Assembly (NCBI RefSeq): GCF_022008395.1
Contig: NZ_JAIRBB010000001.1
Location: 434,001-498,000 of the forward strand
DNA length: 64,000 bases
Direction of reading: 5' to 3'
Source of the DNA: Aequorivita xiaoshiensis
Lineage (GTDB): Bacteria; Bacteroidota; Bacteroidia; Flavobacteriales; Flavobacteriaceae
Shown one piece after another: positions 1-64,000 of this stretch (position 1 is its first letter; each line of letters opens with the position of its first letter). A program made the translations under genes and the position numbers. The notes beneath the pieces are model-generated. The model ran no database searches, was not told the origin of the DNA, and saw only the letters and a list, made by a program, of their open reading frames with translations.

Positions 1-204
1 ACTTACCTTAATCATATATAGAATAATTCTAAATTAGACGCAAATATACATCAATTAGAACTTTTAACCATAGCGAAGTGGGAATTTAAAACTATTACAT
101 TATAGCCTCAGCCTATAGTGTAATAAGCGTGATTATTACTTGCATTTTTCGATAATGTATAGGAAAAGCGTACTTTTGCCAAAATCTGTAATAAACTTAG
201 AAGA
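1..204. promoter_or_regulatory. Divergent promoter region left of thiL
   Basis: This AT-rich leader holds a TAnnTTTG box (TACTTTTG, 171-178) pointing towards thiL, without a well-placed TTG upstream. On the minus strand another such box (TATATTTG, complement of 41-48) points out of the window. A minus-strand ATG at 15-13 opens only five visible codons (MIKVS), so a divergent neighbour may start here, but that is unproven. I see no RNA gene in it. Confidence 0.35.
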
Positions 205-1260
205 ATGTTTGAGAATAAAGATAATTCCACCACAAGTATTGCCAGTTTAGGCGAATTTGGTCTTATAGATCATCTAACAAAAAACTTCAAAATAAAACAA
301 AAATCGACTGTAAAAGGAATTGGCGATGATGCCGCTGTGATTGCTTGTAATTCTAAAAACGAAATAGTTATTACTACAGATTTACTTTTAGAAGGTGTTC
401 ATTTCGATTTAAGTTATGTTCCCTTAAAACATTTAGGATATAAGTCGGTAATTGTTAACCTATCCGACGTGTACGCAATGAATGCAGAGCCTACCCAAAT
501 TACAGTTAGCATTGCAGTTTCAAATCGATTTCCTGTTGAAGCACTAGAAGAACTTTATGCAGGGATTACTGCTGCTGCTAAAATATACAATGTAGACGTT
601 GTGGGTGGCGACACTACTTCTTCAACAACAGGTTTATTAATTAGCGTTACAGCCTTAGGTACTGTAAAAAAGGGAGAAACTGTTTATAGAAGTGGAGCCA
701 AAGAAAACGATCTACTTGTTGTTACGGGTGATTTAGGTGCTGCTTATCTAGGATTACAAGTTTTGGAACGCGAGAAAGAAGTTTTCAAAGTAAACCCAAA
801 TAGTCAACCAGACCTAGAACCTTATACATATTTGGTGGAACGCCAATTAAAGCCTGAAGCTAGAAAAGATATTCCTAATCTATTAAATGAATTAGGTGTG
901 AAACCAACTGCTATGATTGACATTAGCGATGGTTTATCATCAGAAATAATCCACATTTGTAAACATTCAAAAGTAGGGTGTAATTTATTTGAAGATAAAA
1001 TCCCATTAGACCCTCAAGTAATTACAACTTGTGAAGAATTCAACCTAGATAGCACTACCATAGCTTTAAGTGGTGGCGAAGATTACGAATTGCTTTTTAC
1101 AATTAGCACCGAGGATTACCCTAAAATTAAAGCTAATCCTCACCTTACGGTAATAGGACATATGACTCATGAAAATGAAGGCACTCATCTTATAAGCCGA
1201 GCTGGAACTAAAATACCGCTAATTGCACGTGGTTGGAACCCAATAAAGGATTCGGAATAA
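205..1260 (+). CDS. thiL: Thiamine-monophosphate kinase ThiL
   Basis: ThiL phosphorylates thiamine monophosphate to thiamine diphosphate with ATP, the last step of cofactor synthesis, in the cytosol. The 351-residue protein has the two-domain AIRS/PurM-like layout. The N-terminal nucleotide-binding motif GIGDDAAVI lies at about residues 38-46, the metal-binding GGDTT at about 134-138 and the C-terminal DISDGLSSE at 239-247. A GGEDYELLF motif follows near residue 290. Length is normal for the family. The start is the first ATG after a TAnnTTTG box. The gene stands alone and is convergent with the hydrolase gene downstream, six bases away. No other thiamine gene is present, so regulation cannot be judged. 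Confidence 0.95.
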   Translation: MFENKDNSTTSIASLGEFGLIDHLTKNFKIKQKSTVKGIGDDAAVIACNSKNEIVITTDLLLEGVHFDLSYVPLKHLGYKSVIVNLSDVYAMNAEPTQITVSIAVSNRFPVEALEELYAGITAAAKIYNVDVVGGDTTSSTTGLLISVTALGTVKKGETVYRSGAKENDLLVVTGDLGAAYLGLQVLEREKEVFKVNPNSQPDLEPYTYLVERQLKPEARKDIPNLLNELGVKPTAMIDISDGLSSEIIHICKHSKVGCNLFEDKIPLDPQVITTCEEFNLDSTTIALSGGEDYELLFTISTEDYPKIKANPHLTVIGHMTHENEGTHLISRAGTKIPLIARGWNPIKDSE

Positions 1261-1265
1261 TGGAA

Positions 1266-2042
1266 TCAAACATTCAATATATTTTTTAAAGCATCTAAAA
1301 CCTCATCTAAGTTTTCAACAGTACTCATATGGCCGCCTTCAATTATGATGGATAGAGTATCACAACTTTTGGCTAAAGCTACATTTTCATCGACAGGTAG
1401 CAACGAATCTTCTTTTGAAAGAATCATAAACTTTTCTTTGCTGAAATTTTTCAACACATCGCTTCGGTCGTTACGGTCGCGCATACCTTTTATTGCAGCT
1501 TTTATTCCGGCAAGCGGAAATGATTGTGCTTCCATTTTCAATTCTGCTATATCTGAAGCAATTTTATCGCGTGTAGTTTCCGAAAATAAATTGCTTATTG
1601 CCATACTTATAAAGGCATAAGCATTTTTCTCAATTACTTTTAAAGCACGATTTCGGTTAATTTTTCTTTCTTCGGAATCTGGAGCAGGCGATGAATTTAA
1701 AAGTACTAATTTTTCAACTTTTGAATGAAATTTTTCCACATAGGCTAATGCGACATATCCTCCCATAGAATGACCGATGAATGTCGCTGAAGTTATTTTT
1801 AAAGTTTTGAGAATTTCATCTACTACTTCAGCCATTAACTCCATAGAATGGATGTCTGAAACAACTTCACTTTTCCCGTGACCAGGAAAATCTAGTGTTA
1901 TTATAGTGAATTGTTTAGACAATTGTGGAACAAGATCTTTCCACATTGTTGAACTCTCCAGAAACCCGTGCAATAGAACAATTGCAGGACCACTTCCGAA
2001 GGTGTTGTAATGTATTTCTGTGTTGTTATATTTTAAAATCAT
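1266..2042 (-). CDS. Alpha/beta hydrolase
   Basis: A 258-residue protein of the alpha/beta-hydrolase fold with no signal peptide, so probably cytosolic. The oxyanion-side motif LLHGF lies near residue 24, the nucleophile elbow GHSMGG puts Ser at about 92, and the catalytic His is in the C-terminal GGHMSTVE motif at about 238. An acid residue is expected in the SKEDSLLPVDE segment. All catalytic parts are present, so it should be active. Substrate cannot be read from the sequence; esterases, MenH-like enzymes and lipases share these motifs. It is convergent with thiL and appears monocistronic. Confidence 0.85.
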   Translation of the reverse strand: MILKYNNTEIHYNTFGSGPAIVLLHGFLESSTMWKDLVPQLSKQFTIITLDFPGHGKSEVVSDIHSMELMAEVVDEILKTLKITSATFIGHSMGGYVALAYVEKFHSKVEKLVLLNSSPAPDSEERKINRNRALKVIEKNAYAFISMAISNLFSETTRDKIASDIAELKMEAQSFPLAGIKAAIKGMRDRNDRSDVLKNFSKEKFMILSKEDSLLPVDENVALAKSCDTLSIIIEGGHMSTVENLDEVLDALKNILNV

Positions 2043-2110
2043 ATAGTGAAAACAGACCTACAAAGAGCCCGCTAAAAAAGAGGAATACTTTAAAGGTCCT
2101 ATAATAATTT

Positions 2111-2425
2111 TTATTTTTTATATGCCGAAGAATTAGATTTAACTATGAAGAAGACAACGGTTCCAATTATCACAGTAAAAAAGACATAGTTTGCTAATTC
2201 TGGATTTTCTAATTTAGAAACCACCATCCCTAAGGTAATAAAGGCCAAGCCTATAACTCCGAAGGCAAATCTTAACAATGAAGCTACTTTTTCGATATTA
2301 ACTTCTTCCTTTTCTGCCTTGGTCATAGTATTATATCCAGCGATAAGAAAGTAAAGCTTGAAATGTTTTATCACTATCCCGAGTATAACAAGAAATACAC
2401 CAATAATTATCAATGGTAAATCCAT
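2111..2425 (-). CDS. Small membrane protein, DUF3784-like
   Basis: A 104-residue protein with three hydrophobic segments (about residues 4-22, 50-68 and 78-96). It carries the pattern LIAGYNTMTKAEKE between the first two, which is typical of DUF3784 proteins. The family's role is unknown; the loop would face one side of the inner membrane. It sits between the hydrolase and aminopeptidase P genes, all on the minus strand, but a strong hairpin at 2477-2505 separates it from the latter, so it is probably transcribed on its own. Confidence 0.7.
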   Translation of the reverse strand: MDLPLIIIGVFLVILGIVIKHFKLYFLIAGYNTMTKAEKEEVNIEKVASLLRFAFGVIGLAFITLGMVVSKLENPELANYVFFTVIIGTVVFFIVKSNSSAYKK

Positions 2426-2476
2426 ACACCCAAAGATAAAAAATTAAAAAAAACACAAGACACCATATGCAAAAAA

Positions 2477-2505
2477 ACCTGACAGGTTTCTCAAACCTGT
2501 CAGGT
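2477..2505. repeat. Palindromic repeat / possible terminator (ACCTGACAGGT family)
   Basis: A perfect 13-bp stem (2477-2489 with 2493-2505) around a three-base loop, containing the core CCTGACAGGT. It follows the end of aminopeptidase P on the minus strand and has an A run before it (T run on the minus strand), so it can act as that gene's terminator. The same core recurs at 52031-52069 and 53504-53542. Confidence 0.7.
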
Positions 2506-2535
2506 CTTGAGGTCTAAAAATCCTAATTCTTTGTT

Positions 2536-3828
2536 CTACGTATTCATTATATCCTCAATCTCTTCCGCTTCAATTGGGATATTACGCATTAAGTTAAAAG
2601 GTTCTCCTGATTTTTGAATAACCACATCGTCTTCCAGTCTGATTCCGAAGCCTTCTTCTGGAATATAAATTCCTGGTTCTACAGTAAACACCATGTTTTC
2701 TGTCATTTTTTCCCAAAGCACACCGTAATCGTGTGTGTCTAAACCAATGTGGTGACTTGTACCGTGCATAAAGTATTTTTTATACGCAGGCCAATTTGGA
2801 TCTTGGTTTTTAACATCAGCCTTATCTAGAAGTTTTAAGTCAAGAAGTTCTTTAGTCATTAACTCCCCTACTTCTTTGTGATACTCCTTCCAATAATTTC
2901 CAGGCACCAACATTTTTGTTGCATTATCCTTAACTCGATTTACTGCATCGTACACTTCACGTTGTCGATTTGTAAACCTTCCGCTTACAGGAATAGTACG
3001 ACTCATATCGCTAGAATAATTAGCGTATTCGGCACCAACGTCCATCAGTATCAAATCTCCAGCTTTACATTGCTGATTATTTTCGATATAGTGAAGAACA
3101 TTTGCATTGTTTCCACTTGCAATAATAGGCGTGTAAGCGAAACCACGAGAACGATTTCTTAAGAATTCATGCATATATTCTGCTTCAATTTCATATTCCC
3201 AAACACCTGGTTTTACAAAATTAAGAACTCTTCTAAATCCTTTTTCTGTGATATCACAAGCCTTCTGTAGTATATCTAATTCTATTTGATCTTTAACTGA
3301 ACGCAGGCTCTGTAAAATAGGGTTGCTACGTTCCCAACTATGTGCAGGAAATTTAGCTTTTGTAGCTTTTATAAATCTATCTTCACGAGTTTCAGTTTCA
3401 ACACTTTGTCTGTAGTGTTCATTGGTGTTGAAATAAATTCGCTCTGCTTGAGTCATCACTTCAAAAAAGATTTTATCGAAGTCTTTTAACCAGTGAACCG
3501 ATTTAATTCCTGAAACTTCGTATGCTTTTTCTTTGGTTAACTTTTCACCTTCCCAAACAGCTATATGTTCATTTGTTTCACGAACAAAAAGCATTTCTCG
3601 ATGTTCCACATAGGGAGCATCTGGAAAAAGTACTAATATTGTCTCTTCTTGATCTGCACCGGATAGATAAAATAAATCACGCGCCTGTTGAAATGGCATT
3701 GTACTATCTGCACTAATAGGATATGTATCGTTACTGTTAAAAACCGCTATGCTATTCGGCTTCATTTGAGCCATAAAATTTTTACGGTTTTTTACAAAGA
3801 GTTCACTTGGAATTTGATCGTATTTCAT
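2536..3828 (-). CDS. Xaa-Pro aminopeptidase (aminopeptidase P family, M24B)
   Basis: A metallopeptidase that removes an N-terminal residue preceding proline. The 430-residue protein has the creatinase-like N-terminal domain (about residues 1-170) and the pita-bread catalytic domain. All five metal ligands are visible: Asp263 and Asp274 in DVGAEYANYSSDMSRT, His359 in HGTSHHIG, Glu384 in EPGIYI and Glu399 in RLEDD. There is no signal peptide, so it is likely cytosolic and acts in peptide recycling. Length is as expected. The start is the first ATG of a long frame beginning MKYDQIPSEL. Confidence 0.93.
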   Translation of the reverse strand: MKYDQIPSELFVKNRKNFMAQMKPNSIAVFNSNDTYPISADSTMPFQQARDLFYLSGADQEETILVLFPDAPYVEHREMLFVRETNEHIAVWEGEKLTKEKAYEVSGIKSVHWLKDFDKIFFEVMTQAERIYFNTNEHYRQSVETETREDRFIKATKAKFPAHSWERSNPILQSLRSVKDQIELDILQKACDITEKGFRRVLNFVKPGVWEYEIEAEYMHEFLRNRSRGFAYTPIIASGNNANVLHYIENNQQCKAGDLILMDVGAEYANYSSDMSRTIPVSGRFTNRQREVYDAVNRVKDNATKMLVPGNYWKEYHKEVGELMTKELLDLKLLDKADVKNQDPNWPAYKKYFMHGTSHHIGLDTHDYGVLWEKMTENMVFTVEPGIYIPEEGFGIRLEDDVVIQKSGEPFNLMRNIPIEAEEIEDIMNT

Positions 3829-4022
3829 TGAGTTTATATTTTATGATAATCGCTTAGAATTTTATAACACCAATTTAAAAAGCTTTAACCTTAGTTAAAT
3901 AAGCCGGTGTAATATAAGTGTAATTGCAAAGCAAAAAGTAATTTGTGTTGAATGCCAAAATTAAATATTATAAGCTTAATTACTTAAGAAGTTAGGTTAA
4001 AACTATACTAATCTTAGCCCAT

Positions 4023-4520
4023 TTAGGCAATATCTACAATCTCAAAAACACGCTCTTCTTTCCCTATTTTTAAAGCTGCTTTTTCGCCGACTTTCTTACT
4101 TATAAGCACTTTTGCAAGCGGGGAAATAAATGAAATTTTACCTTTGGCAATATTCGCTTCATCCACTCCAACTATTTGGTAATGCTGCAGCTTTGGGTTA
4201 TTGCCAATTTTTAAGGTTAACCGTGCACCAAATCTCACTTCATCCTTCGGTTGCTGATCGATATCTATAATTTTTGCAGTATTTATTCTATTTTGTAGAA
4301 GTTGAAGTTTGGCATTTATATGATTCACAGCAATTCGCCTGTCACTTTCGGTTGTAACTTTAAGATTTTCCTTTTCATCAATTAACGATTGCTTTTCTTT
4401 TAAAAGTTCATCCATGCCAATTTGAGTAACATAATTTGTTACGCCCTCAGGTAAATCTGCTCTAGGTGGCACAATAGGGATCTCTTCTTGATCATCTTCT
4501 TTTACAAAACCTCTACTCAT
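4023..4520 (-). CDS. GreA/GreB-family transcription elongation factor (GreB-like)
   Basis: A 165-residue protein whose N-terminus MSRGFVKEDDQEE and following PPR(A) segment resemble GreB. A coiled-coil stretch at about residues 30-85 would enter the RNA polymerase secondary channel. The C-terminal FKBP-like domain includes FISPLAKVLISKKVGEKA. Gre factors stimulate cleavage of backtracked transcripts. Whether the acidic tip residues needed for cleavage are kept cannot be settled without an alignment, since the coil has a KENLKVTTESDRR tip. It is divergent from the symporter gene and monocistronic. An anti-cleavage Gre paralogue is the main alternative. Confidence 0.8.
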   Translation of the reverse strand: MSRGFVKEDDQEEIPIVPPRADLPEGVTNYVTQIGMDELLKEKQSLIDEKENLKVTTESDRRIAVNHINAKLQLLQNRINTAKIIDIDQQPKDEVRFGARLTLKIGNNPKLQHYQIVGVDEANIAKGKISFISPLAKVLISKKVGEKAALKIGKEERVFEIVDIA

Positions 4521-4668
4521 AATTATTTATTTAATTCTTTAAAAATTCATGCAACTAATAAAATACATAATATATGTAATAGCATAAGCAATCCTTGCAA
4601 TGGCTGTATATTTACACCTTTCTTTTTATCTGTATAGAATCAGAAAAGCAATTAAACAGCATTTACTA

Positions 4669-5844
4669 ATGAAGCACATCTACACAAACTTACTATTTAA
4701 AGTTTTTATAGCCATAGTATTAGGTATAGTATTCGGACAAATCCTACCTGAATCTGTAAACCGAATTTTCACCACTTTCAATGCCTTTTTCGGACAGTTT
4801 TTAAGTTTTTCTATTCCGCTCATTATTATGGGACTAATAATGCCAGCCATTTCCGACTTAGGAAGAGGCGCAGGAAAGTTATTGTTAATTACTGCTTTAA
4901 TTGCCTACGGTTCCACCTTGTTTTCTGGGTTTATGACGTATTTTTCTGCCTCTAGTATTTTTCCTTTTTTGTTAGAATCACACGTTAATGATGCAGGTCA
5001 AATTGTAGATTCTGGCAAAGAACTAACCCCGTACTTTAGCATTACCATTCCTCCTATATTAGATGTAATGTCGGCTTTAGTTTTGGCCTTTGTCGTTGGT
5101 TTGGGATTATCGTTTCAAGAGAAATCTAGTTTAAAGTTTGTGGTTAAAGATTTTCAGAAAATTATAATGCAATTGATTGCAAATGTAATTGTGCCGTTAC
5201 TTCCGCTATTTATCTTAGGAATATTTGTTAGCATGTCTTTTAATGGAAAAGTGTTTTCAATTCTTTCGGTTTTCATAAGCATAATAGGAGTGATTTTCGC
5301 CTTACACATTCTATTATTATTGCTTCAATACACTATCGCTGGGGTACTTATTAAAAAGAATCCAATTAAATTATTAGCTACTATGATGCCGGCATATTTC
5401 ACAGCATTAGGCACACAATCTTCTGCAGCAACTATTCCTGTAACATTAAAACAAACACAAAAAAATGGAGTATCTGAAAAAATTGCAGGCTTTGTAATAC
5501 CGCTATGTGCTACCATACATTTATCTGGTAGCATTATGAAAATTACTGCTTGTGCTATGGCATTAATGATTTTACAAGGAATACCTTTTAGCCTTACGCT
5601 TTTTGCTGGATTTATATTTGTATTAGGAATCGCAATGATTGCAGCACCTGGTGTTCCAGGTGGTGCAATTATGGCAGCAGTAGGTATTTTACAATCTATG
5701 CTAGGGTTTAATGAAGAAATGCTTGGTTTAATGATAGCTTTATATATCGCAATGGATAGTTTTGGAACTGCTTGCAATGTTACTGGTGATGGTGCTATTT
5801 CGCTAGTAGTAGATAAAATCACGAAAGACAAAACTGTTGCTTAA
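4669..5844 (+). CDS. Dicarboxylate/amino-acid:cation symporter
   Basis: An inner-membrane secondary transporter of the DAACS (SLC1-like) family that imports dicarboxylates or acidic amino acids with Na+ or H+. About eight hydrophobic segments and two hairpin-like segments are visible. The C-terminal half has the TQSSAATIPVTL serine-rich hairpin and a GTACNVTGDGA motif corresponding to the NMDGT-type ion/substrate site. I chose the ATG at 4669 (MKHIYTNLLF), which puts the first membrane helix at the N-terminus; an in-frame ATG at 4600 would add 23 residues. No partner gene is nearby, so substrate is undecided. Confidence 0.82.
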   Translation: MKHIYTNLLFKVFIAIVLGIVFGQILPESVNRIFTTFNAFFGQFLSFSIPLIIMGLIMPAISDLGRGAGKLLLITALIAYGSTLFSGFMTYFSASSIFPFLLESHVNDAGQIVDSGKELTPYFSITIPPILDVMSALVLAFVVGLGLSFQEKSSLKFVVKDFQKIIMQLIANVIVPLLPLFILGIFVSMSFNGKVFSILSVFISIIGVIFALHILLLLLQYTIAGVLIKKNPIKLLATMMPAYFTALGTQSSAATIPVTLKQTQKNGVSEKIAGFVIPLCATIHLSGSIMKITACAMALMILQGIPFSLTLFAGFIFVLGIAMIAAPGVPGGAIMAAVGILQSMLGFNEEMLGLMIALYIAMDSFGTACNVTGDGAISLVVDKITKDKTVA

Positions 5845-5974
5845 TTCTACAAAAAATAATATAACAATAGCATTATTAGATGTTTTCCTTTGAATTAAAT
5901 AATCAAACTTTCGGCATTAAATAACAAATAGATATTTAAACCAATTCTAAATAGGTTTCAAACAACGAAGAATG

Positions 5975-6006
5975 TTTGGCAACATGCAGTTTGAAGTGTA
6001 TTTTTG
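5975..6006 (+). promoter_or_regulatory. Promoter of sdhCAB
   Basis: TTTG at 5975-5978, a 20-base spacer and TATTTTTG at 5999-6006 match the Bacteroidota sigma-A consensus (TTG, 19-22 bases, TAnnTTTG). The sdhC start codon lies 28 bases further on. Confidence 0.65.
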
Positions 6007-6033
6007 TGGCACTATTCTAGAAATTAAACAATA

Positions 6034-6690
6034 ATGGCAATACTAACCTCTTCAATTGCACGAAAAGTAGCGATGGCTCTTTCGGGCTTATTCCTCGTCA
6101 TTTTTTTGGCGCAACACTTTATTATTAATTTTACATCGGTCTTAGACCCTGAAACCTTTAACAGCTTGTCTCATTTTATGGGGCATAATTTTGTAGTTCA
6201 GTTTATCGCACAACCTATTTTAATTATTGGAGTTATTTTCCATTTTGTAATGGGTATTATCCTTGAAATTAGAAACCGCAGTGCAAGACAAATAAGCTAC
6301 AAATCTTATAAAGGAAACAGAAACTCTTCTTGGGCTTCACGAAATATGATTATTAGCGGTGCGGTAATCTTAGCGTTTTTAGGTCTTCACTTCTACGATT
6401 TCTGGTTTCCAGAAATAGTACACAAGTATGTTGAAAGCCACCCAGTAGATGAAACTCGTTATTATACCGAGCTGCTGCAAAAATTTGAAAGCCCTGTTCG
6501 CACAGGATTATACTGTCTTTCATTTGTATTGTTAGCACTTCACCTTTGGCATGGATTTTCTTCGTCTTTCCAAAGTATGGGTTGGAATAACAAGTACTCT
6601 AAAGCCTTACGAGGTTTCACGCAGTTTTACGCAATATTTATCCCTTTAGGATTTATTTTCATTGCGATTTATTTACACCTTAACCAATAA
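6034..6690 (+). CDS. sdhC: Succinate dehydrogenase cytochrome b subunit
   Basis: The membrane anchor of complex II. At 218 residues it has five hydrophobic helices (roughly residues 12-30, 58-76, 105-123, 155-172 and 190-212). His residues suitable as haem ligands are in the HFIINF, HFVMG, HFYDF and HLWHG segments. This is the single-subunit, di-haem arrangement of B-type (Wolinella/Bacillus-like) enzymes, which pass electrons between menaquinone and succinate/fumarate. It is first in sdhCAB, 20 bases before sdhA, under the promoter at 5975-6006. Confidence 0.92.
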
Positions 6691-6710
6691 TCACCACGAA
6701 ATTAAACGCT

Positions 6711-8714
6711 ATGTCAATATTAGATTCAAAAATCCCAAAAGGACCCTTAGCAGATAAGTGGACAAAACATAAAAACGACGTAAATCTCGTTAACCCTGCC
6801 AACAAACGTAATATAGATGTAATTGTAGTTGGTACAGGTCTTGCTGGTGGTAGTGCCGCAGCAACTCTTGCCGAATTAGGCTATAACGTAAAAACATTTT
6901 GCTACCAAGACTCTCCTAGACGTGCACACTCTATTGCAGCACAAGGAGGTATTAACGCAGCAAAAAACTATCAAGGTGATGGTGACTCTAACTACCGTTT
7001 ATTTTACGATACTGTAAAAGGTGGCGATTACCGCTCTCGTGAAGCAAACGTTTATCGCCTTGCTGAAGTATCAGCAAACATCATCGACCAATGTGTAGCA
7101 CAAGGTGTGCCTTTTGCTCGTGAATACGGAGGAATGTTAGACAACCGTTCTTTCGGAGGGGTTTTAGTTTCACGTACCTTTTACGCTAAGGGTCAAACAG
7201 GGCAACAATTATTACTCGGTGCATATTCAGCAATGAATCGCCAAATAAATAGAGGAAAAATTACTCCTTACAACCGTCACGAAATGCTAGATTTAGTTAT
7301 CGTAGACGGAAAAGCAAGAGGTATCATCGCTCGCGATTTAATTACTGGAGAAATTGAAAGACATTCAGCTCACGCAGTAGTAATCGCATCAGGTGGATAC
7401 GGAAACGCATTCTTCTTATCGACAAACGCAATGGGAAGTAACGCCACAGCAGCTTGGAAAATTCATAAAAGAGGTGCTTACTTTGCAAACCCTTGCTATA
7501 CTCAAATTCACCCTACATGTATTCCTGTTTCTGGAGATCACCAAAGTAAACTTACTTTGATGTCTGAATCATTAAGAAACGATGGTAGAATTTGGGTTCC
7601 TAAGAAAAAAGAAGACGCTATCGCTATCCGTGAAGGAAAGAAAAAAGCTAAAGATCTTTCGGAAGACGAACGTGATTACTATTTAGAGAGAAGATACCCT
7701 TCTTTTGGTAACTTAGTACCTCGTGACGTAGCTTCTAGAGCAGCTAAAGAACGATGCGACGCTGGATTTGGGGTAAATAAAACAGGTCAAGCTGTGTTCC
7801 TAGACTTTGCTAGTGCTATTGAACGTTACGGAAAAGAGCAAGCAGCAATGCACGGAAACCACAATCCATCTAAAGAAGAAATTACAAAACTTGGGAAAGA
7901 GGTTATCGAGAACAAATACGGAAACCTTTTCCAAATGTATGAGAAAATCGTTGATGAAAACCCATACGACAGCCCAATGATGATTTACCCAGCAGTACAC
8001 TATACAATGGGTGGAATTTGGGTAGATTACAACCTACAGTCTACAATTCCTGGTTGCTACGTAACTGGAGAAGCTAATTTTAGTGATCACGGTGCAAACC
8101 GCTTAGGTGCATCGGCATTAATGCAAGGATTAGCAGACGGATATTTCGTACTGCCTTATACAATTGGGGATTATCTATCTAAAGATATTAAAACTGGAGC
8201 AATTCCAACAGATTCTAAAGAATTCGAAGAAGCTGAAAACAAGGTTCGCGAGCAATTAGAAAAGCTGATAAACAATAAAGGATCTCACTCTGTAGATTAT
8301 TACCACAAGAAACTTGGACACATTATGTGGAACAAATGTGGAATGGCCCGTAATGCTAAAGATTTAGCGTCTGCAATGACTGAAATTAGAGCTTTACGTG
8401 AAGAATTCTGGAAAGAAGTGAAAGTTCCTGGAGAATTGAATGAAATGAATGCAGAGCTTGAAAAAGCGATGCGTGTTGCAGATTTCCTTGAATTAGGAGA
8501 GTTGTTTGCGAAAGACGCTTTACACAGAAATGAATCTTGTGGAGGACACTTCCGTGAAGAATATCAAACTGAGGAAGGAGAGGCACTACGTGACGACGAA
8601 AACTTTATGTACGTTGCCGCTTGGGAATACACTGGAGATCCAGCAACAGAAGTACTTCACAAAGAAGAATTGAAGTACGAAAATATTGAAGTTAAATCGA
8701 GATCATACAAATAG
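6711..8714 (+). CDS. sdhA: Succinate dehydrogenase flavoprotein subunit
   Basis: The catalytic subunit oxidises succinate to fumarate and passes electrons to SdhB on the inner face of the cytoplasmic membrane. The 667-residue protein has the FAD dinucleotide motif [11 protein letters not shown] at about residues 41-51. The flavin-linking His is in [11 protein letters not shown] near residue 71. HPTCI and the active-site segment around [10 protein letters not shown] near residue 430 follow, and the C-terminal helical domain is complete. The length and insert pattern fit the B-type enzymes of Bacteroidota. It is second in the operon, three bases before sdhB. Confidence 0.97.
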
Positions 8715-8717
8715 ACT

Positions 8718-9464
8718 ATGAAACTTACTTTAAAAATCTGGAGACAGAAAAATAGCAAAGCAAAAGGAGAATTAAAAACATATCCTATTGACGGAATAGA
8801 AGGTGACATGTCTTTCTTAGAGATGCTCGACGTTCTAAATGAAGAGTTAATTAATAAAGGTGAAGAGCCTGTAGTTTTCGATCACGACTGTCGTGAAGGA
8901 ATTTGCGGTGCTTGTTCGTTACAAATTAACGGAGAACCTCACGGACCAGATAGATTGGTTACAACTTGCCAGTTGCACATGCGTATGTTTAATGATGGTG
9001 ATACTATTGTTATCGAACCATTCCGCGCTAAGGCATTTCCTGTAATTAAGGATTTGGTTGTAGATAGAACTTCTTTTGAAAGAATTCAGCAAGCAGGTGG
9101 TTACGTTTCTGTAAACACTTCAGGTAATACTATCGATGCTAACGCTATTCCTGTAAATAAGCAGGATGCAGACGACTCTTTCAATGCGGCAACTTGTATT
9201 GGTTGTGGTGCATGTGTTGCAGCATGTAAAAACGCTAGTGCAATGTTATTCACTTCAGCTAAAGTAAGCCAGTTTGCATTGCTCCCTCAAGGAAAAGTTG
9301 AAGCAACTGAGCGTGTACTAAACATGGTTGCTCAAATGGATAAAGAAGGGTTTGGTAATTGTACAAATACAGGTGCTTGTGAAATTGAATGTCCAAAAGG
9401 TATTTCATTAGAAAATATTGCAAGAATGAACCGCGAATATCTAAGCGCAAGCTTAAAAGGATAA
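8718..9464 (+). CDS. sdhB: Succinate dehydrogenase iron-sulfur subunit
   Basis: A 248-residue electron-transfer subunit. The [2Fe-2S] ligands are in [11 protein letters not shown] (about residues 58-68) with a further Cys in VTTCQLH. The C-terminal ferredoxin-like domain has [12 protein letters not shown] (about residues 156-167) and [14 protein letters not shown] (about residues 214-227) for the [4Fe-4S] and [3Fe-4S] clusters. It connects SdhA to the membrane subunit SdhC. It closes the operon and is followed by a strong terminator at 9491-9519. Confidence 0.96.
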
Positions 9465-9490
9465 AATTAATTACGCCTTATATAAGTAAA

Positions 9491-9519
9491 ACCTCTGCAA
9501 TAAATGCAGAGGTTTTTTT
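9491..9519 (+). terminator. Rho-independent terminator of sdhCAB
   Basis: A 9-bp perfect stem (ACCTCTGCA, 9491-9499, with TGCAGAGGT, 9505-9513) with a 5-base loop and a run of T directly after. Confidence 0.88.
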
Positions 9520-9619
9520 GTGCCTAAAATCTACAGGAATAAGCTAAAATTATTTAACATATTCATTTTAAATAATTTACACTTATATTCGTTTTTAAAG
9601 CATAAGAACGACACTCTTT

Positions 9620-10273
9620 ATGATTAAAATATATTATTTACTAATTTTCTTTATTATTTGCAGCCAAACTACTTTTAGCCAAATTGGGCCTCGTGTTTGG
9701 AAAAAAGAAGTAAAAACTACTTCAAATAAAAAAAAATCTAAATTTTCAACAAAGCATTTAGCATATTCTATTACAAATATTACCACATCAGATTCCGAAA
9801 AGGTATTAGAAATTTATAATTGGATTACAAAAAACATTTCGTATGACAATGAATTAATGCGAAGTAAGAGTCTTCAGAACAGAATATATACTTCAGAAGA
9901 AAACGTTGTTAAAAATGTTTTAGAGCGTAAAATGGCATTGTGCGGTGGGTTTGCACTGCTATTCAAATTTTTGTGCTTAGACCTTGGCATAGAGGCTAAG
10001 GAAGTTCATGGATTCACCAAGGATTACACTGGCCGCTTTAAACAAACCAAAACTCCTCATCACACTTGGAATGTAGTAAAATTAAATGGTAAATGGCATT
10101 TAATTGATTTAACGTGGGCGGTAAGTCATGGTAATGACGGGTTTCCAGATAACTTTTGGTACTTAACCAGACCTGAAGATTTTATATACTCTCATTATCC
10201 TGAAGATCCTAAGTTTACATTATTAAATGAACCAATATCCTTTTCAGAATTTAAAAATAAAAATTCTCATTAA
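9620..10273 (+). CDS. Secreted transglutaminase-like protein
   Basis: A 217-residue protein with an N-terminal signal peptide (hydrophobic residues 5-19, cleavage probably after TTFSQ). It has a transglutaminase-like cysteine-protease core: Cys108 in MALCGGFA, His148 in HHTWN and Asp163 in LIDLTW form the triad. In Bacteroidota such proteins are exported and may act as peptidases or protein cross-linkers; the substrate is unknown. It stands alone after the sdh terminator and converges on rpmA, with a shared terminator at 10281-10307. Confidence 0.82.
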   Translation: MIKIYYLLIFFIICSQTTFSQIGPRVWKKEVKTTSNKKKSKFSTKHLAYSITNITTSDSEKVLEIYNWITKNISYDNELMRSKSLQNRIYTSEENVVKNVLERKMALCGGFALLFKFLCLDLGIEAKEVHGFTKDYTGRFKQTKTPHHTWNVVKLNGKWHLIDLTWAVSHGNDGFPDNFWYLTRPEDFIYSHYPEDPKFTLLNEPISFSEFKNKNSH

Positions 10274-10280
10274 TAAAAAA

Positions 10281-10307
10281 ACCTTCACTATTCAGTGAAG
10301 GTTTTTT
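10281..10307. terminator. Bidirectional terminator
   Basis: A 9-bp stem (ACCTTCACT, 10281-10289, with AGTGAAGGT, 10294-10302) with an A run before and a T run after. It lies between the convergent transglutaminase-like gene and rpmA and can serve both. Confidence 0.85.
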
Positions 10308-10328
10308 AATCTTAAACAAGATTTATAA

Positions 10329-10592
10329 CTATGCCTCAGCGCTTGGAACGATTGAAACGTAGCTCTTGTTATCTTTCTTCTTGGTAAATTTAACAATACC
10401 ATCCACTTTTGCGTGAAGCGTATGGTCTTTACCACCGTATACGTTTTCACCTGGGTGATGCGTATTACCTCTTTGTCTTACAATGATATTTCCAGCAACA
10501 GCAGCCTGTCCTCCAAAAATCTTAACGCCTAAACGTTTCGATTCTGATTCTCTACCGTTTTTAGAACTACCAACTCCTTTTTTGTGAGCCAT
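10329..10592 (-). CDS. rpmA: 50S ribosomal protein L27
   Basis: The 87-residue L27 (bL27) reaches towards the peptidyl-transferase centre with its N-terminal tail. The start [14 protein letters not shown] is diagnostic, followed by the beta-barrel core ([16 protein letters not shown]). There is no cleavable pre-sequence of the Firmicutes kind before the AHKK tail. It is cotranscribed with rplU, 35 bases downstream of it on the minus strand, in the common rplU-rpmA order. Confidence 0.97.
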
Positions 10593-10627
10593 TTTGTTTC
10601 GGTTTTAAATATTATACATCAGTAAGG

Positions 10628-11293
10628 TTATTTTTCAACCCCACCATCTAATCTGTCTTGCAATTCTTTTAGCTCATCCCACTTACCATCAGCAGCTAAT
10701 TTAGCTTGTTTTGGCCAAGTGTCTGTAACTAAATGTGCTAAATTTGAACTTGCTTCAGAAAGAATAGTTGCGATAGCCTCTGGTTTTACTTTTGCAACTT
10801 TAGCAAAAGTATCCAATCCAGCAGCAACCATAGCCTCTGCAGCTTTTGGTCCAACACCCTCAATCTTTTTAAGATCGTCTGCTTTAGCGGCTTTTTTAGG
10901 AGCAGCTTTTTTAGCAGGTGCTTTAGTTTCTGATTTAGGAGCAGCTTTCTTAGCTTCTTCCTTTTTAGCAGGTGTAGCTCCTGAAGCTACAATGCTTTCA
11001 ATTACAATTTCAGAAAGTGCCTGACGGTGTCCGTTTTTAACACGGTAACCTTTACGGCGTTTCTTTTTGAAAACTATAACTTTGTCACCTTTAAGGTGCT
11101 TTACGACTTTTGCTCCTATTTGAGCGCCGTTTATAGCCGGGGCGCCTATGGTAATATTGTCGCCGTCACCAATAAGAAGTACATTGTCAAAAGACACTGA
11201 TTTCCCTTCTTCTACTGGTAAACGATTAACAAAAACCTTTTGGTCTTTCGCAACTTTTACTTGCTGCCCTGCTATCTCTACAATTGCGTACAT
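10628..11293 (-). CDS. rplU: 50S ribosomal protein L21 with C-terminal helix-hairpin-helix extension
   Basis: Residues 1-103 are a standard bL21 (MYAIVEIAGQQVKV at the start, then the KKRRKGYRVKNGHRQ RNA-binding segment). A Lys/Ala-rich linker of about 30 residues follows, then an extra domain of roughly 85 residues. That domain contains LKKIEGVGPKAAEAMVAAG, a helix-hairpin-helix nucleic-acid-binding motif. The total of 221 residues is about twice the usual bL21 length. The extension occurs in other flavobacteria as far as I recall; its role is not known. It is first of two genes, behind a promoter and a foldable leader at 11294-11418. Confidence 0.95.
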   Translation of the reverse strand: MYAIVEIAGQQVKVAKDQKVFVNRLPVEEGKSVSFDNVLLIGDGDNITIGAPAINGAQIGAKVVKHLKGDKVIVFKKKRRKGYRVKNGHRQALSEIVIESIVASGATPAKKEEAKKAAPKSETKAPAKKAAPKKAAKADDLKKIEGVGPKAAEAMVAAGLDTFAKVAKVKPEAIATILSEASSNLAHLVTDTWPKQAKLAADGKWDELKELQDRLDGGVEK

Positions 11294-11418
11294 AGCGAAT
11301 CGTTTATAAATTAGTTAAACTTAGTTTTCCCTATCGTTTGCGGAAGCTTTAGCCACCGAAGCAAAACAAAATTCTGCGTAGGGGGCTGCAAATATAATTT
11401 TAAAAAAGGAATTGACAA
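11294..11418 (-). promoter_or_regulatory. rplU-rpmA promoter and structured leader
   Basis: On the minus strand a TTG (complement of 11416-11418), a 19-base spacer and TATATTTG (complement of 11389-11396) form a consensus Bacteroidota promoter. The predicted transcript leader is about 90 nt. It can fold through nested pairings: CCCTA at 11329-11333 with TAGGG at 11379-11383, and GTTTGC at 11336-11341 with GCAAAAC at 11361-11367. Ribosomal-protein operons often have autoregulatory leaders, but this one is inferred only from pairing by eye. Confidence 0.5.
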
Positions 11419-11561
11419 AGCGTTTTATATTTAATCTTTCAAGCTTAATACACTGATTGACAATTGAATTCAATGAGAAGAAGTGAATTTACAGGTTTGC
11501 AATCATCACAACACTAAAAACTTTATTTAAAAACCCAATTAAAACACTAATAATCAACTGT

Positions 11562-12020
11562 TTATTTCATAACGTTTCTATTACCGTCTTGAGTATTCCA
11601 TGATGTTTTAAGAAGCTGCATAAAGGAAAGGGTTAAAACTATAGTTGTTGCAAATCCCATAATTAAAATAGACAAAACAAGCATAAGGGTTCCTAAATCG
11701 TATTCAAGATCCCATTTATTCATAATTGCTTTTGAGAACTCCGTATCAATTTGATACATATATATGGCCATAAAAATTGAAAATAACACCGATGCAATAC
11801 CTCCCGAAAACAAACCCACTTCAAATCCTTTTTCATATTTGAAACTTGTTTCCGAGGAAGAGTAATTTTTTAATGCCATGTAAATTCCAAAACCGAAAAT
11901 TAACCCATTTACTGAGCTCAATACAGGGTATTGGTGTAACCCAATAAGTTTTAAAATTAAAAAGTATGCAATTAGTACTGCTGCAATTCCAAGACCGTAA
12001 CGTGAATATACTTTAAACAT
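11562..12020 (-). CDS. DUF4199-like membrane protein
   Basis: A 152-residue protein with four hydrophobic segments (about residues 9-27, 33-50, 69-88 and 112-134). The arrangement, including a KYEKGFEVGLFSGGIAS loop before the third helix, resembles DUF4199 proteins of Bacteroidota. The function of the family is unknown and there is no catalytic signature. It is isolated, between the rplU leader and the divergent M16 peptidase pair. The family call is by eye. Confidence 0.6.
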   Translation of the reverse strand: MFKVYSRYGLGIAAVLIAYFLILKLIGLHQYPVLSSVNGLIFGFGIYMALKNYSSSETSFKYEKGFEVGLFSGGIASVLFSIFMAIYMYQIDTEFSKAIMNKWDLEYDLGTLMLVLSILIMGFATTIVLTLSFMQLLKTSWNTQDGNRNVMK

Positions 12021-12252
12021 AGTGATTGGATTTAAACCTAAAAGTTACGAAATTTTGTTTTACAAAATTCAAATCATCAACATAACTTTTTAAAAATTAA
12101 ATACTTAAATTCAATATTCATAAATTAAACTACCTAAGATTAGTTGAAATTTTAATTTTTAATCTATAGTACAGTAACATTCTGCTTAAAATTACGTCAA
12201 ATTAGCGACTGAGCTTAAAATAAAATTAAACCCAAAAGCTCTTAAAATTAAT

Positions 12253-12260
12253 TAACTTTG
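12253..12260 (+). promoter_or_regulatory. Minus-7 box of the M16 peptidase operon
   Basis: TAACTTTG fits TAnnTTTG and lies 40 bases before the ATG at 12301. No TTG sits at the usual distance upstream, so the promoter may need an activator or be weak. The rest of the 280-base gap (12021-12300) is AT-rich and holds nothing I recognise. Confidence 0.4.
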
Positions 12261-12300
12261 TAAGTCAAACTTTCGAATATTTAAACTTTAATTTAAAACG

Positions 12301-13617
12301 ATGAAAAAAACATTTCTAACCGTCTTGTTCGCCTTAATGTTTCTAGTTGGCGCTAAGGCCCAACAAGTTGAATTTGAAGAATACAAATTGGATAACGGTC
12401 TTCATGTTATTTTATACGAAGACAATACTGCTCCCGTTGCAGTAACTTCTGTGATGTACCACGTGGGTGCAAAAAACGAAACTCCTGGACGTTCAGGGTT
12501 CGCTCACTTTTTTGAACACTTATTATTTGAAGGGACCGAAAATATTGGTCGTGGAAAGTGGTTCGAAATTGTAACATCTAATGGTGGAAGCAACAATGCA
12601 AACACTACAGACGATCGAACATATTACTATGAAATTTTTCCTTCAAATAGTGTTGAGACTGGACTTTGGATGGAAAGTGAGCGTATGCTTCACCCAATTA
12701 TCAACCAAATTGGTGTAGATACACAAAACGAAGTTGTAAAAGAAGAAAAGCGTCTAAGAGTAGATAATCAACCTTACGGTAACATCCTTAAAGCCGTTAA
12801 GGAAAACATGTTTAAAAAACACCCTTATCGTTGGACTACAATTGGTGAGATGGAAGATTTGGATGCTGCAACCCTTGAGGAGTTTCAAGCTTTTAACAAG
12901 AAATTCTACGTTCCTAATAACGCTGTTCTAGTTGTTGCTGGTGATATTGACAAGCCTAAAATTAAGAAAATGATTAAAGATTACTTCGGTCCTATCCCAA
13001 GAGGTGCGGAAGTAGTTCAACCAAATATCAAGGAAGATCCAATTACCGAACAAATTAAAGCTAAATTTTACGATCCTAATATTCAGCTTCCAATGATTAT
13101 TCAAGCATACAGAACTCCTTCTATGAAAGAACGTGATGCGTATATCTTGGATATGGTTTCAACTATTTTAAGCGATGGGAAAAGTTCTCGTCTTTACAAA
13201 AAACTAGTTGACGAAAAGAAATTGGCTCTTGAAGTTGCAGCTATTAATTTTAGTCAAGAGGATTACGGTACGTATATTACCTTAGCAATTCCACTTAACA
13301 ACACACCTCTAGAAACTTTAGACGCTGAAATAACAGAAGAGATTGTTAGATTACAGAATGAACTTATTTCTGAACGCGAGTTTGAAAAACTTCAGAACAT
13401 TTACAAAAACAGATTTGTAACGGCTAATGCTACTGTTGCTGGTATTGCAAACTCACTTGCAAATTATTACACTTTTTATGGAGAGACCAATCTTATTAAT
13501 AAAGAATTGGACATCTACAAAAACATTACTCGTGAGGATATTCGCGAAGCAGCTAGAAAATACCTAAACAAAAACCAGAGCTTATATTTAGAGTATTTGC
13601 CAAAATCAGAACAATAA
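12301..13617 (+). CDS. M16 family zinc metallopeptidase, catalytic subunit
   Basis: A 438-residue insulinase/processing-peptidase-type protein with a signal peptide (residues 1-20, ending VGAKAQ), so it acts in the periplasm or at the outer membrane. The inverted zinc motif HFFEH is at residues 69-73, and the distal Glu is in the NEVVKEEKR segment near residue 148. Both are kept, so this is the active partner. Two homologous M16 domains are present. The next gene, 21 bases downstream, encodes a larger M16 protein without the motif, and the two probably form a heterodimer. The physiological substrate is unknown. Confidence 0.92.
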   Translation: MKKTFLTVLFALMFLVGAKAQQVEFEEYKLDNGLHVILYEDNTAPVAVTSVMYHVGAKNETPGRSGFAHFFEHLLFEGTENIGRGKWFEIVTSNGGSNNANTTDDRTYYYEIFPSNSVETGLWMESERMLHPIINQIGVDTQNEVVKEEKRLRVDNQPYGNILKAVKENMFKKHPYRWTTIGEMEDLDAATLEEFQAFNKKFYVPNNAVLVVAGDIDKPKIKKMIKDYFGPIPRGAEVVQPNIKEDPITEQIKAKFYDPNIQLPMIIQAYRTPSMKERDAYILDMVSTILSDGKSSRLYKKLVDEKKLALEVAAINFSQEDYGTYITLAIPLNNTPLETLDAEITEEIVRLQNELISEREFEKLQNIYKNRFVTANATVAGIANSLANYYTFYGETNLINKELDIYKNITREDIREAARKYLNKNQSLYLEYLPKSEQ

Positions 13618-13638
13618 AAAACTTAGAATTATTTTAAG

Positions 13639-15693
13639 ATGAAAAAACATATATACCTATTAATAGCAAGTATTTTAATATCTACGCTAGCAGTTGCGCA
13701 GATAGACCGCAGCAAACAACCAAAACCAGGCCCTGCTCCTACAATAAACGTAACGCAACCTGGCACCTTTAATCTAAATAATGGTTTAAAAGTACTTGTA
13801 GTGGAAGACCACACGCTTCCTGCAGTACGTGTACAACTAGTAATTGACAACCCATTACATGCATCTGGAAAGAAAGCGGGAGTTGAAGCCCTAGTTTCTG
13901 CAATGTTGGGTAATGGTACAACAAACATTTCTAAAGACGATTTCAACGAAGAAGTAGATTATTTAGGCGCTAATATTTCATTTGGATCTGAGAGCGCTTA
14001 CGCGAGTTCACTTTCTGAATATTTCCCAAGAATTATGGAGCTTATGTCGGATGGTATCAAAAACCCATTATTCACTGAAGAGGAATTCCAAAAGGAAAAG
14101 AACAAAATGATCGACGGTTTAAAAAGCCAAGAAAAAAGTGTTTCAGCAGTTGCATCTAACTTACGTTCAGCATTAATTTATGGGAAAGATCACCCAAAAG
14201 GAGAATTTACAACCATTGAAAAAGTTGAAAAATTAACCTTAAACGACGTAAAAGAGTTTTATGAAAACTACTTTAATCCTAAAAATGCTTATTTAGCAGT
14301 TGTAGGAGACGTTAAGCAAAACCAAGTAGAAGCTTTAGTTCGTGAGCACCTTAGCGATTGGAAACAAAACCCAGTGCCTTCTGTAGTATATAGCACACCT
14401 AAAGATGTTCAGTTTACACAAGTTAACTTTATCGATATGCCAAATGCTGTGCAGAGTGAAATTGCTGTACAAAATTTAGTTACTCTTAAGATGAACGACC
14501 CCGACTACCCAGCAGTTCTTATTGCAAATAGAATATTAGGAGGCGGTTTCAACAGTTTATTAAACATGAATCTTCGTGAAGCCAATGGATGGACTTATGG
14601 AGCGCGTTCAAGTACAGGAGCAGATAAAAATATTACTCGTTTTGTAGCTACTACCAGTGTACGTAACGAGGTTACTGATAGTGCAGTTGTAGAAACTTTA
14701 AAGGAAATTCGTTTTATTCGCGACAATAAAGTAACAGCTCAACAATTAGCCAACGCTAAAGCCAAGTATGTAGGTGATTTTGTTTTGGCACTTGAACGCC
14801 CGTCCACTATCGCAAACCTTGCGCTAGAAGTTTACACTCAAAACCTTCCAAAAGACTTTTACTCTGGATATCTTAAAAAGATAAATGCTGTTACAGCAGA
14901 AGATGTTCAGCGTGTAGCAAAAAAATATTACAAGCCAGGTAATCTTCGTATTGTAGTAGTAGGTAAAGGTTCGGAAGTATTAGAAGGACTTAAAAATCTA
15001 AAAAACCACGAAGGAAGACAAATTCCTGTGTACTATTTTGATAAAGAAGGAAACCCGACTACAGAGCCAAACTACAATATGCCTGTGGAATCTGGTGTAA
15101 CTGCTGAATCGGTAATAAACAAATACATCGATGCAATTGGAGGGCGCAAAGCTTTAGAAGATGTTAAGACGGTGAAAATGGAAGCTGGAGCAGAAATGCA
15201 AGGTATGCAGTTAGGTCTTGAAATCAAGAATACCACTAAAAATCAATCTTCATTGATAGTTTCTATGGGTGGTGCTCCACTCCAAAAAGTTATTTTCGAT
15301 GGAGAAAAAGGCTATATGTCTGGACAAGGACAAAAAATGGATTATACAGACAAGCAAAACCAAGCTGCTAAAAAACAAGCTGTTCCTTTTGCTGAACTTT
15401 CTGCTAAAGATGCAAAATTAGACCGCGTTGAAGAAGGTGCTTACGTTATTGTTTTAGAAGAAGGTCAAGAAGCTTTTTACGATAAAGAAAGTGGATTGAA
15501 AGTTAAAGAGGTATCAACTCAAGAAATGAATGGACAAAAAATTTCAACTACAATTGTGTACGACGATTACACTGAAGTAAATGGAATTAAATTTCCTTTC
15601 ACAATCAAGCAGTCTGCAGGACCTCAAGAGCTGACTTTTAAAGTAAGTAAAGTTTCAATTAACGAAGGTGTAGTTGATTCGGATTTCGAATAA
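13639..15693 (+). CDS. M16 family protein, non-catalytic partner with C-terminal extension
   Basis: A 684-residue exported protein (signal peptide about residues 1-20, ending STLAVAQ). It has two M16 domains over about residues 35-460, but no HxxEH: the equivalent position reads KKAGVEALVSAML. It should therefore be the substrate-holding partner of the upstream enzyme, as in other bacterial M16A/M16B pairs. Beyond residue 480 there is an extra domain of about 200 residues. Its VKTVKMEAGAEMQG and VVDSDFE segments resemble the lipoprotein-sorting (LolA-like) fold often attached to such proteins. That second assignment is tentative. A terminator follows at 15721. Confidence 0.88.
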   Translation: MKKHIYLLIASILISTLAVAQIDRSKQPKPGPAPTINVTQPGTFNLNNGLKVLVVEDHTLPAVRVQLVIDNPLHASGKKAGVEALVSAMLGNGTTNISKDDFNEEVDYLGANISFGSESAYASSLSEYFPRIMELMSDGIKNPLFTEEEFQKEKNKMIDGLKSQEKSVSAVASNLRSALIYGKDHPKGEFTTIEKVEKLTLNDVKEFYENYFNPKNAYLAVVGDVKQNQVEALVREHLSDWKQNPVPSVVYSTPKDVQFTQVNFIDMPNAVQSEIAVQNLVTLKMNDPDYPAVLIANRILGGGFNSLLNMNLREANGWTYGARSSTGADKNITRFVATTSVRNEVTDSAVVETLKEIRFIRDNKVTAQQLANAKAKYVGDFVLALERPSTIANLALEVYTQNLPKDFYSGYLKKINAVTAEDVQRVAKKYYKPGNLRIVVVGKGSEVLEGLKNLKNHEGRQIPVYYFDKEGNPTTEPNYNMPVESGVTAESVINKYIDAIGGRKALEDVKTVKMEAGAEMQGMQLGLEIKNTTKNQSSLIVSMGGAPLQKVIFDGEKGYMSGQGQKMDYTDKQNQAAKKQAVPFAELSAKDAKLDRVEEGAYVIVLEEGQEAFYDKESGLKVKEVSTQEMNGQKISTTIVYDDYTEVNGIKFPFTIKQSAGPQELTFKVSKVSINEGVVDSDFE

Positions 15694-15720
15694 TTAAACG
15701 AAATTCAGTTTTATTAAAAA

Positions 15721-15753
15721 ACCGCATTAGATTTAATTCTAATGCGGTTTTTT
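15721..15753. terminator. Bidirectional terminator
   Basis: An 11-bp perfect stem (15721-15731 with 15738-15748) with a 6-base loop, flanked by an A run before and a T run after. It lies between the M16 operon and the convergent gldD. Confidence 0.88.
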
Positions 15754-15772
15754 AATTGAATAGATTTACTAT

Positions 15773-16336
15773 TTATTCCCAAACAATCGTTTCCATAATC
15801 CTTCTAATATCTTCACGTAGATATTCTGCTGCAGGATAAACAGAGTCGTAATTTGGTTTTGCTTTAAAGTACACAGCACCATTTACAAAGTGACGAATAC
15901 TATCGGTTACATAAAATTCTGCTTGGGTTGCCGCATTTCCATTTATCATATAAAACATTCCGTACACTTTAGAATCGGGGTTTACAAAAGGGTACGCAGG
16001 TATACTATTTGCCTTAATGGTATGATCGTAAGCTAGACGTTGGGCATCCTGTAGCAATGAATCTAGATTGTTAACTCTTACCTGCTGGTAGGTCATATAG
16101 ATTGTGGCCTTCATTTTAGGGTATTGAATGTTTAGAGCACAATTATCTTTCTTTTCTATAACTGCATTCTCATTCATTTCAAAAGAAAAAGCACAATTGG
16201 GATCTACCTTTTTGTACTCAGGAATAGGGTAATCTAACCTCAGCTGGGCAGCGGGTTTCACTGTAACTTCATCTTCACATGAAACACATATGAAAAGTAG
16301 AATTATTGAGGAGAATATACGCTTATAAATTTTCAA
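15773..16336 (-). CDS. gldD: Gliding motility lipoprotein GldD
   Basis: A 187-residue lipoprotein (lipobox ILLFICVSC, Cys at about residue 20) required for gliding motility in Flavobacterium johnsoniae. Its N-terminal DYPIPEYKKVDPNCAFSFE segment is typical of GldD. It is known to act with the membrane protein GldE, and GldD/GldE are linked to the type IX secretion and gliding machinery. Its start overlaps the end of gldE by 14 bases, which implies translational coupling. Presence of the gene does not itself prove that the organism glides. Confidence 0.93.
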   Translation of the reverse strand: MKIYKRIFSSIILLFICVSCEDEVTVKPAAQLRLDYPIPEYKKVDPNCAFSFEMNENAVIEKKDNCALNIQYPKMKATIYMTYQQVRVNNLDSLLQDAQRLAYDHTIKANSIPAYPFVNPDSKVYGMFYMINGNAATQAEFYVTDSIRHFVNGAVYFKAKPNYDSVYPAAEYLREDIRRIMETIVWE

Positions 16337-17645
16337 TTGTAACTTTTATTTGTTTTATACGTTTGCCTTCAAAAGCTTCAATTACAAACGCATAACCGTG
16401 AAATAATATTTTTTCGTTTTTCTTAGGAAATCCCTTTGACACTTCAAGTAGGAAACCAGCTAACGTTTCTGCTTCTCCTTTATTATCTTCAAATTCTTCT
16501 GGGTCTTCTAGTTTTATAACCTTGTAAAAATCTTTTAGAGGTGTTTTCCCTTCAAAAATAAATGTATTGTCGTCGAGCTTAGAGAAAATAAGATCTTCAT
16601 CATCAAACTCGTCGCTAATTTCCCCTACAATTTCTTCAATAATATCTTCTAAAGAAATTAGTCCGCTAGTTCCTCCATATTCATCCACCACAATTGCAAG
16701 GTGCATTTTCATTTCCTTAAACTCATTCAGCAAATCGTCTAGTTTTTTGTTTTCAGGTACAAAATACGCTTCGCGTTTTAAAGTCTTCCAATCCAGAATT
16801 TTTCTATCTGTGTATGGAATTAAATCTTTTACATATAATACACCAGTAATATTATCCATGCTATCCTTATAAACTGGAATGCGCGAATAGCCGTGTTGAA
16901 TAATATCAGGAAGAATCTCTTTAAAAGATTGATCTTCACTAATTGCAAAAATATCCATTCGGTTTTTCATCACCTGCTTGGTATCTGTATTTCCGAAAGT
17001 AACAATTCCCTGTAGAATTTTTTGTTCTTCAAAAGTGGTATCTTGGTTGGAAAGTTCTAGCGCCTGTGAAAGGTGATCTACACTAATATTTGATTTTTGC
17101 TTACCATAACGATCATGCAAAAACAATGTTACCGATCGCATAGGTGAACTAATTGGAGACAGCAAACTATCCAAAACATTTAGAGGTTGTGCCATAAAAG
17201 CAGCAAAGGAGATCCCATTTCTATTTGCATAAATTTTAGGCAGAATCTCACCAAAAAGCAAGATTAAAAAAGTCACCACTCCAACTTCTATAATAAAACG
17301 AATATCTACACCGTAGTAATTCGTTAGAATATTAGAGAATAAAAGATCGCTCATCGAATCGAAAAGCAGCACTATAGCAATGTTAATGAAGTTATTAGCT
17401 ACAAGAATCGTTGCCAAAAGCTTCTTCGGTTTCGACAGTAATTTTTCTACTATAGCAAGTTTTTTAGCAATTGCCTTCTCATTATTCGTCTCAAAATCTG
17501 AAGACGACAAAGAGAAAAAAGCCACTTCGGCACCCGAAATGAGCGCAGAGCAGCCTAATAAAACAACAAGCAAAACAATACTTGTTATATGAGTAAAGTC
17601 CAAAGTATTAATTAATAATAGTAAACCTGGGGGTTCTGTATCCAA
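16323..17645 (-). CDS. gldE: Gliding motility-associated protein GldE (CNNM/CBS-domain membrane protein)
   Basis: A 440-residue inner-membrane protein of the HlyC/CorC (DUF21) superfamily. The N-terminal membrane domain is at about residues 20-180 with several helices. Two CBS domains follow (about residues 205-340, with GYSRIPVYKDSMDNITGVLY) and a C-terminal transporter-associated domain after residue 350. In F. johnsoniae GldE is partly redundant with or supports GldD. The order mutY-ssb-gldE-gldD on one strand is the conserved flavobacterial arrangement and supports the name over a generic hemolysin call. The gene begins 21 bases after ssb ends. Confidence 0.92.
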   Translation of the reverse strand: MDTEPPGLLLLINTLDFTHITSIVLLVVLLGCSALISGAEVAFFSLSSSDFETNNEKAIAKKLAIVEKLLSKPKKLLATILVANNFINIAIVLLFDSMSDLLFSNILTNYYGVDIRFIIEVGVVTFLILLFGEILPKIYANRNGISFAAFMAQPLNVLDSLLSPISSPMRSVTLFLHDRYGKQKSNISVDHLSQALELSNQDTTFEEQKILQGIVTFGNTDTKQVMKNRMDIFAISEDQSFKEILPDIIQHGYSRIPVYKDSMDNITGVLYVKDLIPYTDRKILDWKTLKREAYFVPENKKLDDLLNEFKEMKMHLAIVVDEYGGTSGLISLEDIIEEIVGEISDEFDDEDLIFSKLDDNTFIFEGKTPLKDFYKVIKLEDPEEFEDNKGEAETLAGFLLEVSKGFPKKNEKILFHGYAFVIEAFEGKRIKQIKVTIENL

Positions 17646-17666
17646 TTTGATGAATTTAGTTAAACA

Positions 17667-18122
17667 TTAAAAAGGAAGATCGTCTTCTTCTTCAGTAATA
17701 GACTTTGCAGCCTGAGATGATTGAGTAGCCTGTGGTTTTTGAACATTTTGTCCTGGATTATTTTGCGGGGTTTCATTTCCGCTTCCTTTAGGTGTCAAGA
17801 ACGTAAAGTCGGTACAATGCACCTCTGTGCTGTATCTATCCATTCCTTTATCATCTTGCCATTTGCGAGTTTTTAAACGACCTTCAATATAAACCATGTC
17901 GCCCTTTTTTAAATACTTCTCACAAATTTCAGCAGCTTTATTTCGAACTATAATATTGTGCCACTCAGTATTTGTAACACGTTCGTTTGTAGTTTTGTTT
18001 ACATAAGTTTCATTTGTAGCAAGAGGAAATCGACCAATACTATTTCCGCCCTCAAAGTAATGCATCTTTACATCATCACCCGTATGTCCAATCAACATAA
18101 CTTTGTTCAATGTTCCACTCAT
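17667..18122 (-). CDS. ssb: Single-stranded DNA-binding protein
   Basis: A 151-residue SSB that coats single-stranded DNA during replication and repair. It has the OB fold (residues 1-105, with NKVMLIGHTGDD at the start and GDMVYIEGRLKTRKW). A Gln/Asn-rich linker and the acidic tip DDLPF at the C-terminus, which recruits partner proteins, follow. Its promoter is probably the TACCTTTG on the minus strand at 18154-18147. It heads the ssb-gldE-gldD run. Confidence 0.96.
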   Translation of the reverse strand: MSGTLNKVMLIGHTGDDVKMHYFEGGNSIGRFPLATNETYVNKTTNERVTNTEWHNIIVRNKAAEICEKYLKKGDMVYIEGRLKTRKWQDDKGMDRYSTEVHCTDFTFLTPKGSGNETPQNNPGQNVQKPQATQSSQAAKSITEEEDDLPF

Positions 18123-18234
18123 ATTTTCTTTAATTTATAATTTATACAAAGGTAAATCTTGTGTTTTAAATATACGGTTTTTTTAAGTTTTAATATAGAA
18201 TGATTTAAATGAAAACTATAAACCTAAAATAGAT

Positions 18235-19299
18235 TTAGTAGTTTTCAAAAAATTCTGAAACAAAATTTTCTATTAAAACCGGAACAGCATATTTATTTAT
18301 TTCTGAAATAGGAATTTCGGCTTGGTTATTCTTAGCTGTTTCGAGTATCCAAAAACGGGTGTATAAATGTTGGTGCGAAAGTTTATGAACTACTGCCTCT
18401 TCATTGAAAAGCGATATACTTCTAAAATCTAAGTTTTCTGAAAAATCTTGAAACTGTGGGAGATTTTTTAAGGTCTCGATGTCGACTTCCTCTAAAGTTT
18501 CAATCAAGGGAAACTCATATAGTTTATGCCAAATTCCCTTCCCTATTCGTTGTTTAAGGATAGTGTTTTCATTATCTGATAGAACAACTAGATAATTAAA
18601 ATATCTTTTCTTTACAGGTTTAGCTTTAATTTTTACAGGTAATCCTTCTACTTCATTCTTCTTGAATGCAACACAAACATCATTAAAAATACAACTATTG
18701 CAATTTGGATTCTTAGGCACACAATGTCTCGCTCCAAATTCCATAATAGCTTGATTAAAAGTACCAGGTTGCTCCTTATCTATTAATTGTTGGGCTAGAT
18801 TTTTGAATTCCTTTGGTCCATTTCCTTTATTAATAGGTGTAGATACTCCAAAAACACGGGACAGCACTCTATAAACATTGCCATCTACTACCGCTTGCGG
18901 TTCATTAAAACATATACTTGCAATAGCACTTGCGGTGTATTCCCCTACTCCCTTTAATTTTAATAAGTCCTTATAGTTATCAGGAAAAACTCCATTCATT
19001 TCTTCGGTTACCCTTTTCGCAGTAGCATGGAGGTTTCGTGCTCGAGAATAATATCCTAATCCTTGCCATAGTTTTAAAACTTCATCCTCAGGTGAATTTG
19101 CTAAATCTTGAACCGTAGGATAGGCGTTTATAAACTTTAAATAATAGGGTAATCCTTGCGCAACTCGCGTTTGTTGCAACATAATTTCTGACAGCCAAAT
19201 ATGATATGGACTTACTGTTTTTCGCCATATGAGATCTCGCTTATTATCTAAATACCACGAAATTAACCTTTTGGAAAAGTGAGGGTTTAAAATTGACAT
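18235..19299 (-). CDS. mutY: A/G-specific adenine glycosylase MutY
   Basis: MutY removes adenine paired with 8-oxoguanine. The 354-residue protein has the catalytic Glu in LSEIMLQQTRV (about residue 37), a helix-hairpin-helix at LLKLKGVGEYTASAIA and the catalytic Asp in VVDGNVYRV. The [4Fe-4S] cluster has the spacing C-x6-C-x2-C-x5-C (about residues 192-208). The C-terminal NUDIX-like domain, which recognises 8-oxoguanine, covers roughly residues 235-350. It is divergent from hup. Confidence 0.96.
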   Translation of the reverse strand: MSILNPHFSKRLISWYLDNKRDLIWRKTVSPYHIWLSEIMLQQTRVAQGLPYYLKFINAYPTVQDLANSPEDEVLKLWQGLGYYSRARNLHATAKRVTEEMNGVFPDNYKDLLKLKGVGEYTASAIASICFNEPQAVVDGNVYRVLSRVFGVSTPINKGNGPKEFKNLAQQLIDKEQPGTFNQAIMEFGARHCVPKNPNCNSCIFNDVCVAFKKNEVEGLPVKIKAKPVKKRYFNYLVVLSDNENTILKQRIGKGIWHKLYEFPLIETLEEVDIETLKNLPQFQDFSENLDFRSISLFNEEAVVHKLSHQHLYTRFWILETAKNNQAEIPISEINKYAVPVLIENFVSEFFENY

Positions 19300-19344
19300 T
19301 GGGTAAAAATAATCTATATTCCATTAAATTTTAAAGGATTATGC

Positions 19345-19377
19345 TTTGATTTATTGATTTTAAAATATGTATATTTG
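19345..19377 (+). promoter_or_regulatory. Promoter of hup
   Basis: TTTG at 19345-19348, then a 21-base spacer and TATATTTG at 19370-19377. This is an almost ideal Bacteroidota sigma-A promoter, about 50 bases before the HU start codon. Confidence 0.75.
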
Positions 19378-19428
19378 CAGACCCAAAAAAACTCTAGTAA
19401 AAGAATAATTAATTAAAATACACATATA

Positions 19429-19719
19429 ATGACGAAAGCAGATATCGTAGCTAAGATTTCAGAAAGATTAGGAATGGAAAAGAATGAAGTTCAAGCTACT
19501 GTTGAGACCTTTATGGAAGAAGTGAAGAATTCTCTTGAAGGTGGTGACAACGTTTATTTAAGAGGTTTCGGTAGTTTTATTATTAAAACTAGAGCCGAAA
19601 AAACTGGAAGAAATATTTCAAAAAACACAACAATAAAAATCCCTGCTCACAATATCCCGGCTTTTAAACCTGCAAAAGTATTTGTTGAAGGTGTAAAAAC
19701 GAATGTGGAAATAAAATAG
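19429..19719 (+). CDS. hup: HU-family DNA-binding protein
   Basis: A 96-residue nucleoid protein of the HU/IHF family. The N-terminal helical part begins MTKADIVAKISERLG. The DNA-binding arm carries KTRAEKTGRNISKNTTIKIPAHNIP-like sequence with the conserved Pro and Arg, and GRN lies near residue 64. Full length for the family. It is probably cotranscribed with the tiny basic ORF at 19787-19879. Confidence 0.95.
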   Translation: MTKADIVAKISERLGMEKNEVQATVETFMEEVKNSLEGGDNVYLRGFGSFIIKTRAEKTGRNISKNTTIKIPAHNIPAFKPAKVFVEGVKTNVEIK

Positions 19720-19786
19720 TAATAACCAGTTTGGTTCCGACTCGATGAATTTCGAGGAAGGGATGGAACATAAAAAAGACTTTAGT

Positions 19787-19879
19787 ATGCCAAGTGGTAA
19801 AAAGAGAAAAAGACATAAGGTAGCGACTCACAAACGTAAAAAGCGTCGTCGCGCTAACCGTCATAAGAAGAAAAAGTAG
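19787..19879 (+). CDS. Very short basic protein, candidate ribosomal protein (bS22/mS38-like)
   Basis: This 30-residue frame starts MPSGKKRKRHKV and ends NRHKKKK. About two thirds of the residues are Lys, Arg or His. In-frame ATGs at 19745 and 19763 would make it 44 or 38 residues. The pattern recalls the AURKAIP1/mS38 and bS22 family of tiny ribosomal proteins. I recall the same ORF at this position, between HU and RNase E/G, in other Bacteroidota genomes, but I cannot verify it here. A terminator whose stem overlaps the stop codon supports it being a real transcription unit end. It is below the size cut-off of most gene callers. Confidence 0.7.
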   Translation: MPSGKKRKRHKVATHKRKKRRRANRHKKKK

Positions 19880-19902
19880 TTCTAAACTACTTTTTCTGTT
19901 TT
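19870..19902 (+). terminator. Terminator or attenuator after the basic ORF
   Basis: A perfect 12-bp stem (19870-19881 with 19885-19896) with a 3-base loop and a T-rich tail. The left arm overlaps the stop codon of the small basic ORF. Confidence 0.75.
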
Positions 19903-19909
19903 AAAAGTA

Positions 19910-20074
19910 ATTTGGCAACTGCATTTAGGTGTGGTTGCCAAATAAAACAAACGAAATATCGTTCTTTGAAAATGAGATTGCAACAACTTTCTTTTGGTTT
20001 TGATGCGGTTTCGCCGGGTTTTATTTAAAAACCTGTAAAAAAATATTGTTTAATACGTTCCGATTATACATCGG
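19910..20074 (+). promoter_or_regulatory. Structured leader of the RNase E/G gene
   Basis: Two perfect inverted repeats lie in the 215-base gap before the GTG start. ATTTGGCAAC (19910-19919) pairs with GTTGCCAAAT (19934-19943), and CCGAT (20060-20064) with ATCGG (20070-20074). RNase E of E. coli autoregulates through its 5' leader; the same here is inference. I see no clear TAnnTTTG promoter, so the gene may be read from the hup promoter. Confidence 0.4.
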
Positions 20075-20094
20075 GACAACAAAATTAATGTAAC

Positions 20095-21639
20095 GTGAAC
20101 TACGAATTATTTATTAGGTCCGGTTCACAAGAAGTTGATTTTGCCCTATTAAAGGATGGAAAACTTATAGAGCTTCACAAAGAGGACGAGGATAATAATT
20201 TTACGGTTGGCGACATCTTTCTTGCCAAAATACGTAAAACAGTCCCAGGCTTAAACGCCGCCTTTGTAAATGTGGGGTACGAAAAAGATGGTTTTTTACA
20301 CTATCACGATCTCGGCCCTAAAGTATCTTCACTTTTAAAATTTGTTAAAGGTGTAAGTACAGGAAAACTAAAAGATTATACTCTAAAAGACTTCCCATTC
20401 GAAAAAGAGATTGACAAGCATGGCAATATTAATAATGCCTTGAAAAACAATCAATCTATTTTGGTTCAAATAGTAAAAGAACCCATATCTACCAAAGGAC
20501 CCCGTATAAGCTCTGAGCTATCTATAGCCGGAAGATATATTGTATTGGTTCCTTTTTCTGATCGTGTTTCTGTTTCTCAAAAAATAGAAAGTAACGAAGA
20601 AAAAGACAGGTTAAAACGCTTGATTAAAAGCATTAAACCAAAAGGATTTGGCGTTATAATACGTACCGTAGCCGAGGGCAAAAAAGTAGCAGAACTGGAC
20701 AAAGATTTACAGAATCTTATGGAACGCTGGATAGCGATGTGTAAGAAGCTACAAGGGGCGCACCACCCTTCAAAAGTGCTAAGCGAGCTAAATAGAGGAG
20801 CTTCTCTAATCCGCGATATGTTTAACGATTCATTCTCAGCAATACATATCGATGATGAAACTCTATACTTGCAAATAAAAGATTATGTGCAAGAGATTGC
20901 ACCAAACAAAGACAATATCGTAAAGCATTATGATTCTAATGTTCCAATATTTGAAAAATTTGGAATAGAACGACAAATAAAAACTTCTTTCGGAAAATCT
21001 GTTACAGGTAGTAAAGGAGCTTATTTGGTAATAGAACATACAGAAGCTATGCACGTAATAGACGTGAATAGCGGTAACCGAAGTAACAAGCAAAAAACAC
21101 AGGAAGACACAGCGCTAGAAGTGAATTTAATTGCTGCTACCGAGGTGGCAAGACAACTTAGGCTACGCGATATGGGAGGAATAATTGTGGTAGATTTTAT
21201 CGATCTGGCAAGTGCCGCACACCGCAAACAGCTCTACAACCACCTTCGTGATGAAATGAAGGACGATAGAGCAAAGCACAAAATACTCCCACCGAGTAAA
21301 TTTGGGTTAATTCAAATAACCCGTCAACGAGTTAGGCCAGAGATGAATATCAAAACTCGCGAAGAAGATCCTAGCAATGGAGGCGATGGCGAGATTGAAG
21401 CACCTATAATCGTTATAAACAGAATTAACGAAGAGGTAAAACGCCTTTTCAAAAAAGACTATAAAAAGATAACACTTAATACACATCCTTTTATAGCAGC
21501 CTTTTTAACCAAAGGTTTCCCAAGCGTCCGAACCAAATGGTTTCTGGAACATAAAAAATGGGTGAAAATTCAACCTCGAGATGCATATACATATCTCGAA
21601 TATCATTTCCACGATAAAGATGGAAAACTGATAAAATAA
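20095..21639 (+). CDS. Ribonuclease E/G family protein
   Basis: A 514-residue endoribonuclease for rRNA/mRNA processing. It has an S1 RNA-binding domain at about residues 35-125 and a DNase I-like catalytic domain with the acidic residues in MHVIDVNSGN (about 324-333) and IIVVDFIDLA (about 362-371). The small C-terminal domain follows. The start is GTG; the ATG seven bases upstream is followed at once by a stop codon. The CPxC-type zinc-link cysteines expected after GLIQITRQRVRPE are absent: the segment reads through NIKTREEDPSNGGDG with no Cys. There is no long scaffold tail, so it is RNase G-sized. Confidence 0.92.
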   Translation: MNYELFIRSGSQEVDFALLKDGKLIELHKEDEDNNFTVGDIFLAKIRKTVPGLNAAFVNVGYEKDGFLHYHDLGPKVSSLLKFVKGVSTGKLKDYTLKDFPFEKEIDKHGNINNALKNNQSILVQIVKEPISTKGPRISSELSIAGRYIVLVPFSDRVSVSQKIESNEEKDRLKRLIKSIKPKGFGVIIRTVAEGKKVAELDKDLQNLMERWIAMCKKLQGAHHPSKVLSELNRGASLIRDMFNDSFSAIHIDDETLYLQIKDYVQEIAPNKDNIVKHYDSNVPIFEKFGIERQIKTSFGKSVTGSKGAYLVIEHTEAMHVIDVNSGNRSNKQKTQEDTALEVNLIAATEVARQLRLRDMGGIIVVDFIDLASAAHRKQLYNHLRDEMKDDRAKHKILPPSKFGLIQITRQRVRPEMNIKTREEDPSNGGDGEIEAPIIVINRINEEVKRLFKKDYKKITLNTHPFIAAFLTKGFPSVRTKWFLEHKKWVKIQPRDAYTYLEYHFHDKDGKLIK

Positions 21640-21643
21640 TTTT

Positions 21644-21682
21644 AAACCCTTTTTGAAGAAATTCTTCGAAAGGGGTTTTTTT
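21644..21682 (+). terminator. Terminator of the RNase E/G gene
   Basis: A 15-bp stem with two G-T pairs (21644-21658 with 21664-21678), a 5-base loop and a long T run, just after the stop codon. Confidence 0.85.
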
Positions 21683-21723
21683 GTGTCTTTAAGTTTCTAA
21701 TGTTATAATCGACCTATGTAAGA

Positions 21724-21731
21724 TATCTTTG
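21724..21731 (+). promoter_or_regulatory. Possible minus-7 box for recX
   Basis: TATCTTTG fits TAnnTTTG, but no TTG lies at the right distance upstream. It would give a leader of about 100 nt before recX. Confidence 0.35.
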
Positions 21732-21836
21732 CGAACTTTGCAATGCAATATTAGCAGAATAACTATCGTAAAGATGCTAAGGAAATCTAACTGATCTTAA
21801 GTCATAGTAGGATTTAAAGTCACTAGCTTTCATGTT

Positions 21837-22310
21837 ATGAATGAAAATAAAACATACACCGTAGATGAAGCTAAAAGGCGATTAGAACGCTATTGCGCCT
21901 ACCAAGAGCGTTGCCATAAGGAAGTGCAGCAAAAGCTTTACGAGATGCGTATGATACCCTTAGCGATAGATCAAATTATAGACCACTTATTACGTCACAA
22001 TTTTTTAAATGAAACAAGGTTCGCTCAAGCCTTTGCCCGTGGAAAATTTAGAACGAAAAAATGGGGGCGAAATAGAATAGTGAATGAATTGAAAATGCGG
22101 CAAATTTCAAAATTCAATATAAAAATAGCCCTAAAAGAAATTCCAGATTCTGAATATTATAAAACTTTTGAAGCCTTAGCCGAAAAGCGCATGCAACAAT
22201 TAAGTTCGGAAAAAAATCTTCAAAAAAAACGAAAAAAGTTGGCGGATTATCTTTTTTATCGCGGGTGGGAAAGTGAGTTGGTTTATGAAAAAATTAGGGA
22301 GTTAAAATAA
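21837..22310 (+). CDS. recX: Regulatory protein RecX
   Basis: A 157-residue RecX, a modulator that binds RecA filaments. It shows the tandem three-helix repeats of the family: YCAYQERCHKEVQQKL near residue 20, DHLLRHNFLNETRFAQAFARGK near residue 50 and the C-terminal LADYLFYRGWESELVYEKI. It is basic and of normal length. recA is not in the window. A degraded second copy of the 3' end of a recX gene is at about 29503-29604, so the locus has been rearranged downstream of this gene. Confidence 0.93.
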   Translation: MNENKTYTVDEAKRRLERYCAYQERCHKEVQQKLYEMRMIPLAIDQIIDHLLRHNFLNETRFAQAFARGKFRTKKWGRNRIVNELKMRQISKFNIKIALKEIPDSEYYKTFEALAEKRMQQLSSEKNLQKKRKKLADYLFYRGWESELVYEKIRELK

Positions 22311-22327
22311 TATATAAATAGCTAATC

Positions 22328-22879
22328 TTATTGTTCTCCACTTATAATTTCAGAAATCGGTTTTTTAATTTTTTGAAAATTTTCAGGCATTTCTATAAAT
22401 GGTTCTATCGTAAAGCCGAAAGAAGTATCTCCATTAAAAACCCAATAGTTCCCTTCCAATTTCCCGCCTTTAGTTTTAATATTATCTCTTGGATTATGGT
22501 TGATAGAAAACTGATTTTTTGCTGCATCATACCAAATACCTATTGCACGCAAATCTTTTTCAGTTGAATAGTGAAGCATTACATGTGGGTGAATAGTTTT
22601 GTTTGAAGTTGAAAAAGTAAGCTTTTTGACCGTAAAATTATCAAGATCTTTTGCCCAAGAGCTATTTTCCTCTTTTGAATTGATTATTGCTTTCCATTGT
22701 TCTACTACAATGGTTGAATCTTTTTCTGATTGAATAATTGTAAATAAATTTTCTTGTATAATTTCTATTTCCTGACTTTCTGGATAAACGGTAACCGTGG
22801 TTTTTTCGGCAGCAATTCGTCCGTCTTCAATCCCGAAGAAAGAACCTAATACGAAGAAAAGTATTTTTATTTGTTCCAT
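22328..22879 (-). CDS. Hypothetical protein
   Basis: I do not recognise this protein. From the ATG at 22879 it has 183 residues and begins MEQIKILFFVLGSFFG, a short hydrophobic N-terminus that could be a signal or anchor. An upstream in-frame ATG at 22924 would add 15 charged residues before it and is less likely. The rest looks like a beta-rich soluble domain with no Cys or catalytic motif. It converges on recX with 17 bases between stop codons and lies upstream of an unrelated small membrane-protein gene. Confidence 0.6.
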   Translation of the reverse strand: MEQIKILFFVLGSFFGIEDGRIAAEKTTVTVYPESQEIEIIQENLFTIIQSEKDSTIVVEQWKAIINSKEENSSWAKDLDNFTVKKLTFSTSNKTIHPHVMLHYSTEKDLRAIGIWYDAAKNQFSINHNPRDNIKTKGGKLEGNYWVFNGDTSFGFTIEPFIEMPENFQKIKKPISEIISGEQ

Positions 22880-22949
22880 TTTATGGCGTATGTCAAATTT
22901 TTCTTTAAAGTTATTTGTATGCACGAGTTGTAAATTCGCGCCAATAGTG

Positions 22950-23138
22950 CTATAAATCCTTTAATGAATTTATTAAAATATATAATCCAACAATTATAGA
23001 AAGAATACCAACTCCCAATCCTTTTATGTCATAAAAAGACTTTAATTTATACTTCTCAATACAAATTTTGACTAAGCATAATCCGAAGATAAAAAGAATT
23101 ATTACTAAAAATAAGTATAATAAAACATTGCCACCCAA
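22950..23138 (-). CDS. Small hypothetical membrane protein
   Basis: A 62-residue frame with two strongly hydrophobic segments (about residues 4-24 and 42-58) separated by a basic loop (KICIEKYKLKSFYD). No family recognised. It follows the flotillin gene on the same strand 32 bases away, so it may be cotranscribed with that operon. The membrane character supports it being real, but the short length leaves doubt. Confidence 0.45.
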   Translation of the reverse strand: MGGNVLLYLFLVIILFIFGLCLVKICIEKYKLKSFYDIKGLGVGILSIIVGLYILINSLKDL

Positions 23139-23170
23139 ACTTTTGTATTTAATAAATTAGAGCCTTACTA

Positions 23171-24580
23171 TCACTCCTTCAACCCATCTTCATTAGCTTC
23201 CGCATTATCCTCAATCTTCTTCCCTTTTAAATACTCTGGCAATTCCATACCTGCCATATTAAACATTTCCTGAAGTGGCGGCACGGAGCCATACATTCCT
23301 GAAATAAAGTTTGATGTTGCCGTTTTACCATCTTTAGACGATCCGTTTTCCCAAACGGTAACTTTGTCTATCTTAATGTTTTTAATGGCTTCAGACTGTA
23401 GTTTAACTAGTTCTGGAAGCTTATCGGCTATTAAAAGTAGCACAGCATCCTTAGAGTTGTTGCCAGCTGCTTTTACAATTCTGTCAAAACCTTCGGCTTG
23501 TTTGGTTAGTATTTCAAAAATACCTTTTGCTTCGGCTTGTGCTTTAAATAATATTGCATCTGCTTCACCTTTTGCCTGACGTCTTATTTTTTCGGCTTCG
23601 GCTTCGGCATCTATTTCTACTTTTCTTTTATCTATTTCTGCAGGTACAATAATATCTGCAAGTTGGGTGCTTCGTTCTCTTTCGGCACGGGTAATTTCGG
23701 CTTCTTTTTCTGCTATGTACGATTCTTCAAGTGCTTTAGCAGATTGTACTTTTTCTGAAGCTATTGCAACTCTCTCAGCTTCGGCTTCACGCTGGCGACG
23801 TAACGAATCTGAATTTGCTACATTAATCTTTGCTATATTTTCTCCCTCTACAGCTTGCGCATTTGCAGCTGCAACCTGCGTACGTTGGTTTTGTACTGCG
23901 TTTGCTTCACCAATTGAACCATCTCTATTTTTTTCGGCTACAGACTTACGTGCAGCATTTATTGCATGAGCAGCGGCCTCTTTTCCTAAAGCTTCAATAT
24001 AACCAGACTCATCAACAATATCGGTTATGTTTACGTTTATAAGTTTTAAACCTACTTTCTTTAATTCAGATTCAACACTGTTTGAAATATTGGTTAAAAA
24101 CTTATCTCTGTCGTTGTTTATTTCTTCAATATCCATCGAAGCCACAACCAAACGCAATTGCCCGAAAATAATCTCTTTTGCAAGTTCTTGAATTTGCTCC
24201 AAACCTAAGCCTAACAAACGCTCAGCAGCATTTTGCATAACAGCTGGTTCTGTAGAAATACCAATAGTAAAACGTGAAGGCACGTTTACACGGATATTCT
24301 GTTTACTTAATGCATTTACCAGATTTACTTCAATAGACATTGGCGTTAAATCCAAATATTCGTAATCTTGAATTACAGGCCAAATAAAAGCTGCACCACC
24401 GTGAACACATCGAGCAGAATTTCCAGAACCTACTTTTCCATAAACAACTAAAATGCGGTCTGATGGACAGCGTTTATACCTTCTTATAAAGGTAATGAGT
24501 ATTATAAAAACAAATAAAATTGCGAATCCAATAGCCAATAATGGCGCAAAAGACTCTACTTGAAGTGAAAAAAATGTCAT
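23171..24580 (-). CDS. Flotillin-family protein (SPFH domain)
   Basis: A 469-residue membrane scaffold protein. An N-terminal helix lies at about residues 13-33, the SPFH/band-7 domain at about 40-200, and a long Ala/Glu-rich coiled coil (repeats such as AEAEAEKIRRQAKGEADAI) at about 205-370. A short C-terminal tail follows. Bacterial flotillins organise membrane microdomains and fluidity. The NfeD-type gene lies two bases upstream in the same operon, the usual FloT-NfeD pairing, which supports the call over other band-7 proteins. Confidence 0.92.
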   Translation of the reverse strand: MTFFSLQVESFAPLLAIGFAILFVFIILITFIRRYKRCPSDRILVVYGKVGSGNSARCVHGGAAFIWPVIQDYEYLDLTPMSIEVNLVNALSKQNIRVNVPSRFTIGISTEPAVMQNAAERLLGLGLEQIQELAKEIIFGQLRLVVASMDIEEINNDRDKFLTNISNSVESELKKVGLKLINVNITDIVDESGYIEALGKEAAAHAINAARKSVAEKNRDGSIGEANAVQNQRTQVAAANAQAVEGENIAKINVANSDSLRRQREAEAERVAIASEKVQSAKALEESYIAEKEAEITRAERERSTQLADIIVPAEIDKRKVEIDAEAEAEKIRRQAKGEADAILFKAQAEAKGIFEILTKQAEGFDRIVKAAGNNSKDAVLLLIADKLPELVKLQSEAIKNIKIDKVTVWENGSSKDGKTATSNFISGMYGSVPPLQEMFNMAGMELPEYLKGKKIEDNAEANEDGLKE

Positions 24581-24582
24581 GA

Positions 24583-25158
24583 TTAGGCGGTGTGTTTGGT
24601 TACTATTAATATTCCCGTGCCAGTTATTTCGGTTACGGTTATGATATCCCCTTGATGAAGGTTTGTTGTGTCGTCGGTAAGTGCTTCTAGTTCGCGCATG
24701 CCGCCTTGAATATTGATGTGAACTTTACCAATTCTTGAACGATTGGCACCAATGGTTAGGTAAACTTCCCCTATTTGGTTGCGTGCGTTTTTAAGCTTTA
24801 ATGTGCCGCTACTATTCAGTTTCCCTAAGTAATAAAAAATTGAAGCCATTATGGTCATCATTAACAAACCACAAATAATAGAAATTACAATTGTTATGGG
24901 TTTAGACAAGCCTTCATTAAGACAAGCTATACCTGACCATCCAAAGATAGTGAAGAAACCAACTAAATTTTTAAATGAAAGAAACTGAAATTCAATACCT
25001 GTATCGCCATCTATATCTCCATCCACATCGCTAGTATCGTCAAATTCACCACCAACAAAGGTTAGAATCATTAGGACTATAAAAATACCAGATGCAATTA
25101 GTGCAATGGACCAGTAAACCTTTTCAAAAGGTTCAAAAGCTGCAAACCATTCATTCAT
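24583..25158 (-). CDS. NfeD-like membrane protein, flotillin partner
   Basis: A 191-residue protein with a first helix at about residues 15-35, a negatively charged loop (DDTSDVDGDIDGD), two more helices near 58-75 and 85-107, and a C-terminal OB-fold domain from about residue 115 (GDIITVTEITGTGILIV at the end). This is the short, protease-free NfeD layout (YuaF-like) encoded next to flotillins. It is first in the two-gene operon. Confidence 0.8.
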   Translation of the reverse strand: MNEWFAAFEPFEKVYWSIALIASGIFIVLMILTFVGGEFDDTSDVDGDIDGDTGIEFQFLSFKNLVGFFTIFGWSGIACLNEGLSKPITIVISIICGLLMMTIMASIFYYLGKLNSSGTLKLKNARNQIGEVYLTIGANRSRIGKVHINIQGGMRELEALTDDTTNLHQGDIITVTEITGTGILIVTKHTA

Positions 25159-25292
25159 TGGTTGAGTTATTTATAATTATCTCGGTAATATATAAACTTT
25201 ATGAAAATGGTGCAATAAGGAAGAAGGAAAGTATTATCAATTTTTTTTTGAAAAAAGAGTAGCATAATCTTATTTAAAATGAAAAAGAAGTT

Positions 25293-25365
25293 TTAAATAT
25301 TAAAAGAAGCTCTCACATTAAAAGTTACCTAATTGTGAAGTTATTCAACTGTCATAAATCAGTAA
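25293..25365 (-). pseudogene. Decayed 3' end of the beta-barrel gene at 30743-31258
   Basis: Bases from 25293 line up with the 3' end of the intact gene starting at its stop codon (30743) and are nearly identical over about 55 bases. Read on the minus strand, the copy keeps the frame but has two nonsense changes in the last 18 codons: Lys AAA to TAA and Gln CAG to TAG. It also has a Gly-to-Arg change and, further upstream, a probable 3-base deletion. The similarity fades beyond about 25365. The rest of that gene copy has been lost. Confidence 0.85.
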
Positions 25366-25421
25366 AAAACTCCCTAATAGACTCGTCAACACTTTAAACA
25401 ATTTTATATAAGGATAATATC

Positions 25422-25547
25422 GTGATATTTCTTGTCATCGTCTCTATATTGCTAATACTGCTCTTATCAAAAATTACAGCGGTAAGCCATTTCATCTTGA
25501 CGAATACCCTTGTCTTTCTTATTGTTATTTATACAACACACGACTAA
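25422..25547 (+). other. Short hydrophobic frame, remnant or small membrane peptide
   Basis: A GTG-started frame of 41 codons encodes an almost wholly hydrophobic peptide (VIFLVIVSILLILLLSKI at its start). It could be a fragment of a lost permease gene or a small membrane protein. It lies in the 806-base stretch (25159-25964) that otherwise holds only gene remnants. No family recognised; weakly supported. Confidence 0.25.
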
Positions 25548-25669
25548 ATTCCTAACTATACTGCAAGAAGGTTATAATATAGAAATATCAACTTTTAAAA
25601 TTTATTTAGTAACTTACTTTTTTGACGATTGGAAAAACCTGATACTTTTCTATCCTTTAATTTTATATT

Positions 25670-25928
25670 ATGAAAAAAATTTATGACACTAGCAATTAGG
25701 CTATTATTTTCATTTGGTGTTTATGCCGAAAATAATTATTCATCAATATAGATAGAAGCCTCTGAAAAAAATGCTATTACCGAACTAGCTTCTACGATTA
25801 TTTGCACAGCTCTTATTGGAGTTGATTGTGATGGAGATGGGGTATATGAGTATATGGCTATTGTTGATTGTGAACATGCAGATGCAGGTATTGAACAATT
25901 TATAGCATCCTGCTTCCTGTTTAATTAA
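25670..25928 (+). pseudogene. Broken gene for a small exported protein
   Basis: An ATG at 25670 reads MKKIYDTSN then stop. Shifted by one base, the frame from 25683 continues as a signal-peptide-like stretch (MTLAIRLLFSFGVYA). It meets a TAG at 25749-25751, then stays open for 58 codons to a TAA at 25926. This second part contains two Cys-bearing motifs (TIICTALIGVDCDGDG and AIVDCEHADAG). One frameshift and one in-frame stop separate it from a gene for an exported peptide of about 85 residues. It ends 36 bases before the GLPGLI gene. I do not recognise the family. Confidence 0.6.
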
Positions 25929-25964
25929 TTCGTTTTTTTTAAAGAATTTTTCAAAATTATAAAT

Positions 25965-26759
25965 ATGCCTTTAAAAGCCTTACTATTATTTTTAACTATT
26001 TTAAACTTTACCATTTGTATATCACAAACAGAACGGGGTTTGATTCGCTATGGCGAAATACAAAGTTTAAGTTTGGGTGCACCCATAGGTGTAGATTACA
26101 ATGCAATATTAATGTTTGATAATAATTCATCATTATACATCACACGGAAAGATTCTTTGGAAAAGACTAAAATTGATGGTCAAAAATCGGTTATTACTGC
26201 ACAAGGAGGTAGTATTTTTACAGCAGTAACCAACGAAAAAGGATTTCAGTATAACAATTTAATTAAAAAAGACAGTTTCTATTCCCGTGATCTTGGTTTT
26301 AACTATGTAAAAGAAAAAACACCTAAAATTAGCTGGAAGATTGAAAAGGAAACTAAAACCATAGGACAACTTACTTGTCAAAAAGCTACTGCCACCTTTA
26401 GAGGTCGTGATTATACAGCCTGGTTCGCTCCAGAGATACCACTACCCTATGGGCCATGGAAACTACAAGGTTTACCAGGAGTAATATTAGAAGCCTATGA
26501 TACCAACAAAGAGATATTTTGGTATTTTAAATCGTTTGAATATCCGGTTACTACAATGTTACCATCTTTCAAGCCAGTTACTCCACCAAAAGGGAAAGAT
26601 TGGATAAGTATAGAAACTTTTAAGGAAATACAAATCAAAAACTTCAAAAATGCACAAATAGCGGGAAAAATGGTGGCTGAAAAGATGAATATAGAAACCT
26701 ATTCCAACGATACTATGAAAAATTCTTATATTGAAGTTTTTGATGTTGAGGATAAATAA
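25965..26759 (+). CDS. GLPGLI family protein
   Basis: A 264-residue exported protein (signal peptide about residues 1-21, ending NFTICISQ) of the GLPGLI family. The diagnostic stretch, here KLQGLPGVILEA, is at about residue 165. The function of the family is unknown; members are beta-rich periplasmic proteins restricted to Bacteroidota. The following gene for a CarboxypepD_reg/TonB-type protein begins inside its last codons, the usual pairing, so the two products should act together at the outer membrane. Confidence 0.88.
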   Translation: MPLKALLLFLTILNFTICISQTERGLIRYGEIQSLSLGAPIGVDYNAILMFDNNSSLYITRKDSLEKTKIDGQKSVITAQGGSIFTAVTNEKGFQYNNLIKKDSFYSRDLGFNYVKEKTPKISWKIEKETKTIGQLTCQKATATFRGRDYTAWFAPEIPLPYGPWKLQGLPGVILEAYDTNKEIFWYFKSFEYPVTTMLPSFKPVTPPKGKDWISIETFKEIQIKNFKNAQIAGKMVAEKMNIETYSNDTMKNSYIEVFDVEDK

Positions 26760-29391
26760 AATAAATAATGAAACTTTAAAAACATACCTCTTATTTTTAT
26801 TCTGCTTTTGCTTTTCACTGGTTGGGGCTCAAACGGTTACGGGCACGATAATTAATGGAACTTCATCAGAACCCATAGAAGATGCTTTGGTCATTGCTAA
26901 AAATGGTGATAAGGTGGTTAGCTATACCTATACGGATGTCAATGGGCATTATAATTTAAAGATAAATAATTTTGCAGAAATTACACTTACAGCCTCGAGC
27001 TTAGGATTTGTTTCAGAAAATTTAAGAATACGTTTTGTTGAATCTCAGGTAAATTATGTTAGCGATTTCCAACTAAACGAAAAAACTGAAACACTCACCA
27101 CAGTAGTTTTAAAAGCAGATGAAAAAATAAAGATAAACCGCGATACCATTAGTTACCGTATTTCAGCTTTTAAGGATGCTAGCGAACGTACCGTTGAAGA
27201 TATGCTAAAAAAACTTCCCGGAATTGAAGTTGACGATGATGGGAATATACGAGCCTTAGGCAAACCCATTCAAAAGATATTAATTGAAGGGGATGACCTT
27301 GCAGATAGTAACTACAAAGTAATTTCAAAAAACCTTGACATCACTGTTCTCGATAAAATTGAAATAATAAATAATTACGATGAAAATCCCGTTTTAAAAC
27401 AATTTCTATCTTCTGAAAATATTGTTTTAAACCTTAAACTTAAAAAAGATAAAAAGTCTGTTCTCTTTGGAAAAGCCGAAATAGGTGGTGGTATTGAAAA
27501 TAGATTTTTGGGCGATGTAAATTTAGGAGTGATAAATCCACTTGTAAAATTACTCAACCTCGCTAATACAAACAATACTGGTAGTCCGGCCGGTAGACAG
27601 TTTGGCGTCTATACCTATTCACCAATTGGTTTTAACGATTTTACTAAGGATTTTTCTATTAATCAAAATCCAATTGTCTTTTTAAGCGGTAGCACAAATG
27701 AGCTAAATACCGAGAATTATATCGAAAACACTTCAGTTTCGAATAACCTTTTAATAAACAAACGTTTCTCGGATAGTATTAAATTACGAAACTCTCTTTA
27801 TTATTTCAATGATTCGTTTGAGCAATATTATAAAAGCGAGTATCAATACTTTGTAGAACCAAAAGATATTTTCTTCAAAGAACAAAACTCTTTCAACCAA
27901 GAAAAATTTAACCTTAGCAATGACCTAAAAATTACCTTTACGCCTTCAAAAGACAGAAATATTACAGTTGCCAATACACTTACCTTTTTAAATGGAACAA
28001 GTAAAAACGGCTTACTCTTTAATGAGGAAAACGTTCAACAAACTCTTCGAAATAAAACTAGGGAACAAGACACCCAAATTCAACTTACCCAGAAGATAAA
28101 ATCTGGAGCTGTTGTTATTGATTTTTATGTTGGAAGCAAAAAGTTAGACCAGATATTCAAAATCTTTCCAAATACTTTTATTGCTGACAGTATTAATCAA
28201 AAAACTCTCAGTTATTCAGATTATAATACTACCTTGGATTATCAGGGCTTGGATGCAAGTCTTGTTTTTAAAAATAATAAAACATCTTACTCATTTACCG
28301 GGGGTTTTCAGCATATTAACGAAACCATAAAAACTAAATCCTATTTAGGCTTTCAAAACCAAAATGAAAAGATTGATAGTCTTTCCGGTAGACATACTGC
28401 TCGCAGTCTATTGCCACATTTGCAGTTTAAAATAGAAGAAGAATTGTATCAAGATGTTTTACTTTACGCAAACCTAGATGCTATCTGGAACAGTTACGAT
28501 AAAAACAATTTTTCAAAAAACTTTTTTCTACCCAATCCAAGTGCTGGTTTGAGAATAAGAAAAACTAAAACGGGCACCTATCATTTTAAATATTCCTATA
28601 TCTCCGAAATACCAAGATTAAATTATTTTACAGATAATTTTATAATAAAAAGTTATCGCAACTTGAGTCTTGGTATCTCAAAACCAGAGGCTCTTAAAAG
28701 TCACAGTTACTCTTTTAACTATACTTTTGCGAGAGTGGAAAAGCGGATATTATTTAACGTTTCAGCCACTCATCGCAAATTTTTGAATCAAGTAAGTTTT
28801 AAAAACTCTCTTGGCCAAAATACAGATATAACTCAGAGTATATTTAGTCCAGGACAAAAATTATGGTTGTTTCAAGCTAGTTTTACTTCATATATTGACC
28901 CTGTAAATACCTCTGTTAAAATTGGTTATCAGAAACAGTTTTCTGAACAAGCTGTAATAATTAATAATGAAAATTCAAAGTTAAAAAACAACACTTCGCA
29001 ATATTATTTATCGGGAACTACCTATTTAAAAGGAGTGGTTAATTTTAAAATTTTAGCAAACTATACTATAAATGCAGGTGAAAATGGAAGGAATACAATA
29101 CGTAACGAACGTTATAAATTTGAACTGAAAACCATTTTCAATATAAACAAAGTATTCATTGCCACCTTTGAAAGCAAAGGATATCTAGTTTCGTCACAAT
29201 TTTATGAGACCAACAATGCGGAAATCGAATTTCGTCCGAAAGGTAAAAACTGGACTTTAGGGCTAAAGATTATTAATATATTTAACGACAAAGAATATAT
29301 TTTTGAAAATAGCTCAGATTATGTACAGACCGCTACAGTATTTGATGCCGTTCCACGCTATGGAATTTTATATGGGAGATTTAGGTTTTAA
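26743..29391 (+). CDS. Outer-membrane beta-barrel protein with CarboxypepD_reg domain (TonB-receptor-like)
   Basis: About 882 residues. A signal peptide ends at FSLVGAQ, a carboxypeptidase-regulatory-like domain covers roughly the next 85 residues (VTGTIINGTSSEPIEDA), then a plug-like domain (EDMLKKLPGIEVDDDGNI) and a long beta-barrel ending in GRFRF with a terminal Phe. This is the layout of the TonB-dependent-receptor-like proteins encoded with GLPGLI genes. The start is either ATG 26743 or 26731; both overlap the end of the upstream gene, suggesting coupling. Cargo is unknown. Confidence 0.85.
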   Translation: MLRINKINNETLKTYLLFLFCFCFSLVGAQTVTGTIINGTSSEPIEDALVIAKNGDKVVSYTYTDVNGHYNLKINNFAEITLTASSLGFVSENLRIRFVESQVNYVSDFQLNEKTETLTTVVLKADEKIKINRDTISYRISAFKDASERTVEDMLKKLPGIEVDDDGNIRALGKPIQKILIEGDDLADSNYKVISKNLDITVLDKIEIINNYDENPVLKQFLSSENIVLNLKLKKDKKSVLFGKAEIGGGIENRFLGDVNLGVINPLVKLLNLANTNNTGSPAGRQFGVYTYSPIGFNDFTKDFSINQNPIVFLSGSTNELNTENYIENTSVSNNLLINKRFSDSIKLRNSLYYFNDSFEQYYKSEYQYFVEPKDIFFKEQNSFNQEKFNLSNDLKITFTPSKDRNITVANTLTFLNGTSKNGLLFNEENVQQTLRNKTREQDTQIQLTQKIKSGAVVIDFYVGSKKLDQIFKIFPNTFIADSINQKTLSYSDYNTTLDYQGLDASLVFKNNKTSYSFTGGFQHINETIKTKSYLGFQNQNEKIDSLSGRHTARSLLPHLQFKIEEELYQDVLLYANLDAIWNSYDKNNFSKNFFLPNPSAGLRIRKTKTGTYHFKYSYISEIPRLNYFTDNFIIKSYRNLSLGISKPEALKSHSYSFNYTFARVEKRILFNVSATHRKFLNQVSFKNSLGQNTDITQSIFSPGQKLWLFQASFTSYIDPVNTSVKIGYQKQFSEQAVIINNENSKLKNNTSQYYLSGTTYLKGVVNFKILANYTINAGENGRNTIRNERYKFELKTIFNINKVFIATFESKGYLVSSQFYETNNAEIEFRPKGKNWTLGLKIINIFNDKEYIFENSSDYVQTATVFDAVPRYGILYGRFRF

Positions 29392-29502
29392 ACCTATAAA
29401 CTATTCAAACTCAATGTTTGGATAAGGTTAATAGAATATTAACTCCGAACACCAAAAAACCTTTAAATATTTGGTATAGAGATGGTTGAAACAATTGGGT
29501 CC

Positions 29503-29604
29503 AGAAAAAAATTAAAAAATAGGCGAAAATAATTGGCAGATTATTTATTTTACAGAGGTTGGGAACCAGAATTGGTTTACAGCAAGCTTAATGAAGTTGA
29601 TTAA
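29503..29604 (+). pseudogene. Decayed 3' end of a second recX gene
   Basis: From 29533 the frame reads LADYLFYRGWEPELVYSK and ends at a TAA at 29602. This matches the C-terminus of the intact RecX, LADYLFYRGWESELVYEK. In-frame similarity continues upstream over about ten basic codons, but a TAA stands where recX has Lys (29530-29532). No start or N-terminal part remains. Many differences from intact recX are at silent positions, so this copy diverged under selection before it died, perhaps in another lineage. Confidence 0.85.
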
Positions 29605-29617
29605 AAACTAACTCACT

Positions 29618-30736
29618 ATGGTTCAAAACATTATTTTATTATTAAGCCTGGTACTATTCACCCTATCCTGTAACAAAAATGAATCTATAAACGCTTCACC
29701 TAATATACTTGTGGCTTTACCAACACCTCCTGTAAAAGTAAAAAATACTAATGGGGAATGGGTAGTTTACGAAATGCACATAAAAGCACCTTCATTAAAC
29801 AAGGTTTCCATATTTAATGCAAATACATTACAATTAAACTACAGTGATTTTAATACAAGAGAAAATTTGCACATTGCGAGTATTTGGCTTCCATTTCCAG
29901 ATCAAGGGTGGCAGGAGAACTCGATGGAGCATGTGTTTGAATACATAGATAATCAAGGAAATACAAAACATCATACTTTTAATTTAAAAATTGAAAATGA
30001 ATATCCAGAACCTATAAGCATTAACTTTCCTGTGCCCCATGGCGTTTGGCTTGCAGAAGGTGCTCCTGGTGCTACATCGTACCATACACGTGCCATATTT
30101 CCATATCCAGACCCACTTTTCGATTCTACTCAACAAGGATATTTAATAGGAAATAATCCCCAGCGTTACGCCATAGATTATGCCTTATTAGTTGATGGGC
30201 TTCCCTATGATAATGATGGTTTAACCCTAGAGGATTGGTATTGTTATAATCTTCCAATATTGGCTGCAAAAGGAGGAAAAGTGATTTTTACCGAAGACGG
30301 TATCCCAGATAACCAAACACCATTTCAATTAGATTACCCAACGGACATTAATAACGCTACCGGTAATGTTGTTTATATTGAACACGACGATGGAACCATT
30401 AGCACTTATTGCCACATGATTCCCAATTCTTTATTAGTGGAGGAAGGAGATATTGTTAGTGCAGGTCAAGAAATTGGACGCTTAGGAAATTCTGGAAATT
30501 CCTTTGCTCCTCATTTGCATATGCATGTGCTAATCAACCCTGAACATAAACAACTAACAAAATATGCTGATGGGCTTTTTATGGAAAGTATGCCCTATAC
30601 ATTCTCCGAATTTATAAAGCTTGGAAATCTACCTCCTGGGTATTTAGATGAAAATCCTATAACTCCATTCGTCCCCACCACATCCGAAGTGTTTACCAAT
30701 GTTATACCATCTGAAAGTGATGTAATAGCGTTTTAA
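29618..30736 (+). CDS. M23-family peptidase-like lipoprotein
   Basis: A 372-residue lipoprotein (lipobox LVLFTLSC, Cys at about residue 18) with a C-terminal LytM/M23 domain at about residues 180-310. The HxH motif is present in APHLHMHV. The first zinc site reads QRYAIDYAL, with Asp but no His at the expected HxxxD position. An immunoglobulin-like region may fill residues 35-130. M23 enzymes cut cell-wall peptide bridges; the missing His makes activity uncertain. It starts 13 bases after the recX remnant. Confidence 0.75.
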   Translation: MVQNIILLLSLVLFTLSCNKNESINASPNILVALPTPPVKVKNTNGEWVVYEMHIKAPSLNKVSIFNANTLQLNYSDFNTRENLHIASIWLPFPDQGWQENSMEHVFEYIDNQGNTKHHTFNLKIENEYPEPISINFPVPHGVWLAEGAPGATSYHTRAIFPYPDPLFDSTQQGYLIGNNPQRYAIDYALLVDGLPYDNDGLTLEDWYCYNLPILAAKGGKVIFTEDGIPDNQTPFQLDYPTDINNATGNVVYIEHDDGTISTYCHMIPNSLLVEEGDIVSAGQEIGRLGNSGNSFAPHLHMHVLINPEHKQLTKYADGLFMESMPYTFSEFIKLGNLPPGYLDENPITPFVPTTSEVFTNVIPSESDVIAF

Positions 30737-30742
30737 AAGTTA

Positions 30743-31258
30743 TTAAATATTAAAAGAAGCTCCCACATTAAAAGTTACCTGATTGTGAAGTTTTTCAGCA
30801 GGTGTTAAAGTATCGGTGTTATACTTTGCAAAAGGGACATTCATTTCTGTGAATACACCAAACCCACTAGTAAAGAAATAACGCGCGCCTAAATGTCCTC
30901 CAAAATTCTTTAAGCTTAAATTAAGCCCTGGATATACATCAAAATTTTCATCCACATTTACTACATTACCTAAGTTGGCATTAAACCTTGCTTTTAAGTC
31001 AAAACGGTCTGCAAATTTTGCTATTGGCTCCTCATTACCTGCAGGTGTAATGTATTTTTTAACATCTAGCAAATAAGAGGAAGTAAGTCCTACAGAAATG
31101 TTTTCACCCATACCGAAGTCTAAACTAGTCATAACTCCTGAACCGTTATTTTGTAAATTGGCACCAACTTGAAATTTTACATCTCCTTTCCCTGTATAGG
31201 CTTGAGCAAAGGTTAATTGTAAACAAAAAAGGGCAATTATAGTGGCAAATGTTTTCAT
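30743..31258 (-). CDS. Small outer-membrane beta-barrel protein
   Basis: A 171-residue protein with a signal peptide (residues 1-18, ending LQLTFAQ), alternating beta-strand patterns and a terminal hydrophobic strand (VTFNVGASFNI). It is consistent with an eight-stranded outer-membrane barrel of unknown role. It converges on the M23 gene with six bases between stops. A degenerate copy of its 3' end is at 25293-25365. Confidence 0.75.
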   Translation of the reverse strand: MKTFATIIALFCLQLTFAQAYTGKGDVKFQVGANLQNNGSGVMTSLDFGMGENISVGLTSSYLLDVKKYITPAGNEEPIAKFADRFDLKARFNANLGNVVNVDENFDVYPGLNLSLKNFGGHLGARYFFTSGFGVFTEMNVPFAKYNTDTLTPAEKLHNQVTFNVGASFNI

Positions 31259-31296
31259 CTTAAATTTTTTGACGAATATAGGTAATTATACAATTA

Positions 31297-32151
31297 TTAA
31301 AGTGTTTTATTAGTGCGAACAATGGCTTGTTCGTTTTTCCAATCAATCCATTTCTGACCCTTAATTTTTCGCATAAATTGATCGTAGTAACGCATAATAA
31401 CAATATTGTAAACAGCTTTAGCTAAATTTTTCGGGTTTCTAGCAATGGCGCGTAAACTCATTGAAAAGCCCGGTGTTATATAACGCATATAATGCCAGTA
31501 CCCTTCCGGCATATACAGCACATTTCCATGTTCTAGATTAGCAATATATCCCTCGGCTTTTTTTAAGGCTGGCCATTTGGTGTAATCTGGATCGTGAAAA
31601 TTTATATCTTCTCTCGTAATTAAAGAATGAGGAATTTTATACAAGTAATCATTCTGGCTTTGATCAAAGAGAATTACTTCTTTTTTACCTTGAAAGTGAA
31701 AATGGAAGATATTTGCCAAATCGATATCATAATGCATAAAGGTATAAGAGTCTTTCCCTCCGAAAAAAAGCATCGGTAAACCCTTCATTAACTTCAATCC
31801 AAAATCTGGATACGAAAAATCCTTCTGCAGCTGTGGTACTTCTTTTAAAATATTCCAAAGAAAGATTCGGTATTTAGTAGGTTCTTTTTTAAGAAGGGCT
31901 ACGTATTCTTTCATTTTCATTTCGGCATGCGGCTCATTAAACCCATCTTTATGACTTACAGGTCGATCATCATACAAAGGCACCGTCTTGTCCCCTGCCA
32001 CTTCGGCCATATAATCTAAATTCCATTTGGTGTAAGCTGGCCAATCCTCTATAAACCTTTCAATTACAACTGGTTTTTGGGGTTTAAAGTATTGCTTCAG
32101 AAAATCTTCTTTGGTAATGGAATTTACCCTATCTATTTCCTTTAATTTCAT
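31297..32151 (-). CDS. Cupin-like (JmjC/cupin_8) protein
   Basis: A 284-residue protein of the cupin_8 family, whose members include Fe(II)/2-oxoglutarate hydroxylases. The metal-binding pair is visible in MHYDIDLANIF (His and Asp at about residues 140-142) and the distal His could be in YMPEGYWHYM near residue 217. The N-terminal PKKP-type segment, here KPQKPVVIERFIEDWPA, is typical of the family. Cytosolic; substrate unknown. No operon partner on either side. Confidence 0.82.
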   Translation of the reverse strand: MKLKEIDRVNSITKEDFLKQYFKPQKPVVIERFIEDWPAYTKWNLDYMAEVAGDKTVPLYDDRPVSHKDGFNEPHAEMKMKEYVALLKKEPTKYRIFLWNILKEVPQLQKDFSYPDFGLKLMKGLPMLFFGGKDSYTFMHYDIDLANIFHFHFQGKKEVILFDQSQNDYLYKIPHSLITREDINFHDPDYTKWPALKKAEGYIANLEHGNVLYMPEGYWHYMRYITPGFSMSLRAIARNPKNLAKAVYNIVIMRYYDQFMRKIKGQKWIDWKNEQAIVRTNKTL

Positions 32152-32236
32152 AGCTTTAATCTTAGTGCAAATTTACTAATCTAGAGCCATCCTAAGGAGA
32201 GTGTTAATATAACTTTAAGCATTTATCAATAAATCA

Positions 32237-33601
32237 TTATACAAAAGCGCTGTACCCCGTAATGGCGCGACCTACAATTAGGGTGTTAATTTCCTTAGTG
32301 CCTTCATAACTGTAAATTGCTTCGGCGTCTGCTACGAATCTAGCTACGTCGTATTCTAAAAGAATTCCATTCCCGCCCATTACCTCTCGAGCGCGACTTA
32401 CCACATCACGAGTTCGCATGCTACAAAACACTTTTGCAAGGGAAGCGTGTTCATCTGTTAATAATCCTTCATCCTGTAATTCTGACAGTCGGAAACACAT
32501 AGTTTGCATGGCCGTTAAATTGGCAACCATTTCTACTAAGTGATTTTGAATTAATTGATAAGAAGCAATTGGTTTGCCGAATTGCTCCCTCTTTTTGGTA
32601 TATTTTAATGCAGCTTCGTAAGCTCCACGTGCACATCCAACGGCTTGCCATGCCACTCCTGCTCTCGTCATTTGCAATACCTTTGCCGTATCTTTAAACG
32701 AATCGCATTTCTGTAATCTATCACTTTCCGGTACTCGACAATTGGTAAGGGTTATGATAGCGTTTTGAACGGTACGCAGCGCCATTTTGTTCTCCATTTT
32801 TTCCGCTTTAAAACCAGGATTTTCCTTACGCACTAAGAAACCTTTTACTTGGTCTGAAGCTTCATCACGCGCCCAAATAATTATAACATCGGCAAACGTA
32901 GCATTACCTATCCACTTTTTTTGTCCGTTTAAAACCCATTCATCTCCTTCTTTTCTACATGTTGTCCCTAAACCACCTGCAACTGCAGAACCAACTTCTG
33001 GCTCTGTTAGCCCAAAAGCTCCTATTAACTCCATACGCTGCATTCTAGGCAACCACTCCTGTTTTTGCTCCTCACTTCCGCAAACATATATCGATCCCAT
33101 TGCCAAGCCGCTATGAACGCCAAAAAATGTAGAGATGGAAACATCAACTCGAGCCAGTTCCATGGCTATAATTCCTTCCATTAAAAACGGGTGAATTTGT
33201 GACCCTACACCTTCGTATGCTATTCCACAGATGTCTAGTTCAGCCATTTTTGGAATAATCTGAAATGGAAATTCAGCTTTATTCCAATACTCATTTGCAA
33301 TTGGCTTTATCTCATCTTCCATAAAATTACGCACTTTAATTTGCAGTTCGCGTTGTTCTGGGGTTAGCTTTAAGGCCAAATCATAAAAATCCCCATCTAT
33401 TGGAGGTAATTTATGTTGCCCCTTTTTGCCTCCTTTATGTTTAAGCATTTTCATCAAGCCAGCCAACTGCCTATCATCGAGTTCCCCAACAGTTTTCATT
33501 ATTTCTGGTAAATCAACTTTTTGTGAAAGTTTCCCCAAGGCATCAAGATCAATATCCTGCATTAAATTTATAGTTTGCTTTATTTTTTTGAAAATAGACA
33601 T
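32237..33601 (-). CDS. Acyl-CoA dehydrogenase
   Basis: A 454-residue FAD enzyme that introduces a double bond into acyl-CoA thioesters. An N-terminal extension of about 65 residues precedes the usual acyl-CoA dehydrogenase domains. FAD/substrate motifs GAFGLTEPEVGS and WIGNATFAD are present, and the catalytic Glu lies in YSYEGTKEINTLIVGRAI near the C-terminus. That position and motif resemble the glutaryl-CoA dehydrogenase branch, but substrate cannot be fixed. I chose ATG 33601 (MSIFKKIKQ) over 33637, which would add 12 residues. Confidence 0.9.
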   Translation of the reverse strand: MSIFKKIKQTINLMQDIDLDALGKLSQKVDLPEIMKTVGELDDRQLAGLMKMLKHKGGKKGQHKLPPIDGDFYDLALKLTPEQRELQIKVRNFMEDEIKPIANEYWNKAEFPFQIIPKMAELDICGIAYEGVGSQIHPFLMEGIIAMELARVDVSISTFFGVHSGLAMGSIYVCGSEEQKQEWLPRMQRMELIGAFGLTEPEVGSAVAGGLGTTCRKEGDEWVLNGQKKWIGNATFADVIIIWARDEASDQVKGFLVRKENPGFKAEKMENKMALRTVQNAIITLTNCRVPESDRLQKCDSFKDTAKVLQMTRAGVAWQAVGCARGAYEAALKYTKKREQFGKPIASYQLIQNHLVEMVANLTAMQTMCFRLSELQDEGLLTDEHASLAKVFCSMRTRDVVSRAREVMGGNGILLEYDVARFVADAEAIYSYEGTKEINTLIVGRAITGYSAFV

Positions 33602-33667
33602 AGTCGTTTTATTAGAGTTGACTCCTAAAGGTACCAATATGTGAATTTGTGAAGGGCTAAATAAAAG

Positions 33668-34804
33668 TTAATTTGATGAAAGTGGGGTAATTACCCTCTC
33701 GGATACATATCCTTTTAAACCTTTTGAAGAATGAATATGAAACCAATCCTGGCTTTTTCCCAATACGCTTATAGTGTCATTTTTTCGAAGCACACCTAAT
33801 TGTGGAAAAATAGAAGCAGGACCTTTTCGAACCTCAGCAATATATGTATTAATTATAGCCAAATTAACTGTTGAAGGTTTATCAATGGTTTGAATTTCGG
33901 TTTTTTTAATAAATGAAATTGGGTTTACAGCACCGTGCTCTTTGTAAACTCCAAAATGTAGATGTGGAGGAAGCTCTGTGGCATTACCGGTGTTTCCAAC
34001 AAAGCCAATTGTATCACCAATTTTTACTTTATCGCCCTCAGAAACTATAAAGCTGTCTAAATGGGCATAGTAAATTCTTTTTTTCTTTAATTTGTCGGTT
34101 ATCCAAACTTGTAATCCACCAAACCCACCATTTCCTGTAGATGAAATTGTTCCATCCGTAATGGCAATAACTGGTGTTCCCCGCTTGGCAAAAATATCCA
34201 CTCCTTCGTGAGAACGACTTCCCGTGTCCCGTGGGTCTGCCCAAAACCCTTGAATATCTTTATTAACCCCGCCAACAACCGGAAAAGGGTATAGTGGTTC
34301 AGAGTATATTTTTAATTGAAAGGAACCTTTCATGTTTAGTTGCGGATGAAGAATTAACTTGTATAAACCCGATTCTTCGATTTCTTTTGAAAACATAGAT
34401 TTATATTCTTCAGCGCTTTTTAGCAGCCTTAATGAATCCTTTTTCACTTCAAAAAAATCAATAAAAACTAAACTAGAATCAACTTGTTTTTGAAGATCCA
34501 CAACTATTCGTTCTCCTTCTTTAAGTTGAATGTTATAACTGTAAACATTTAATTCGTCTTCGGAATAAACTCCACTTTCAGAATATGGAAGCGTTATTTG
34601 AAGGTTGTCGTGTTTCGCTTTTTGAAAAGCTTCCTTCCAAAGCATAAAGGTTGAGTCATTTTCATTAAATTCTTTCTCATAAGCTACCCGTGCAGGAAGT
34701 TTTAAAGGTTTTTCAGAAATCTCTACTGTCTTTTGAACATCTTCCTTACAACCCCCAAGCAGTAAACTCAAAAAAAATATGATAATAAATGTTCTTTGAT
34801 TCAT
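33668..34804 (-). CDS. M23 peptidase lipoprotein with C-terminal SH3 domain
   Basis: A 378-residue lipoprotein (lipobox LSLLLGGC, Cys near residue 19). The M23 domain at about residues 185-290 has both zinc motifs intact: HEGVD (about 200-204) and HLHFG near residue 282. A bacterial SH3 domain follows from about residue 315 (VRKGPASIFPQLGVLRKNDTI). It should be an outer-envelope murein endopeptidase or a regulator of one. It lies downstream of radA on the same strand, about 100 bases away. Confidence 0.88.
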   Translation of the reverse strand: MNQRTFIIIFFLSLLLGGCKEDVQKTVEISEKPLKLPARVAYEKEFNENDSTFMLWKEAFQKAKHDNLQITLPYSESGVYSEDELNVYSYNIQLKEGERIVVDLQKQVDSSLVFIDFFEVKKDSLRLLKSAEEYKSMFSKEIEESGLYKLILHPQLNMKGSFQLKIYSEPLYPFPVVGGVNKDIQGFWADPRDTGSRSHEGVDIFAKRGTPVIAITDGTISSTGNGGFGGLQVWITDKLKKKRIYYAHLDSFIVSEGDKVKIGDTIGFVGNTGNATELPPHLHFGVYKEHGAVNPISFIKKTEIQTIDKPSTVNLAIINTYIAEVRKGPASIFPQLGVLRKNDTISVLGKSQDWFHIHSSKGLKGYVSERVITPLSSN

Positions 34805-34907
34805 TGCGAGACTAAGATAATGGAAAAATTACCAAAAGCCTTCCCGTATTTGAGCCCACTTTATAAAACAAGATGTGAGCTTATTCGATTCACTTATAAG
34901 AATAGCA

Positions 34908-36269
34908 TCAACCAAATAGATGGTGTACAACATCGTGAACCTTAGCCACCTTAATAATATTTATATGGAAATTATTTTTCGGAATTTTACAATACTTTGA
35001 GATTACAATAGCGGTAAAGCCAAGTTTCTCTGCTTCTAAAATTCGTTGTTCTACTCGTGTAACAGGACGCACCTCTCCCGCCAAACCAACCTCAGCAGCG
35101 AAGCAAAGTCGTTTGTCTATTGCAATATCAATATTTGATGAAAGTACCGCTGCTACAACCGCCAGATCTATTGCTGGATCATCAACTGTTATGCCTCCAG
35201 TTACATTTAAAAAAACATCTTTAGCGCCAAGTTTAAAACCGGCTCGTTTTTCTAAAACAGCAAGAATCATATTTAGTCGCTTGGCATTATATCCCGTTGC
35301 GCTACGTTGAGGCGTACCATAAACAGCACTACTAACCAAAGCTTGAATTTCAATCATAAGCGGGCGCATTCCCTCTAGGGTTGCAGAAATTGCGGTTCCA
35401 CTTAAATCTTCCTCGTTTTTTGAAATTAGAATTTCTGAAGGGTTTGAAACTTCGCGAAGACCACTCCCCTGCATTTCATAAATTCCCAATTCGTTGGTGC
35501 TTCCAAAACGGTTTTTGTTTGCGCGAAGAATTCTATAAATATGGTTTCTATCACCTTCAAATTGCAGAACCGTATCCACCATATGCTCCAATATTTTGGG
35601 ACCTGCGATATTGCCGTCTTTAGTAATATGTCCAATTAAAATTACTGGGGTAGCAGTTTCCTTTGCAAATTTTATAAGTTCAGCAGTAGTTTCTCGAATT
35701 TGAGAAATACTACCTGCAGCACTTTCAATATGGTCTGTATGTAAAGTCTGAATAGAGTCGATTACAACAATGTCTGGAGCAACTTCTTCTATATTTCTAA
35801 AGATATTTTGTGTTTTAGTTTCGGTTAAAATAAAACAATTCTCAGAGCTCGGCTGAATACGCTCGGCTCTCATTTTAATTTGCTGTGCACTTTCTTCTCC
35901 CGAAACATAAAGTGTTTTATAAGGAAGTTCTAATGCAATTTGAAGCATCAAAGTGCTTTTCCCTATTCCTGGTTCTCCCCCTAGAAGGGTTAATGAACCT
36001 GGAACCAAACCGCCACCTAACACTCTGTTTAACTCGTTATTCTGTGTGTTTAATCTAGCTTCTGCTTGAGTTGAAATTTCGGATATACGTTGCGGTTTTG
36101 TCACTCGCTTAGCGGTGGTTTCAGAAGATTTCCAACTTAACTTTTCAGCTTTTTGGATTACTTCTTCTGCAATTGTATTCCATTCTTTGCATGAAGTACA
36201 TTGCCCCTGCCACTTTGCAAATTGTGCTCCACAATTCTGACAAAAAAATGTTGTTTTTGTTTTAGCCAT
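34908..36269 (-). CDS. radA: DNA repair protein RadA
   Basis: A 453-residue RecA-like ATPase acting in recombination intermediate processing. The N-terminal four-Cys zinc finger (CQNCGAQ and CTSCKEW) is followed by Walker A (GGEPGIGKST, about residues 87-96) and the RadA-specific KNRFGS motif near residue 256. A C-terminal Lon-like domain starts from about 310. Full length. It is divergent from the sensor-kinase gene. Confidence 0.96.
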   Translation of the reverse strand: MAKTKTTFFCQNCGAQFAKWQGQCTSCKEWNTIAEEVIQKAEKLSWKSSETTAKRVTKPQRISEISTQAEARLNTQNNELNRVLGGGLVPGSLTLLGGEPGIGKSTLMLQIALELPYKTLYVSGEESAQQIKMRAERIQPSSENCFILTETKTQNIFRNIEEVAPDIVVIDSIQTLHTDHIESAAGSISQIRETTAELIKFAKETATPVILIGHITKDGNIAGPKILEHMVDTVLQFEGDRNHIYRILRANKNRFGSTNELGIYEMQGSGLREVSNPSEILISKNEEDLSGTAISATLEGMRPLMIEIQALVSSAVYGTPQRSATGYNAKRLNMILAVLEKRAGFKLGAKDVFLNVTGGITVDDPAIDLAVVAAVLSSNIDIAIDKRLCFAAEVGLAGEVRPVTRVEQRILEAEKLGFTAIVISKYCKIPKNNFHINIIKVAKVHDVVHHLFG

Positions 36270-36316
36270 AATAATTCCGCTAAATTAAATATATTTACTG
36301 TAGAAACCATCTATAA

Positions 36317-39181
36317 ATGAAACGCTTATTCTTCACTCTTCTTTTCTTAAGTGTTTTTTTGTTGAGTAGTAATGCTCAGCAACTTCAATTTAAAAACTAC
36401 AAAGTAGAAGATGGTTTAATTAGCAACGAGACTCACGCAATACTTCAAGATAGTAAAGATAGAATTTGGATTTCCTCTATAGGAGGAGTGAGTTGTTTCA
36501 ATGGAAAAACTTTTAAAAACTACACTACTGAAAACGGGCTAACTTCAAATATAAGTTTTAGCATTTTTGAAGATTCTAAACAAAGAATTTGGGTAGGAAC
36601 ACTTAACAAAGGTGTTTGCGTAATTCAAGATGAAAAAGTAGTTCTTAGTGAAACTTTTGAGACTAAATTTTTAGGAAGTGCAAATAGTTTTTTAGAAGCC
36701 AAAGATGGCACAATTTATATTGTCTTTGCAAGAGGCATAGCGTCTTATAAAAATGGAAAGTGGGAAAAATTGGATATTAATTACAATGTAACTAATAATG
36801 CTACTCTATTAAAATCTGCGTGGTACGACGATAATACCATTTTTATTACTTCTTCTAACAAAGGCGTTTTCAAATTAACGCTGGACACTCTCAAACTTGA
36901 AAATATTTATAGTGACAAAGACGGAATAAATAAAATTTGTTATTCAATCTTAATCGATGATGATAAGGTTATTTGGTTAGGTACATACGGTAGTTTATGC
37001 AAAATAGATAAAGGCAAAATCACTAATTACAATTTCAACCTCAACGAATTTGACTTAAACCGCGTTTATGATATTCTGGAAGAAAATGAAAATGAGCTTT
37101 ATTTAGCTTTTGAAGGAAATGGTTTTGGGGTATTTAATAAGGAAACAGGTAAGATTATCATATATAACGAAAAGCAAGGAATGCCTAGTAAGTATATTTA
37201 CAGTATAATTAAAGATACTGAAGGGAATCACTGGATGACTTCTTACGGTGAAGGGATAATTCGTTTTCGGGATACTTCGTTTAAAATTTATAATAAAGAG
37301 CAGGGGATGCCCTCGAACTTTGTCAATGATTTTTTGCAGTGGGATGACCAGTTAATTATTGCAACTGATGCCGGTGCGATAGCAGTTACGAGTCCAGAAA
37401 ACGTTCGTTATTTTACAGATAATAAACCTGTAACCAACTTGTTTATAACTCCTGAGAACACTTTGTTGGCTTCTACAAATCAGGATGTAAAAGAATATTC
37501 CAAAAATAAACCACCTAAAGTTATAGACACAGGGGTTTATAATTTAATCTATAAGGATGAAGATCGTACGCTGCTTTTTGAAACTAGCAGAATTAAAGCC
37601 ATAACTAAGGACTCTACCTATTTTATAAATTCTTCTCGAAGTGTTGGGGTTGTGCCAATTGGAGATCGTCTTATTCTTTGCAAAATCAGTGGTTTACACC
37701 AACTTCATAACAACAAGGTTAGCCCCATACCTGGGATTGACTTTTATAAACATAATAATTTTAGAAGCATAGATGTAATAAGTGAAAACGAAATTATAGC
37801 TGGAAATGAAAAAAACTTTTATTATATAAAGCTAGAAAATGAGGAATTTAAGATAAAGGTATTAGATATTTCGCGCTTAAATAATTTAAATTATTTCCGC
37901 GCATTAAAAGTTGATGATAAAGATTTATGGGTAGCAGGACGAGATGTATTCTATAAAATTGATCTAAAACTATTATTAGAAAAGGATAGTATATCAAGTA
38001 AACATTTTAACACAGTTTCACATTTTTTAGAAAACGACATAGATTTTAATTCGCTACATGTCACCCACAAAAAGACGGTAGTAGCCTCTTCTATAAATGG
38101 TATTATTACCTTTAGGGAGGATGAGTATTTACAAAATTTTCAACCTCCAAGATTAAACCTATCTGATGTGTTTTTGTTTTCTGAACCCTTGGAAGATAGT
38201 TTGTACCGTAGCTCAAATAGAATTATCCTACCTTTTCAAAAGAATTATTTAACTTTTTTAATGGAGGCAATAACATTTACAAATCCAGAAAAGGTTAAAT
38301 ATAAATATAGAATGATAGGACTGCGTGACGGGGATGAATGGTCACCAGCAACCTCCGATCCAAAAGCTGTATTTTCATTTTTACCTCCTGGAGATTATAC
38401 TTTCGAATTTATTGCAGACAATGGGATTGGAAATTGGCAGTCTAAACCTTACCAATATAATTTTACTATAAAACTGCCATTTTGGAGAACAGGGTGGTTT
38501 TGGTTTTCTCTTTTAACGCTTATCTCTTTGGGTGTCTTTATTTCCATTTACTTTAAAAATAAGCAAGAGCAAAAAAGAAATGAAAATTACACTCATAATC
38601 TAATTAAAGCTCAAGAACAAGAGCGGATACGAGTAGCTCGGGAACTTCATGATAGTGTGGGACAAAAACTAATGTTGCTAACCAAGAAAACAAAATCGCT
38701 TGGTAATATTGAAATGGAATCCTTGGCGGGAAATACTTTAGATGAACTTCGCACAATCTCTAGAGGTTTACACCCAGCTACCCTGGAAAAACTAGGACCA
38801 ACAGCAGCAATAATAAAGTTAATAAACGAGGTTGACGACAATACAAATATTTTTTTTACGCATGAAATTGAAGATATAGATGCTTTGTTAAGCAAGGATG
38901 CATCCTTACATTTATACAGAATTATTCAAGAGGTGTTGAACAATATGATAAAACATTCTGATGCAAAAGCAGCCTATATAAAAATTGTAAAGAAAAATAA
39001 CTTTATAGAGACTACAATTGTGGACAACGGTAAAGGATTTGACAGTATTGATAAATTAAAATTTAATAATAGCTTAGGAATGCAAACTATAGTAGAACGT
39101 GCTAAAATTCTAAATTCCAAAATTGACATTAAAAGTCAAATAAATAAGGGTACCCAAATAACTTTATCTACACCACTTTAA
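36317..39181 (+). CDS. Beta-propeller sensor histidine kinase (HisKA_3 type)
   Basis: A 954-residue sensor. A signal peptide or anchor is at residues 1-20. Two-component-regulator propeller repeats run over about 25-640, with motifs like ILQDSKDRIWISS and IFEDSKQRIWVGT. A Y_Y_Y domain follows near 650-725, then one membrane helix at about 735-755. The cytoplasmic kinase has the phospho-acceptor His778 in ARELHDSVGQKL, then an ATPase domain with DNGKGFD. The signal is unknown; propeller sensors in Bacteroidota often respond to extracellular nutrients. The response regulator starts directly after the stop codon. Confidence 0.93.
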   Translation: MKRLFFTLLFLSVFLLSSNAQQLQFKNYKVEDGLISNETHAILQDSKDRIWISSIGGVSCFNGKTFKNYTTENGLTSNISFSIFEDSKQRIWVGTLNKGVCVIQDEKVVLSETFETKFLGSANSFLEAKDGTIYIVFARGIASYKNGKWEKLDINYNVTNNATLLKSAWYDDNTIFITSSNKGVFKLTLDTLKLENIYSDKDGINKICYSILIDDDKVIWLGTYGSLCKIDKGKITNYNFNLNEFDLNRVYDILEENENELYLAFEGNGFGVFNKETGKIIIYNEKQGMPSKYIYSIIKDTEGNHWMTSYGEGIIRFRDTSFKIYNKEQGMPSNFVNDFLQWDDQLIIATDAGAIAVTSPENVRYFTDNKPVTNLFITPENTLLASTNQDVKEYSKNKPPKVIDTGVYNLIYKDEDRTLLFETSRIKAITKDSTYFINSSRSVGVVPIGDRLILCKISGLHQLHNNKVSPIPGIDFYKHNNFRSIDVISENEIIAGNEKNFYYIKLENEEFKIKVLDISRLNNLNYFRALKVDDKDLWVAGRDVFYKIDLKLLLEKDSISSKHFNTVSHFLENDIDFNSLHVTHKKTVVASSINGIITFREDEYLQNFQPPRLNLSDVFLFSEPLEDSLYRSSNRIILPFQKNYLTFLMEAITFTNPEKVKYKYRMIGLRDGDEWSPATSDPKAVFSFLPPGDYTFEFIADNGIGNWQSKPYQYNFTIKLPFWRTGWFWFSLLTLISLGVFISIYFKNKQEQKRNENYTHNLIKAQEQERIRVARELHDSVGQKLMLLTKKTKSLGNIEMESLAGNTLDELRTISRGLHPATLEKLGPTAAIIKLINEVDDNTNIFFTHEIEDIDALLSKDASLHLYRIIQEVLNNMIKHSDAKAAYIKIVKKNNFIETTIVDNGKGFDSIDKLKFNNSLGMQTIVERAKILNSKIDIKSQINKGTQITLSTPL

Positions 39182-39832
39182 ATGATTGTAAAAAATGATA
39201 TAACATTCGTAATCGCAGACGATCATCCAATGATTTTAAAAGGATTGAACGATGAGCTAATTTCTAATAACTACAATGTTGTGGGAAAAGCGATAAACGG
39301 CTTACAAGCATTAGAACATATATTAACCTATAAACCAACAATTGCTCTTCTAGATATAGATATGCCATTATTAACCGGATTTGAAGTTATAAAAATGGCA
39401 AAAGAAAAAGAAGTGGATACAAAGTTTATTGTGCTTTCATTTCACAAAGAGAGTGATTATATATCTCAAGCCAAATCACTTCAAATAAATGGATATCTCC
39501 TTAAAGAGGATTCATTTTCTGAAATTGAAAAGTGTATTAATGATGTAATTCAAGGAAAAACATATTTTAGTAAATCTTTTGAACCGTCATCACTTCAAAC
39601 CGTATCAGACGATTTGAAGAAAATAAAACTTTTAACAGCTTCAGAAAAAACAATTTTAAAGTTGATTGCACAACAGCTAAGTACTGCTGAAATCGCCGAT
39701 AACCTATGTGTTTCACCAAGAACGGTAGAAAAACATCGCAGCAATATACTTTCTAAATTAGAATTAAATGGCACTCATCACTCATTGAGTAACTGGGCTA
39801 TAATTCACAAAAAAACAATTCGAGAGATTTAA
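39182..39832 (+). CDS. LuxR-family response regulator
   Basis: A 216-residue NarL-type regulator. The receiver domain (residues 5-125) has the acidic pocket IADDHP, the phospho-acceptor Asp58 in LLDIDMP and a Lys near residue 105. The C-terminal LuxR helix-turn-helix reads TAEIADNLCVSPRTVEKHRS. Its ATG follows the kinase stop with no gap, so the two are coupled. Target genes are not evident. It overlaps the convergent esterase-like gene by four bases. Confidence 0.95.
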   Translation: MIVKNDITFVIADDHPMILKGLNDELISNNYNVVGKAINGLQALEHILTYKPTIALLDIDMPLLTGFEVIKMAKEKEVDTKFIVLSFHKESDYISQAKSLQINGYLLKEDSFSEIEKCINDVIQGKTYFSKSFEPSSLQTVSDDLKKIKLLTASEKTILKLIAQQLSTAEIADNLCVSPRTVEKHRSNILSKLELNGTHHSLSNWAIIHKKTIREI

Positions 39833-40971
39833 TCCCTAGCACTTAAGTCGTCTGCTAAGTCTAAAAGTAATTCTTGGGTAATAAAATCTGCATCTTGTTT
39901 TCCAAAACCGCTGCGATAAATTCTAATTGCTTTTCGGTAATCCCCTTGTGATTCATAAAAACGCCCCAAATAATAATCACCTAAAACATTATCGGGGTAT
40001 TGTTTTTTAGCAAGTTTCGCTAGTTTTTCTACAGCTTCCCATTGATTTTGCTTTTCTGCAGCTGTTCCTACGGCAATAAAGTCGTTAATTCTAATAGGTA
40101 TATCTAATCCAAACAAATCTTTAATAATTTGATATTTATCAACTAGGTATTGATATACTTGAGTATTCTTATTCAATAAAACTTCAGAAAATTCTGCTTT
40201 ACTTATTGGTCTATATACAGAAAATATCTTCTCTAAAGCATTGGGGATACCACGCCCCACTAATGAATAATGTGTCGCATTTTCAAAATTGTCGTAGTAG
40301 TAATTAAAAGTTTCGCTCTCTATACCATTTAATTGATTATTTAAACTTTCAGTAGATTCTTGTAATCCTTTAATATCTTCTGTACCAGTAGCCAAATAAT
40401 AAAATAGTTTTTCAGGAATCTGTGGAATACGCTGTACAAGACGCTCTTCCATCATTGGCGCTAAGTCTGGGCTTAAATTTATATATCCGTTTAGCAACGG
40501 TGGATCCTTAAATAAATAGTAGTTCAAAAAGTTTGCAGTAAAGTCGTGTCCCACCCCAATAATGAATTTAGCTGTTCTATAATTTTCATCTATATATGGA
40601 ATCAATTCTAACCCAATAAATTCAAAAAAACTAGCTCCTTTGTCAATTGGCATATAACTCCGGTCGTCGTATTCTCCATCTTTATATCTACTTCCTGATT
40701 GCATAACACCTACAACAATTGCTTCAGGCATATCCTCCCAATAACTAAAGTAGTCTACATTACCAGCAACTGGTTCAAACAAGTAATCAGCATCAAGTAC
40801 TAAAACTATAGGATATTTTTTATCTGTATTTGTATCGTAATTTCTGGGTAACTGTATCTTAAGTTTTCGCGTTTCATCCAGTTTTTTTGAATTGAATTCT
40901 TCATAAATCACCTGTGAACTAACTGTACCGAATGTTATTGCAAAGAATGCAAAAAATATAATTTTTTTCAT
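39829..40971 (-). CDS. Esterase-like (alpha/beta-fold) exported protein with TPR tail
   Basis: A 380-residue protein from the ATG at 40971 (MKKIIFFAFF), which gives a signal peptide ending GTVSSQ; an upstream ATG at 41010 would bury it. The body resembles putative esterase D proteins (IQLPRNYDTNTDKKYPIVLVLDAD). At the nucleophile elbow, where these have GHSxGG, it reads GHDFTA: Asp143 replaces Ser. A His in ENATHYSL is kept. TPR-like helices follow from about residue 315. It may be a pseudo-esterase that binds rather than cuts. Confidence 0.78.
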   Translation of the reverse strand: MKKIIFFAFFAITFGTVSSQVIYEEFNSKKLDETRKLKIQLPRNYDTNTDKKYPIVLVLDADYLFEPVAGNVDYFSYWEDMPEAIVVGVMQSGSRYKDGEYDDRSYMPIDKGASFFEFIGLELIPYIDENYRTAKFIIGVGHDFTANFLNYYLFKDPPLLNGYINLSPDLAPMMEERLVQRIPQIPEKLFYYLATGTEDIKGLQESTESLNNQLNGIESETFNYYYDNFENATHYSLVGRGIPNALEKIFSVYRPISKAEFSEVLLNKNTQVYQYLVDKYQIIKDLFGLDIPIRINDFIAVGTAAEKQNQWEAVEKLAKLAKKQYPDNVLGDYYLGRFYESQGDYRKAIRIYRSGFGKQDADFITQELLLDLADDLSARD

Positions 40972-41051
40972 ATCAAGGATTTTTTTAGCTTCCGACTGTA
41001 AAATAATCAATTTTAAAATTGTTGTTTTTTAAATTAGCTTAATTATAACAT

Positions 41052-42014
41052 TTACTTGTCTCGATTATAAATAGGCAACAAGATCAAGGAAAGAACACCG
41101 AATAAAACGATGGAACTTATATTGGAAATCCATACAATCCAACCTATTGCCACACCAACTGTTTTGGCTATTGCAAAAACCGATAATATCCCCGCAATCG
41201 CAGCAGGATAAGTTCCAAAACCACTATTTGTAAAGGCAAAGGTAAAACTGCCTACTACAAAAGTAATGATGACAGTACCTATTGAAATATTAGATGTTTC
41301 TGGTAATGCGTGAATTGCAGTGTAAAATGATAATATATATAAGCCCCAAATAAAAAATGTGTGGAGTATAAAAGGACCCTTTTTTTTCATCTTCACTATA
41401 CTGAAAACCCCCTCCTTTAATCCTATTACAAAATTTTTTAATCGCTTATTTACATCAGACTTCGAAAACCGAATATAAATGGGAATACTAATAATTATTA
41501 ATAGAACACCAACAGCAAGCACATATAATATGGAAGCTGGAATAGCTTCAAATATATAATCGTAAAGTACTTCGAATTTAATAATGCAGGCTAGAGCTGT
41601 AAAAAATAGTAAGAACAGTAAATCGACAATTCTTTCAGATATAATAGTACCAAATCCTTTTTGAAATGGCACATTTTCGTATTTATCTAAAATTACAGCC
41701 CTTGATACTTCCCCACTTTTTGGAATAAATATATTCATTAGGTAAGCTACAGAAACAGCCATAAAGTTATTGGCAATTTTTGTTTTACACCCAATGGCCT
41801 CTAGCATAAAGCTCCACCGATATGCACGTGAAAAATGACTAAGGACACTTAGAAAAACTGAAAGTAATACAAATCCGTAATTTGCATCGGCAAAATACTT
41901 CTTCGTTTCAGCAATTTGTGTCGGTGTAAATGATTGGTATATATACCAAATTAGAAAAACCCCCAATCCTAAAGGAATGGAAATTTTCAAAAATTTTAAA
42001 AAGAAGCGATTCAA
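41052..42014 (-). CDS. Flippase-like membrane protein (lysylphosphatidylglycerol synthase TM region family)
   Basis: A 320-residue protein with about eight hydrophobic helices and the family segment HFSRAYRWSFMLEA near residue 65, as in UPF0104/AglD-type proteins. Members are membrane parts of lipid-modifying or lipid-translocating systems, and no catalytic domain is attached here. It starts right after panD (one base between them), so it is probably cotranscribed with panC-panD. There is no evidence for a shared pathway. Confidence 0.8.
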   Translation of the reverse strand: MNRFFLKFLKISIPLGLGVFLIWYIYQSFTPTQIAETKKYFADANYGFVLLSVFLSVLSHFSRAYRWSFMLEAIGCKTKIANNFMAVSVAYLMNIFIPKSGEVSRAVILDKYENVPFQKGFGTIISERIVDLLFLLFFTALACIIKFEVLYDYIFEAIPASILYVLAVGVLLIIISIPIYIRFSKSDVNKRLKNFVIGLKEGVFSIVKMKKKGPFILHTFFIWGLYILSFYTAIHALPETSNISIGTVIITFVVGSFTFAFTNSGFGTYPAAIAGILSVFAIAKTVGVAIGWIVWISNISSIVLFGVLSLILLPIYNRDK

Positions 42015-42015
42015 T

Positions 42016-42366
42016 TTAACGCAAAAGATTGGTTGCCTCGTCTGGGAAAACCAATGCAGGTTTAAAAGCTTTTGCTTCTTCTATATCCATAATTGCGTAA
42101 GTAATTAAAATAAGGATATCGCCAGGAGCTACTCTTCTTGCCGCCGCTCCGTTTAAAGTGATTTCACCACTTTTTCTCGGACCTGGAATTGCATAGGTTT
42201 CAAGACGTTCACCGTTATTATTATTTACAATTTGAACTTTTTCGCCTTCAATAATATTGGCGGCATCCATTAAATCCTCGTCTATAGTGATGCTACCGAT
42301 ATAATTAAGATCGGCACCGGTAACTTTTACTCTATGGATTTTAGATTTTACTACGTGTATTTGCAT
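42016..42366 (-). CDS. panD: Aspartate 1-decarboxylase (pro-enzyme)
   Basis: A 116-residue pyruvoyl-dependent enzyme making beta-alanine for pantothenate. The self-cleavage site Gly24-Ser25 is in NYIGSITID; Lys8 or Lys10 near the N-terminus and Tyr22 fit the active-site pattern. Normal length. It is 12 bases downstream of panC on the same strand, so the two steps supplying and using beta-alanine are coexpressed. A TACCTTTG box (42378-42371 on the minus strand) lies in that gap but would give an almost leaderless transcript. Confidence 0.96.
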
Positions 42367-42378
42367 TTTGCAAAGGTA

Positions 42379-43224
42379 TTAATTTAATGACATATTATCT
42401 ATTAACCTCACTTCTCCTGCGTATGCCGCTATAAAAGCCCTGTATTTTGCGCCATTGCTTATTTGCTCAGCTGTTTTAAGGGTTCCTTCATCGGCAATTT
42501 CAAAATATTCGAGATTTAAATGAGGGTTTTGCAAAAATCGTTCCGCAACTAATTCATTTAAAGCTGATATAGAAGTAGATGAAAAATTCTCTTTTACTTC
42601 ATTTAAAACTTTATAAATTACTGAAGCTTCTTCAAATTGCTTTTCGGTTAGTCGTTTATTACGCGAACTCATTGCAAGACCATTGCTTTCTCTTAGAATT
42701 GGACACCCTACAATGTTTACTGGAAGATTTTCAATTTCAACTAATTTTCTAACTATTTGCAATTGTTGAAAATCTTTTTCCCCGAAATAAGCAAAATCTG
42801 GTTGGATAATTCTGAAAAATTTATCGAGAATAGTCCCTACTCCGTCAAAATGTCCTTTTCGATGTTTTCCTTCCATTTCATTTTCCAAACCATCAAAATT
42901 GTAGTTTTTCGATGAAACTGATTCGCTATAAAGGTCTAAAACTTCGGGTAGGTATATAATTAATTCCTTATTTAAACTATACAATAAAGATATATCGTCC
43001 TCTGGAGTTCGCGGGTATTTATCGAGATCTGAACTATTGTTAAATTGAGTTGGGTTTACAAAAATACTAATAACTACAACATCGTTTTCGTCTAAGGCTT
43101 TCTTTACTAACGAAATATGTCCTTCATGCAATGCACCCATTGTTGGCACAAAACCTATTTTATTGTTTTCTCTAACAAGTGAAAGAGCTTGTACCAGTGA
43201 TTGCTTTTGGGTAAATATTGCCAT
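42379..43224 (-). CDS. panC: Pantothenate synthetase
   Basis: PanC joins pantoate and beta-alanine with ATP in the cytosol. The 281-residue protein has the PTMGALHEGH motif (His33, His36), GEKDFQQLQIVRK near residue 150 for pantoate/ATP, and SSRNKRL near residue 188. Full length. It heads panC-panD and is divergent from the glycogen-synthase-like gene, a conserved neighbourhood in flavobacteria. Confidence 0.97.
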   Translation of the reverse strand: MAIFTQKQSLVQALSLVRENNKIGFVPTMGALHEGHISLVKKALDENDVVVISIFVNPTQFNNSSDLDKYPRTPEDDISLLYSLNKELIIYLPEVLDLYSESVSSKNYNFDGLENEMEGKHRKGHFDGVGTILDKFFRIIQPDFAYFGEKDFQQLQIVRKLVEIENLPVNIVGCPILRESNGLAMSSRNKRLTEKQFEEASVIYKVLNEVKENFSSTSISALNELVAERFLQNPHLNLEYFEIADEGTLKTAEQISNGAKYRAFIAAYAGEVRLIDNMSLN

Positions 43225-43282
43225 AAAAAGGTTTTAAGAGCGGCAAAATTAATATATTAAAGACAATCTACATAAATTTTCG

Positions 43283-43290
43283 TAATTTTG
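43283..43290 (+). promoter_or_regulatory. Minus-7 box before the glycogen-synthase-like gene
   Basis: TAATTTTG fits TAnnTTTG, 64 bases before the ATG at 43354. The upstream TTG is not clear. Confidence 0.4.
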
Positions 43291-43353
43291 CGTGTTTTTA
43301 AAAATCTCCTGTTTTAGGAAAAAATTGCATTTAACACTTAAAATACCCTATAG

Positions 43354-44163
43354 ATGAAAGATAAAAGAGTCTTGTATGTGTCTTCCGAAGTAGTACCATA
43401 TCTTCCTGAGACCGAGATTTCTTCAATGTCGTTTGAAGCTCCAAGAATGATTAACAACAGTGGCGGACAGATTAGAATTTTTATGCCTCGCTACGGCAAT
43501 ATTAATGAAAGAAGACATCAATTACACGAAGTAATTAGACTTTCTGGAATGAACCTAGTAATTAACGACTTAGATATGCCGTTAATTATTAAAGTAGCGT
43601 CGATACCAAAAGAGCGTATACAGGTTTATTTTATTGATAACGAAGATTACTTTAAAAGAAAAGCAACCTTTGCAGATGAGGAAGGGAATTTCTTCAAAGA
43701 TAACGACGAACGTGCTATCTTTTTTGCGAAAGGAGTAATTGAAACAGTAAAGAAACTTAATTGGGCTCCAGATATTATTCACGTTCACGGTTGGATGGCT
43801 GCATTCTTACCATTATATCTGCGTAATTACTACGGAACTGAACCACTTTTTGAAAACAGTAAGATTGTAACTTCTGTGTACAATCAAGGATTTGATGGCG
43901 AGTTGGCTAAAAACACTATAGACAAAGTGAGATTTGATGCTATTGATGATGAAGCAATTATGGGACTTGAGAATCCAACTTACGTTAATTTAATGAAGAT
44001 TGCACTTGATAATTCTGACGCCATCATCAAAGGTTCTGAAGAAATACCTGCAGAACTTGAAGAATATATTAACACTTTGGAAAAACCTGTGTTAAATTAT
44101 CACAATATGGAGAATTTTTCCCAAGCATATTTGGATTTTTACAGCGAGAAAGTATTAGAATAA
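43354..44163 (+). CDS. Short glycogen/starch-synthase-like protein (GT5 N-terminal domain only)
   Basis: A 269-residue protein matching the N-terminal half of ADP-glucose glycogen synthases: LYVSSEVVPYLPE at the start and DIIHVHGWMAAFLPLYL near residue 140. The start lacks the usual KxGGL motif (the position reads PETEISSM). The C-terminal GT-B domain that binds ADP-glucose is absent. The frame ends cleanly with no sign of a recent break, so it is a stable short form, which I recall at this locus in other flavobacteria. Enzyme activity is doubtful. Confidence 0.8.
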   Translation: MKDKRVLYVSSEVVPYLPETEISSMSFEAPRMINNSGGQIRIFMPRYGNINERRHQLHEVIRLSGMNLVINDLDMPLIIKVASIPKERIQVYFIDNEDYFKRKATFADEEGNFFKDNDERAIFFAKGVIETVKKLNWAPDIIHVHGWMAAFLPLYLRNYYGTEPLFENSKIVTSVYNQGFDGELAKNTIDKVRFDAIDDEAIMGLENPTYVNLMKIALDNSDAIIKGSEEIPAELEEYINTLEKPVLNYHNMENFSQAYLDFYSEKVLE

Positions 44164-44341
44164 TTTCTTCAACATTCGCAATAATATTTGCGTCTTATAG
44201 TTTCAACCGAAAAACAATTAAAAAGAAACTGATGAAATGCCTATTTGCTATTTGCGGTACAAAAAGTGTAAACACTTTTGAATTACTAAACGAAAGCAAT
44301 TTGCGTATTGGGCGTTTCTATTTATCAAATACTATTTGCAA

Positions 44342-45880
44342 ATGAAAATTAAAAATTTGTTGCCCCTCGCCGGCACTATTTTATTTATAATTATTGGCTT
44401 ATCTTCTTGTGAAAGCGATATAAGTACAATTGGTTCTGAAATACTTGGAGATGAAAGTCCGAATGGTATTTTGGATGAATCACACACTGTAATTTCTTAC
44501 AGCAAAAAACTTGGCCCTCTACAAAGTAATAGACTTCCAGCCTACCAATTGGGAGTTTACAATGACCCTGTTTACGGCAAATCTACTGTTAACTTGTTAT
44601 CACAGCTTACTATGGAAAAAAACAATCCAACGTTTGGTGATAGTGCTCGTGTAGATAGTGTTTTTGTGTATTTACCATATTTTAGTGAAGGAACAACTGT
44701 GGATAGTGTAACTACTTATGAGTTAGATTCAATCTACGGTATCAGTCCTATAAATGTGAATATTTATAAATCTAACTACTTCTTAAGAGAATATGATCCT
44801 GAAGCTGGTTTTCAAGAATTTCAAAATTACTACACCAATCAAGGTGCTGAATTTGAAAACTATATCGATACCGAATTAGGAAAAGTAGAACAATTTATTC
44901 CTACTAGAAATGGGTATATTTATAATGAAGGTACTGACGAAGAAGAAAAATTAGGTCCTGGATTACGCGTTAAATTAGACTCAACTTTTTTCCAAACTAC
45001 TATAATTGATATGGAAGGGAAAGAGGAGTTGCGAAACAACAATAACTTCAAAAATTATTTAAGAGGAATTTATTTTAAAGTAAACTCCCCTACTAATGAT
45101 GGTAGTTTGTTTTTGTTTGATCAATCTAAAGCAAATGTCTCTATATTCTATAGTTATTACGATGAAGATAGTGAAGGAAGAAAAGACGATGTCTTTAAAT
45201 TAAATTTTAATGGTATTAATGTTAATACCTTTGAAAATGAACTTCCTAGCCCTATACAAACAGCTGTAGATAATCCAAATACCGAAACAGGAAATGAAAA
45301 CCTTTACATTCGTGGAGGTGATGGAATAATTTCTGTTGTAGAACTTTTTGGAAAAGATCTGGACAATAATGGTGTTGCCGATGAACTTGAATTACTTAGA
45401 AGTAAAAAATGGCTTGTTAATGAAGCAAACCTTGTTTTTTATGTAAATCAAGATATCGTATCAGGTGGTGCATCTGAACCAGAACGTATTATGATTTACG
45501 ACTTAAAAAACAGCAACGTCTTAGTAGATTACACTTCCGACCCAACAAACGGTTTGGAGCCAATTGAGGCTTTTACCAATCATTTTGGAAGGTTAGAGCG
45601 CGGTACTGATGGAAATGGAAAATATTATAAATTAAAAATTACCGACCATATTAGTAACATTATAAATAAAGATAGTACAAACGTTCCTTTAGGAATTGTT
45701 GTATCTCAAAATGTTAAGAATAGAACAACTCAAAAATTAAAAGAAGCTATGGAACCTAGTATCGAAGAGGTGCCATCTAGTAGTGTTATTTCTCCTGAAG
45801 GAACCGTTATTTACGGAAATGCAACTTCCAACCAAGAGAAAAAACTGAAACTTCAAATTTATTATACAGAACCAAATTAA
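44342..45880 (+). CDS. DUF4270 lipoprotein
   Basis: A 512-residue surface or periplasmic lipoprotein (lipobox IGLSSC, Cys near residue 24) with the DUF4270 features: STIGSEILGD after the lipobox, YQLGVYNDPVYGKST near residue 72 and beta-rich repeats to the end. Function is unknown. The start is ATG 44342. It lies between the glycogen-synthase-like gene and glmS, nine bases before glmS, and probably forms an operon with it. Confidence 0.9.
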   Translation: MKIKNLLPLAGTILFIIIGLSSCESDISTIGSEILGDESPNGILDESHTVISYSKKLGPLQSNRLPAYQLGVYNDPVYGKSTVNLLSQLTMEKNNPTFGDSARVDSVFVYLPYFSEGTTVDSVTTYELDSIYGISPINVNIYKSNYFLREYDPEAGFQEFQNYYTNQGAEFENYIDTELGKVEQFIPTRNGYIYNEGTDEEEKLGPGLRVKLDSTFFQTTIIDMEGKEELRNNNNFKNYLRGIYFKVNSPTNDGSLFLFDQSKANVSIFYSYYDEDSEGRKDDVFKLNFNGINVNTFENELPSPIQTAVDNPNTETGNENLYIRGGDGIISVVELFGKDLDNNGVADELELLRSKKWLVNEANLVFYVNQDIVSGGASEPERIMIYDLKNSNVLVDYTSDPTNGLEPIEAFTNHFGRLERGTDGNGKYYKLKITDHISNIINKDSTNVPLGIVVSQNVKNRTTQKLKEAMEPSIEEVPSSSVISPEGTVIYGNATSNQEKKLKLQIYYTEPN

Positions 45881-45889
45881 AATTCGACT

Positions 45890-47737
45890 ATGTGTGGAAT
45901 AGTAGGCTATATTGGCAAAAGAGAAGCATATCCGATAATTCTAAACGGTCTTAAGCGCTTAGAGTACAGAGGATACGATAGTGCAGGAATTGCACTTTAT
46001 GACGGAAAAGATATCCAGCTTTGTAAAACTCAAGGAAAGGTTGCAGATTTAGAAACTAAGGCTGAAACTGAGATAAATCGCGAGGGAAATGTTGGAATAG
46101 GACATACTCGCTGGGCAACTCACGGTGTTCCAAATGATGTAAATAGCCATCCTCATTATTCAAATAATGGTGAATTGGTAATGATACATAATGGTATTAT
46201 TGAAAACTACGCATCAATAAAAAAAGAATTAACAAATAGAGGTTACACTTTTAAGTCTGAAACAGACACAGAAGTATTAGTTAATCTTATTGAAGATATT
46301 CAAAAACAAGAAAAAGTAAAACTTGGAAAAGCAGTGCAAATCGCACTTAACCAAGTTGTAGGAGCTTATGCCATTGCTGTTTTCGACATTAAAAAACCAA
46401 ACGAAATTGTAGTTGCTAAACTAGGTAGCCCATTGGCTATAGGTGTTGGAGAAGATGAGTTTTTTATAGCTAGTGATGCTTCCCCATTTATCGAGTTTAC
46501 AAATAATGCTATCTATCTTGAAGATGAAGAGTTAGCTATTATTAGACTAGGACGTGATGTAAAAATCAGAAAGATAAAAGACGATAAATTAGTTGCTCCT
46601 TACATTCAAGAACTTCAGTTGAATCTTGAACAAATTGAAAAAGGTGGTTTTGATCACTTTATGCTAAAGGAAATTTACGAACAACCTTCTGTTATTAAAG
46701 ATACTTATCGTGGAAGACTCCTTGCCGACCAAGGTATTGTAAGGCTTGGCGGACTTGAAGACCATATCGAAAAGTTTTTAAATGCCGATAGAATTATTAT
46801 TGTTGCATGTGGAACCTCATGGCATGCTGGTTTAGTTGCGGAGTATATTTTTGAAGATTTAACACGTATTCCTGTTGAAGTAGAGTACGCATCAGAATTC
46901 CGTTATAGAAATCCGATTATTTCAGAAAAAGATGTTGTTATTGCTATTTCACAAAGTGGTGAAACAGCCGACACGCTTGCAGCTATTAAATTAGCAAAAT
47001 CTAAAGGTGCTTTTGTTTTCGGTATTTGCAATGTTGTTGGTTCTACTATTTCAAGAGAAACGCATAGTGGTAGTTATACCCACGCCGGACCCGAAATTGG
47101 AGTTGCTTCAACTAAAGCGTTTACAACTCAAATCACTGTTTTAACAATGATGGCTCTTCGCCTAGCAAAAGCCAAAGGAACTATTTCTAACAGTGCTTAT
47201 ATGCTTTATTTACGTGAATTGGAATTAATTCCAGATCAAGTTCAAGAAGCGTTATTAAGCGAGGATAAAATAAAAGAAATATCTGCAGTGTTTAAAGACG
47301 CACGCAACTTCCTTTACTTAGGTAGAGGTTATAACTTCCCAGTGGCATTGGAAGGAGCGTTGAAGTTAAAAGAAATTTCATATATCCACGCCGAAGGATA
47401 TCCTGCAGCCGAAATGAAACACGGCCCTATTGCTCTTATTGACGAGCATATGCCAGTTGTGGTAATCGCAATAAAGAGTGAGCATTACGAAAAAGTAGTG
47501 AGTAACATCCAAGAAATTAAAGCTAGAAAAGGTAAAATTATAGCTGTAGTTTCTAAAGGGGATACTGCGGTTAGAGATATGGCAGATTATGTAATTGAAG
47601 TGCCCCATACTCCAGAAGCATTAACACCGTTGGTTACTACAATTCCATTGCAGTTGCTTTCTTATCATATTGCAGTATTACTAGATAAAAACGTAGATCA
47701 ACCCCGTAACTTAGCCAAATCGGTTACTGTGGAATAA
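45890..47737 (+). CDS. glmS: Glutamine-fructose-6-phosphate aminotransferase
   Basis: GlmS makes glucosamine-6-phosphate, the entry to cell-wall and LPS amino sugars. The 615-residue protein starts MCGIVGYIG with catalytic Cys2. The glutaminase domain includes GHTRWATHG (about residues 73-81) and two SIS isomerase domains follow, with ISQSGETADT and ASTKAFTTQ motifs. It ends in the conserved LAKSVTVE. Full length. No ribozyme-like leader is expected or seen. A strong terminator follows. Confidence 0.98.
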   Translation: MCGIVGYIGKREAYPIILNGLKRLEYRGYDSAGIALYDGKDIQLCKTQGKVADLETKAETEINREGNVGIGHTRWATHGVPNDVNSHPHYSNNGELVMIHNGIIENYASIKKELTNRGYTFKSETDTEVLVNLIEDIQKQEKVKLGKAVQIALNQVVGAYAIAVFDIKKPNEIVVAKLGSPLAIGVGEDEFFIASDASPFIEFTNNAIYLEDEELAIIRLGRDVKIRKIKDDKLVAPYIQELQLNLEQIEKGGFDHFMLKEIYEQPSVIKDTYRGRLLADQGIVRLGGLEDHIEKFLNADRIIIVACGTSWHAGLVAEYIFEDLTRIPVEVEYASEFRYRNPIISEKDVVIAISQSGETADTLAAIKLAKSKGAFVFGICNVVGSTISRETHSGSYTHAGPEIGVASTKAFTTQITVLTMMALRLAKAKGTISNSAYMLYLRELELIPDQVQEALLSEDKIKEISAVFKDARNFLYLGRGYNFPVALEGALKLKEISYIHAEGYPAAEMKHGPIALIDEHMPVVVIAIKSEHYEKVVSNIQEIKARKGKIIAVVSKGDTAVRDMADYVIEVPHTPEALTPLVTTIPLQLLSYHIAVLLDKNVDQPRNLAKSVTVE

Positions 47738-47764
47738 GTTTCGAACGAAACGAATAATACTTTA

Positions 47765-47806
47765 AAGACGAATTTTAGAAATATTTCTAAGGTTCGTCTT
47801 TTTTAA
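47765..47806 (+). terminator. Terminator of glmS
   Basis: A 16-bp stem with two T-G pairs (47765-47780 with 47785-47800), a 4-base loop and six T after it. Confidence 0.88.
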
Positions 47807-47965
47807 TTATAGATTATGTTGAATGTTTTAAACATCCTTGTATTTTTTTACTCCTGTTTCAAGTTGTCAATATAAAAGAAGTCGAGAATAAAACACTGAA
47901 AAAATTCAGTTCGAGCTATTATAAAAGATATCCTATTTCCAAAATAAATTTGATACTTTTAGTAA

Positions 47966-48688
47966 ATGAAAGTAATCAATCTTATCTCGGGTCCGCGAAA
48001 TCTTTCTACCGCCCTTATGTATTCGTTTGCACAACGAGAAGATATTTCTGTTTTAGACGAGCCTTTTTACGGTTACTATCTCGCTAACGCAGCATTGGAA
48101 AATGAGCATCCTTCTCAAAAAGAAATTCTACAAACTATGGAATTGAAAGAGGAAAAGGTGGTTGATGCTATAAACAAGCTTTCTAAAACCCAAAAGGTTT
48201 TTGTAAAAGGGATGGCACATCATTACCTAACAGACACACCACACTTTATATTAAATTGGGAAAATGTTATTCTTATTCGTCATCCAAAAAAATTGATTGC
48301 ATCCTTTTCAAAAGTAATCCACACCCCTACTTTGAATGATATTGGAATAAAAAAAGCTTCAGAATTATTCTTATTTCTGAAGAACAATAAAAAGACTCCT
48401 ACAGTTATTGATAGTGACGAACTTTTAAAAAATCCCGAAGCCTATCTAAGAAAACTTTGTAAATTACTGAAAATTCCTTTTTCTGAAAAAATGCTTCGAT
48501 GGGAAAAAGGCAGCATTCCAGAAGATGGAATTTGGGCAAAACATTGGTATAAAAATGTTCACAACAGCGAAGGGTTTAGGCTTCAAAAAAGTAGTTCTCA
48601 GCCCTTACCCGAACATTTGAAATCGTTGCTAAAAGAGGCTTTGCCCTATTACGAAACTCTAAAAAATAATATTGTGAATAATACATAA
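47966..48688 (+). CDS. Sulfotransferase-like P-loop protein
   Basis: A 240-residue cytosolic protein. The sulfotransferase-type nucleotide loop is at the N-terminus (SGPRNLSTALMYSF, about residues 8-21), and the 3'-phosphate-binding stretch could be VILIRHPKKLIASFSKV near residue 108. PEDGIWAKHWYKNVH near residue 190 is a distinctive C-terminal motif. No specific substrate is known. The next gene is a class IV aminotransferase. I recall a plant fusion (Arabidopsis At5g27410/At3g05190 type) that joins close relatives of these two proteins. Confidence 0.8.
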   Translation: MKVINLISGPRNLSTALMYSFAQREDISVLDEPFYGYYLANAALENEHPSQKEILQTMELKEEKVVDAINKLSKTQKVFVKGMAHHYLTDTPHFILNWENVILIRHPKKLIASFSKVIHTPTLNDIGIKKASELFLFLKNNKKTPTVIDSDELLKNPEAYLRKLCKLLKIPFSEKMLRWEKGSIPEDGIWAKHWYKNVHNSEGFRLQKSSSQPLPEHLKSLLKEALPYYETLKNNIVNNT

Positions 48689-48734
48689 TTATTATGAATT
48701 CAAACCAATACTATAAGAATACCGAACCCGAATG

Positions 48735-48842
48735 GTTCATATATTTATAGCAAACATCATTGAAACCGCATCCGGCCCCGATGGGGTCGTATAAATATCG
48801 GTTACTTTTTTCTATAAATATTTCATTCCTTCGGGATGAGGT
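48735..48842. repeat. Decayed intergenic element with two small hairpins
   Basis: In the 236-base gap (48689-48924), CCCCGATGGGG and CATTCCTTCGGGATG are G+C-rich mini-hairpins set in AT-rich DNA. GTATAAATAT and CTATAAATAT motifs follow them. I have the impression of a REP-like remnant common in related genomes, but there is no second copy in this window to prove it. Confidence 0.35.
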
Positions 48843-48900
48843 GCTAAAAAAAATATTTTAATTTAAAGGAAATTCTTTCTCGACATAACAACTCCATCAA

Positions 48901-48916
48901 CTCATAACTCATAACT
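48901..48916 (+). repeat. Heptamer repeat CTCATAA before the aminotransferase start
   Basis: Two exact CTCATAA units plus CT, 9 bases before the ATG at 48925. A similar heptamer (TTCATAA, three units) precedes atpC at 51641. Confidence 0.5.
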
Positions 48917-48924
48917 TCAATAAA

Positions 48925-49821
48925 ATGCTTCAAAAATCTAACCCCAAAAACGACTATATTCAAATATTTATAAAAGACAAGCTACACCCGCGAAGTGAAG
49001 CAAAAGTTTCCGTTTTTGACAGCTCGGTTCAAGGTGGTGACGCAGTTTGGGAAGGTTTACGCGTTTACCCTGAAGGAATAGTTTGTTTAGACAAACATTT
49101 AACTCGTTTACACGAATCGGCTAAAACCTTGGCCTTTGCAGATATTCCTTCAAAGGAATTCATCAAAAAGGCAATTAAGCAAACTCTCGATGCAAACGGA
49201 ATGACCGATGATACTCATATTCGGTTAACGTTAACCCGAGGTGAAAAGATTACAAGCGGTATGGATCCTAGATTAAATCAGAGTGGTTCTTGTTTAATTG
49301 TTTTAGCAGAATGGAAACCTTTAGTATACGACAATGACCATGGAATAAAAGTAATTAGTACAAGTCAAAGAAGAAATTCGCCGCAATTTTTAGACAGTAA
49401 AATCCATCACAACAACTTACTTAATAACATAATTGCAAAAATTCAAGCTAATGTTGCAGGAAAAGATGCAGGTTTAATGCTGGACGATCGTGGATTTATA
49501 GCCGAATTAAATGGCAGCAATCTTTTTATGGTAAAAGATGGTAAAGTTTTTACTCCATTCGCTCATGCCTGTTTACCTGGAATTACGAGAAACTCAGTAA
49601 TTGAATTATGTAAAAAACACGAAATTGAAATTTCAGAAGCCGATATTACACTTTCACAATTTTACAATGCCGATGGAGTAATTGCCACAGGGACTATGGG
49701 TGAATTGACACCTGTTGTTGAAATCGATGGCCGGATTATTCCTAAAGGAGACAAACTACAAAACAAGATAATCGATTTATTCTCGAAGGAGGTTCGTAGA
49801 CTTTGTGAAAAACTCGACTAA
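48925..49821 (+). CDS. PLP-dependent aminotransferase, class IV
   Basis: A 298-residue enzyme of the fold-type IV group (branched-chain aminotransferase, D-amino-acid aminotransferase, ADC lyase). The PLP-binding Lys is about residue 159 in FLDSKIHHNN. The phosphate-binding segment includes LPGITRNSVIEL near 215 and GTMGELTPVVEIDGR near 255. Which reaction it performs is not clear. The upstream sulfotransferase-like gene on the same strand is the likely functional partner. Confidence 0.88.
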   Translation: MLQKSNPKNDYIQIFIKDKLHPRSEAKVSVFDSSVQGGDAVWEGLRVYPEGIVCLDKHLTRLHESAKTLAFADIPSKEFIKKAIKQTLDANGMTDDTHIRLTLTRGEKITSGMDPRLNQSGSCLIVLAEWKPLVYDNDHGIKVISTSQRRNSPQFLDSKIHHNNLLNNIIAKIQANVAGKDAGLMLDDRGFIAELNGSNLFMVKDGKVFTPFAHACLPGITRNSVIELCKKHEIEISEADITLSQFYNADGVIATGTMGELTPVVEIDGRIIPKGDKLQNKIIDLFSKEVRRLCEKLD

Positions 49822-49988
49822 CAATTTGAAAATTGCTTTAAAATAATTCTAAAGTTAATTGCAGAAACTTCTTCATAGAAACTGTTTTACGAATAGAATA
49901 AAAAAACGATTCTGCTGTTCCTTTATAAGATGTTCTAATTAACTGTTATGCAGATAATTGTGTGGTTGTAATTTTTTTAAAAATTCCA

Positions 49989-50020
49989 TTGCAATTATCA
50001 TTCAGAAAAAACTATCTTTG
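49989..50020 (+). promoter_or_regulatory. Promoter of atpDC
   Basis: TTG at 49989-49991, a 21-base spacer and TATCTTTG at 50013-50020, 62 bases before the atpD ATG. The rest of the 261-base gap before atpD shows nothing else. Confidence 0.7.
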
Positions 50021-50067
50021 CACCTGTTTAAAACAGGGCTGGTTTATTCAGCCTTAGATAACTATAA

Positions 50068-51588
<1,521 letters not shown>

Positions 51589-51640
51589 AATAATTCAGAG
51601 TTAAGAATGCAGAATTCTGAATTATAAAACAGATCCTGAA

Positions 51641-51663
51641 TTCATAATTCATAATTCATAATT
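51641..51663 (+). repeat. Heptamer repeat TTCATAA before atpC
   Basis: Three exact TTCATAA units and TT, ending 6 bases before the atpC ATG at 51670. Confidence 0.6.
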
Positions 51664-51669
51664 GAAAAA

Positions 51670-51945
51670 ATGTACTTAGAAATAGTTACCCCTGAAGCAT
51701 CATTAGTTGCTGGAGAAGTAGAAAGCGTAACCGTTCCTGGTGTGGAAGGTGAGTTTCAAATGCTTAACAACCACGCAGCTATTGTTTCTGTTTTACAAAA
51801 AGGAAAAGTAAAATTTAGAGGAAACCCAACATTTGCTGAAGGGTTTCAAAAAAACTTTACTCAAGAAGACGGACAATGGATACTTCATATTTCTGGAGGA
51901 ACTGTTGAATGTAACAATAATAAAGTAATGGTATTGGCTGATTAA
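51670..51945 (+). CDS. atpC: ATP synthase F1 epsilon subunit, short form
   Basis: A 91-residue epsilon subunit. The N-terminal beta-sandwich is complete (MYLEIVTPEASLVAGEVESV, then LNNHAAIVSVL), but the protein ends at KVMVLAD, with no C-terminal two-helix domain. That domain inhibits ATP hydrolysis in E. coli and Bacillus, so that control is missing. The short form is known from other Bacteroidota. It is cotranscribed with atpD after an 81-base gap. Confidence 0.94.
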   Translation: MYLEIVTPEASLVAGEVESVTVPGVEGEFQMLNNHAAIVSVLQKGKVKFRGNPTFAEGFQKNFTQEDGQWILHISGGTVECNNNKVMVLAD

Positions 51946-51970
51946 GCTAACGCAAACTTTAAAAATATTA

Positions 51971-52011
51971 AAATCCCAAATTTCAGTTAACTGGAGTTTG
52001 GGATTTTTTAT
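51971..52011 (+). terminator. Terminator of atpDC
   Basis: A 10-bp stem (AAATCCCAAA, 51971-51980, with TTTGGGATTT, 51997-52006), with an inner CAGTTAACTG palindrome and a T run after. Confidence 0.8.
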
Positions 52012-52030
52012 TTCTCACTATTAATTTATA

Positions 52031-52069
52031 CAAGACCTCGAGGGTTTTAAAAGCCTGACAGGTCTTTTT
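52031..52069. repeat. Palindromic repeat, ACCTGACAGGT family, copy 2
   Basis: AGACCT at 52033-52038 and AGGTCT at 52060-52065 frame an AT-rich centre with GCCTGACAGGTCTTTTT at the right. Same orientation as the copy at 53504; the pair brackets the toxin-antitoxin and XRE/DUF2975 genes. Confidence 0.65.
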
Positions 52070-52111
52070 CTTTTCAATAATTTCTGAACTGCCCTTTATT
52101 ATATTAACGGT

Positions 52112-52426
52112 TTACTTAAAATAATACAAAGTATTTTGGCTATGATGTAAAACTCTTATGATTGAAATAGAATTTTTGGCAATTGAATAAAATACGAGGT
52201 GAGAACCATAAGGAATACTAAGTATGTTAAGTCCAATATCTTTTCTTAAAACACCTTCATTCGGAAAATTGGTTAATTGATTAAATAAGTGATGAAAACC
52301 ATCTAAATATTCTTCCGCTTGCTCAAATCCGAATTCTATAAGCGAATATTCATATATTTCAACAAGATCAAGATCTGCAGTTTCAGAAAGTTGATAACTT
52401 AAGAACTGTCTCTTATTCGAGTCCAT
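52112..52426 (-). CDS. ParE/RelE-type toxin
   Basis: A 104-residue toxin of the RelE/ParE superfamily. It has an N-terminal LSYQLSETADLDLVEIYEYS helix region, FPNEGVLRKDIGLNI in the middle and the C-terminal SHLVFYSIAKNSISIIRVLHHSQ strands. ParE members poison DNA gyrase, while RelE members cut mRNA; the ParD-like partner favours ParE. It overlaps the antitoxin gene by 14 bases. Confidence 0.88.
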   Translation of the reverse strand: MDSNKRQFLSYQLSETADLDLVEIYEYSLIEFGFEQAEEYLDGFHHLFNQLTNFPNEGVLRKDIGLNILSIPYGSHLVFYSIAKNSISIIRVLHHSQNTLYYFK

Positions 52427-52646
52427 GCTCTTTTCTTTTTGCTTTCAGAATATCCTGAACATTTCTTGAGCTTATTCCACTATCAATCCCCTTTTGTATT
52501 TCTTTTCTTAAATATTGAAGCTTTTCTTCGTTAAGTTCGTGTTTACGTAAAGCATCTCGAACAACTTCGCTGGCGTTTTGATAATCGCCAGATTTTACCT
52601 GGTCGTCTATGTATTTTCGTTGTTTTTCTGTTAAGCTTACATTCAT
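52413..52646 (-). CDS. ParD-type antitoxin
   Basis: A 77-residue protein with an N-terminal ribbon-helix-helix DNA-binding part (MNVSLTEKQRKYIDDQV, then GDYQNASEVVRDALR) and a C-terminal toxin-binding tail. It should neutralise the downstream toxin and repress the operon. Palindromes just upstream (52661-52708) are candidate operators. Confidence 0.9.
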   Translation of the reverse strand: MNVSLTEKQRKYIDDQVKSGDYQNASEVVRDALRKHELNEEKLQYLRKEIQKGIDSGISSRNVQDILKAKRKEHGLE

Positions 52647-52660
52647 AATAAAAATACTTT

Positions 52661-52708
52661 AGTACTATAAATGTACATTTTATGTCCATATATAGCAAAT
52701 ATGGACAT
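52661..52708 (-). promoter_or_regulatory. Operator candidates upstream of the antitoxin gene
   Basis: Three palindromes lie in the 78-base gap: AGTACT (52661-52666), AAATGTACATTT (52669-52680, perfect) and the 10-bp inverted repeat ATGTCCATAT / ATATGGACAT (52682-52691 and 52699-52708). They fit ribbon-helix-helix or XRE binding sites; the last could also end the XRE transcript. Confidence 0.5.
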
Positions 52709-52724
52709 CATTAAAGTAGAAATT

Positions 52725-52931
52725 TTAATCTTTTGTAAACTCCAAAATAGCTCCTGGTTGACAATCCAACGCCTCACAAATAGATTCAAGGGTTGTAAAA
52801 CGGACCGCTCTGGCTTTTCCACTTCTAAAAATGGAAAGATTGGCCTCTGTTATACCTACAATTTCGGCAAGCTCCTTTCCTGTCATTCCTTTTTCTTGAA
52901 GCAATACGTCTAGATTTATAATTATTGGCAT
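52725..52931 (-). CDS. XRE/Cro-type transcriptional regulator
   Basis: A 68-residue protein that is one helix-turn-helix domain (LDVLLQEKGMTGKELAEIVG, then ITEANLSIFRSGKARAVR). It belongs to the YozG-like group usually encoded next to DUF2975 membrane proteins, as here: its start is one base from the end of that gene. It probably controls its own operon. Confidence 0.9.
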   Translation of the reverse strand: MPIIINLDVLLQEKGMTGKELAEIVGITEANLSIFRSGKARAVRFTTLESICEALDCQPGAILEFTKD

Positions 52932-52932
52932 A

Positions 52933-53451
52933 TTATATTGTTAGGTCGTTGTCCAATTTTAACTCATTGCCGTTTTTAATAATGTCGGCAATAATGTATA
53001 AAACAAAAGCTAAAATTATAAGTAGGAAGTTTTTACTCAAACTTTCAACAGTAATTCCTAATATTCGTTGTCCTTCTGAATGAAGAAATACAGCTATATC
53101 AAAAGCAACGCCTAAAATTGCAGACACAAAGAATAATTTTCCTGCCATTATAAAGTTATGGGAACTTTTATCATTAAACATTCCATTTTTTAAGGTTATT
53201 CTTAATCCATTTTCAACATATATTAAGCCTATAAAAGTGAAAACTGATAAAAATACTCCAACAAACGATGTGTAATATCCAAATATGAAATCATTATACA
53301 GTTCTAGTTCTCTATATGGGTCCATAAAGTCAGAAAAGAATTCAAGATATATATTACCAATAAAAGACAACGCAAATACTACTATAAGCCCTATCACAAA
53401 ACCGTGCATTATTTTAATCTTCTTCAAAGTATTATCGTTTAACGATAACAA
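52933..53451 (-). CDS. DUF2975 membrane protein
   Basis: A 172-residue protein with four hydrophobic helices (about residues 15-34, 50-70, 100-120 and 137-157), the DUF2975 pattern. Function unknown. The XRE partner follows directly. Such pairs are thought to be membrane-linked regulators, but that is not established. Confidence 0.82.
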   Translation of the reverse strand: MLSLNDNTLKKIKIMHGFVIGLIVVFALSFIGNIYLEFFSDFMDPYRELELYNDFIFGYYTSFVGVFLSVFTFIGLIYVENGLRITLKNGMFNDKSSHNFIMAGKLFFVSAILGVAFDIAVFLHSEGQRILGITVESLSKNFLLIILAFVLYIIADIIKNGNELKLDNDLTI

Positions 53452-53503
53452 ATATAGAATAATTATTGATAAACAATAATATTTTTAAAATATAATGTGA
53501 AAT

Positions 53504-53542
53504 CTAGACCTTTCAAATTTTAAAAACCTGACAGGTCTTTTT
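53504..53542. repeat. Palindromic repeat, ACCTGACAGGT family, copy 3
   Basis: AGACCT at 53506-53511 and AGGTCT at 53533-53538 with AACCTGACAGGTCTTTTT at the right end. It is a near match to 52031-52069 in the same orientation. Confidence 0.65.
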
Positions 53543-53579
53543 AGTTTAATAAATTAGATTTTATTACGCTTGTAGGTGC

Positions 53580-54617
53580 CTAAGGAGCCGGATTAGGAAT
53601 ATTGTTATGGACAAGATCAATCTCCTTTAAAGTGGCCTTAGAAAGCGTAATATTAATGCTTTCAATATTTTCTGAAAGCTGCTCTAAAGAAGTAGCACCT
53701 ACAATCGGGGCTGTAACAAATTTCTTTTGAAGAATAAATGCTAGTGCTAAATGAGTAAAGCTCAAATCGTATTTTTTAGCAATTTCAAAATATTGTCTCG
53801 TTGCATCCTTTGCAGTATCACTACTATAACGGCTATATTGTTTAAATTGATTTATACGAGATTTTTCATTTGCTTTTCCCTCTAAATATTTCCCTGTAAG
53901 CGTTCCAAAACCTAGGGGTGAATACGGTAAATACCCAATATCTTCACGATGAAGGATCTCAGAAAGCCCAATTTCATCTTTTCGATTTAATAAATTATAA
54001 GGGTTTTGAACTGTTGCAATTTTAATATTCCCTTTTCTAGCCTCTTCCATACAACGCATCACCCCATAAGGAGTTTCGTTTGAAAGCCCGATATGGCGAA
54101 TTTTACCCTCTTTTACAAAATGCGCTAAATTGTGAAGTACTTCAGCAAAATTATCGCTCCAAGCTTCGTTTTCTTTATAGGTATAATCACGTTGCCCAAA
54201 ATAATTAGTACTTCGCTCAGGCCAATGTAGTTGATATAAATCTATATAATCGGTTTGTAATCGCTTTAAACTATTATTAATCGCCTCATTCAAAGATTTT
54301 CTACTAAAATCTAAAGGCAAGCGAATATGATCCATGTTTCGACTAGGCCCAGCAATTTTGGTTGCAATTACTAAATTGTTTCTGTTTTGCTTCCTCGCTA
54401 ACCAATTTCCAATATAAGTTTCTGTTCTGCCTTGGGTCCGTGGATTTGCGGGAACTGGGTACATTTCGGCGCAATCTATAAAGTTTATCCCTTTTTCAAT
54501 AGCAAAATCTAATTGTTGATGCGCTTCGGCCTCAATATTCTGTTGCCCCCACGTCATCGTTCCAAGACAGAGTTTACTGATTGTTAAATTGGTATTTGGA
54601 AGCGTTGTGTATTTCAT
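53580..54617 (-). CDS. Aldo/keto reductase (Tas-like)
   Basis: A 345-residue NADPH-dependent reductase with the TIM-barrel signature: LCLGTMTWG near residue 16, the catalytic Asp and Tyr in INFIDCAEMYPVP, a Lys in LVIATKIAGPSRN and a His in YIDLYQLHWP. The sequence resembles the Tas/YajO branch. Start at 54617 (MKYTTLPNTNL); 54662 would add 15 residues with no family match. Substrate unknown. Confidence 0.9.
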   Translation of the reverse strand: MKYTTLPNTNLTISKLCLGTMTWGQQNIEAEAHQQLDFAIEKGINFIDCAEMYPVPANPRTQGRTETYIGNWLARKQNRNNLVIATKIAGPSRNMDHIRLPLDFSRKSLNEAINNSLKRLQTDYIDLYQLHWPERSTNYFGQRDYTYKENEAWSDNFAEVLHNLAHFVKEGKIRHIGLSNETPYGVMRCMEEARKGNIKIATVQNPYNLLNRKDEIGLSEILHREDIGYLPYSPLGFGTLTGKYLEGKANEKSRINQFKQYSRYSSDTAKDATRQYFEIAKKYDLSFTHLALAFILQKKFVTAPIVGATSLEQLSENIESINITLSKATLKEIDLVHNNIPNPAP

Positions 54618-54675
54618 AATAATGTATTTGATATTACTCGACGGGTTTACAAAACTCGTCAAACATGACGCATTT

Positions 54676-55461
54676 TTAGAATTCTAACTCCACCAAGTGC
54701 GGGCAATGGTCACTGTGTTTAGCATCCGATAAAATTACAGCGCGTTTTAAATTATCTTTTAAAGGTTCAGACACCAAGTTATAATCAATACGCCAGCCTT
54801 TATTATTGTTCCTTGCGTTTGCGCGATAGCTCCACCATGTATAATTATGTGGCTCTTTATTGAAGTGTCTGAAACTATCTATAAAACCACTATTCATAAA
54901 ATCGTCCAACCATTCTCTCTCTACAGGCAAGAATCCAGAGACGTTTTTATTTCTTACTGGGTCGTGAATATCAATTGCCTTATGACAAACATTATAATCG
55001 CCGCAAATAATCAAATTTGGGATATCTTTTCTAAGGTTGTCGATATATTTTCGGAAATCATCCATGTATGTAAGTTTGTGCTCTAAACGCTGAATATTTG
55101 TTCCACTTGGCAAATACAAACTCATTACAGAAATCTGCCCACCAGGAAGAGAAGGAGCATCAAAATCTACACGAATATTTCGCCCTTCAAAGTCCATATA
55201 ATCAATTCCAGTTCCGTATTCTACGTGATTGGGGATAATTTTAGTAAATATCGCAACGCCGCTATACCCTTTTTTTTGAGCACTAAACCAATAGTGATAG
55301 GGATATCCTGCCTTTTCAATTTCCGCTACATCTACTTGATCAATATTAGCTTTAGTTTCTTGAATACAAACTACATCAGGGTTTGCTGCTTTTAACCAAT
55401 CGATAAATCCTTTTCGCATGGCTGCGCGAATTCCGTTTACGTTGTATGAGATTATTTTCAT
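54676..55461 (-). CDS. xth: Exodeoxyribonuclease III / AP endonuclease
   Basis: A 261-residue DNA repair nuclease of the EEP fold. It has NVNGIRA at the N-terminus, the metal-binding Glu in CIQETKAN, YSGVAIF, the active-site GDYNVCHKAIDIHDP near residue 150, DYNLVS and a C-terminal SDHCPHLVEL. It cuts at abasic sites. It is 14 bases upstream of the reductase end-to-start, so possibly cotranscribed with it. Confidence 0.95.
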   Translation of the reverse strand: MKIISYNVNGIRAAMRKGFIDWLKAANPDVVCIQETKANIDQVDVAEIEKAGYPYHYWFSAQKKGYSGVAIFTKIIPNHVEYGTGIDYMDFEGRNIRVDFDAPSLPGGQISVMSLYLPSGTNIQRLEHKLTYMDDFRKYIDNLRKDIPNLIICGDYNVCHKAIDIHDPVRNKNVSGFLPVEREWLDDFMNSGFIDSFRHFNKEPHNYTWWSYRANARNNNKGWRIDYNLVSEPLKDNLKRAVILSDAKHSDHCPHLVELEF

Positions 55462-55666
55462 ATAAAATGCCCTGAAGTCGGGTATTTTTTTGTGAGTTAA
55501 ATAAATATTTTAAGCTTGCAAGATAAATATCTCAACAGCTATTAACAACCAATACAATATTACATTAAGTGTTTAAATTTGTTCTAGAAAATTCCAAGCC
55601 CCTCGGGATTGAGATTGTATTTTTACCCTATCAAAATAAAAAGCCAAACGAATAGTTTTATAGTTA

Positions 55667-58600
55667 ATGAAGTTAATCCTGTCCATTTTCATTTTTACGT
55701 TCGTAGCAATAGGCTATGCACAGGATATTAATTCAAATTATGTTGAGAAAAAATTTGCTGTAAGAGATACTGTTGCAATTGATAGTGCAGGAATAAATCC
55801 TAAAAAGTTCAACATTTTCGACAAAGAAGGAAATGAGCTAGATCCCTTTAGTTATTTAATAGATTTTAAAAAAGGAAGAATTATTTTTCCTTCCCGTACT
55901 GTTAATGCAGCCGATGGGCTACTTCAAAAAGAAGACTCTGTGACCATTCAGTATTTAAAGTATCCTGATTTTCTTACCCGAGATTATTTCGCACTAGACC
56001 CAAAAATAATTGTTGAAAACACCGGGCGGATTGATAAATTATATTCTCTACAAGAAAGTACTAACAAAAACACCTTTACACCTTTTGATGGCTTGAATAC
56101 TTCTGGAAGTATTTCACGGGGTATTACCATTGGAAACAATCAAAATGCAGTTGTTAATAGTCAGTTAGATTTACAGATAACAGGTAAATTAAGTGATAAG
56201 GTTTCGATTCGTGCTTCTATTCAGGATGCAAATATTCCTACCCAAGAAGGCGGTTATTCACAGAGTTTAAATGAATTTGACCAGATTTTCATAGAGCTTT
56301 TTGGAGAAAATTGGAATATACGGGCAGGAGATATAGATCTTCAAAACAACAATAGCTACTTCGGAAGATTTACGAAAAAAGTGCAAGGGATTTCTTTAGG
56401 CGGGACTTTTAACAACGACGACGGTTCCAAAATTTCAGCATTCGCTTCTGGAGCATTAGTTAAGGGTGTTTTTTCTAAAAGTGAATTTGTTGGACAAGAA
56501 GGAAACCAAGGCCCATATAAACTCGTAGGTCCTAACGGAGAGCTTTATATTTTGGTTGTTTCAGGTAGTGAGCGAGTTTATGTAAACGGACTGCTCTTAA
56601 ATAGAGGCGAAAACGAAGATTACGTAATTGATTACAATGCTGGTGAAATAAAATTTAATCCTACTTATCCTATAACTAGCGATATGCGAATTACTGTAGA
56701 ATATCAATATACCGATAGAAGCTACACACGTTTTATTGGTTATGGAGGCGGGAATTATTCAAGTGATAAATTGGATTTAGGAGTATATGTTTATTCTGAA
56801 AATGATGCTAAAAATCAGCCCTTGCAACAAAGCCTTTCGGAGGAACAAGTGGCAATATTAAAAGCAGCTGGAGATGATATGGATTTAATGACCGCACCAT
56901 CGGCGGTTCCTGATACCTATTCAGAAAACAAAATTCTCTACAAAAAAGTAATTATCAATGGGGAGGAAGTTTTCGTGTTTTCAAATAATCCAGAAGACGA
57001 ACTATACAGTGTGCGTTTCTCACTAGTGGGAAGTAACAACGGTAACTATGTAATTGCTGACAATAACGCTATCAGCAGGATTTTTGAATATATACCTCCT
57101 GTAAATGGTGTCCCCCAAGGTAATTATGAGCCAATTATTAAATTAAATGCTCCCATAAAGCTTCAAATAGGTGGTTTAAATGGAAGTTATCATCCTTCCC
57201 ATAAAACTCAAATAGATTTTGAAGTTGCAGGTAGTAAAAACGATCTCAATTTATTCAGCGATATAGACGATACTAATAACGATGGTTTTGCAGGTAGATT
57301 AGCTTTTAAACAGCGCGTACTAACCTCAGCCGATACACTAAAAGTTAATGCATTTGGTTCGTTAGACTTTGTACAAAAAGATTTTAAAACCATCGAAAAC
57401 CTTTACAATATTGAATTTAACAGAGATTGGAACCTTTTAAACCCACAAGGAAATCAAAGCTTTGTAATTTCTGGAGTTGAATTTTCACATCCAAAAAATG
57501 GAATAGGTAGGTATGAGTTTCAAAATTTGAATTATTCTGAAAACTTCAATGGGACACGTCATGTAATTGCATCAGAGATTAAACTAAATAAATTCAGGTT
57601 AAGAACAAACGGAAGTTTATTAAATAGCAAAGCCGATTCAATTACATCAAATTTCTTTCGACTAAACAATACGGCCACATATTCGTTGAACAAAGCTTGG
57701 ATTGGCGCTAAAACGGCTTTAGAAGATAACCAGATTAAAGATATCCTTCGCGATAGCATTTCCCCAACAAGTCAAAAATTTAGCGCTTATGAGGCTTATA
57801 TGGGCGTAGGAGATAGCACGCAAGTGTTTGTAGAGACTGGTTATCAATATCGGGTGAATGACAGTGTTAGAAACAACATACTTCAAAAAGTAAATTCGTC
57901 ACATACATTTTATTTAAAATCGCGATTGATAAATACTGACAATACACAACTATCGGCATTTGCTAATTACAGAACGCTAAAGTATGAACCTAAAATAGGA
58001 GACGAAACTGGATTGAGTCAAGAAATTCCTACAATTGAAACTAAGCGTGAAATAGACCGTTCGTTAAACTCCAGAATTATTTTCAACCAAGCGCTGTTGC
58101 AGGGGGGAATTCGATGGAATACTACTTTAGAATCTAACAATGGGGTTATTCCACAGCAAGAATTTACCTATGTTAAAACCGAACCAGGGCAGGGTGTTTA
58201 CACTTGGATTGATTACAATAATAATGGAATTCAAGAATTAGAAGAATTTGAAGTAGCGCAGTTTCAAGATCAAGCAGAATACATTAGAATATTACTACCC
58301 AATCAAGTCTTCTTAAAAATCCGTCAGAATAAATTCAGTCAGATACTTACTTTAAATCCTCAAAAATGGATGAATGAAGTGGGTATTAAAAAGTTTCTTT
58401 CTCACTTTTACAATCAAACTTCATACATTCTAGATAGAAAAGTAAAACGAAGAAATGATGCTTTTAATATTAATCCTTTTGAAGATGGAGGGGAGGATCA
58501 ACTTGGGTTAATTTCAAATTTTAGAAATGCGCTATTTTTCAATCGCGGAAAACAGCATTTTTCTACTAGCTACACATATCTTTCATCGTCTAGCGACAAT

Positions 58601-59152
58601 CTGCTTGCTATTGGCTTACAACAAAACAAATCGAAAAGTCATCAACTTAACTTCAATCACAAGATTAAAGAAAGCTGGTTGATGAATTTTAAAAGTCAAA
58701 TTAGCAATAATGAAAGTCTTTCAGAAAATTTTGCAAATAGGAATTACCAACTCGAATCATATTCTATCAATCCAAAAATTTCGTATTTATTGAGCCAGCA
58801 AACTCGATTTGATGTTTTTTATGAATTTGAAAACCAATCGAATAAATTAGGTGAAATGGAAAAGTTAGACCAACAGGTATTAGGGTTTTCATTTGCTTAT
58901 TCCAATGCTGAAAAGGTTTCTATAAATGGAGAATTTAATTATATTAATAACAAGTTTGAAGGAAGTCCATTTTCTCCTGTAGCGTATCAAATGTTGGAGG
59001 GCCTACAACCAGGAACTAACTTTACTTGGCGGATGTTGTTACAAAAACGAATAACCAAATATTTGGATGCTAACCTATCCTATTTTGGACGTAAAAGCGA
59101 AACTACTAAAACAGTACATACAGGAAGTGTACAGTTGAGAGCTTATTTTTAG
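55667..59152 (+). CDS. Large putative outer-membrane beta-barrel protein of unknown function
   Basis: A 1161-residue exported protein (signal peptide about residues 1-18, ending IGYAQ). Residues 20-130 look like a periplasmic adaptor domain. Then GRGxT-like SGSISRGITIGNNQNAVV starts a long series of beta-strand repeats ending in a short aromatic strand (VQLRAYF, terminal Phe), typical of outer-membrane barrels. Segments such as RAGDIDLQNNNSYFGRFTKKVQG recall translocon-type barrels, but I cannot assign it. It stands alone. Confidence 0.8.
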   Translation: MKLILSIFIFTFVAIGYAQDINSNYVEKKFAVRDTVAIDSAGINPKKFNIFDKEGNELDPFSYLIDFKKGRIIFPSRTVNAADGLLQKEDSVTIQYLKYPDFLTRDYFALDPKIIVENTGRIDKLYSLQESTNKNTFTPFDGLNTSGSISRGITIGNNQNAVVNSQLDLQITGKLSDKVSIRASIQDANIPTQEGGYSQSLNEFDQIFIELFGENWNIRAGDIDLQNNNSYFGRFTKKVQGISLGGTFNNDDGSKISAFASGALVKGVFSKSEFVGQEGNQGPYKLVGPNGELYILVVSGSERVYVNGLLLNRGENEDYVIDYNAGEIKFNPTYPITSDMRITVEYQYTDRSYTRFIGYGGGNYSSDKLDLGVYVYSENDAKNQPLQQSLSEEQVAILKAAGDDMDLMTAPSAVPDTYSENKILYKKVIINGEEVFVFSNNPEDELYSVRFSLVGSNNGNYVIADNNAISRIFEYIPPVNGVPQGNYEPIIKLNAPIKLQIGGLNGSYHPSHKTQIDFEVAGSKNDLNLFSDIDDTNNDGFAGRLAFKQRVLTSADTLKVNAFGSLDFVQKDFKTIENLYNIEFNRDWNLLNPQGNQSFVISGVEFSHPKNGIGRYEFQNLNYSENFNGTRHVIASEIKLNKFRLRTNGSLLNSKADSITSNFFRLNNTATYSLNKAWIGAKTALEDNQIKDILRDSISPTSQKFSAYEAYMGVGDSTQVFVETGYQYRVNDSVRNNILQKVNSSHTFYLKSRLINTDNTQLSAFANYRTLKYEPKIGDETGLSQEIPTIETKREIDRSLNSRIIFNQALLQGGIRWNTTLESNNGVIPQQEFTYVKTEPGQGVYTWIDYNNNGIQELEEFEVAQFQDQAEYIRILLPNQVFLKIRQNKFSQILTLNPQKWMNEVGIKKFLSHFYNQTSYILDRKVKRRNDAFNINPFEDGGEDQLGLISNFRNALFFNRGKQHFSTSYTYLSSSSDNLLAIGLQQNKSKSHQLNFNHKIKESWLMNFKSQISNNESLSENFANRNYQLESYSINPKISYLLSQQTRFDVFYEFENQSNKLGEMEKLDQQVLGFSFAYSNAEKVSINGEFNYINNKFEGSPFSPVAYQMLEGLQPGTNFTWRMLLQKRITKYLDANLSYFGRKSETTKTVHTGSVQLRAYF

Positions 59153-59227
59153 TAAGAAATATGCGAAATCATTTCTTAATAAATGGGTTCAATTTTGTAT
59201 CTTCATAAATCAATAACACAATAATAA

Positions 59228-59587
59228 ATGATAATTAAAACAACTTTAGCTCTCTTCTCAGTATTTATAATTTCTTGTGGTCCCATGCAAAACCAATCTG
59301 CGGGTGATGAGAATAATTCATCAGAAATGGAAGCAAAAAAAATGATAGCAGAAGGGTATTTGGCAGGGAAAATTATTTACTCAAACATAAAAGATGATTG
59401 TGAGTATACCATACAATTGGAAAGTGGTGAAAGAGGAATTTACTACGTTGATCCTGTGAATTTAAAAGAAAAATTTAAACAAGAGAATCAGCCTGTATGG
59501 GTAAAATATAATGGCTTAAGACAGATGAATAGATGTAATAAAGCGATTCCTGTTGAAGTTACTTCAATCGTAAATAGAACAGAATAA
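59228..59587 (+). CDS. Small lipoprotein
   Basis: A 119-residue lipoprotein (lipobox VFIISC, Cys17) with a Ser/Asn-rich linker and a small OB-like domain (IQLESGERGIYYVDPVNL, then PVWVKYNGLRQMNRC) carrying two Cys that could pair. Family not recognised. It follows the large barrel gene 75 bases away on the same strand, so the two may be linked. Confidence 0.75.
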   Translation: MIIKTTLALFSVFIISCGPMQNQSAGDENNSSEMEAKKMIAEGYLAGKIIYSNIKDDCEYTIQLESGERGIYYVDPVNLKEKFKQENQPVWVKYNGLRQMNRCNKAIPVEVTSIVNRTE

Positions 59588-59607
59588 CTACTTCTTAGGT
59601 ATAAAAA

Positions 59608-59640
59608 AGGAGGATATTTAATTATCCTCCTCTTCTTGAA
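59608..59640. terminator. Bidirectional terminator
   Basis: A 9-bp stem (AGGAGGATA, 59608-59616, with TATCCTCCT, 59623-59631) with an A run before, between the convergent lipoprotein gene and glyS. Confidence 0.75.
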
Positions 59641-59666
59641 ATATAGAATTAACCACTTAAAAAAAA

Positions 59667-61205
59667 CTATTTAGAAAGCCAGCTTTGGTATGAGATGGTT
59701 TCTTTCAATTTATCTGAAATCTCAGAAATACTAATTCTTTCTTGTTCCATTGTGTCTCTGTTACGAATGGTTACTGTATTATCTTCAATTGTTTGATGAT
59801 CTACTGTAATACAGAAAGGTGTTCCAGCTGCATCTTGACGGCGGTAACGTCTTCCTACGGCATCTTTTTCGTCGTAAGCTACGTTGTAATCCCATTTAAG
59901 AGAATCGATAATTTGTTGCGCAATTTCTGGAAGTCCATCTTTCTTAACAAGAGGAAGAACTGCAGCTTTTACCGGTGCTAAAATTGCTGGTATTTTTAAA
60001 ACTGTACGTGTACTTCCACCCTCTAAGGTTTCTTCTTGAAGTGAATTACTCAATACAGCAAGGAACATTCTGTCCAGACCTATAGAAGTTTCAACTACGT
60101 AAGGAACATAGCTTTCATTCATCTCATGGTCGAAAAACTGTAATTTCTTACCAGAGAATTTTTCGTGAGCTTTAAGATCAAAATCTGTTCTTGAATGTAT
60201 TCCTTCTAATTCTTTAAATCCGAAAGGATAGTTAAATTCGATATCTGCAGCTGCATTTGCGTAATGTGCAAGTTTATCGTGGTCGTGGAAACGATAATTT
60301 TCTTCTCCCATTCCTAATGAAAGATGCCATTTTAAGCGTGTTTCCTTCCAGTATTCGTACCATTTAAGTTCTTCTCCAGGACGAACAAAGAATTGCATTT
60401 CCATTTGTTCAAACTCTCTCATTCGAAAGATAAACTGTCGTGCTACAATCTCGTTACGGAAAGCTTTTCCGGTTTGAGCGATTCCGAATGGAATTTTCAT
60501 TCTTCCACTCTTTTGAATATTCGAAAAGTTTACAAAGATTCCTTGAGCCGTTTCTGGGCGTAGGTAAAGGTCCATCGCGCTATCGGCTGAAGCACCAAGT
60601 TTAGTTCCAAACATAAGGTTGAACTGACGTACCTCTGTCCAGTTTTTCGATCCAGTTACCGGATCTGCAATACCGAGCTCTTCTATCAACGCTTTTACAT
60701 CTGCTAAGTCTTCTTTTTCAAGCGAACTAGCCATACGCTCTAAAACAGTGCGTTGTTCGGTTAGATATCTTACAACTCGAGGATTTGTAGAAACAAACTC
60801 TTCTTCATTAAAACTATCGCCAAAACGCTTTCTTGCCTTTTCAATTTCTTTTTGCGCTTTTTGATAAAGTTTTTCAGCATAATCTTCAATAAGCACATCG
60901 GCGCGATAGCGTTTTTTTGAATCCTTATTGTCAATTAAAGGATCATTAAAAGCATCTACGTGGCCCGAAGCCTTCCAAGTAGTTGGGTGCATTAATATTG
61001 AAGAATCTATCCCTATAATATTTTGATGCATATACACCATGCTTCGCCACCAATATTCGCGAATATTTTTCTTTAATTCTACACCATTTTGAGCATAATC
61101 ATAAACAGCACTAAGACCGTCGTAAATTTCGCTAGATGCAAATATGTAACCGTATTCCCTTGCGTGGGAAACTACTTTTTTAAAATGATCGTCGTTGTTT
61201 GCCAT
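59667..61205 (-). CDS. glyS: Glycyl-tRNA synthetase
   Basis: A 512-residue class II synthetase of the homodimeric alpha2 type. Motif 2 region is in FRNEIVARQFIFRMREFEQME near residue 235, and motif 3 covers GLDRMFLAVL near residue 385 (a Gly-Leu-Asp-Arg class II signature). The C-terminal anticodon domain follows. Start at 61205 (MANNDDHFKKVV); the upstream ATG at 61232 adds nine residues with no family match. A TATTTTTG box lies just before it on the minus strand (61217-61210). Confidence 0.96.
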   Translation of the reverse strand: MANNDDHFKKVVSHAREYGYIFASSEIYDGLSAVYDYAQNGVELKKNIREYWWRSMVYMHQNIIGIDSSILMHPTTWKASGHVDAFNDPLIDNKDSKKRYRADVLIEDYAEKLYQKAQKEIEKARKRFGDSFNEEEFVSTNPRVVRYLTEQRTVLERMASSLEKEDLADVKALIEELGIADPVTGSKNWTEVRQFNLMFGTKLGASADSAMDLYLRPETAQGIFVNFSNIQKSGRMKIPFGIAQTGKAFRNEIVARQFIFRMREFEQMEMQFFVRPGEELKWYEYWKETRLKWHLSLGMGEENYRFHDHDKLAHYANAAADIEFNYPFGFKELEGIHSRTDFDLKAHEKFSGKKLQFFDHEMNESYVPYVVETSIGLDRMFLAVLSNSLQEETLEGGSTRTVLKIPAILAPVKAAVLPLVKKDGLPEIAQQIIDSLKWDYNVAYDEKDAVGRRYRRQDAAGTPFCITVDHQTIEDNTVTIRNRDTMEQERISISEISDKLKETISYQSWLSK

Positions 61206-61270
61206 GTCACAAAAATAGGAAAGTCCCCTCAACCTTCGAAGAGAGAACTTGATTTTTTTTATTATTAAAA

Positions 61271-61295
61271 AACCATTGCAAAAATTGCAATGGTT
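61271..61295 (-). terminator. Terminator of the coiled-coil gene
   Basis: An 11-bp perfect stem (61271-61281 with 61285-61295), a 3-base loop and an A run on the plus strand (T run on the minus) after it. Confidence 0.82.
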
Positions 61296-61353
61296 TTAGT
61301 TTTAATTTTAGCCAAACATAATGAATTTTATATCAAAATGTATATTTCATCGG

Positions 61354-62241
61354 CTATTTCAATTCCATAGTTGTTGTTCCAACTTGATTTGGTCCATCAA
61401 AAATGTTAATTGTATATCTACCTTCAACTAGGTTTGTTTCTTTTGAATTAACTAAAATACAAACGTCTAGTGCTTCATTTTCATAAAAAACATTTGTAGA
61501 AGCACTGTAGTTTAAGTTTTTATCTTCAAATTGTTTTACTGTATCATCACCCATCATAACATTTTTAGGGTTGATAACTTGAATGTAAATAATTCTGTCT
61601 CCACTTTTAGCAATTGAATTTGGAGCTAATGTAAAACAAGCTCTAATTTTATCTGCACGGCTTGAACGTCTTGTATCTACAACTTTTCCACTATTTCTAA
61701 TAATTACAGCTTCCCCTCTTAAGTTTGTAGCTTTAACAATCGATCCTTTTTTCAAGATTTCATTCATTGCTTCGTTCTCCTGATTTACAGAATCTACAAC
61801 CATCCTAGTATTATCCAACTCTAAGAACGTACTATCGCGCTCCATAGCAAGTCTTTTATTGGCATCAATTAAACTATCGGCTCTTTTAAACAGCATAGCT
61901 CTTTCTTGCTTTAACCTACCAACTTCTACTTTATATCTCTGAATCAAACCGATATTAGCCTTAGCATCTTTAACAGAGTCTAATAGCACATTTATTCTTT
62001 CACGCGCGGCCAACAAGTCTTTATCCTTTAACTCGTTATCCTTAATAACTTCATCGTAATTGGCAATTAACCCTTCAAGTTCTTGCTCGATAGAATCTTT
62101 TTCAGTTTCTAGGTTAGAAATTGTAGCTTTATTCTCATTAAATAATGTTACAGTATACACTGCTAATGCTATAAGCAGTAGAGATAGAACTCCTATAAGG
62201 ATCTTAAACTTACCGCTATTATTTTCATTTTCGGTGCTCAT
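61354..62241 (-). CDS. Coiled-coil membrane-anchored protein
   Basis: A 295-residue protein with one membrane helix (about residues 13-30), a long coiled coil (about 35-165, with heptad-like runs such as KDSIEQELEGLI) and a C-terminal beta-rich domain (about 175-295, RACFTLAPNSIAKSGDRIIYIQ). Some databases label such neighbours of glyS as chromosome-partitioning proteins, but I see no ParA motif. It is probably periplasmic with an inner-membrane anchor. Function unknown. Confidence 0.8.
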   Translation of the reverse strand: MSTENENNSGKFKILIGVLSLLLIALAVYTVTLFNENKATISNLETEKDSIEQELEGLIANYDEVIKDNELKDKDLLAARERINVLLDSVKDAKANIGLIQRYKVEVGRLKQERAMLFKRADSLIDANKRLAMERDSTFLELDNTRMVVDSVNQENEAMNEILKKGSIVKATNLRGEAVIIRNSGKVVDTRRSSRADKIRACFTLAPNSIAKSGDRIIYIQVINPKNVMMGDDTVKQFEDKNLNYSASTNVFYENEALDVCILVNSKETNLVEGRYTINIFDGPNQVGTTTMELK

Positions 62242-62326
62242 AATTTAATTGTATTTAGTATAATTGGTAAATGTAGGTAGGTATTTCTTTAACAAACGTT
62301 TACAAAATGATAAAACTTCATAAAAA

Positions 62327-62989
62327 ATGTTAAATCTACTCTTTCCTAAAATCTGTTATAGTTGTCATAATCCGTTACTTAAGGGAGAAAAAACAGTTTG
62401 TATTGAATGTATTCATTCCTTACCTATAGCTTCGTTTCACAAAAATGAAAGTAATTTTTTAAAAAATAAGTTTTATGGAAGATTTTTAGTAAAAAATGCA
62501 ACATCTCTACTTTATTTTCAAAAAAGAGGAATAACACAGGAGTTACTTCACAACTTAAAATATCGTGGAAAGGAGGAGATTAGTTATTTTTTTGGAAAAT
62601 GGCTTGGTGCAGAATTGGCCGAGTGTAAAAATTACAATAATATAGACTTAGTAATTCCGGTTCCTTTACATAAACAGAAATTAAAAAAAAGAGGCTATAA
62701 TCAAGTAGAAGGGTTTGGAAAAGAAATTGCCTTAGCCCTTAACGTAGCCTATCGTGATGATATTTTAATTAAAATTTCAAAATCTGGTTCCCAAGTTTTT
62801 AAAACAAGAATGCTCCGTTTTGAAAGTGAAGAAGTTTTTTCCATACAAAAATTAAAAGATATCAAAAACAAGCATATTTTATTGGTAGACGATATTATAA
62901 CCACAGGTGCAACGCTAGAAAAATGTGCACTACAGTTGCTTAAAGGAGAGAATGTATGCATTAGTATTGCAACGATTGCCGTTGCATAA
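62327..62989 (+). CDS. ComF-family phosphoribosyltransferase-like protein
   Basis: A 220-residue protein with an N-terminal zinc finger (CYSCHNPLLKGEKTVCIEC, residues 10-28) and a phosphoribosyltransferase domain with the PRPP loop LLVDDIITTGATLEKC near residue 185. ComF proteins act with natural transformation helicases in some bacteria. It is divergent from the coiled-coil gene; 106 bases separate it from the next gene. Confidence 0.92.
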   Translation: MLNLLFPKICYSCHNPLLKGEKTVCIECIHSLPIASFHKNESNFLKNKFYGRFLVKNATSLLYFQKRGITQELLHNLKYRGKEEISYFFGKWLGAELAECKNYNNIDLVIPVPLHKQKLKKRGYNQVEGFGKEIALALNVAYRDDILIKISKSGSQVFKTRMLRFESEEVFSIQKLKDIKNKHILLVDDIITTGATLEKCALQLLKGENVCISIATIAVA

Positions 62990-63010
62990 ACATTAATAGT
63001 TGTTTGTTAA

Positions 63011-63043
63011 TTGCTACTAGTTCTTTCTTATTGTTTAATTTTG
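63011..63043 (+). promoter_or_regulatory. Promoter of the lipoprotein gene at the right edge
   Basis: TTG at 63011-63013, a 22-base spacer and TAATTTTG at 63036-63043, 52 bases before the TTG start. Confidence 0.6.
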
Positions 63044-63095
63044 GGCAGATTTCAATAAATTCAATTTTAAATTTATTAACAACTAAAATTTCATC

Positions 63096-64000
63096 TTGAA
63101 ACATCGCCTTCTATACATTCCCATTGCGCTTTTGTTTATGCTTTCATTTACTGATTGCGCCAAAAAAGGAACGCCATCAGGTGGACCAAGAGATACTATT
63201 CCTCCAGTAATTGTAAGAAGTATTCCCGAAAATTACAGCACGAATTTTAAAGGAGATGAAATTGAAATTCGATTTGATGAATATATCAAGTTAAAAGATT
63301 TAAACAATCAGTTAATCATTTCTCCACCGATGAAGTATACGCCGGTTATCACACCGCTAAGTACTTCAAAGAGATTAAAAATAAAACTATTAGATACCTT
63401 AAAACCTAATACAACCTATTCTTTCAACTTCGGAAAAAGTATTGTTGATAACAATGAAGAAAACGAGTTTGAATATTTTAAATATGTGTTTTCCACAGGA
63501 ACGTATATAGATAGTTTAAAACTTTCAGGAGAGGTAAAAGACGCTAAACTAATTTCTCCTGAAATTCCAACAACGGTAATGCTTTACGAAGTAAATGAAA
63601 CTTTTAAAGACTCAGTGGTTTATTCTGAAAAACCGATGTACATAACTGTTACTAAAGACAGTAGCGGGACATTTGAGCTTTCAAATCTAAAACAAGGAAA
63701 ATATTTACTAATTGCTTTAAATGAAAAAAGTAACGATTACACTTTTCAACCAAAGACAGATAAAATTGGATTTGTAAATGAAGTAATTACCTTGCCTACA
63801 GATTCTACTTATGCACTTACACTTTTTAAAGAAACTCCGGATTACAAATTAGCAAGACCTGCTTTAGTTTCTAAAAACCATATTGTTTTTGGTTATGAAG
63901 GGCGCGTAGATAGCTTAAAAGTTGAAATGTTATCGGATGTAGGTCAAAATTACGTTTCCACATCTTATAAAGATGAAATAAAAGATTCACTTCACTATTG
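63096..64000 (+). CDS. Ig-like-domain lipoprotein (partial, runs off the window)
   Basis: An open frame with no stop up to the window end (301 codons). It begins at a TTG; a stop codon lies four codons upstream and no ATG is available until inside the signal peptide. The N-terminus is a lipoprotein signal (FMLSFTDC, Cys near residue 21). A bacterial Ig-like (Big_5-type) domain follows at about residues 33-120, with PPVIVRSIPENYSTNFKG and KLLDTLKPNTTYSFNFGKS. It is a surface or periplasmic lipoprotein of unknown role, common in Bacteroidota. Confidence 0.82.
   Translation, partial: MKHRLLYIPIALLFMLSFTDCAKKGTPSGGPRDTIPPVIVRSIPENYSTNFKGDEIEIRFDEYIKLKDLNNQLIISPPMKYTPVITPLSTSKRLKIKLLDTLKPNTTYSFNFGKSIVDNNEENEFEYFKYVFSTGTYIDSLKLSGEVKDAKLISPEIPTTVMLYEVNETFKDSVVYSEKPMYITVTKDSSGTFELSNLKQGKYLLIALNEKSNDYTFQPKTDKIGFVNEVITLPTDSTYALTLFKETPDYKLARPALVSKNHIVFGYEGRVDSLKVEMLSDVGQNYVSTSYKDEIKDSLHY

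Follow-up and report, generated by a model that had tools for sequence, protein, structure and literature searches.

A PAPS-type sulfotransferase and a lysine-less class IV aminotransferase-fold protein form a widespread bacterial gene pair that points to an undescribed sulfur-amino-acid step

Two adjacent genes with family-specific motifs

The window analysed here, a 64,000-nucleotide stretch of the Aequorivita xiaoshiensis contig NZ_JAIRBB010000001.1, carries a gene for a PF19798 (Sulfotransfer_5) sulfotransferase, hereafter ST, followed by a gene for a PF01063 (Aminotran_4) protein, hereafter AT (Table 1). A preliminary description of this locus had reported two adjacent genes with four conspicuous motifs, and we indeed find both open reading frames, with SGPRNLST, PEDGIWAKHWYKNVH, DSKIHHNN and TGTMGELTPVV all present in their translations. 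The labels given to them there, sulfotransferase-like and class IV aminotransferase, hold for the families and for the class IV fold; the transaminase function implied by the second probably does not, the Schiff-base lysine being missing. In a near relative (locus L065), the two open reading frames are only 1 bp apart.

Table 1 Features of the ST-AT locus (positions in the window; residue numbers refer to the protein named)
Feature	Position	Strand	Remarks
ST, sulfotransferase, PF19798 Sulfotransfer_5	47966..48688	+	240 aa; Pfam E 8.7e-46
P-loop-like SGPRNLST, ST residues 8-15	47987..48010	+	Predicted 5'-phosphosulfate loop, by analogy of fold
R105-x7-S113 of ST	48278..48304	+	Predicted 3'-phosphate site for PAPS; aligned with CurM LVRHPYSVIESF
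PEDGIWAKHWYKNVH signature, ST residues 185-199	48518..48562	+	D187, G188, W190, W194 and Y195 invariant in 71 rows
ST-AT gap	48689..48924	+	236 bp; imperfect inverted repeats inside
AT, lysine-less class IV aminotransferase-fold protein	48925..49821	+	298 aa; PF01063 Aminotran_4 E 1.5e-50
R46 of AT, phosphate-cup Arg	49060..49062	+	R in 117/117; R61 position in the enzyme of PMC12429042
His161 of AT, at the Schiff-base lysine position	49405..49407	+	From alignment with relatives and Lys-type rows
E194 of AT, pyridine-N1 Glu position	49504..49506	+	E in 45/45 H-type
Cys216 of AT, beside the phosphate cup in sequence	49570..49572	+	Family-specific; C in 116/118 vs 2/19 Lys-type rows
GITR of AT, residues 219-222, phosphate cup	49579..49590	+	G219 and R222 in 118/118; T221 in 117/118

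The sulfotransferase resembles PAPS-dependent enzymes

ST scores 156.6 bits against the PF19798 profile (cut-off 23.2), and its AF2 model has a pLDDT of 96. The modelled fold matches those of PAPS sulfotransferases, with the best Z scores obtained for 4gox (OLS, 14.5), 4gbm (CurM) and 5wrj (TPST1, both 14.1), and a profile match to CurM reaches an E of 1.1e-8. Foldseek with the same model also returns adenylate kinases at E about 1e-4, which have the P-loop arrangement in common with ST. Across 71 ST rows, P10, R11, N12, S14 and T15 of the loop are invariant and no variation is seen at R105 or S113, which we take to be the counterparts of R130 and S138 of SULT1E1. Judged from sequence and model, PAPS would be the sulfo donor of ST. 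A strong match to APS kinase was found in 33 of 34 ST genomes of the Bacteroidota sample and in 56 of the 213 others, with 14 candidates scored per genome; this kinase has a role in ordinary sulfate assimilation too. On plasmids, we found no AT at 1e-50 and two distant STs only, these being PF19798 genes near cysC/cysD on two Streptomyces plasmids with no AT annotated nearby. No relatives of AT were found on viral contigs.

The aminotransferase-fold partner lacks the Schiff-base lysine

By profile and by AF2 model (pLDDT 86) AT has the class IV fold: among the 50 class IV entries listed, Z scores of the model range over 28-35, the best being 9j32 (34.6) and 7z79 (34.4). None of the 23 curated NCBIfam models reached its cut-off against AT, the best score being 240.5 bits where the subfamily model requires 363, and ilvE_I scoring 205.2 against 245.55. 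The available passages of PMC12429042 describe the catalytic apparatus of a class IV enzyme, in which K158 forms the Schiff base, R61, T223 and T260 hold the phosphate, Y162 contacts O3' and E194 the pyridine N1. The DSKIHHNN motif of AT spans the Schiff-base position, and the lysine of the motif lies two residues away from the aligned residue, which is His161. Among 118 distinct AT relatives this column holds His in 45 (H-type), Asn in 73 (N-type) and Lys in none, whereas all 19 other class IV rows that cover it have Lys (5 further rows, gapped there, were left out). With the lysine missing in all covered relatives, the aminotransferase name probably assigns AT the wrong function.

The remaining cofactor contacts are a mixture of kept and altered positions. 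All phosphate contacts are retained, since the T257 position is T or S in 118/118 rows alongside R46 and T221. The pyridine-N1 position is never Glu in the N-type (0/73; T in 67, S in 6), and the O3' tyrosine is absent throughout, its place being taken by Leu165 in 45/45 H-type rows and by K or R in 73/73 N-type rows, compared with Y in 14/19 Lys-type rows. Many residues of the AT cleft are near invariant (R46, R100, R105, K108, E129, D157, N196, GITR), and mean column identity is 59% for AT (60 rows) and 51% for ST (71 rows). In a tree, 30 H/N rows fall on one side of a branch and 20 Lys-type rows on the other (support 93/90, not starred), and the N-type branch, which includes 7z79, has a support of 100/100.

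One could speculate that AT still works as a branched-chain or D-amino-acid transaminase of the ordinary kind, its catalytic lysine having merely been relocated, to K159 in the H-type and K165 in most of the N-type. K159 is indeed found in 45/45 H-type and K165 in 67/73 N-type rows, and both the overall fold and the phosphate cup are those of BCAT. However, the candidate position differs by type, 34 of the 73 N-type rows carry R and 1 carries M at position 159, and residue 165 of the 7z79 clade is R in a stretch devoid of any Lys. In addition, AT stays below all NCBIfam cut-offs, and Lys-bearing class IV enzymes occur alongside it here as well as in other genomes with the pair. We consider a relocated lysine very improbable. 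To call AT a class IV aminotransferase is misleading, and transamination is not the kind of pathway to which the data point.

ST rarely occurs without AT

The ST-AT pair is found in many bacterial phyla, mostly adjacent, in either order, and sometimes unlinked. Taking a strong ST match as a PF19798 E of 5e-39 or better, AT was present in all 34 such genomes of a 247-genome Bacteroidota sample and in all 32 of a 349-genome Pseudomonadota sample, while AT without ST at the cut-off was seen in 3 and 4 genomes, respectively. The threshold removed two of 36 ST genomes in the first sample, G108 with a fragment (E 6.7e-7) and G147 with a weak match (E 7.8e-4), and from 33 in the second it removed G608, whose diverged but near full-length PF19798 gene (E 1.5e-16) is accompanied by no AT match. 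The AT cut-off used for the Bacteroidota sample missed at least G183, which was found in a later search, so that AT without ST is undercounted and the counts are cut-off dependent; likewise, Fisher values overstate the co-occurrence because the genomes are not independent.

Among the best 80 of a longer list of named ST loci, AT lay within the fetched stretch in 67, and in 65 of those the two genes were codirectional and at most 225 bp apart. The remaining 13 genomes comprise 11 with AT elsewhere, one with a fragment at a contig end, and one, that of locus L109, which has a typical ST and in which no AT was found, the single such case among the 80. Where the fetched stretch continued past ST without AT, AT was elsewhere in 11 of 12 named genomes, including all 6 Poribacteria, and 7 Pseudomonadota genomes also hold the two genes unlinked. 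Gene order follows AT type in the typed same-strand loci (ST-AT in 30/31 H-type, AT-ST in 32/32 N-type), while a quick and weakly resolved ST tree places closely related STs with ATs of both types.

An adjacency limited to this genome, which the preliminary description named as a possible refutation, is excluded by these data, as 66/66 strong-ST genomes in the two samples hold AT, mostly next to ST. Of the two arrangements it envisaged across genomes, adjacency was borne out at 65 of the best 80 named ST loci, and no single open reading frame with both domains occurred in the bacterial loci screened for fusions. Long overlapping open reading frames in L117, L129, L190 and L200 were considered as fusions and rejected as mechanical starts in another frame. 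The bacterial data by themselves lend strong support to the proposal of one shared pathway, through the 66/66 co-occurrence and the presence of both gene orders.

No third gene recurs beside the pair across lineages when the 941 neighbouring open reading frames of the 80 named loci are clustered. The largest clusters, of up to 12 loci, represent one neighbourhood shared within Flavobacteriaceae (Winogradskyella, Tamlana, Mangrovimonas and others), and smaller ones are confined to Saprospiraceae or to Aequorivita and its relatives. Taking one representative per cluster reduced 114 co-directional close neighbours to 63, of which 57 were Pfam-scanned after omission of 2 over 900 aa and 4 more; repeats inside clusters were judged from the clustering and not from the Pfam tally. 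The scan gave 94 families, the commonest occurring in 1/57 among the 25 listed, with no pathway gene, and 20 of the 57 scanned singly yielded no pathway gene either.

It is hardly credible, in our view, that ST and AT are unrelated and are neighbours only through inherited gene order. Within the one Flavobacteriaceae group the entire neighbourhood is indeed common property, but elsewhere the pair persists while its neighbours change between lineages, both orders occur, and the genes co-occur unlinked in the Pseudomonadota, Poribacteria and other genomes mentioned above.

AT without ST usually lies beside amino-acid transporters

To the 40 AT loci fetched from 104 AT genomes (16 of family f29 and 24 of others, with f23 and f37 omitted) 3 further f29 loci were added; the f29 sample leaves out one f29 genome, G800. 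In f29, an amino-acid permease lies directly upstream of AT in 15/19 fetched loci and ST is beside AT in none, whereas the corresponding numbers are 0/24 and 20/24 in the loci fetched for seven other families belonging to the class. An amino-acid ABC transporter, of a type unrelated to the f29 permease, is found upstream of AT in 3/4 of the Pseudomonadota genomes with AT only. Neither ST nor the respective transporter was seen at 4/19 f29 loci and in G544. The f29 pattern represents one clade, and G486 and G598 are apparently close relatives, so that few independent events are involved.

These loci bear on whether AT is an enzyme at all. A non-catalytic AT would bind ST or an amino-acid ligand and would stabilise, target or allosterically control ST, the sole enzyme. 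Such a role fits the loss of the Schiff-base lysine in all rows, the other PLP contacts that differ between H- and N-type, the fact that a strong ST was never seen without AT in the 66 surveyed genomes, and the occurrence of both AT types with closely related STs in the weakly resolved tree. The many near-invariant cleft residues, together with an identity above that of ST, nevertheless seem to go beyond the needs of a scaffold, and AT is found without ST, beside amino-acid transporters; we therefore regard a non-catalytic AT as unlikely.

A module acting on an amino-acid-like compound

We lean, with some reserve, towards a module in which a PAPS sulfotransferase and a non-transaminase partner act on the same amino-acid-like compound, and the pair as a whole points to an undescribed sulfur-amino-acid step. 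ST would move a sulfo group from PAPS onto an amino-acid-like metabolite, which the AT-fold partner would most likely bind, either sulfated or about to be, and the two proteins would presumably touch. With its phosphate cup kept and no lysine to anchor PLP, AT would not be a transaminase and may hold PLP or PMP loosely. Its step could be Lys-independent, for instance an elimination at the sulfated carbon or a replacement there, one or more active-site histidines serving as acid/base. This chemistry, like the use of PLP or PMP, is a guess that we would rate as rather unlikely to be right. The N-type has no pyridine-N1 Glu and the 7z79 clade no nearby Lys at all, which speaks against PLP electron-sink chemistry. 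Genomes without ST may import the compound instead.

A patent reportedly covers a two-domain 'PAPS:2-aminoacrylate sulfotransferase', and one could imagine the pair as a PAPS-dependent sulfonate synthase that turns serine or 2-aminoacrylate into, say, cysteate while AT holds a PLP-aminoacrylate adduct. ST is of the PAPS type by fold and profile, and the Thr or Ser at the N1 position of the N-type recalls fold type II eliminases. A reaction of this kind, a '2-aminoacrylate sulfotransferase' leading to L-cysteate, is included in a diatom metabolic model, but the passages of PMC7990286 at hand name no gene for it. Moreover, the literature searched under the enzyme's names yields nothing that links it to the pair, none of the scanned neighbours stood out as a gene for cysteate use, and C-sulfonation would be unusual for the ST fold, which together make a sulfonate synthase quite improbable.

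Returning to the module of two partners, we tentatively raise, as a possibility somewhat short of even, that AT represents a new enzyme type: a fold-type-IV, Lys-independent protein (His/Asn) in an almost obligate team with a PAPS sulfotransferase, fused to it in plants and separate in many bacterial phyla, the two making or transforming a widespread amino acid, sulfated or sulfonated, that genomes without ST import. A family spread across many phyla is named transaminase without the residue that defines the activity, and its bacterial names therefore mislead. The near-perfect coupling to one ST family and the swap for a transporter offer a concrete route to the metabolite, which would be a sulfated or sulfonated amino acid.

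Comparison with known systems

The plant counterpart is presumably the Arabidopsis At5g27410/At3g05190 type of protein, which we take to be a fusion of an ST-like and an AT-like part with DSKIHHNN. No literature was found under 'At5g27410' or 'At3g05190', nor any describing the ST-AT pair, in a search whose coverage did not extend to subscription papers and patents. The name of the plant fusion protein occurs as annotation only in the available parts of PMC9604395, PMC4783884 and PMC9557928, and in the parts available PF19798 is listed in a table of PMC11625862 and serves as a model for searching in PMC12506393.

The CurM (4gbm) and olefin synthase (4gox) sulfotransferases and TPST (5wrj) have the fold and the R-x7-S motif in common with the window ST. 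Their substrates are acyl carriers or protein tyrosine. Identity to them is only 14-17%, and the window ST is a stand-alone protein of 240 aa tied to an AT-fold partner.

The closest known structure to AT is the Variovorax paradoxus aminotransferase-like protein 7z79 (mutant 9j32), with the same fold (Z 34.4-34.6) and 34-35% identity, for which no paper was found. Like AT it lacks the Schiff-base Lys, in place of which it carries Asn (the title of 9j32 names N174K), and it differs from the window AT in this Asn for His161 and in a Ser for Glu at the N1 position. It belongs to the N-type, and its nearest rows, L190-L192, adjoin ST. The branched-chain and D-amino-acid transaminases of PLP fold type IV (5cm0, 5e25, 1daa) share with AT the fold, the R46/T221/T257 cup and GITR, but the window AT is without their catalytic Lys and O3' Tyr, and its near-invariant W42, M93, H98, K108, E129, D157, N196, C216 and G269 are rare or absent in BCAT/DAAT-type enzymes. 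A precedent for loss of the lysine is provided by the PMP-dependent sugar dehydratases ColD and E1, in which His replaces the PLP Lys of an aminotransferase fold to give a dehydratase, although these, unlike the window AT, are of fold type I and act on sugar nucleotides.

Distribution of the gene pair

The two adjacent genes encode a PF19798 sulfotransferase (ST) and a partner of class IV aminotransferase fold (AT), and all bacterial motifs that the preliminary description had read in them are present in the translations of the two ORFs listed below. The genome containing the window (3.06 Mb) has one PF19798 gene and four PF01063 genes, and PF19798 was found in none of 14 control genomes. The closest named relatives of the ST are from Aequorivita (82-85% identity). 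Since the two genes lie 1 bp apart in the near relative L065 and the gap in the window holds imperfect inverted repeats, short repeat material may have entered this gap.

Coordinates of the genes and side observations
Feature	Position	Strand	Description
ST ORF	window 47966-48688	+	240 aa; PF19798 Sulfotransfer_5, Pfam E 8.7e-46
Intergenic gap	window 48689-48924		Imperfect inverted repeats, arms 48727-48754 / 48808-48835
AT ORF	window 48925-49821	+	298 aa; PF01063 Aminotran_4, Pfam E 1.5e-50
Small ORF	window 52112-52426	-	104 aa; ParE/RelE-type toxin look, judged by eye only
MTHFR gene	L085:1322-3046		Flavobacteriales MAG
Two AT matches	G797:C91:77824-78699 and 154872-155747	opposite	Equal-scoring, same contig; first in locus L302
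Diverged PF19798 gene	G608:C75:54908-55510		E 1.5e-16; genome without lysine-less AT

The adjacency pointed out for this genome proved to be widespread. Among 247 sampled Bacteroidota genomes, PF19798 matched in 36 (a fragment in G108 and a weak match in G147), and an AT (E 1e-60 or better) accompanied it in all 34 genomes with a match at E 5e-39 or better. The two matches lie within 258 bp of each other in 31 of these 34 and about 1 kb or less apart in G219, and the pair is unlinked in G231 (330 kb) and G203 (separate contigs). Three genomes, G085, G239 and G242, have an AT and no strong ST, and searching them with the ST alignment gave no ST; the AT cut-off overlooked G183, whose AT was found by a later search. 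In the Pseudomonadota sample (349 genomes) PF19798 was present in 33, of which all but G608 carry an AT, adjacent in 25 and non-adjacent in 7, and four further genomes have an AT without ST. The Fisher values for co-occurrence in the two samples, 1e-38 and 3e-41, are overstated because genomes were treated as independent. The diverged PF19798 gene of G608, together with second, diverged copies in G331, G490 and G583, probably represents a separate subfamily with a different job. The two AT matches of G797 reflect either a recent duplication or an assembly artefact.

Searching with nothing but the ST alignment gave 80 named loci, the best 80 among the matches listed, from Bacteroidota, Balneolota, Chloroflexota, Poribacteria, Fidelibacterota, Verrucomicrobiota, Planctomycetota, Actinomycetota, Deinococcota, Calditrichota and Pseudomonadota, many of them MAGs. 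The fetched stretch includes an AT at 67 of the 80, on the same strand with a profile-to-profile gap of at most 225 bp in 65, at 1.8 kb in one and divergent in one; the other 13 genomes comprise 11 with a full AT elsewhere, that of L066 with an AT fragment at the contig start, and that of L109, in which a search for AT found none. Because no third gene was found to recur beside the pair across lineages, the two proteins may suffice, starting from a common metabolite. In one MAG (L085) the gene immediately upstream of the pair encodes an MTHFR whose C-terminal domain (PF21895) is regulatory and binds SAM, an arrangement familiar from eukaryotes.

An aminotransferase fold without its lysine

The label "class IV aminotransferase" holds for the fold, given PF01063 and an AF2 model (mean pLDDT 86, least certain at residues 151-160 with 58, just ahead of His161), and fails at the Schiff-base lysine. 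Of the PDB entries, 7z79 ("aminotransferase-like protein from Variovorax paradoxus") and 9j32, titled mutant N174K, align best with it; the alignments are free of gaps in this stretch and place window His161 (DSKI-H-HNN), and Asn in 7z79, opposite the lysine that forms the Schiff base in 5cm0. AT relatives divide into an H-type, with DSKIHHNNLLNN, and an N-type, with DPRLNCHSKLHE or a similar sequence, and Lys occupies this column in 0 of 34 covered rows of a first set (one fragment lacks the column) and 0 of 66 of the named set (one row lacks it). With identical sequences removed, the column is His in 45/45 H-type, Asn in 73/73 N-type and Lys in 19/19 other class IV rows (Lys-type), these being the rows that cover it, mostly from pair-bearing genomes, with five more gapped there. 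Without the lysine, transamination is unlikely. Should DSKIHHNN also be present in the plant fusion proteins, as we presume, the lysine would be missing there as well.

The PLP contacts reported for a fold-type-IV enzyme are K158 (Schiff base), E194 (N1), Y162 (O3') and R61/T223/T260 (phosphate) (PMC12429042). By alignment, the AT relatives retain the phosphate contacts (R46 in 117/117, T221 in 117/118, T or S at T257 in 118/118). At the position of the O3' tyrosine, which is lost, H-type has Leu and N-type K/R. The N1 glutamate persists in 45/45 H-type rows, and Thr/Ser stands there in 73/73 N-type rows. W42, M93, H98, K108, E129, D157, N196, C216 and G269 are near invariant in the family and rare or absent in Lys-type rows. 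The conserved cleft suggests ligand binding or catalysis over a pure scaffold, with a regulatory pseudoenzyme as the main rival reading.

In a 50-row tree each type is well supported, and a branch with support 93/90 (not starred) separates the two together from 20 Lys-type rows, several of which are long branches. Typed same-strand loci run ST-AT in 30/31 H-type and AT-ST in 32/32 N-type cases. In a quick, weakly resolved ST tree the two partner types are intermixed in places, as though either could serve the same ST.

The sulfotransferase and its probable PAPS supply

The AF2 model of the window ST (pLDDT 96) resembles PAPS sulfotransferases, namely the olefin synthase ST (Z 14.5), CurM ST (14.1) and TPST1 (14.1), with rmsd 4.0-4.2 over 211-214 residues; adenylate kinases are also among the Foldseek matches, with weaker E. 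A profile from 71 relatives matches CurM ST at E 1.1e-8, aligning R105-x7-S113 with its RHPYSVIES. P10, R11, N12, S14, T15, K81, R105, S113, D187, G188, W190, W194 and Y195 are invariant in 71/71 rows, and H85/H86 nearly so. A strong match to APS kinase, which makes PAPS, occurs in 33/34 ST genomes of the Bacteroidota sample (exception G119) against 56/213 others, uncorrected for relatedness, and in 13/13 ST genomes outside family f23. A distantly related PF19798 gene (28-29% identity; Pfam E 6e-16 and 7.8e-17) occurs on each of two Streptomyces plasmids (L341, NZ_CP108701.1; L342, NZ_CP108363.1), close to cysD, cysC, NRPS genes and genes for a GTP-binding protein and a protein of the penicillin acylase family. 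No AT is annotated in the vicinity, and the surroundings look like a sulfated peptide cluster.

Importers beside AT genes without ST

The gene immediately upstream of AT in G085, G239 and G242 encodes a PF13520 amino-acid permease, whose best match in the PDB is 6f2g (E 4e-46). AT occurs in 104 of 244 genomes of the class of G242, from which 40 loci were fetched. In the 16 from family f29, the permease precedes AT in 12 and ST adjoins it in none; in the 24 from seven other families, ST lies within about 2.4 kb in 20, the permease in none, and four f46 loci have neither. Including G085, G239 and G242, f29 has the permease upstream in 15/19, the exceptions (G183, G805, G806, G810) having neither permease nor ST at AT; genome-wide ST absence within f29 refers to G085, G239, G242 and G183. 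Three of the four Pseudomonadota AT-only genomes (G511, G486 and G598, the exception being G544) have a polar-amino-acid ABC transporter, with two permeases and an ATPase immediately upstream of AT and a binding protein nearby; no further AT was found among 28 other genomes of the family of G511. Loci L065-L200 gave no match at 1e-15 to the PF13520-like permease, ABC permease or binding protein, and distant ABC ATPases only.

Since a typical ST almost never occurs without AT, and since AT genes lacking an ST mostly lie downstream of importers for amino acids, which belong to two unrelated types, we suggest that the AT-fold protein handles an amino-acid-like compound made or modified by ST.

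Relation to known systems

Sulfate is a good leaving group, and the STs of CurM and olefin synthase, the closest structural relatives of the window ST, sulfate a hydroxyl in preparation for elimination; in ColD/E1, Lys-to-His changes made dehydratases from aminotransferase folds. By analogy with these systems, a doubtful but conceivable route would be sulfation by ST followed by elimination or replacement.
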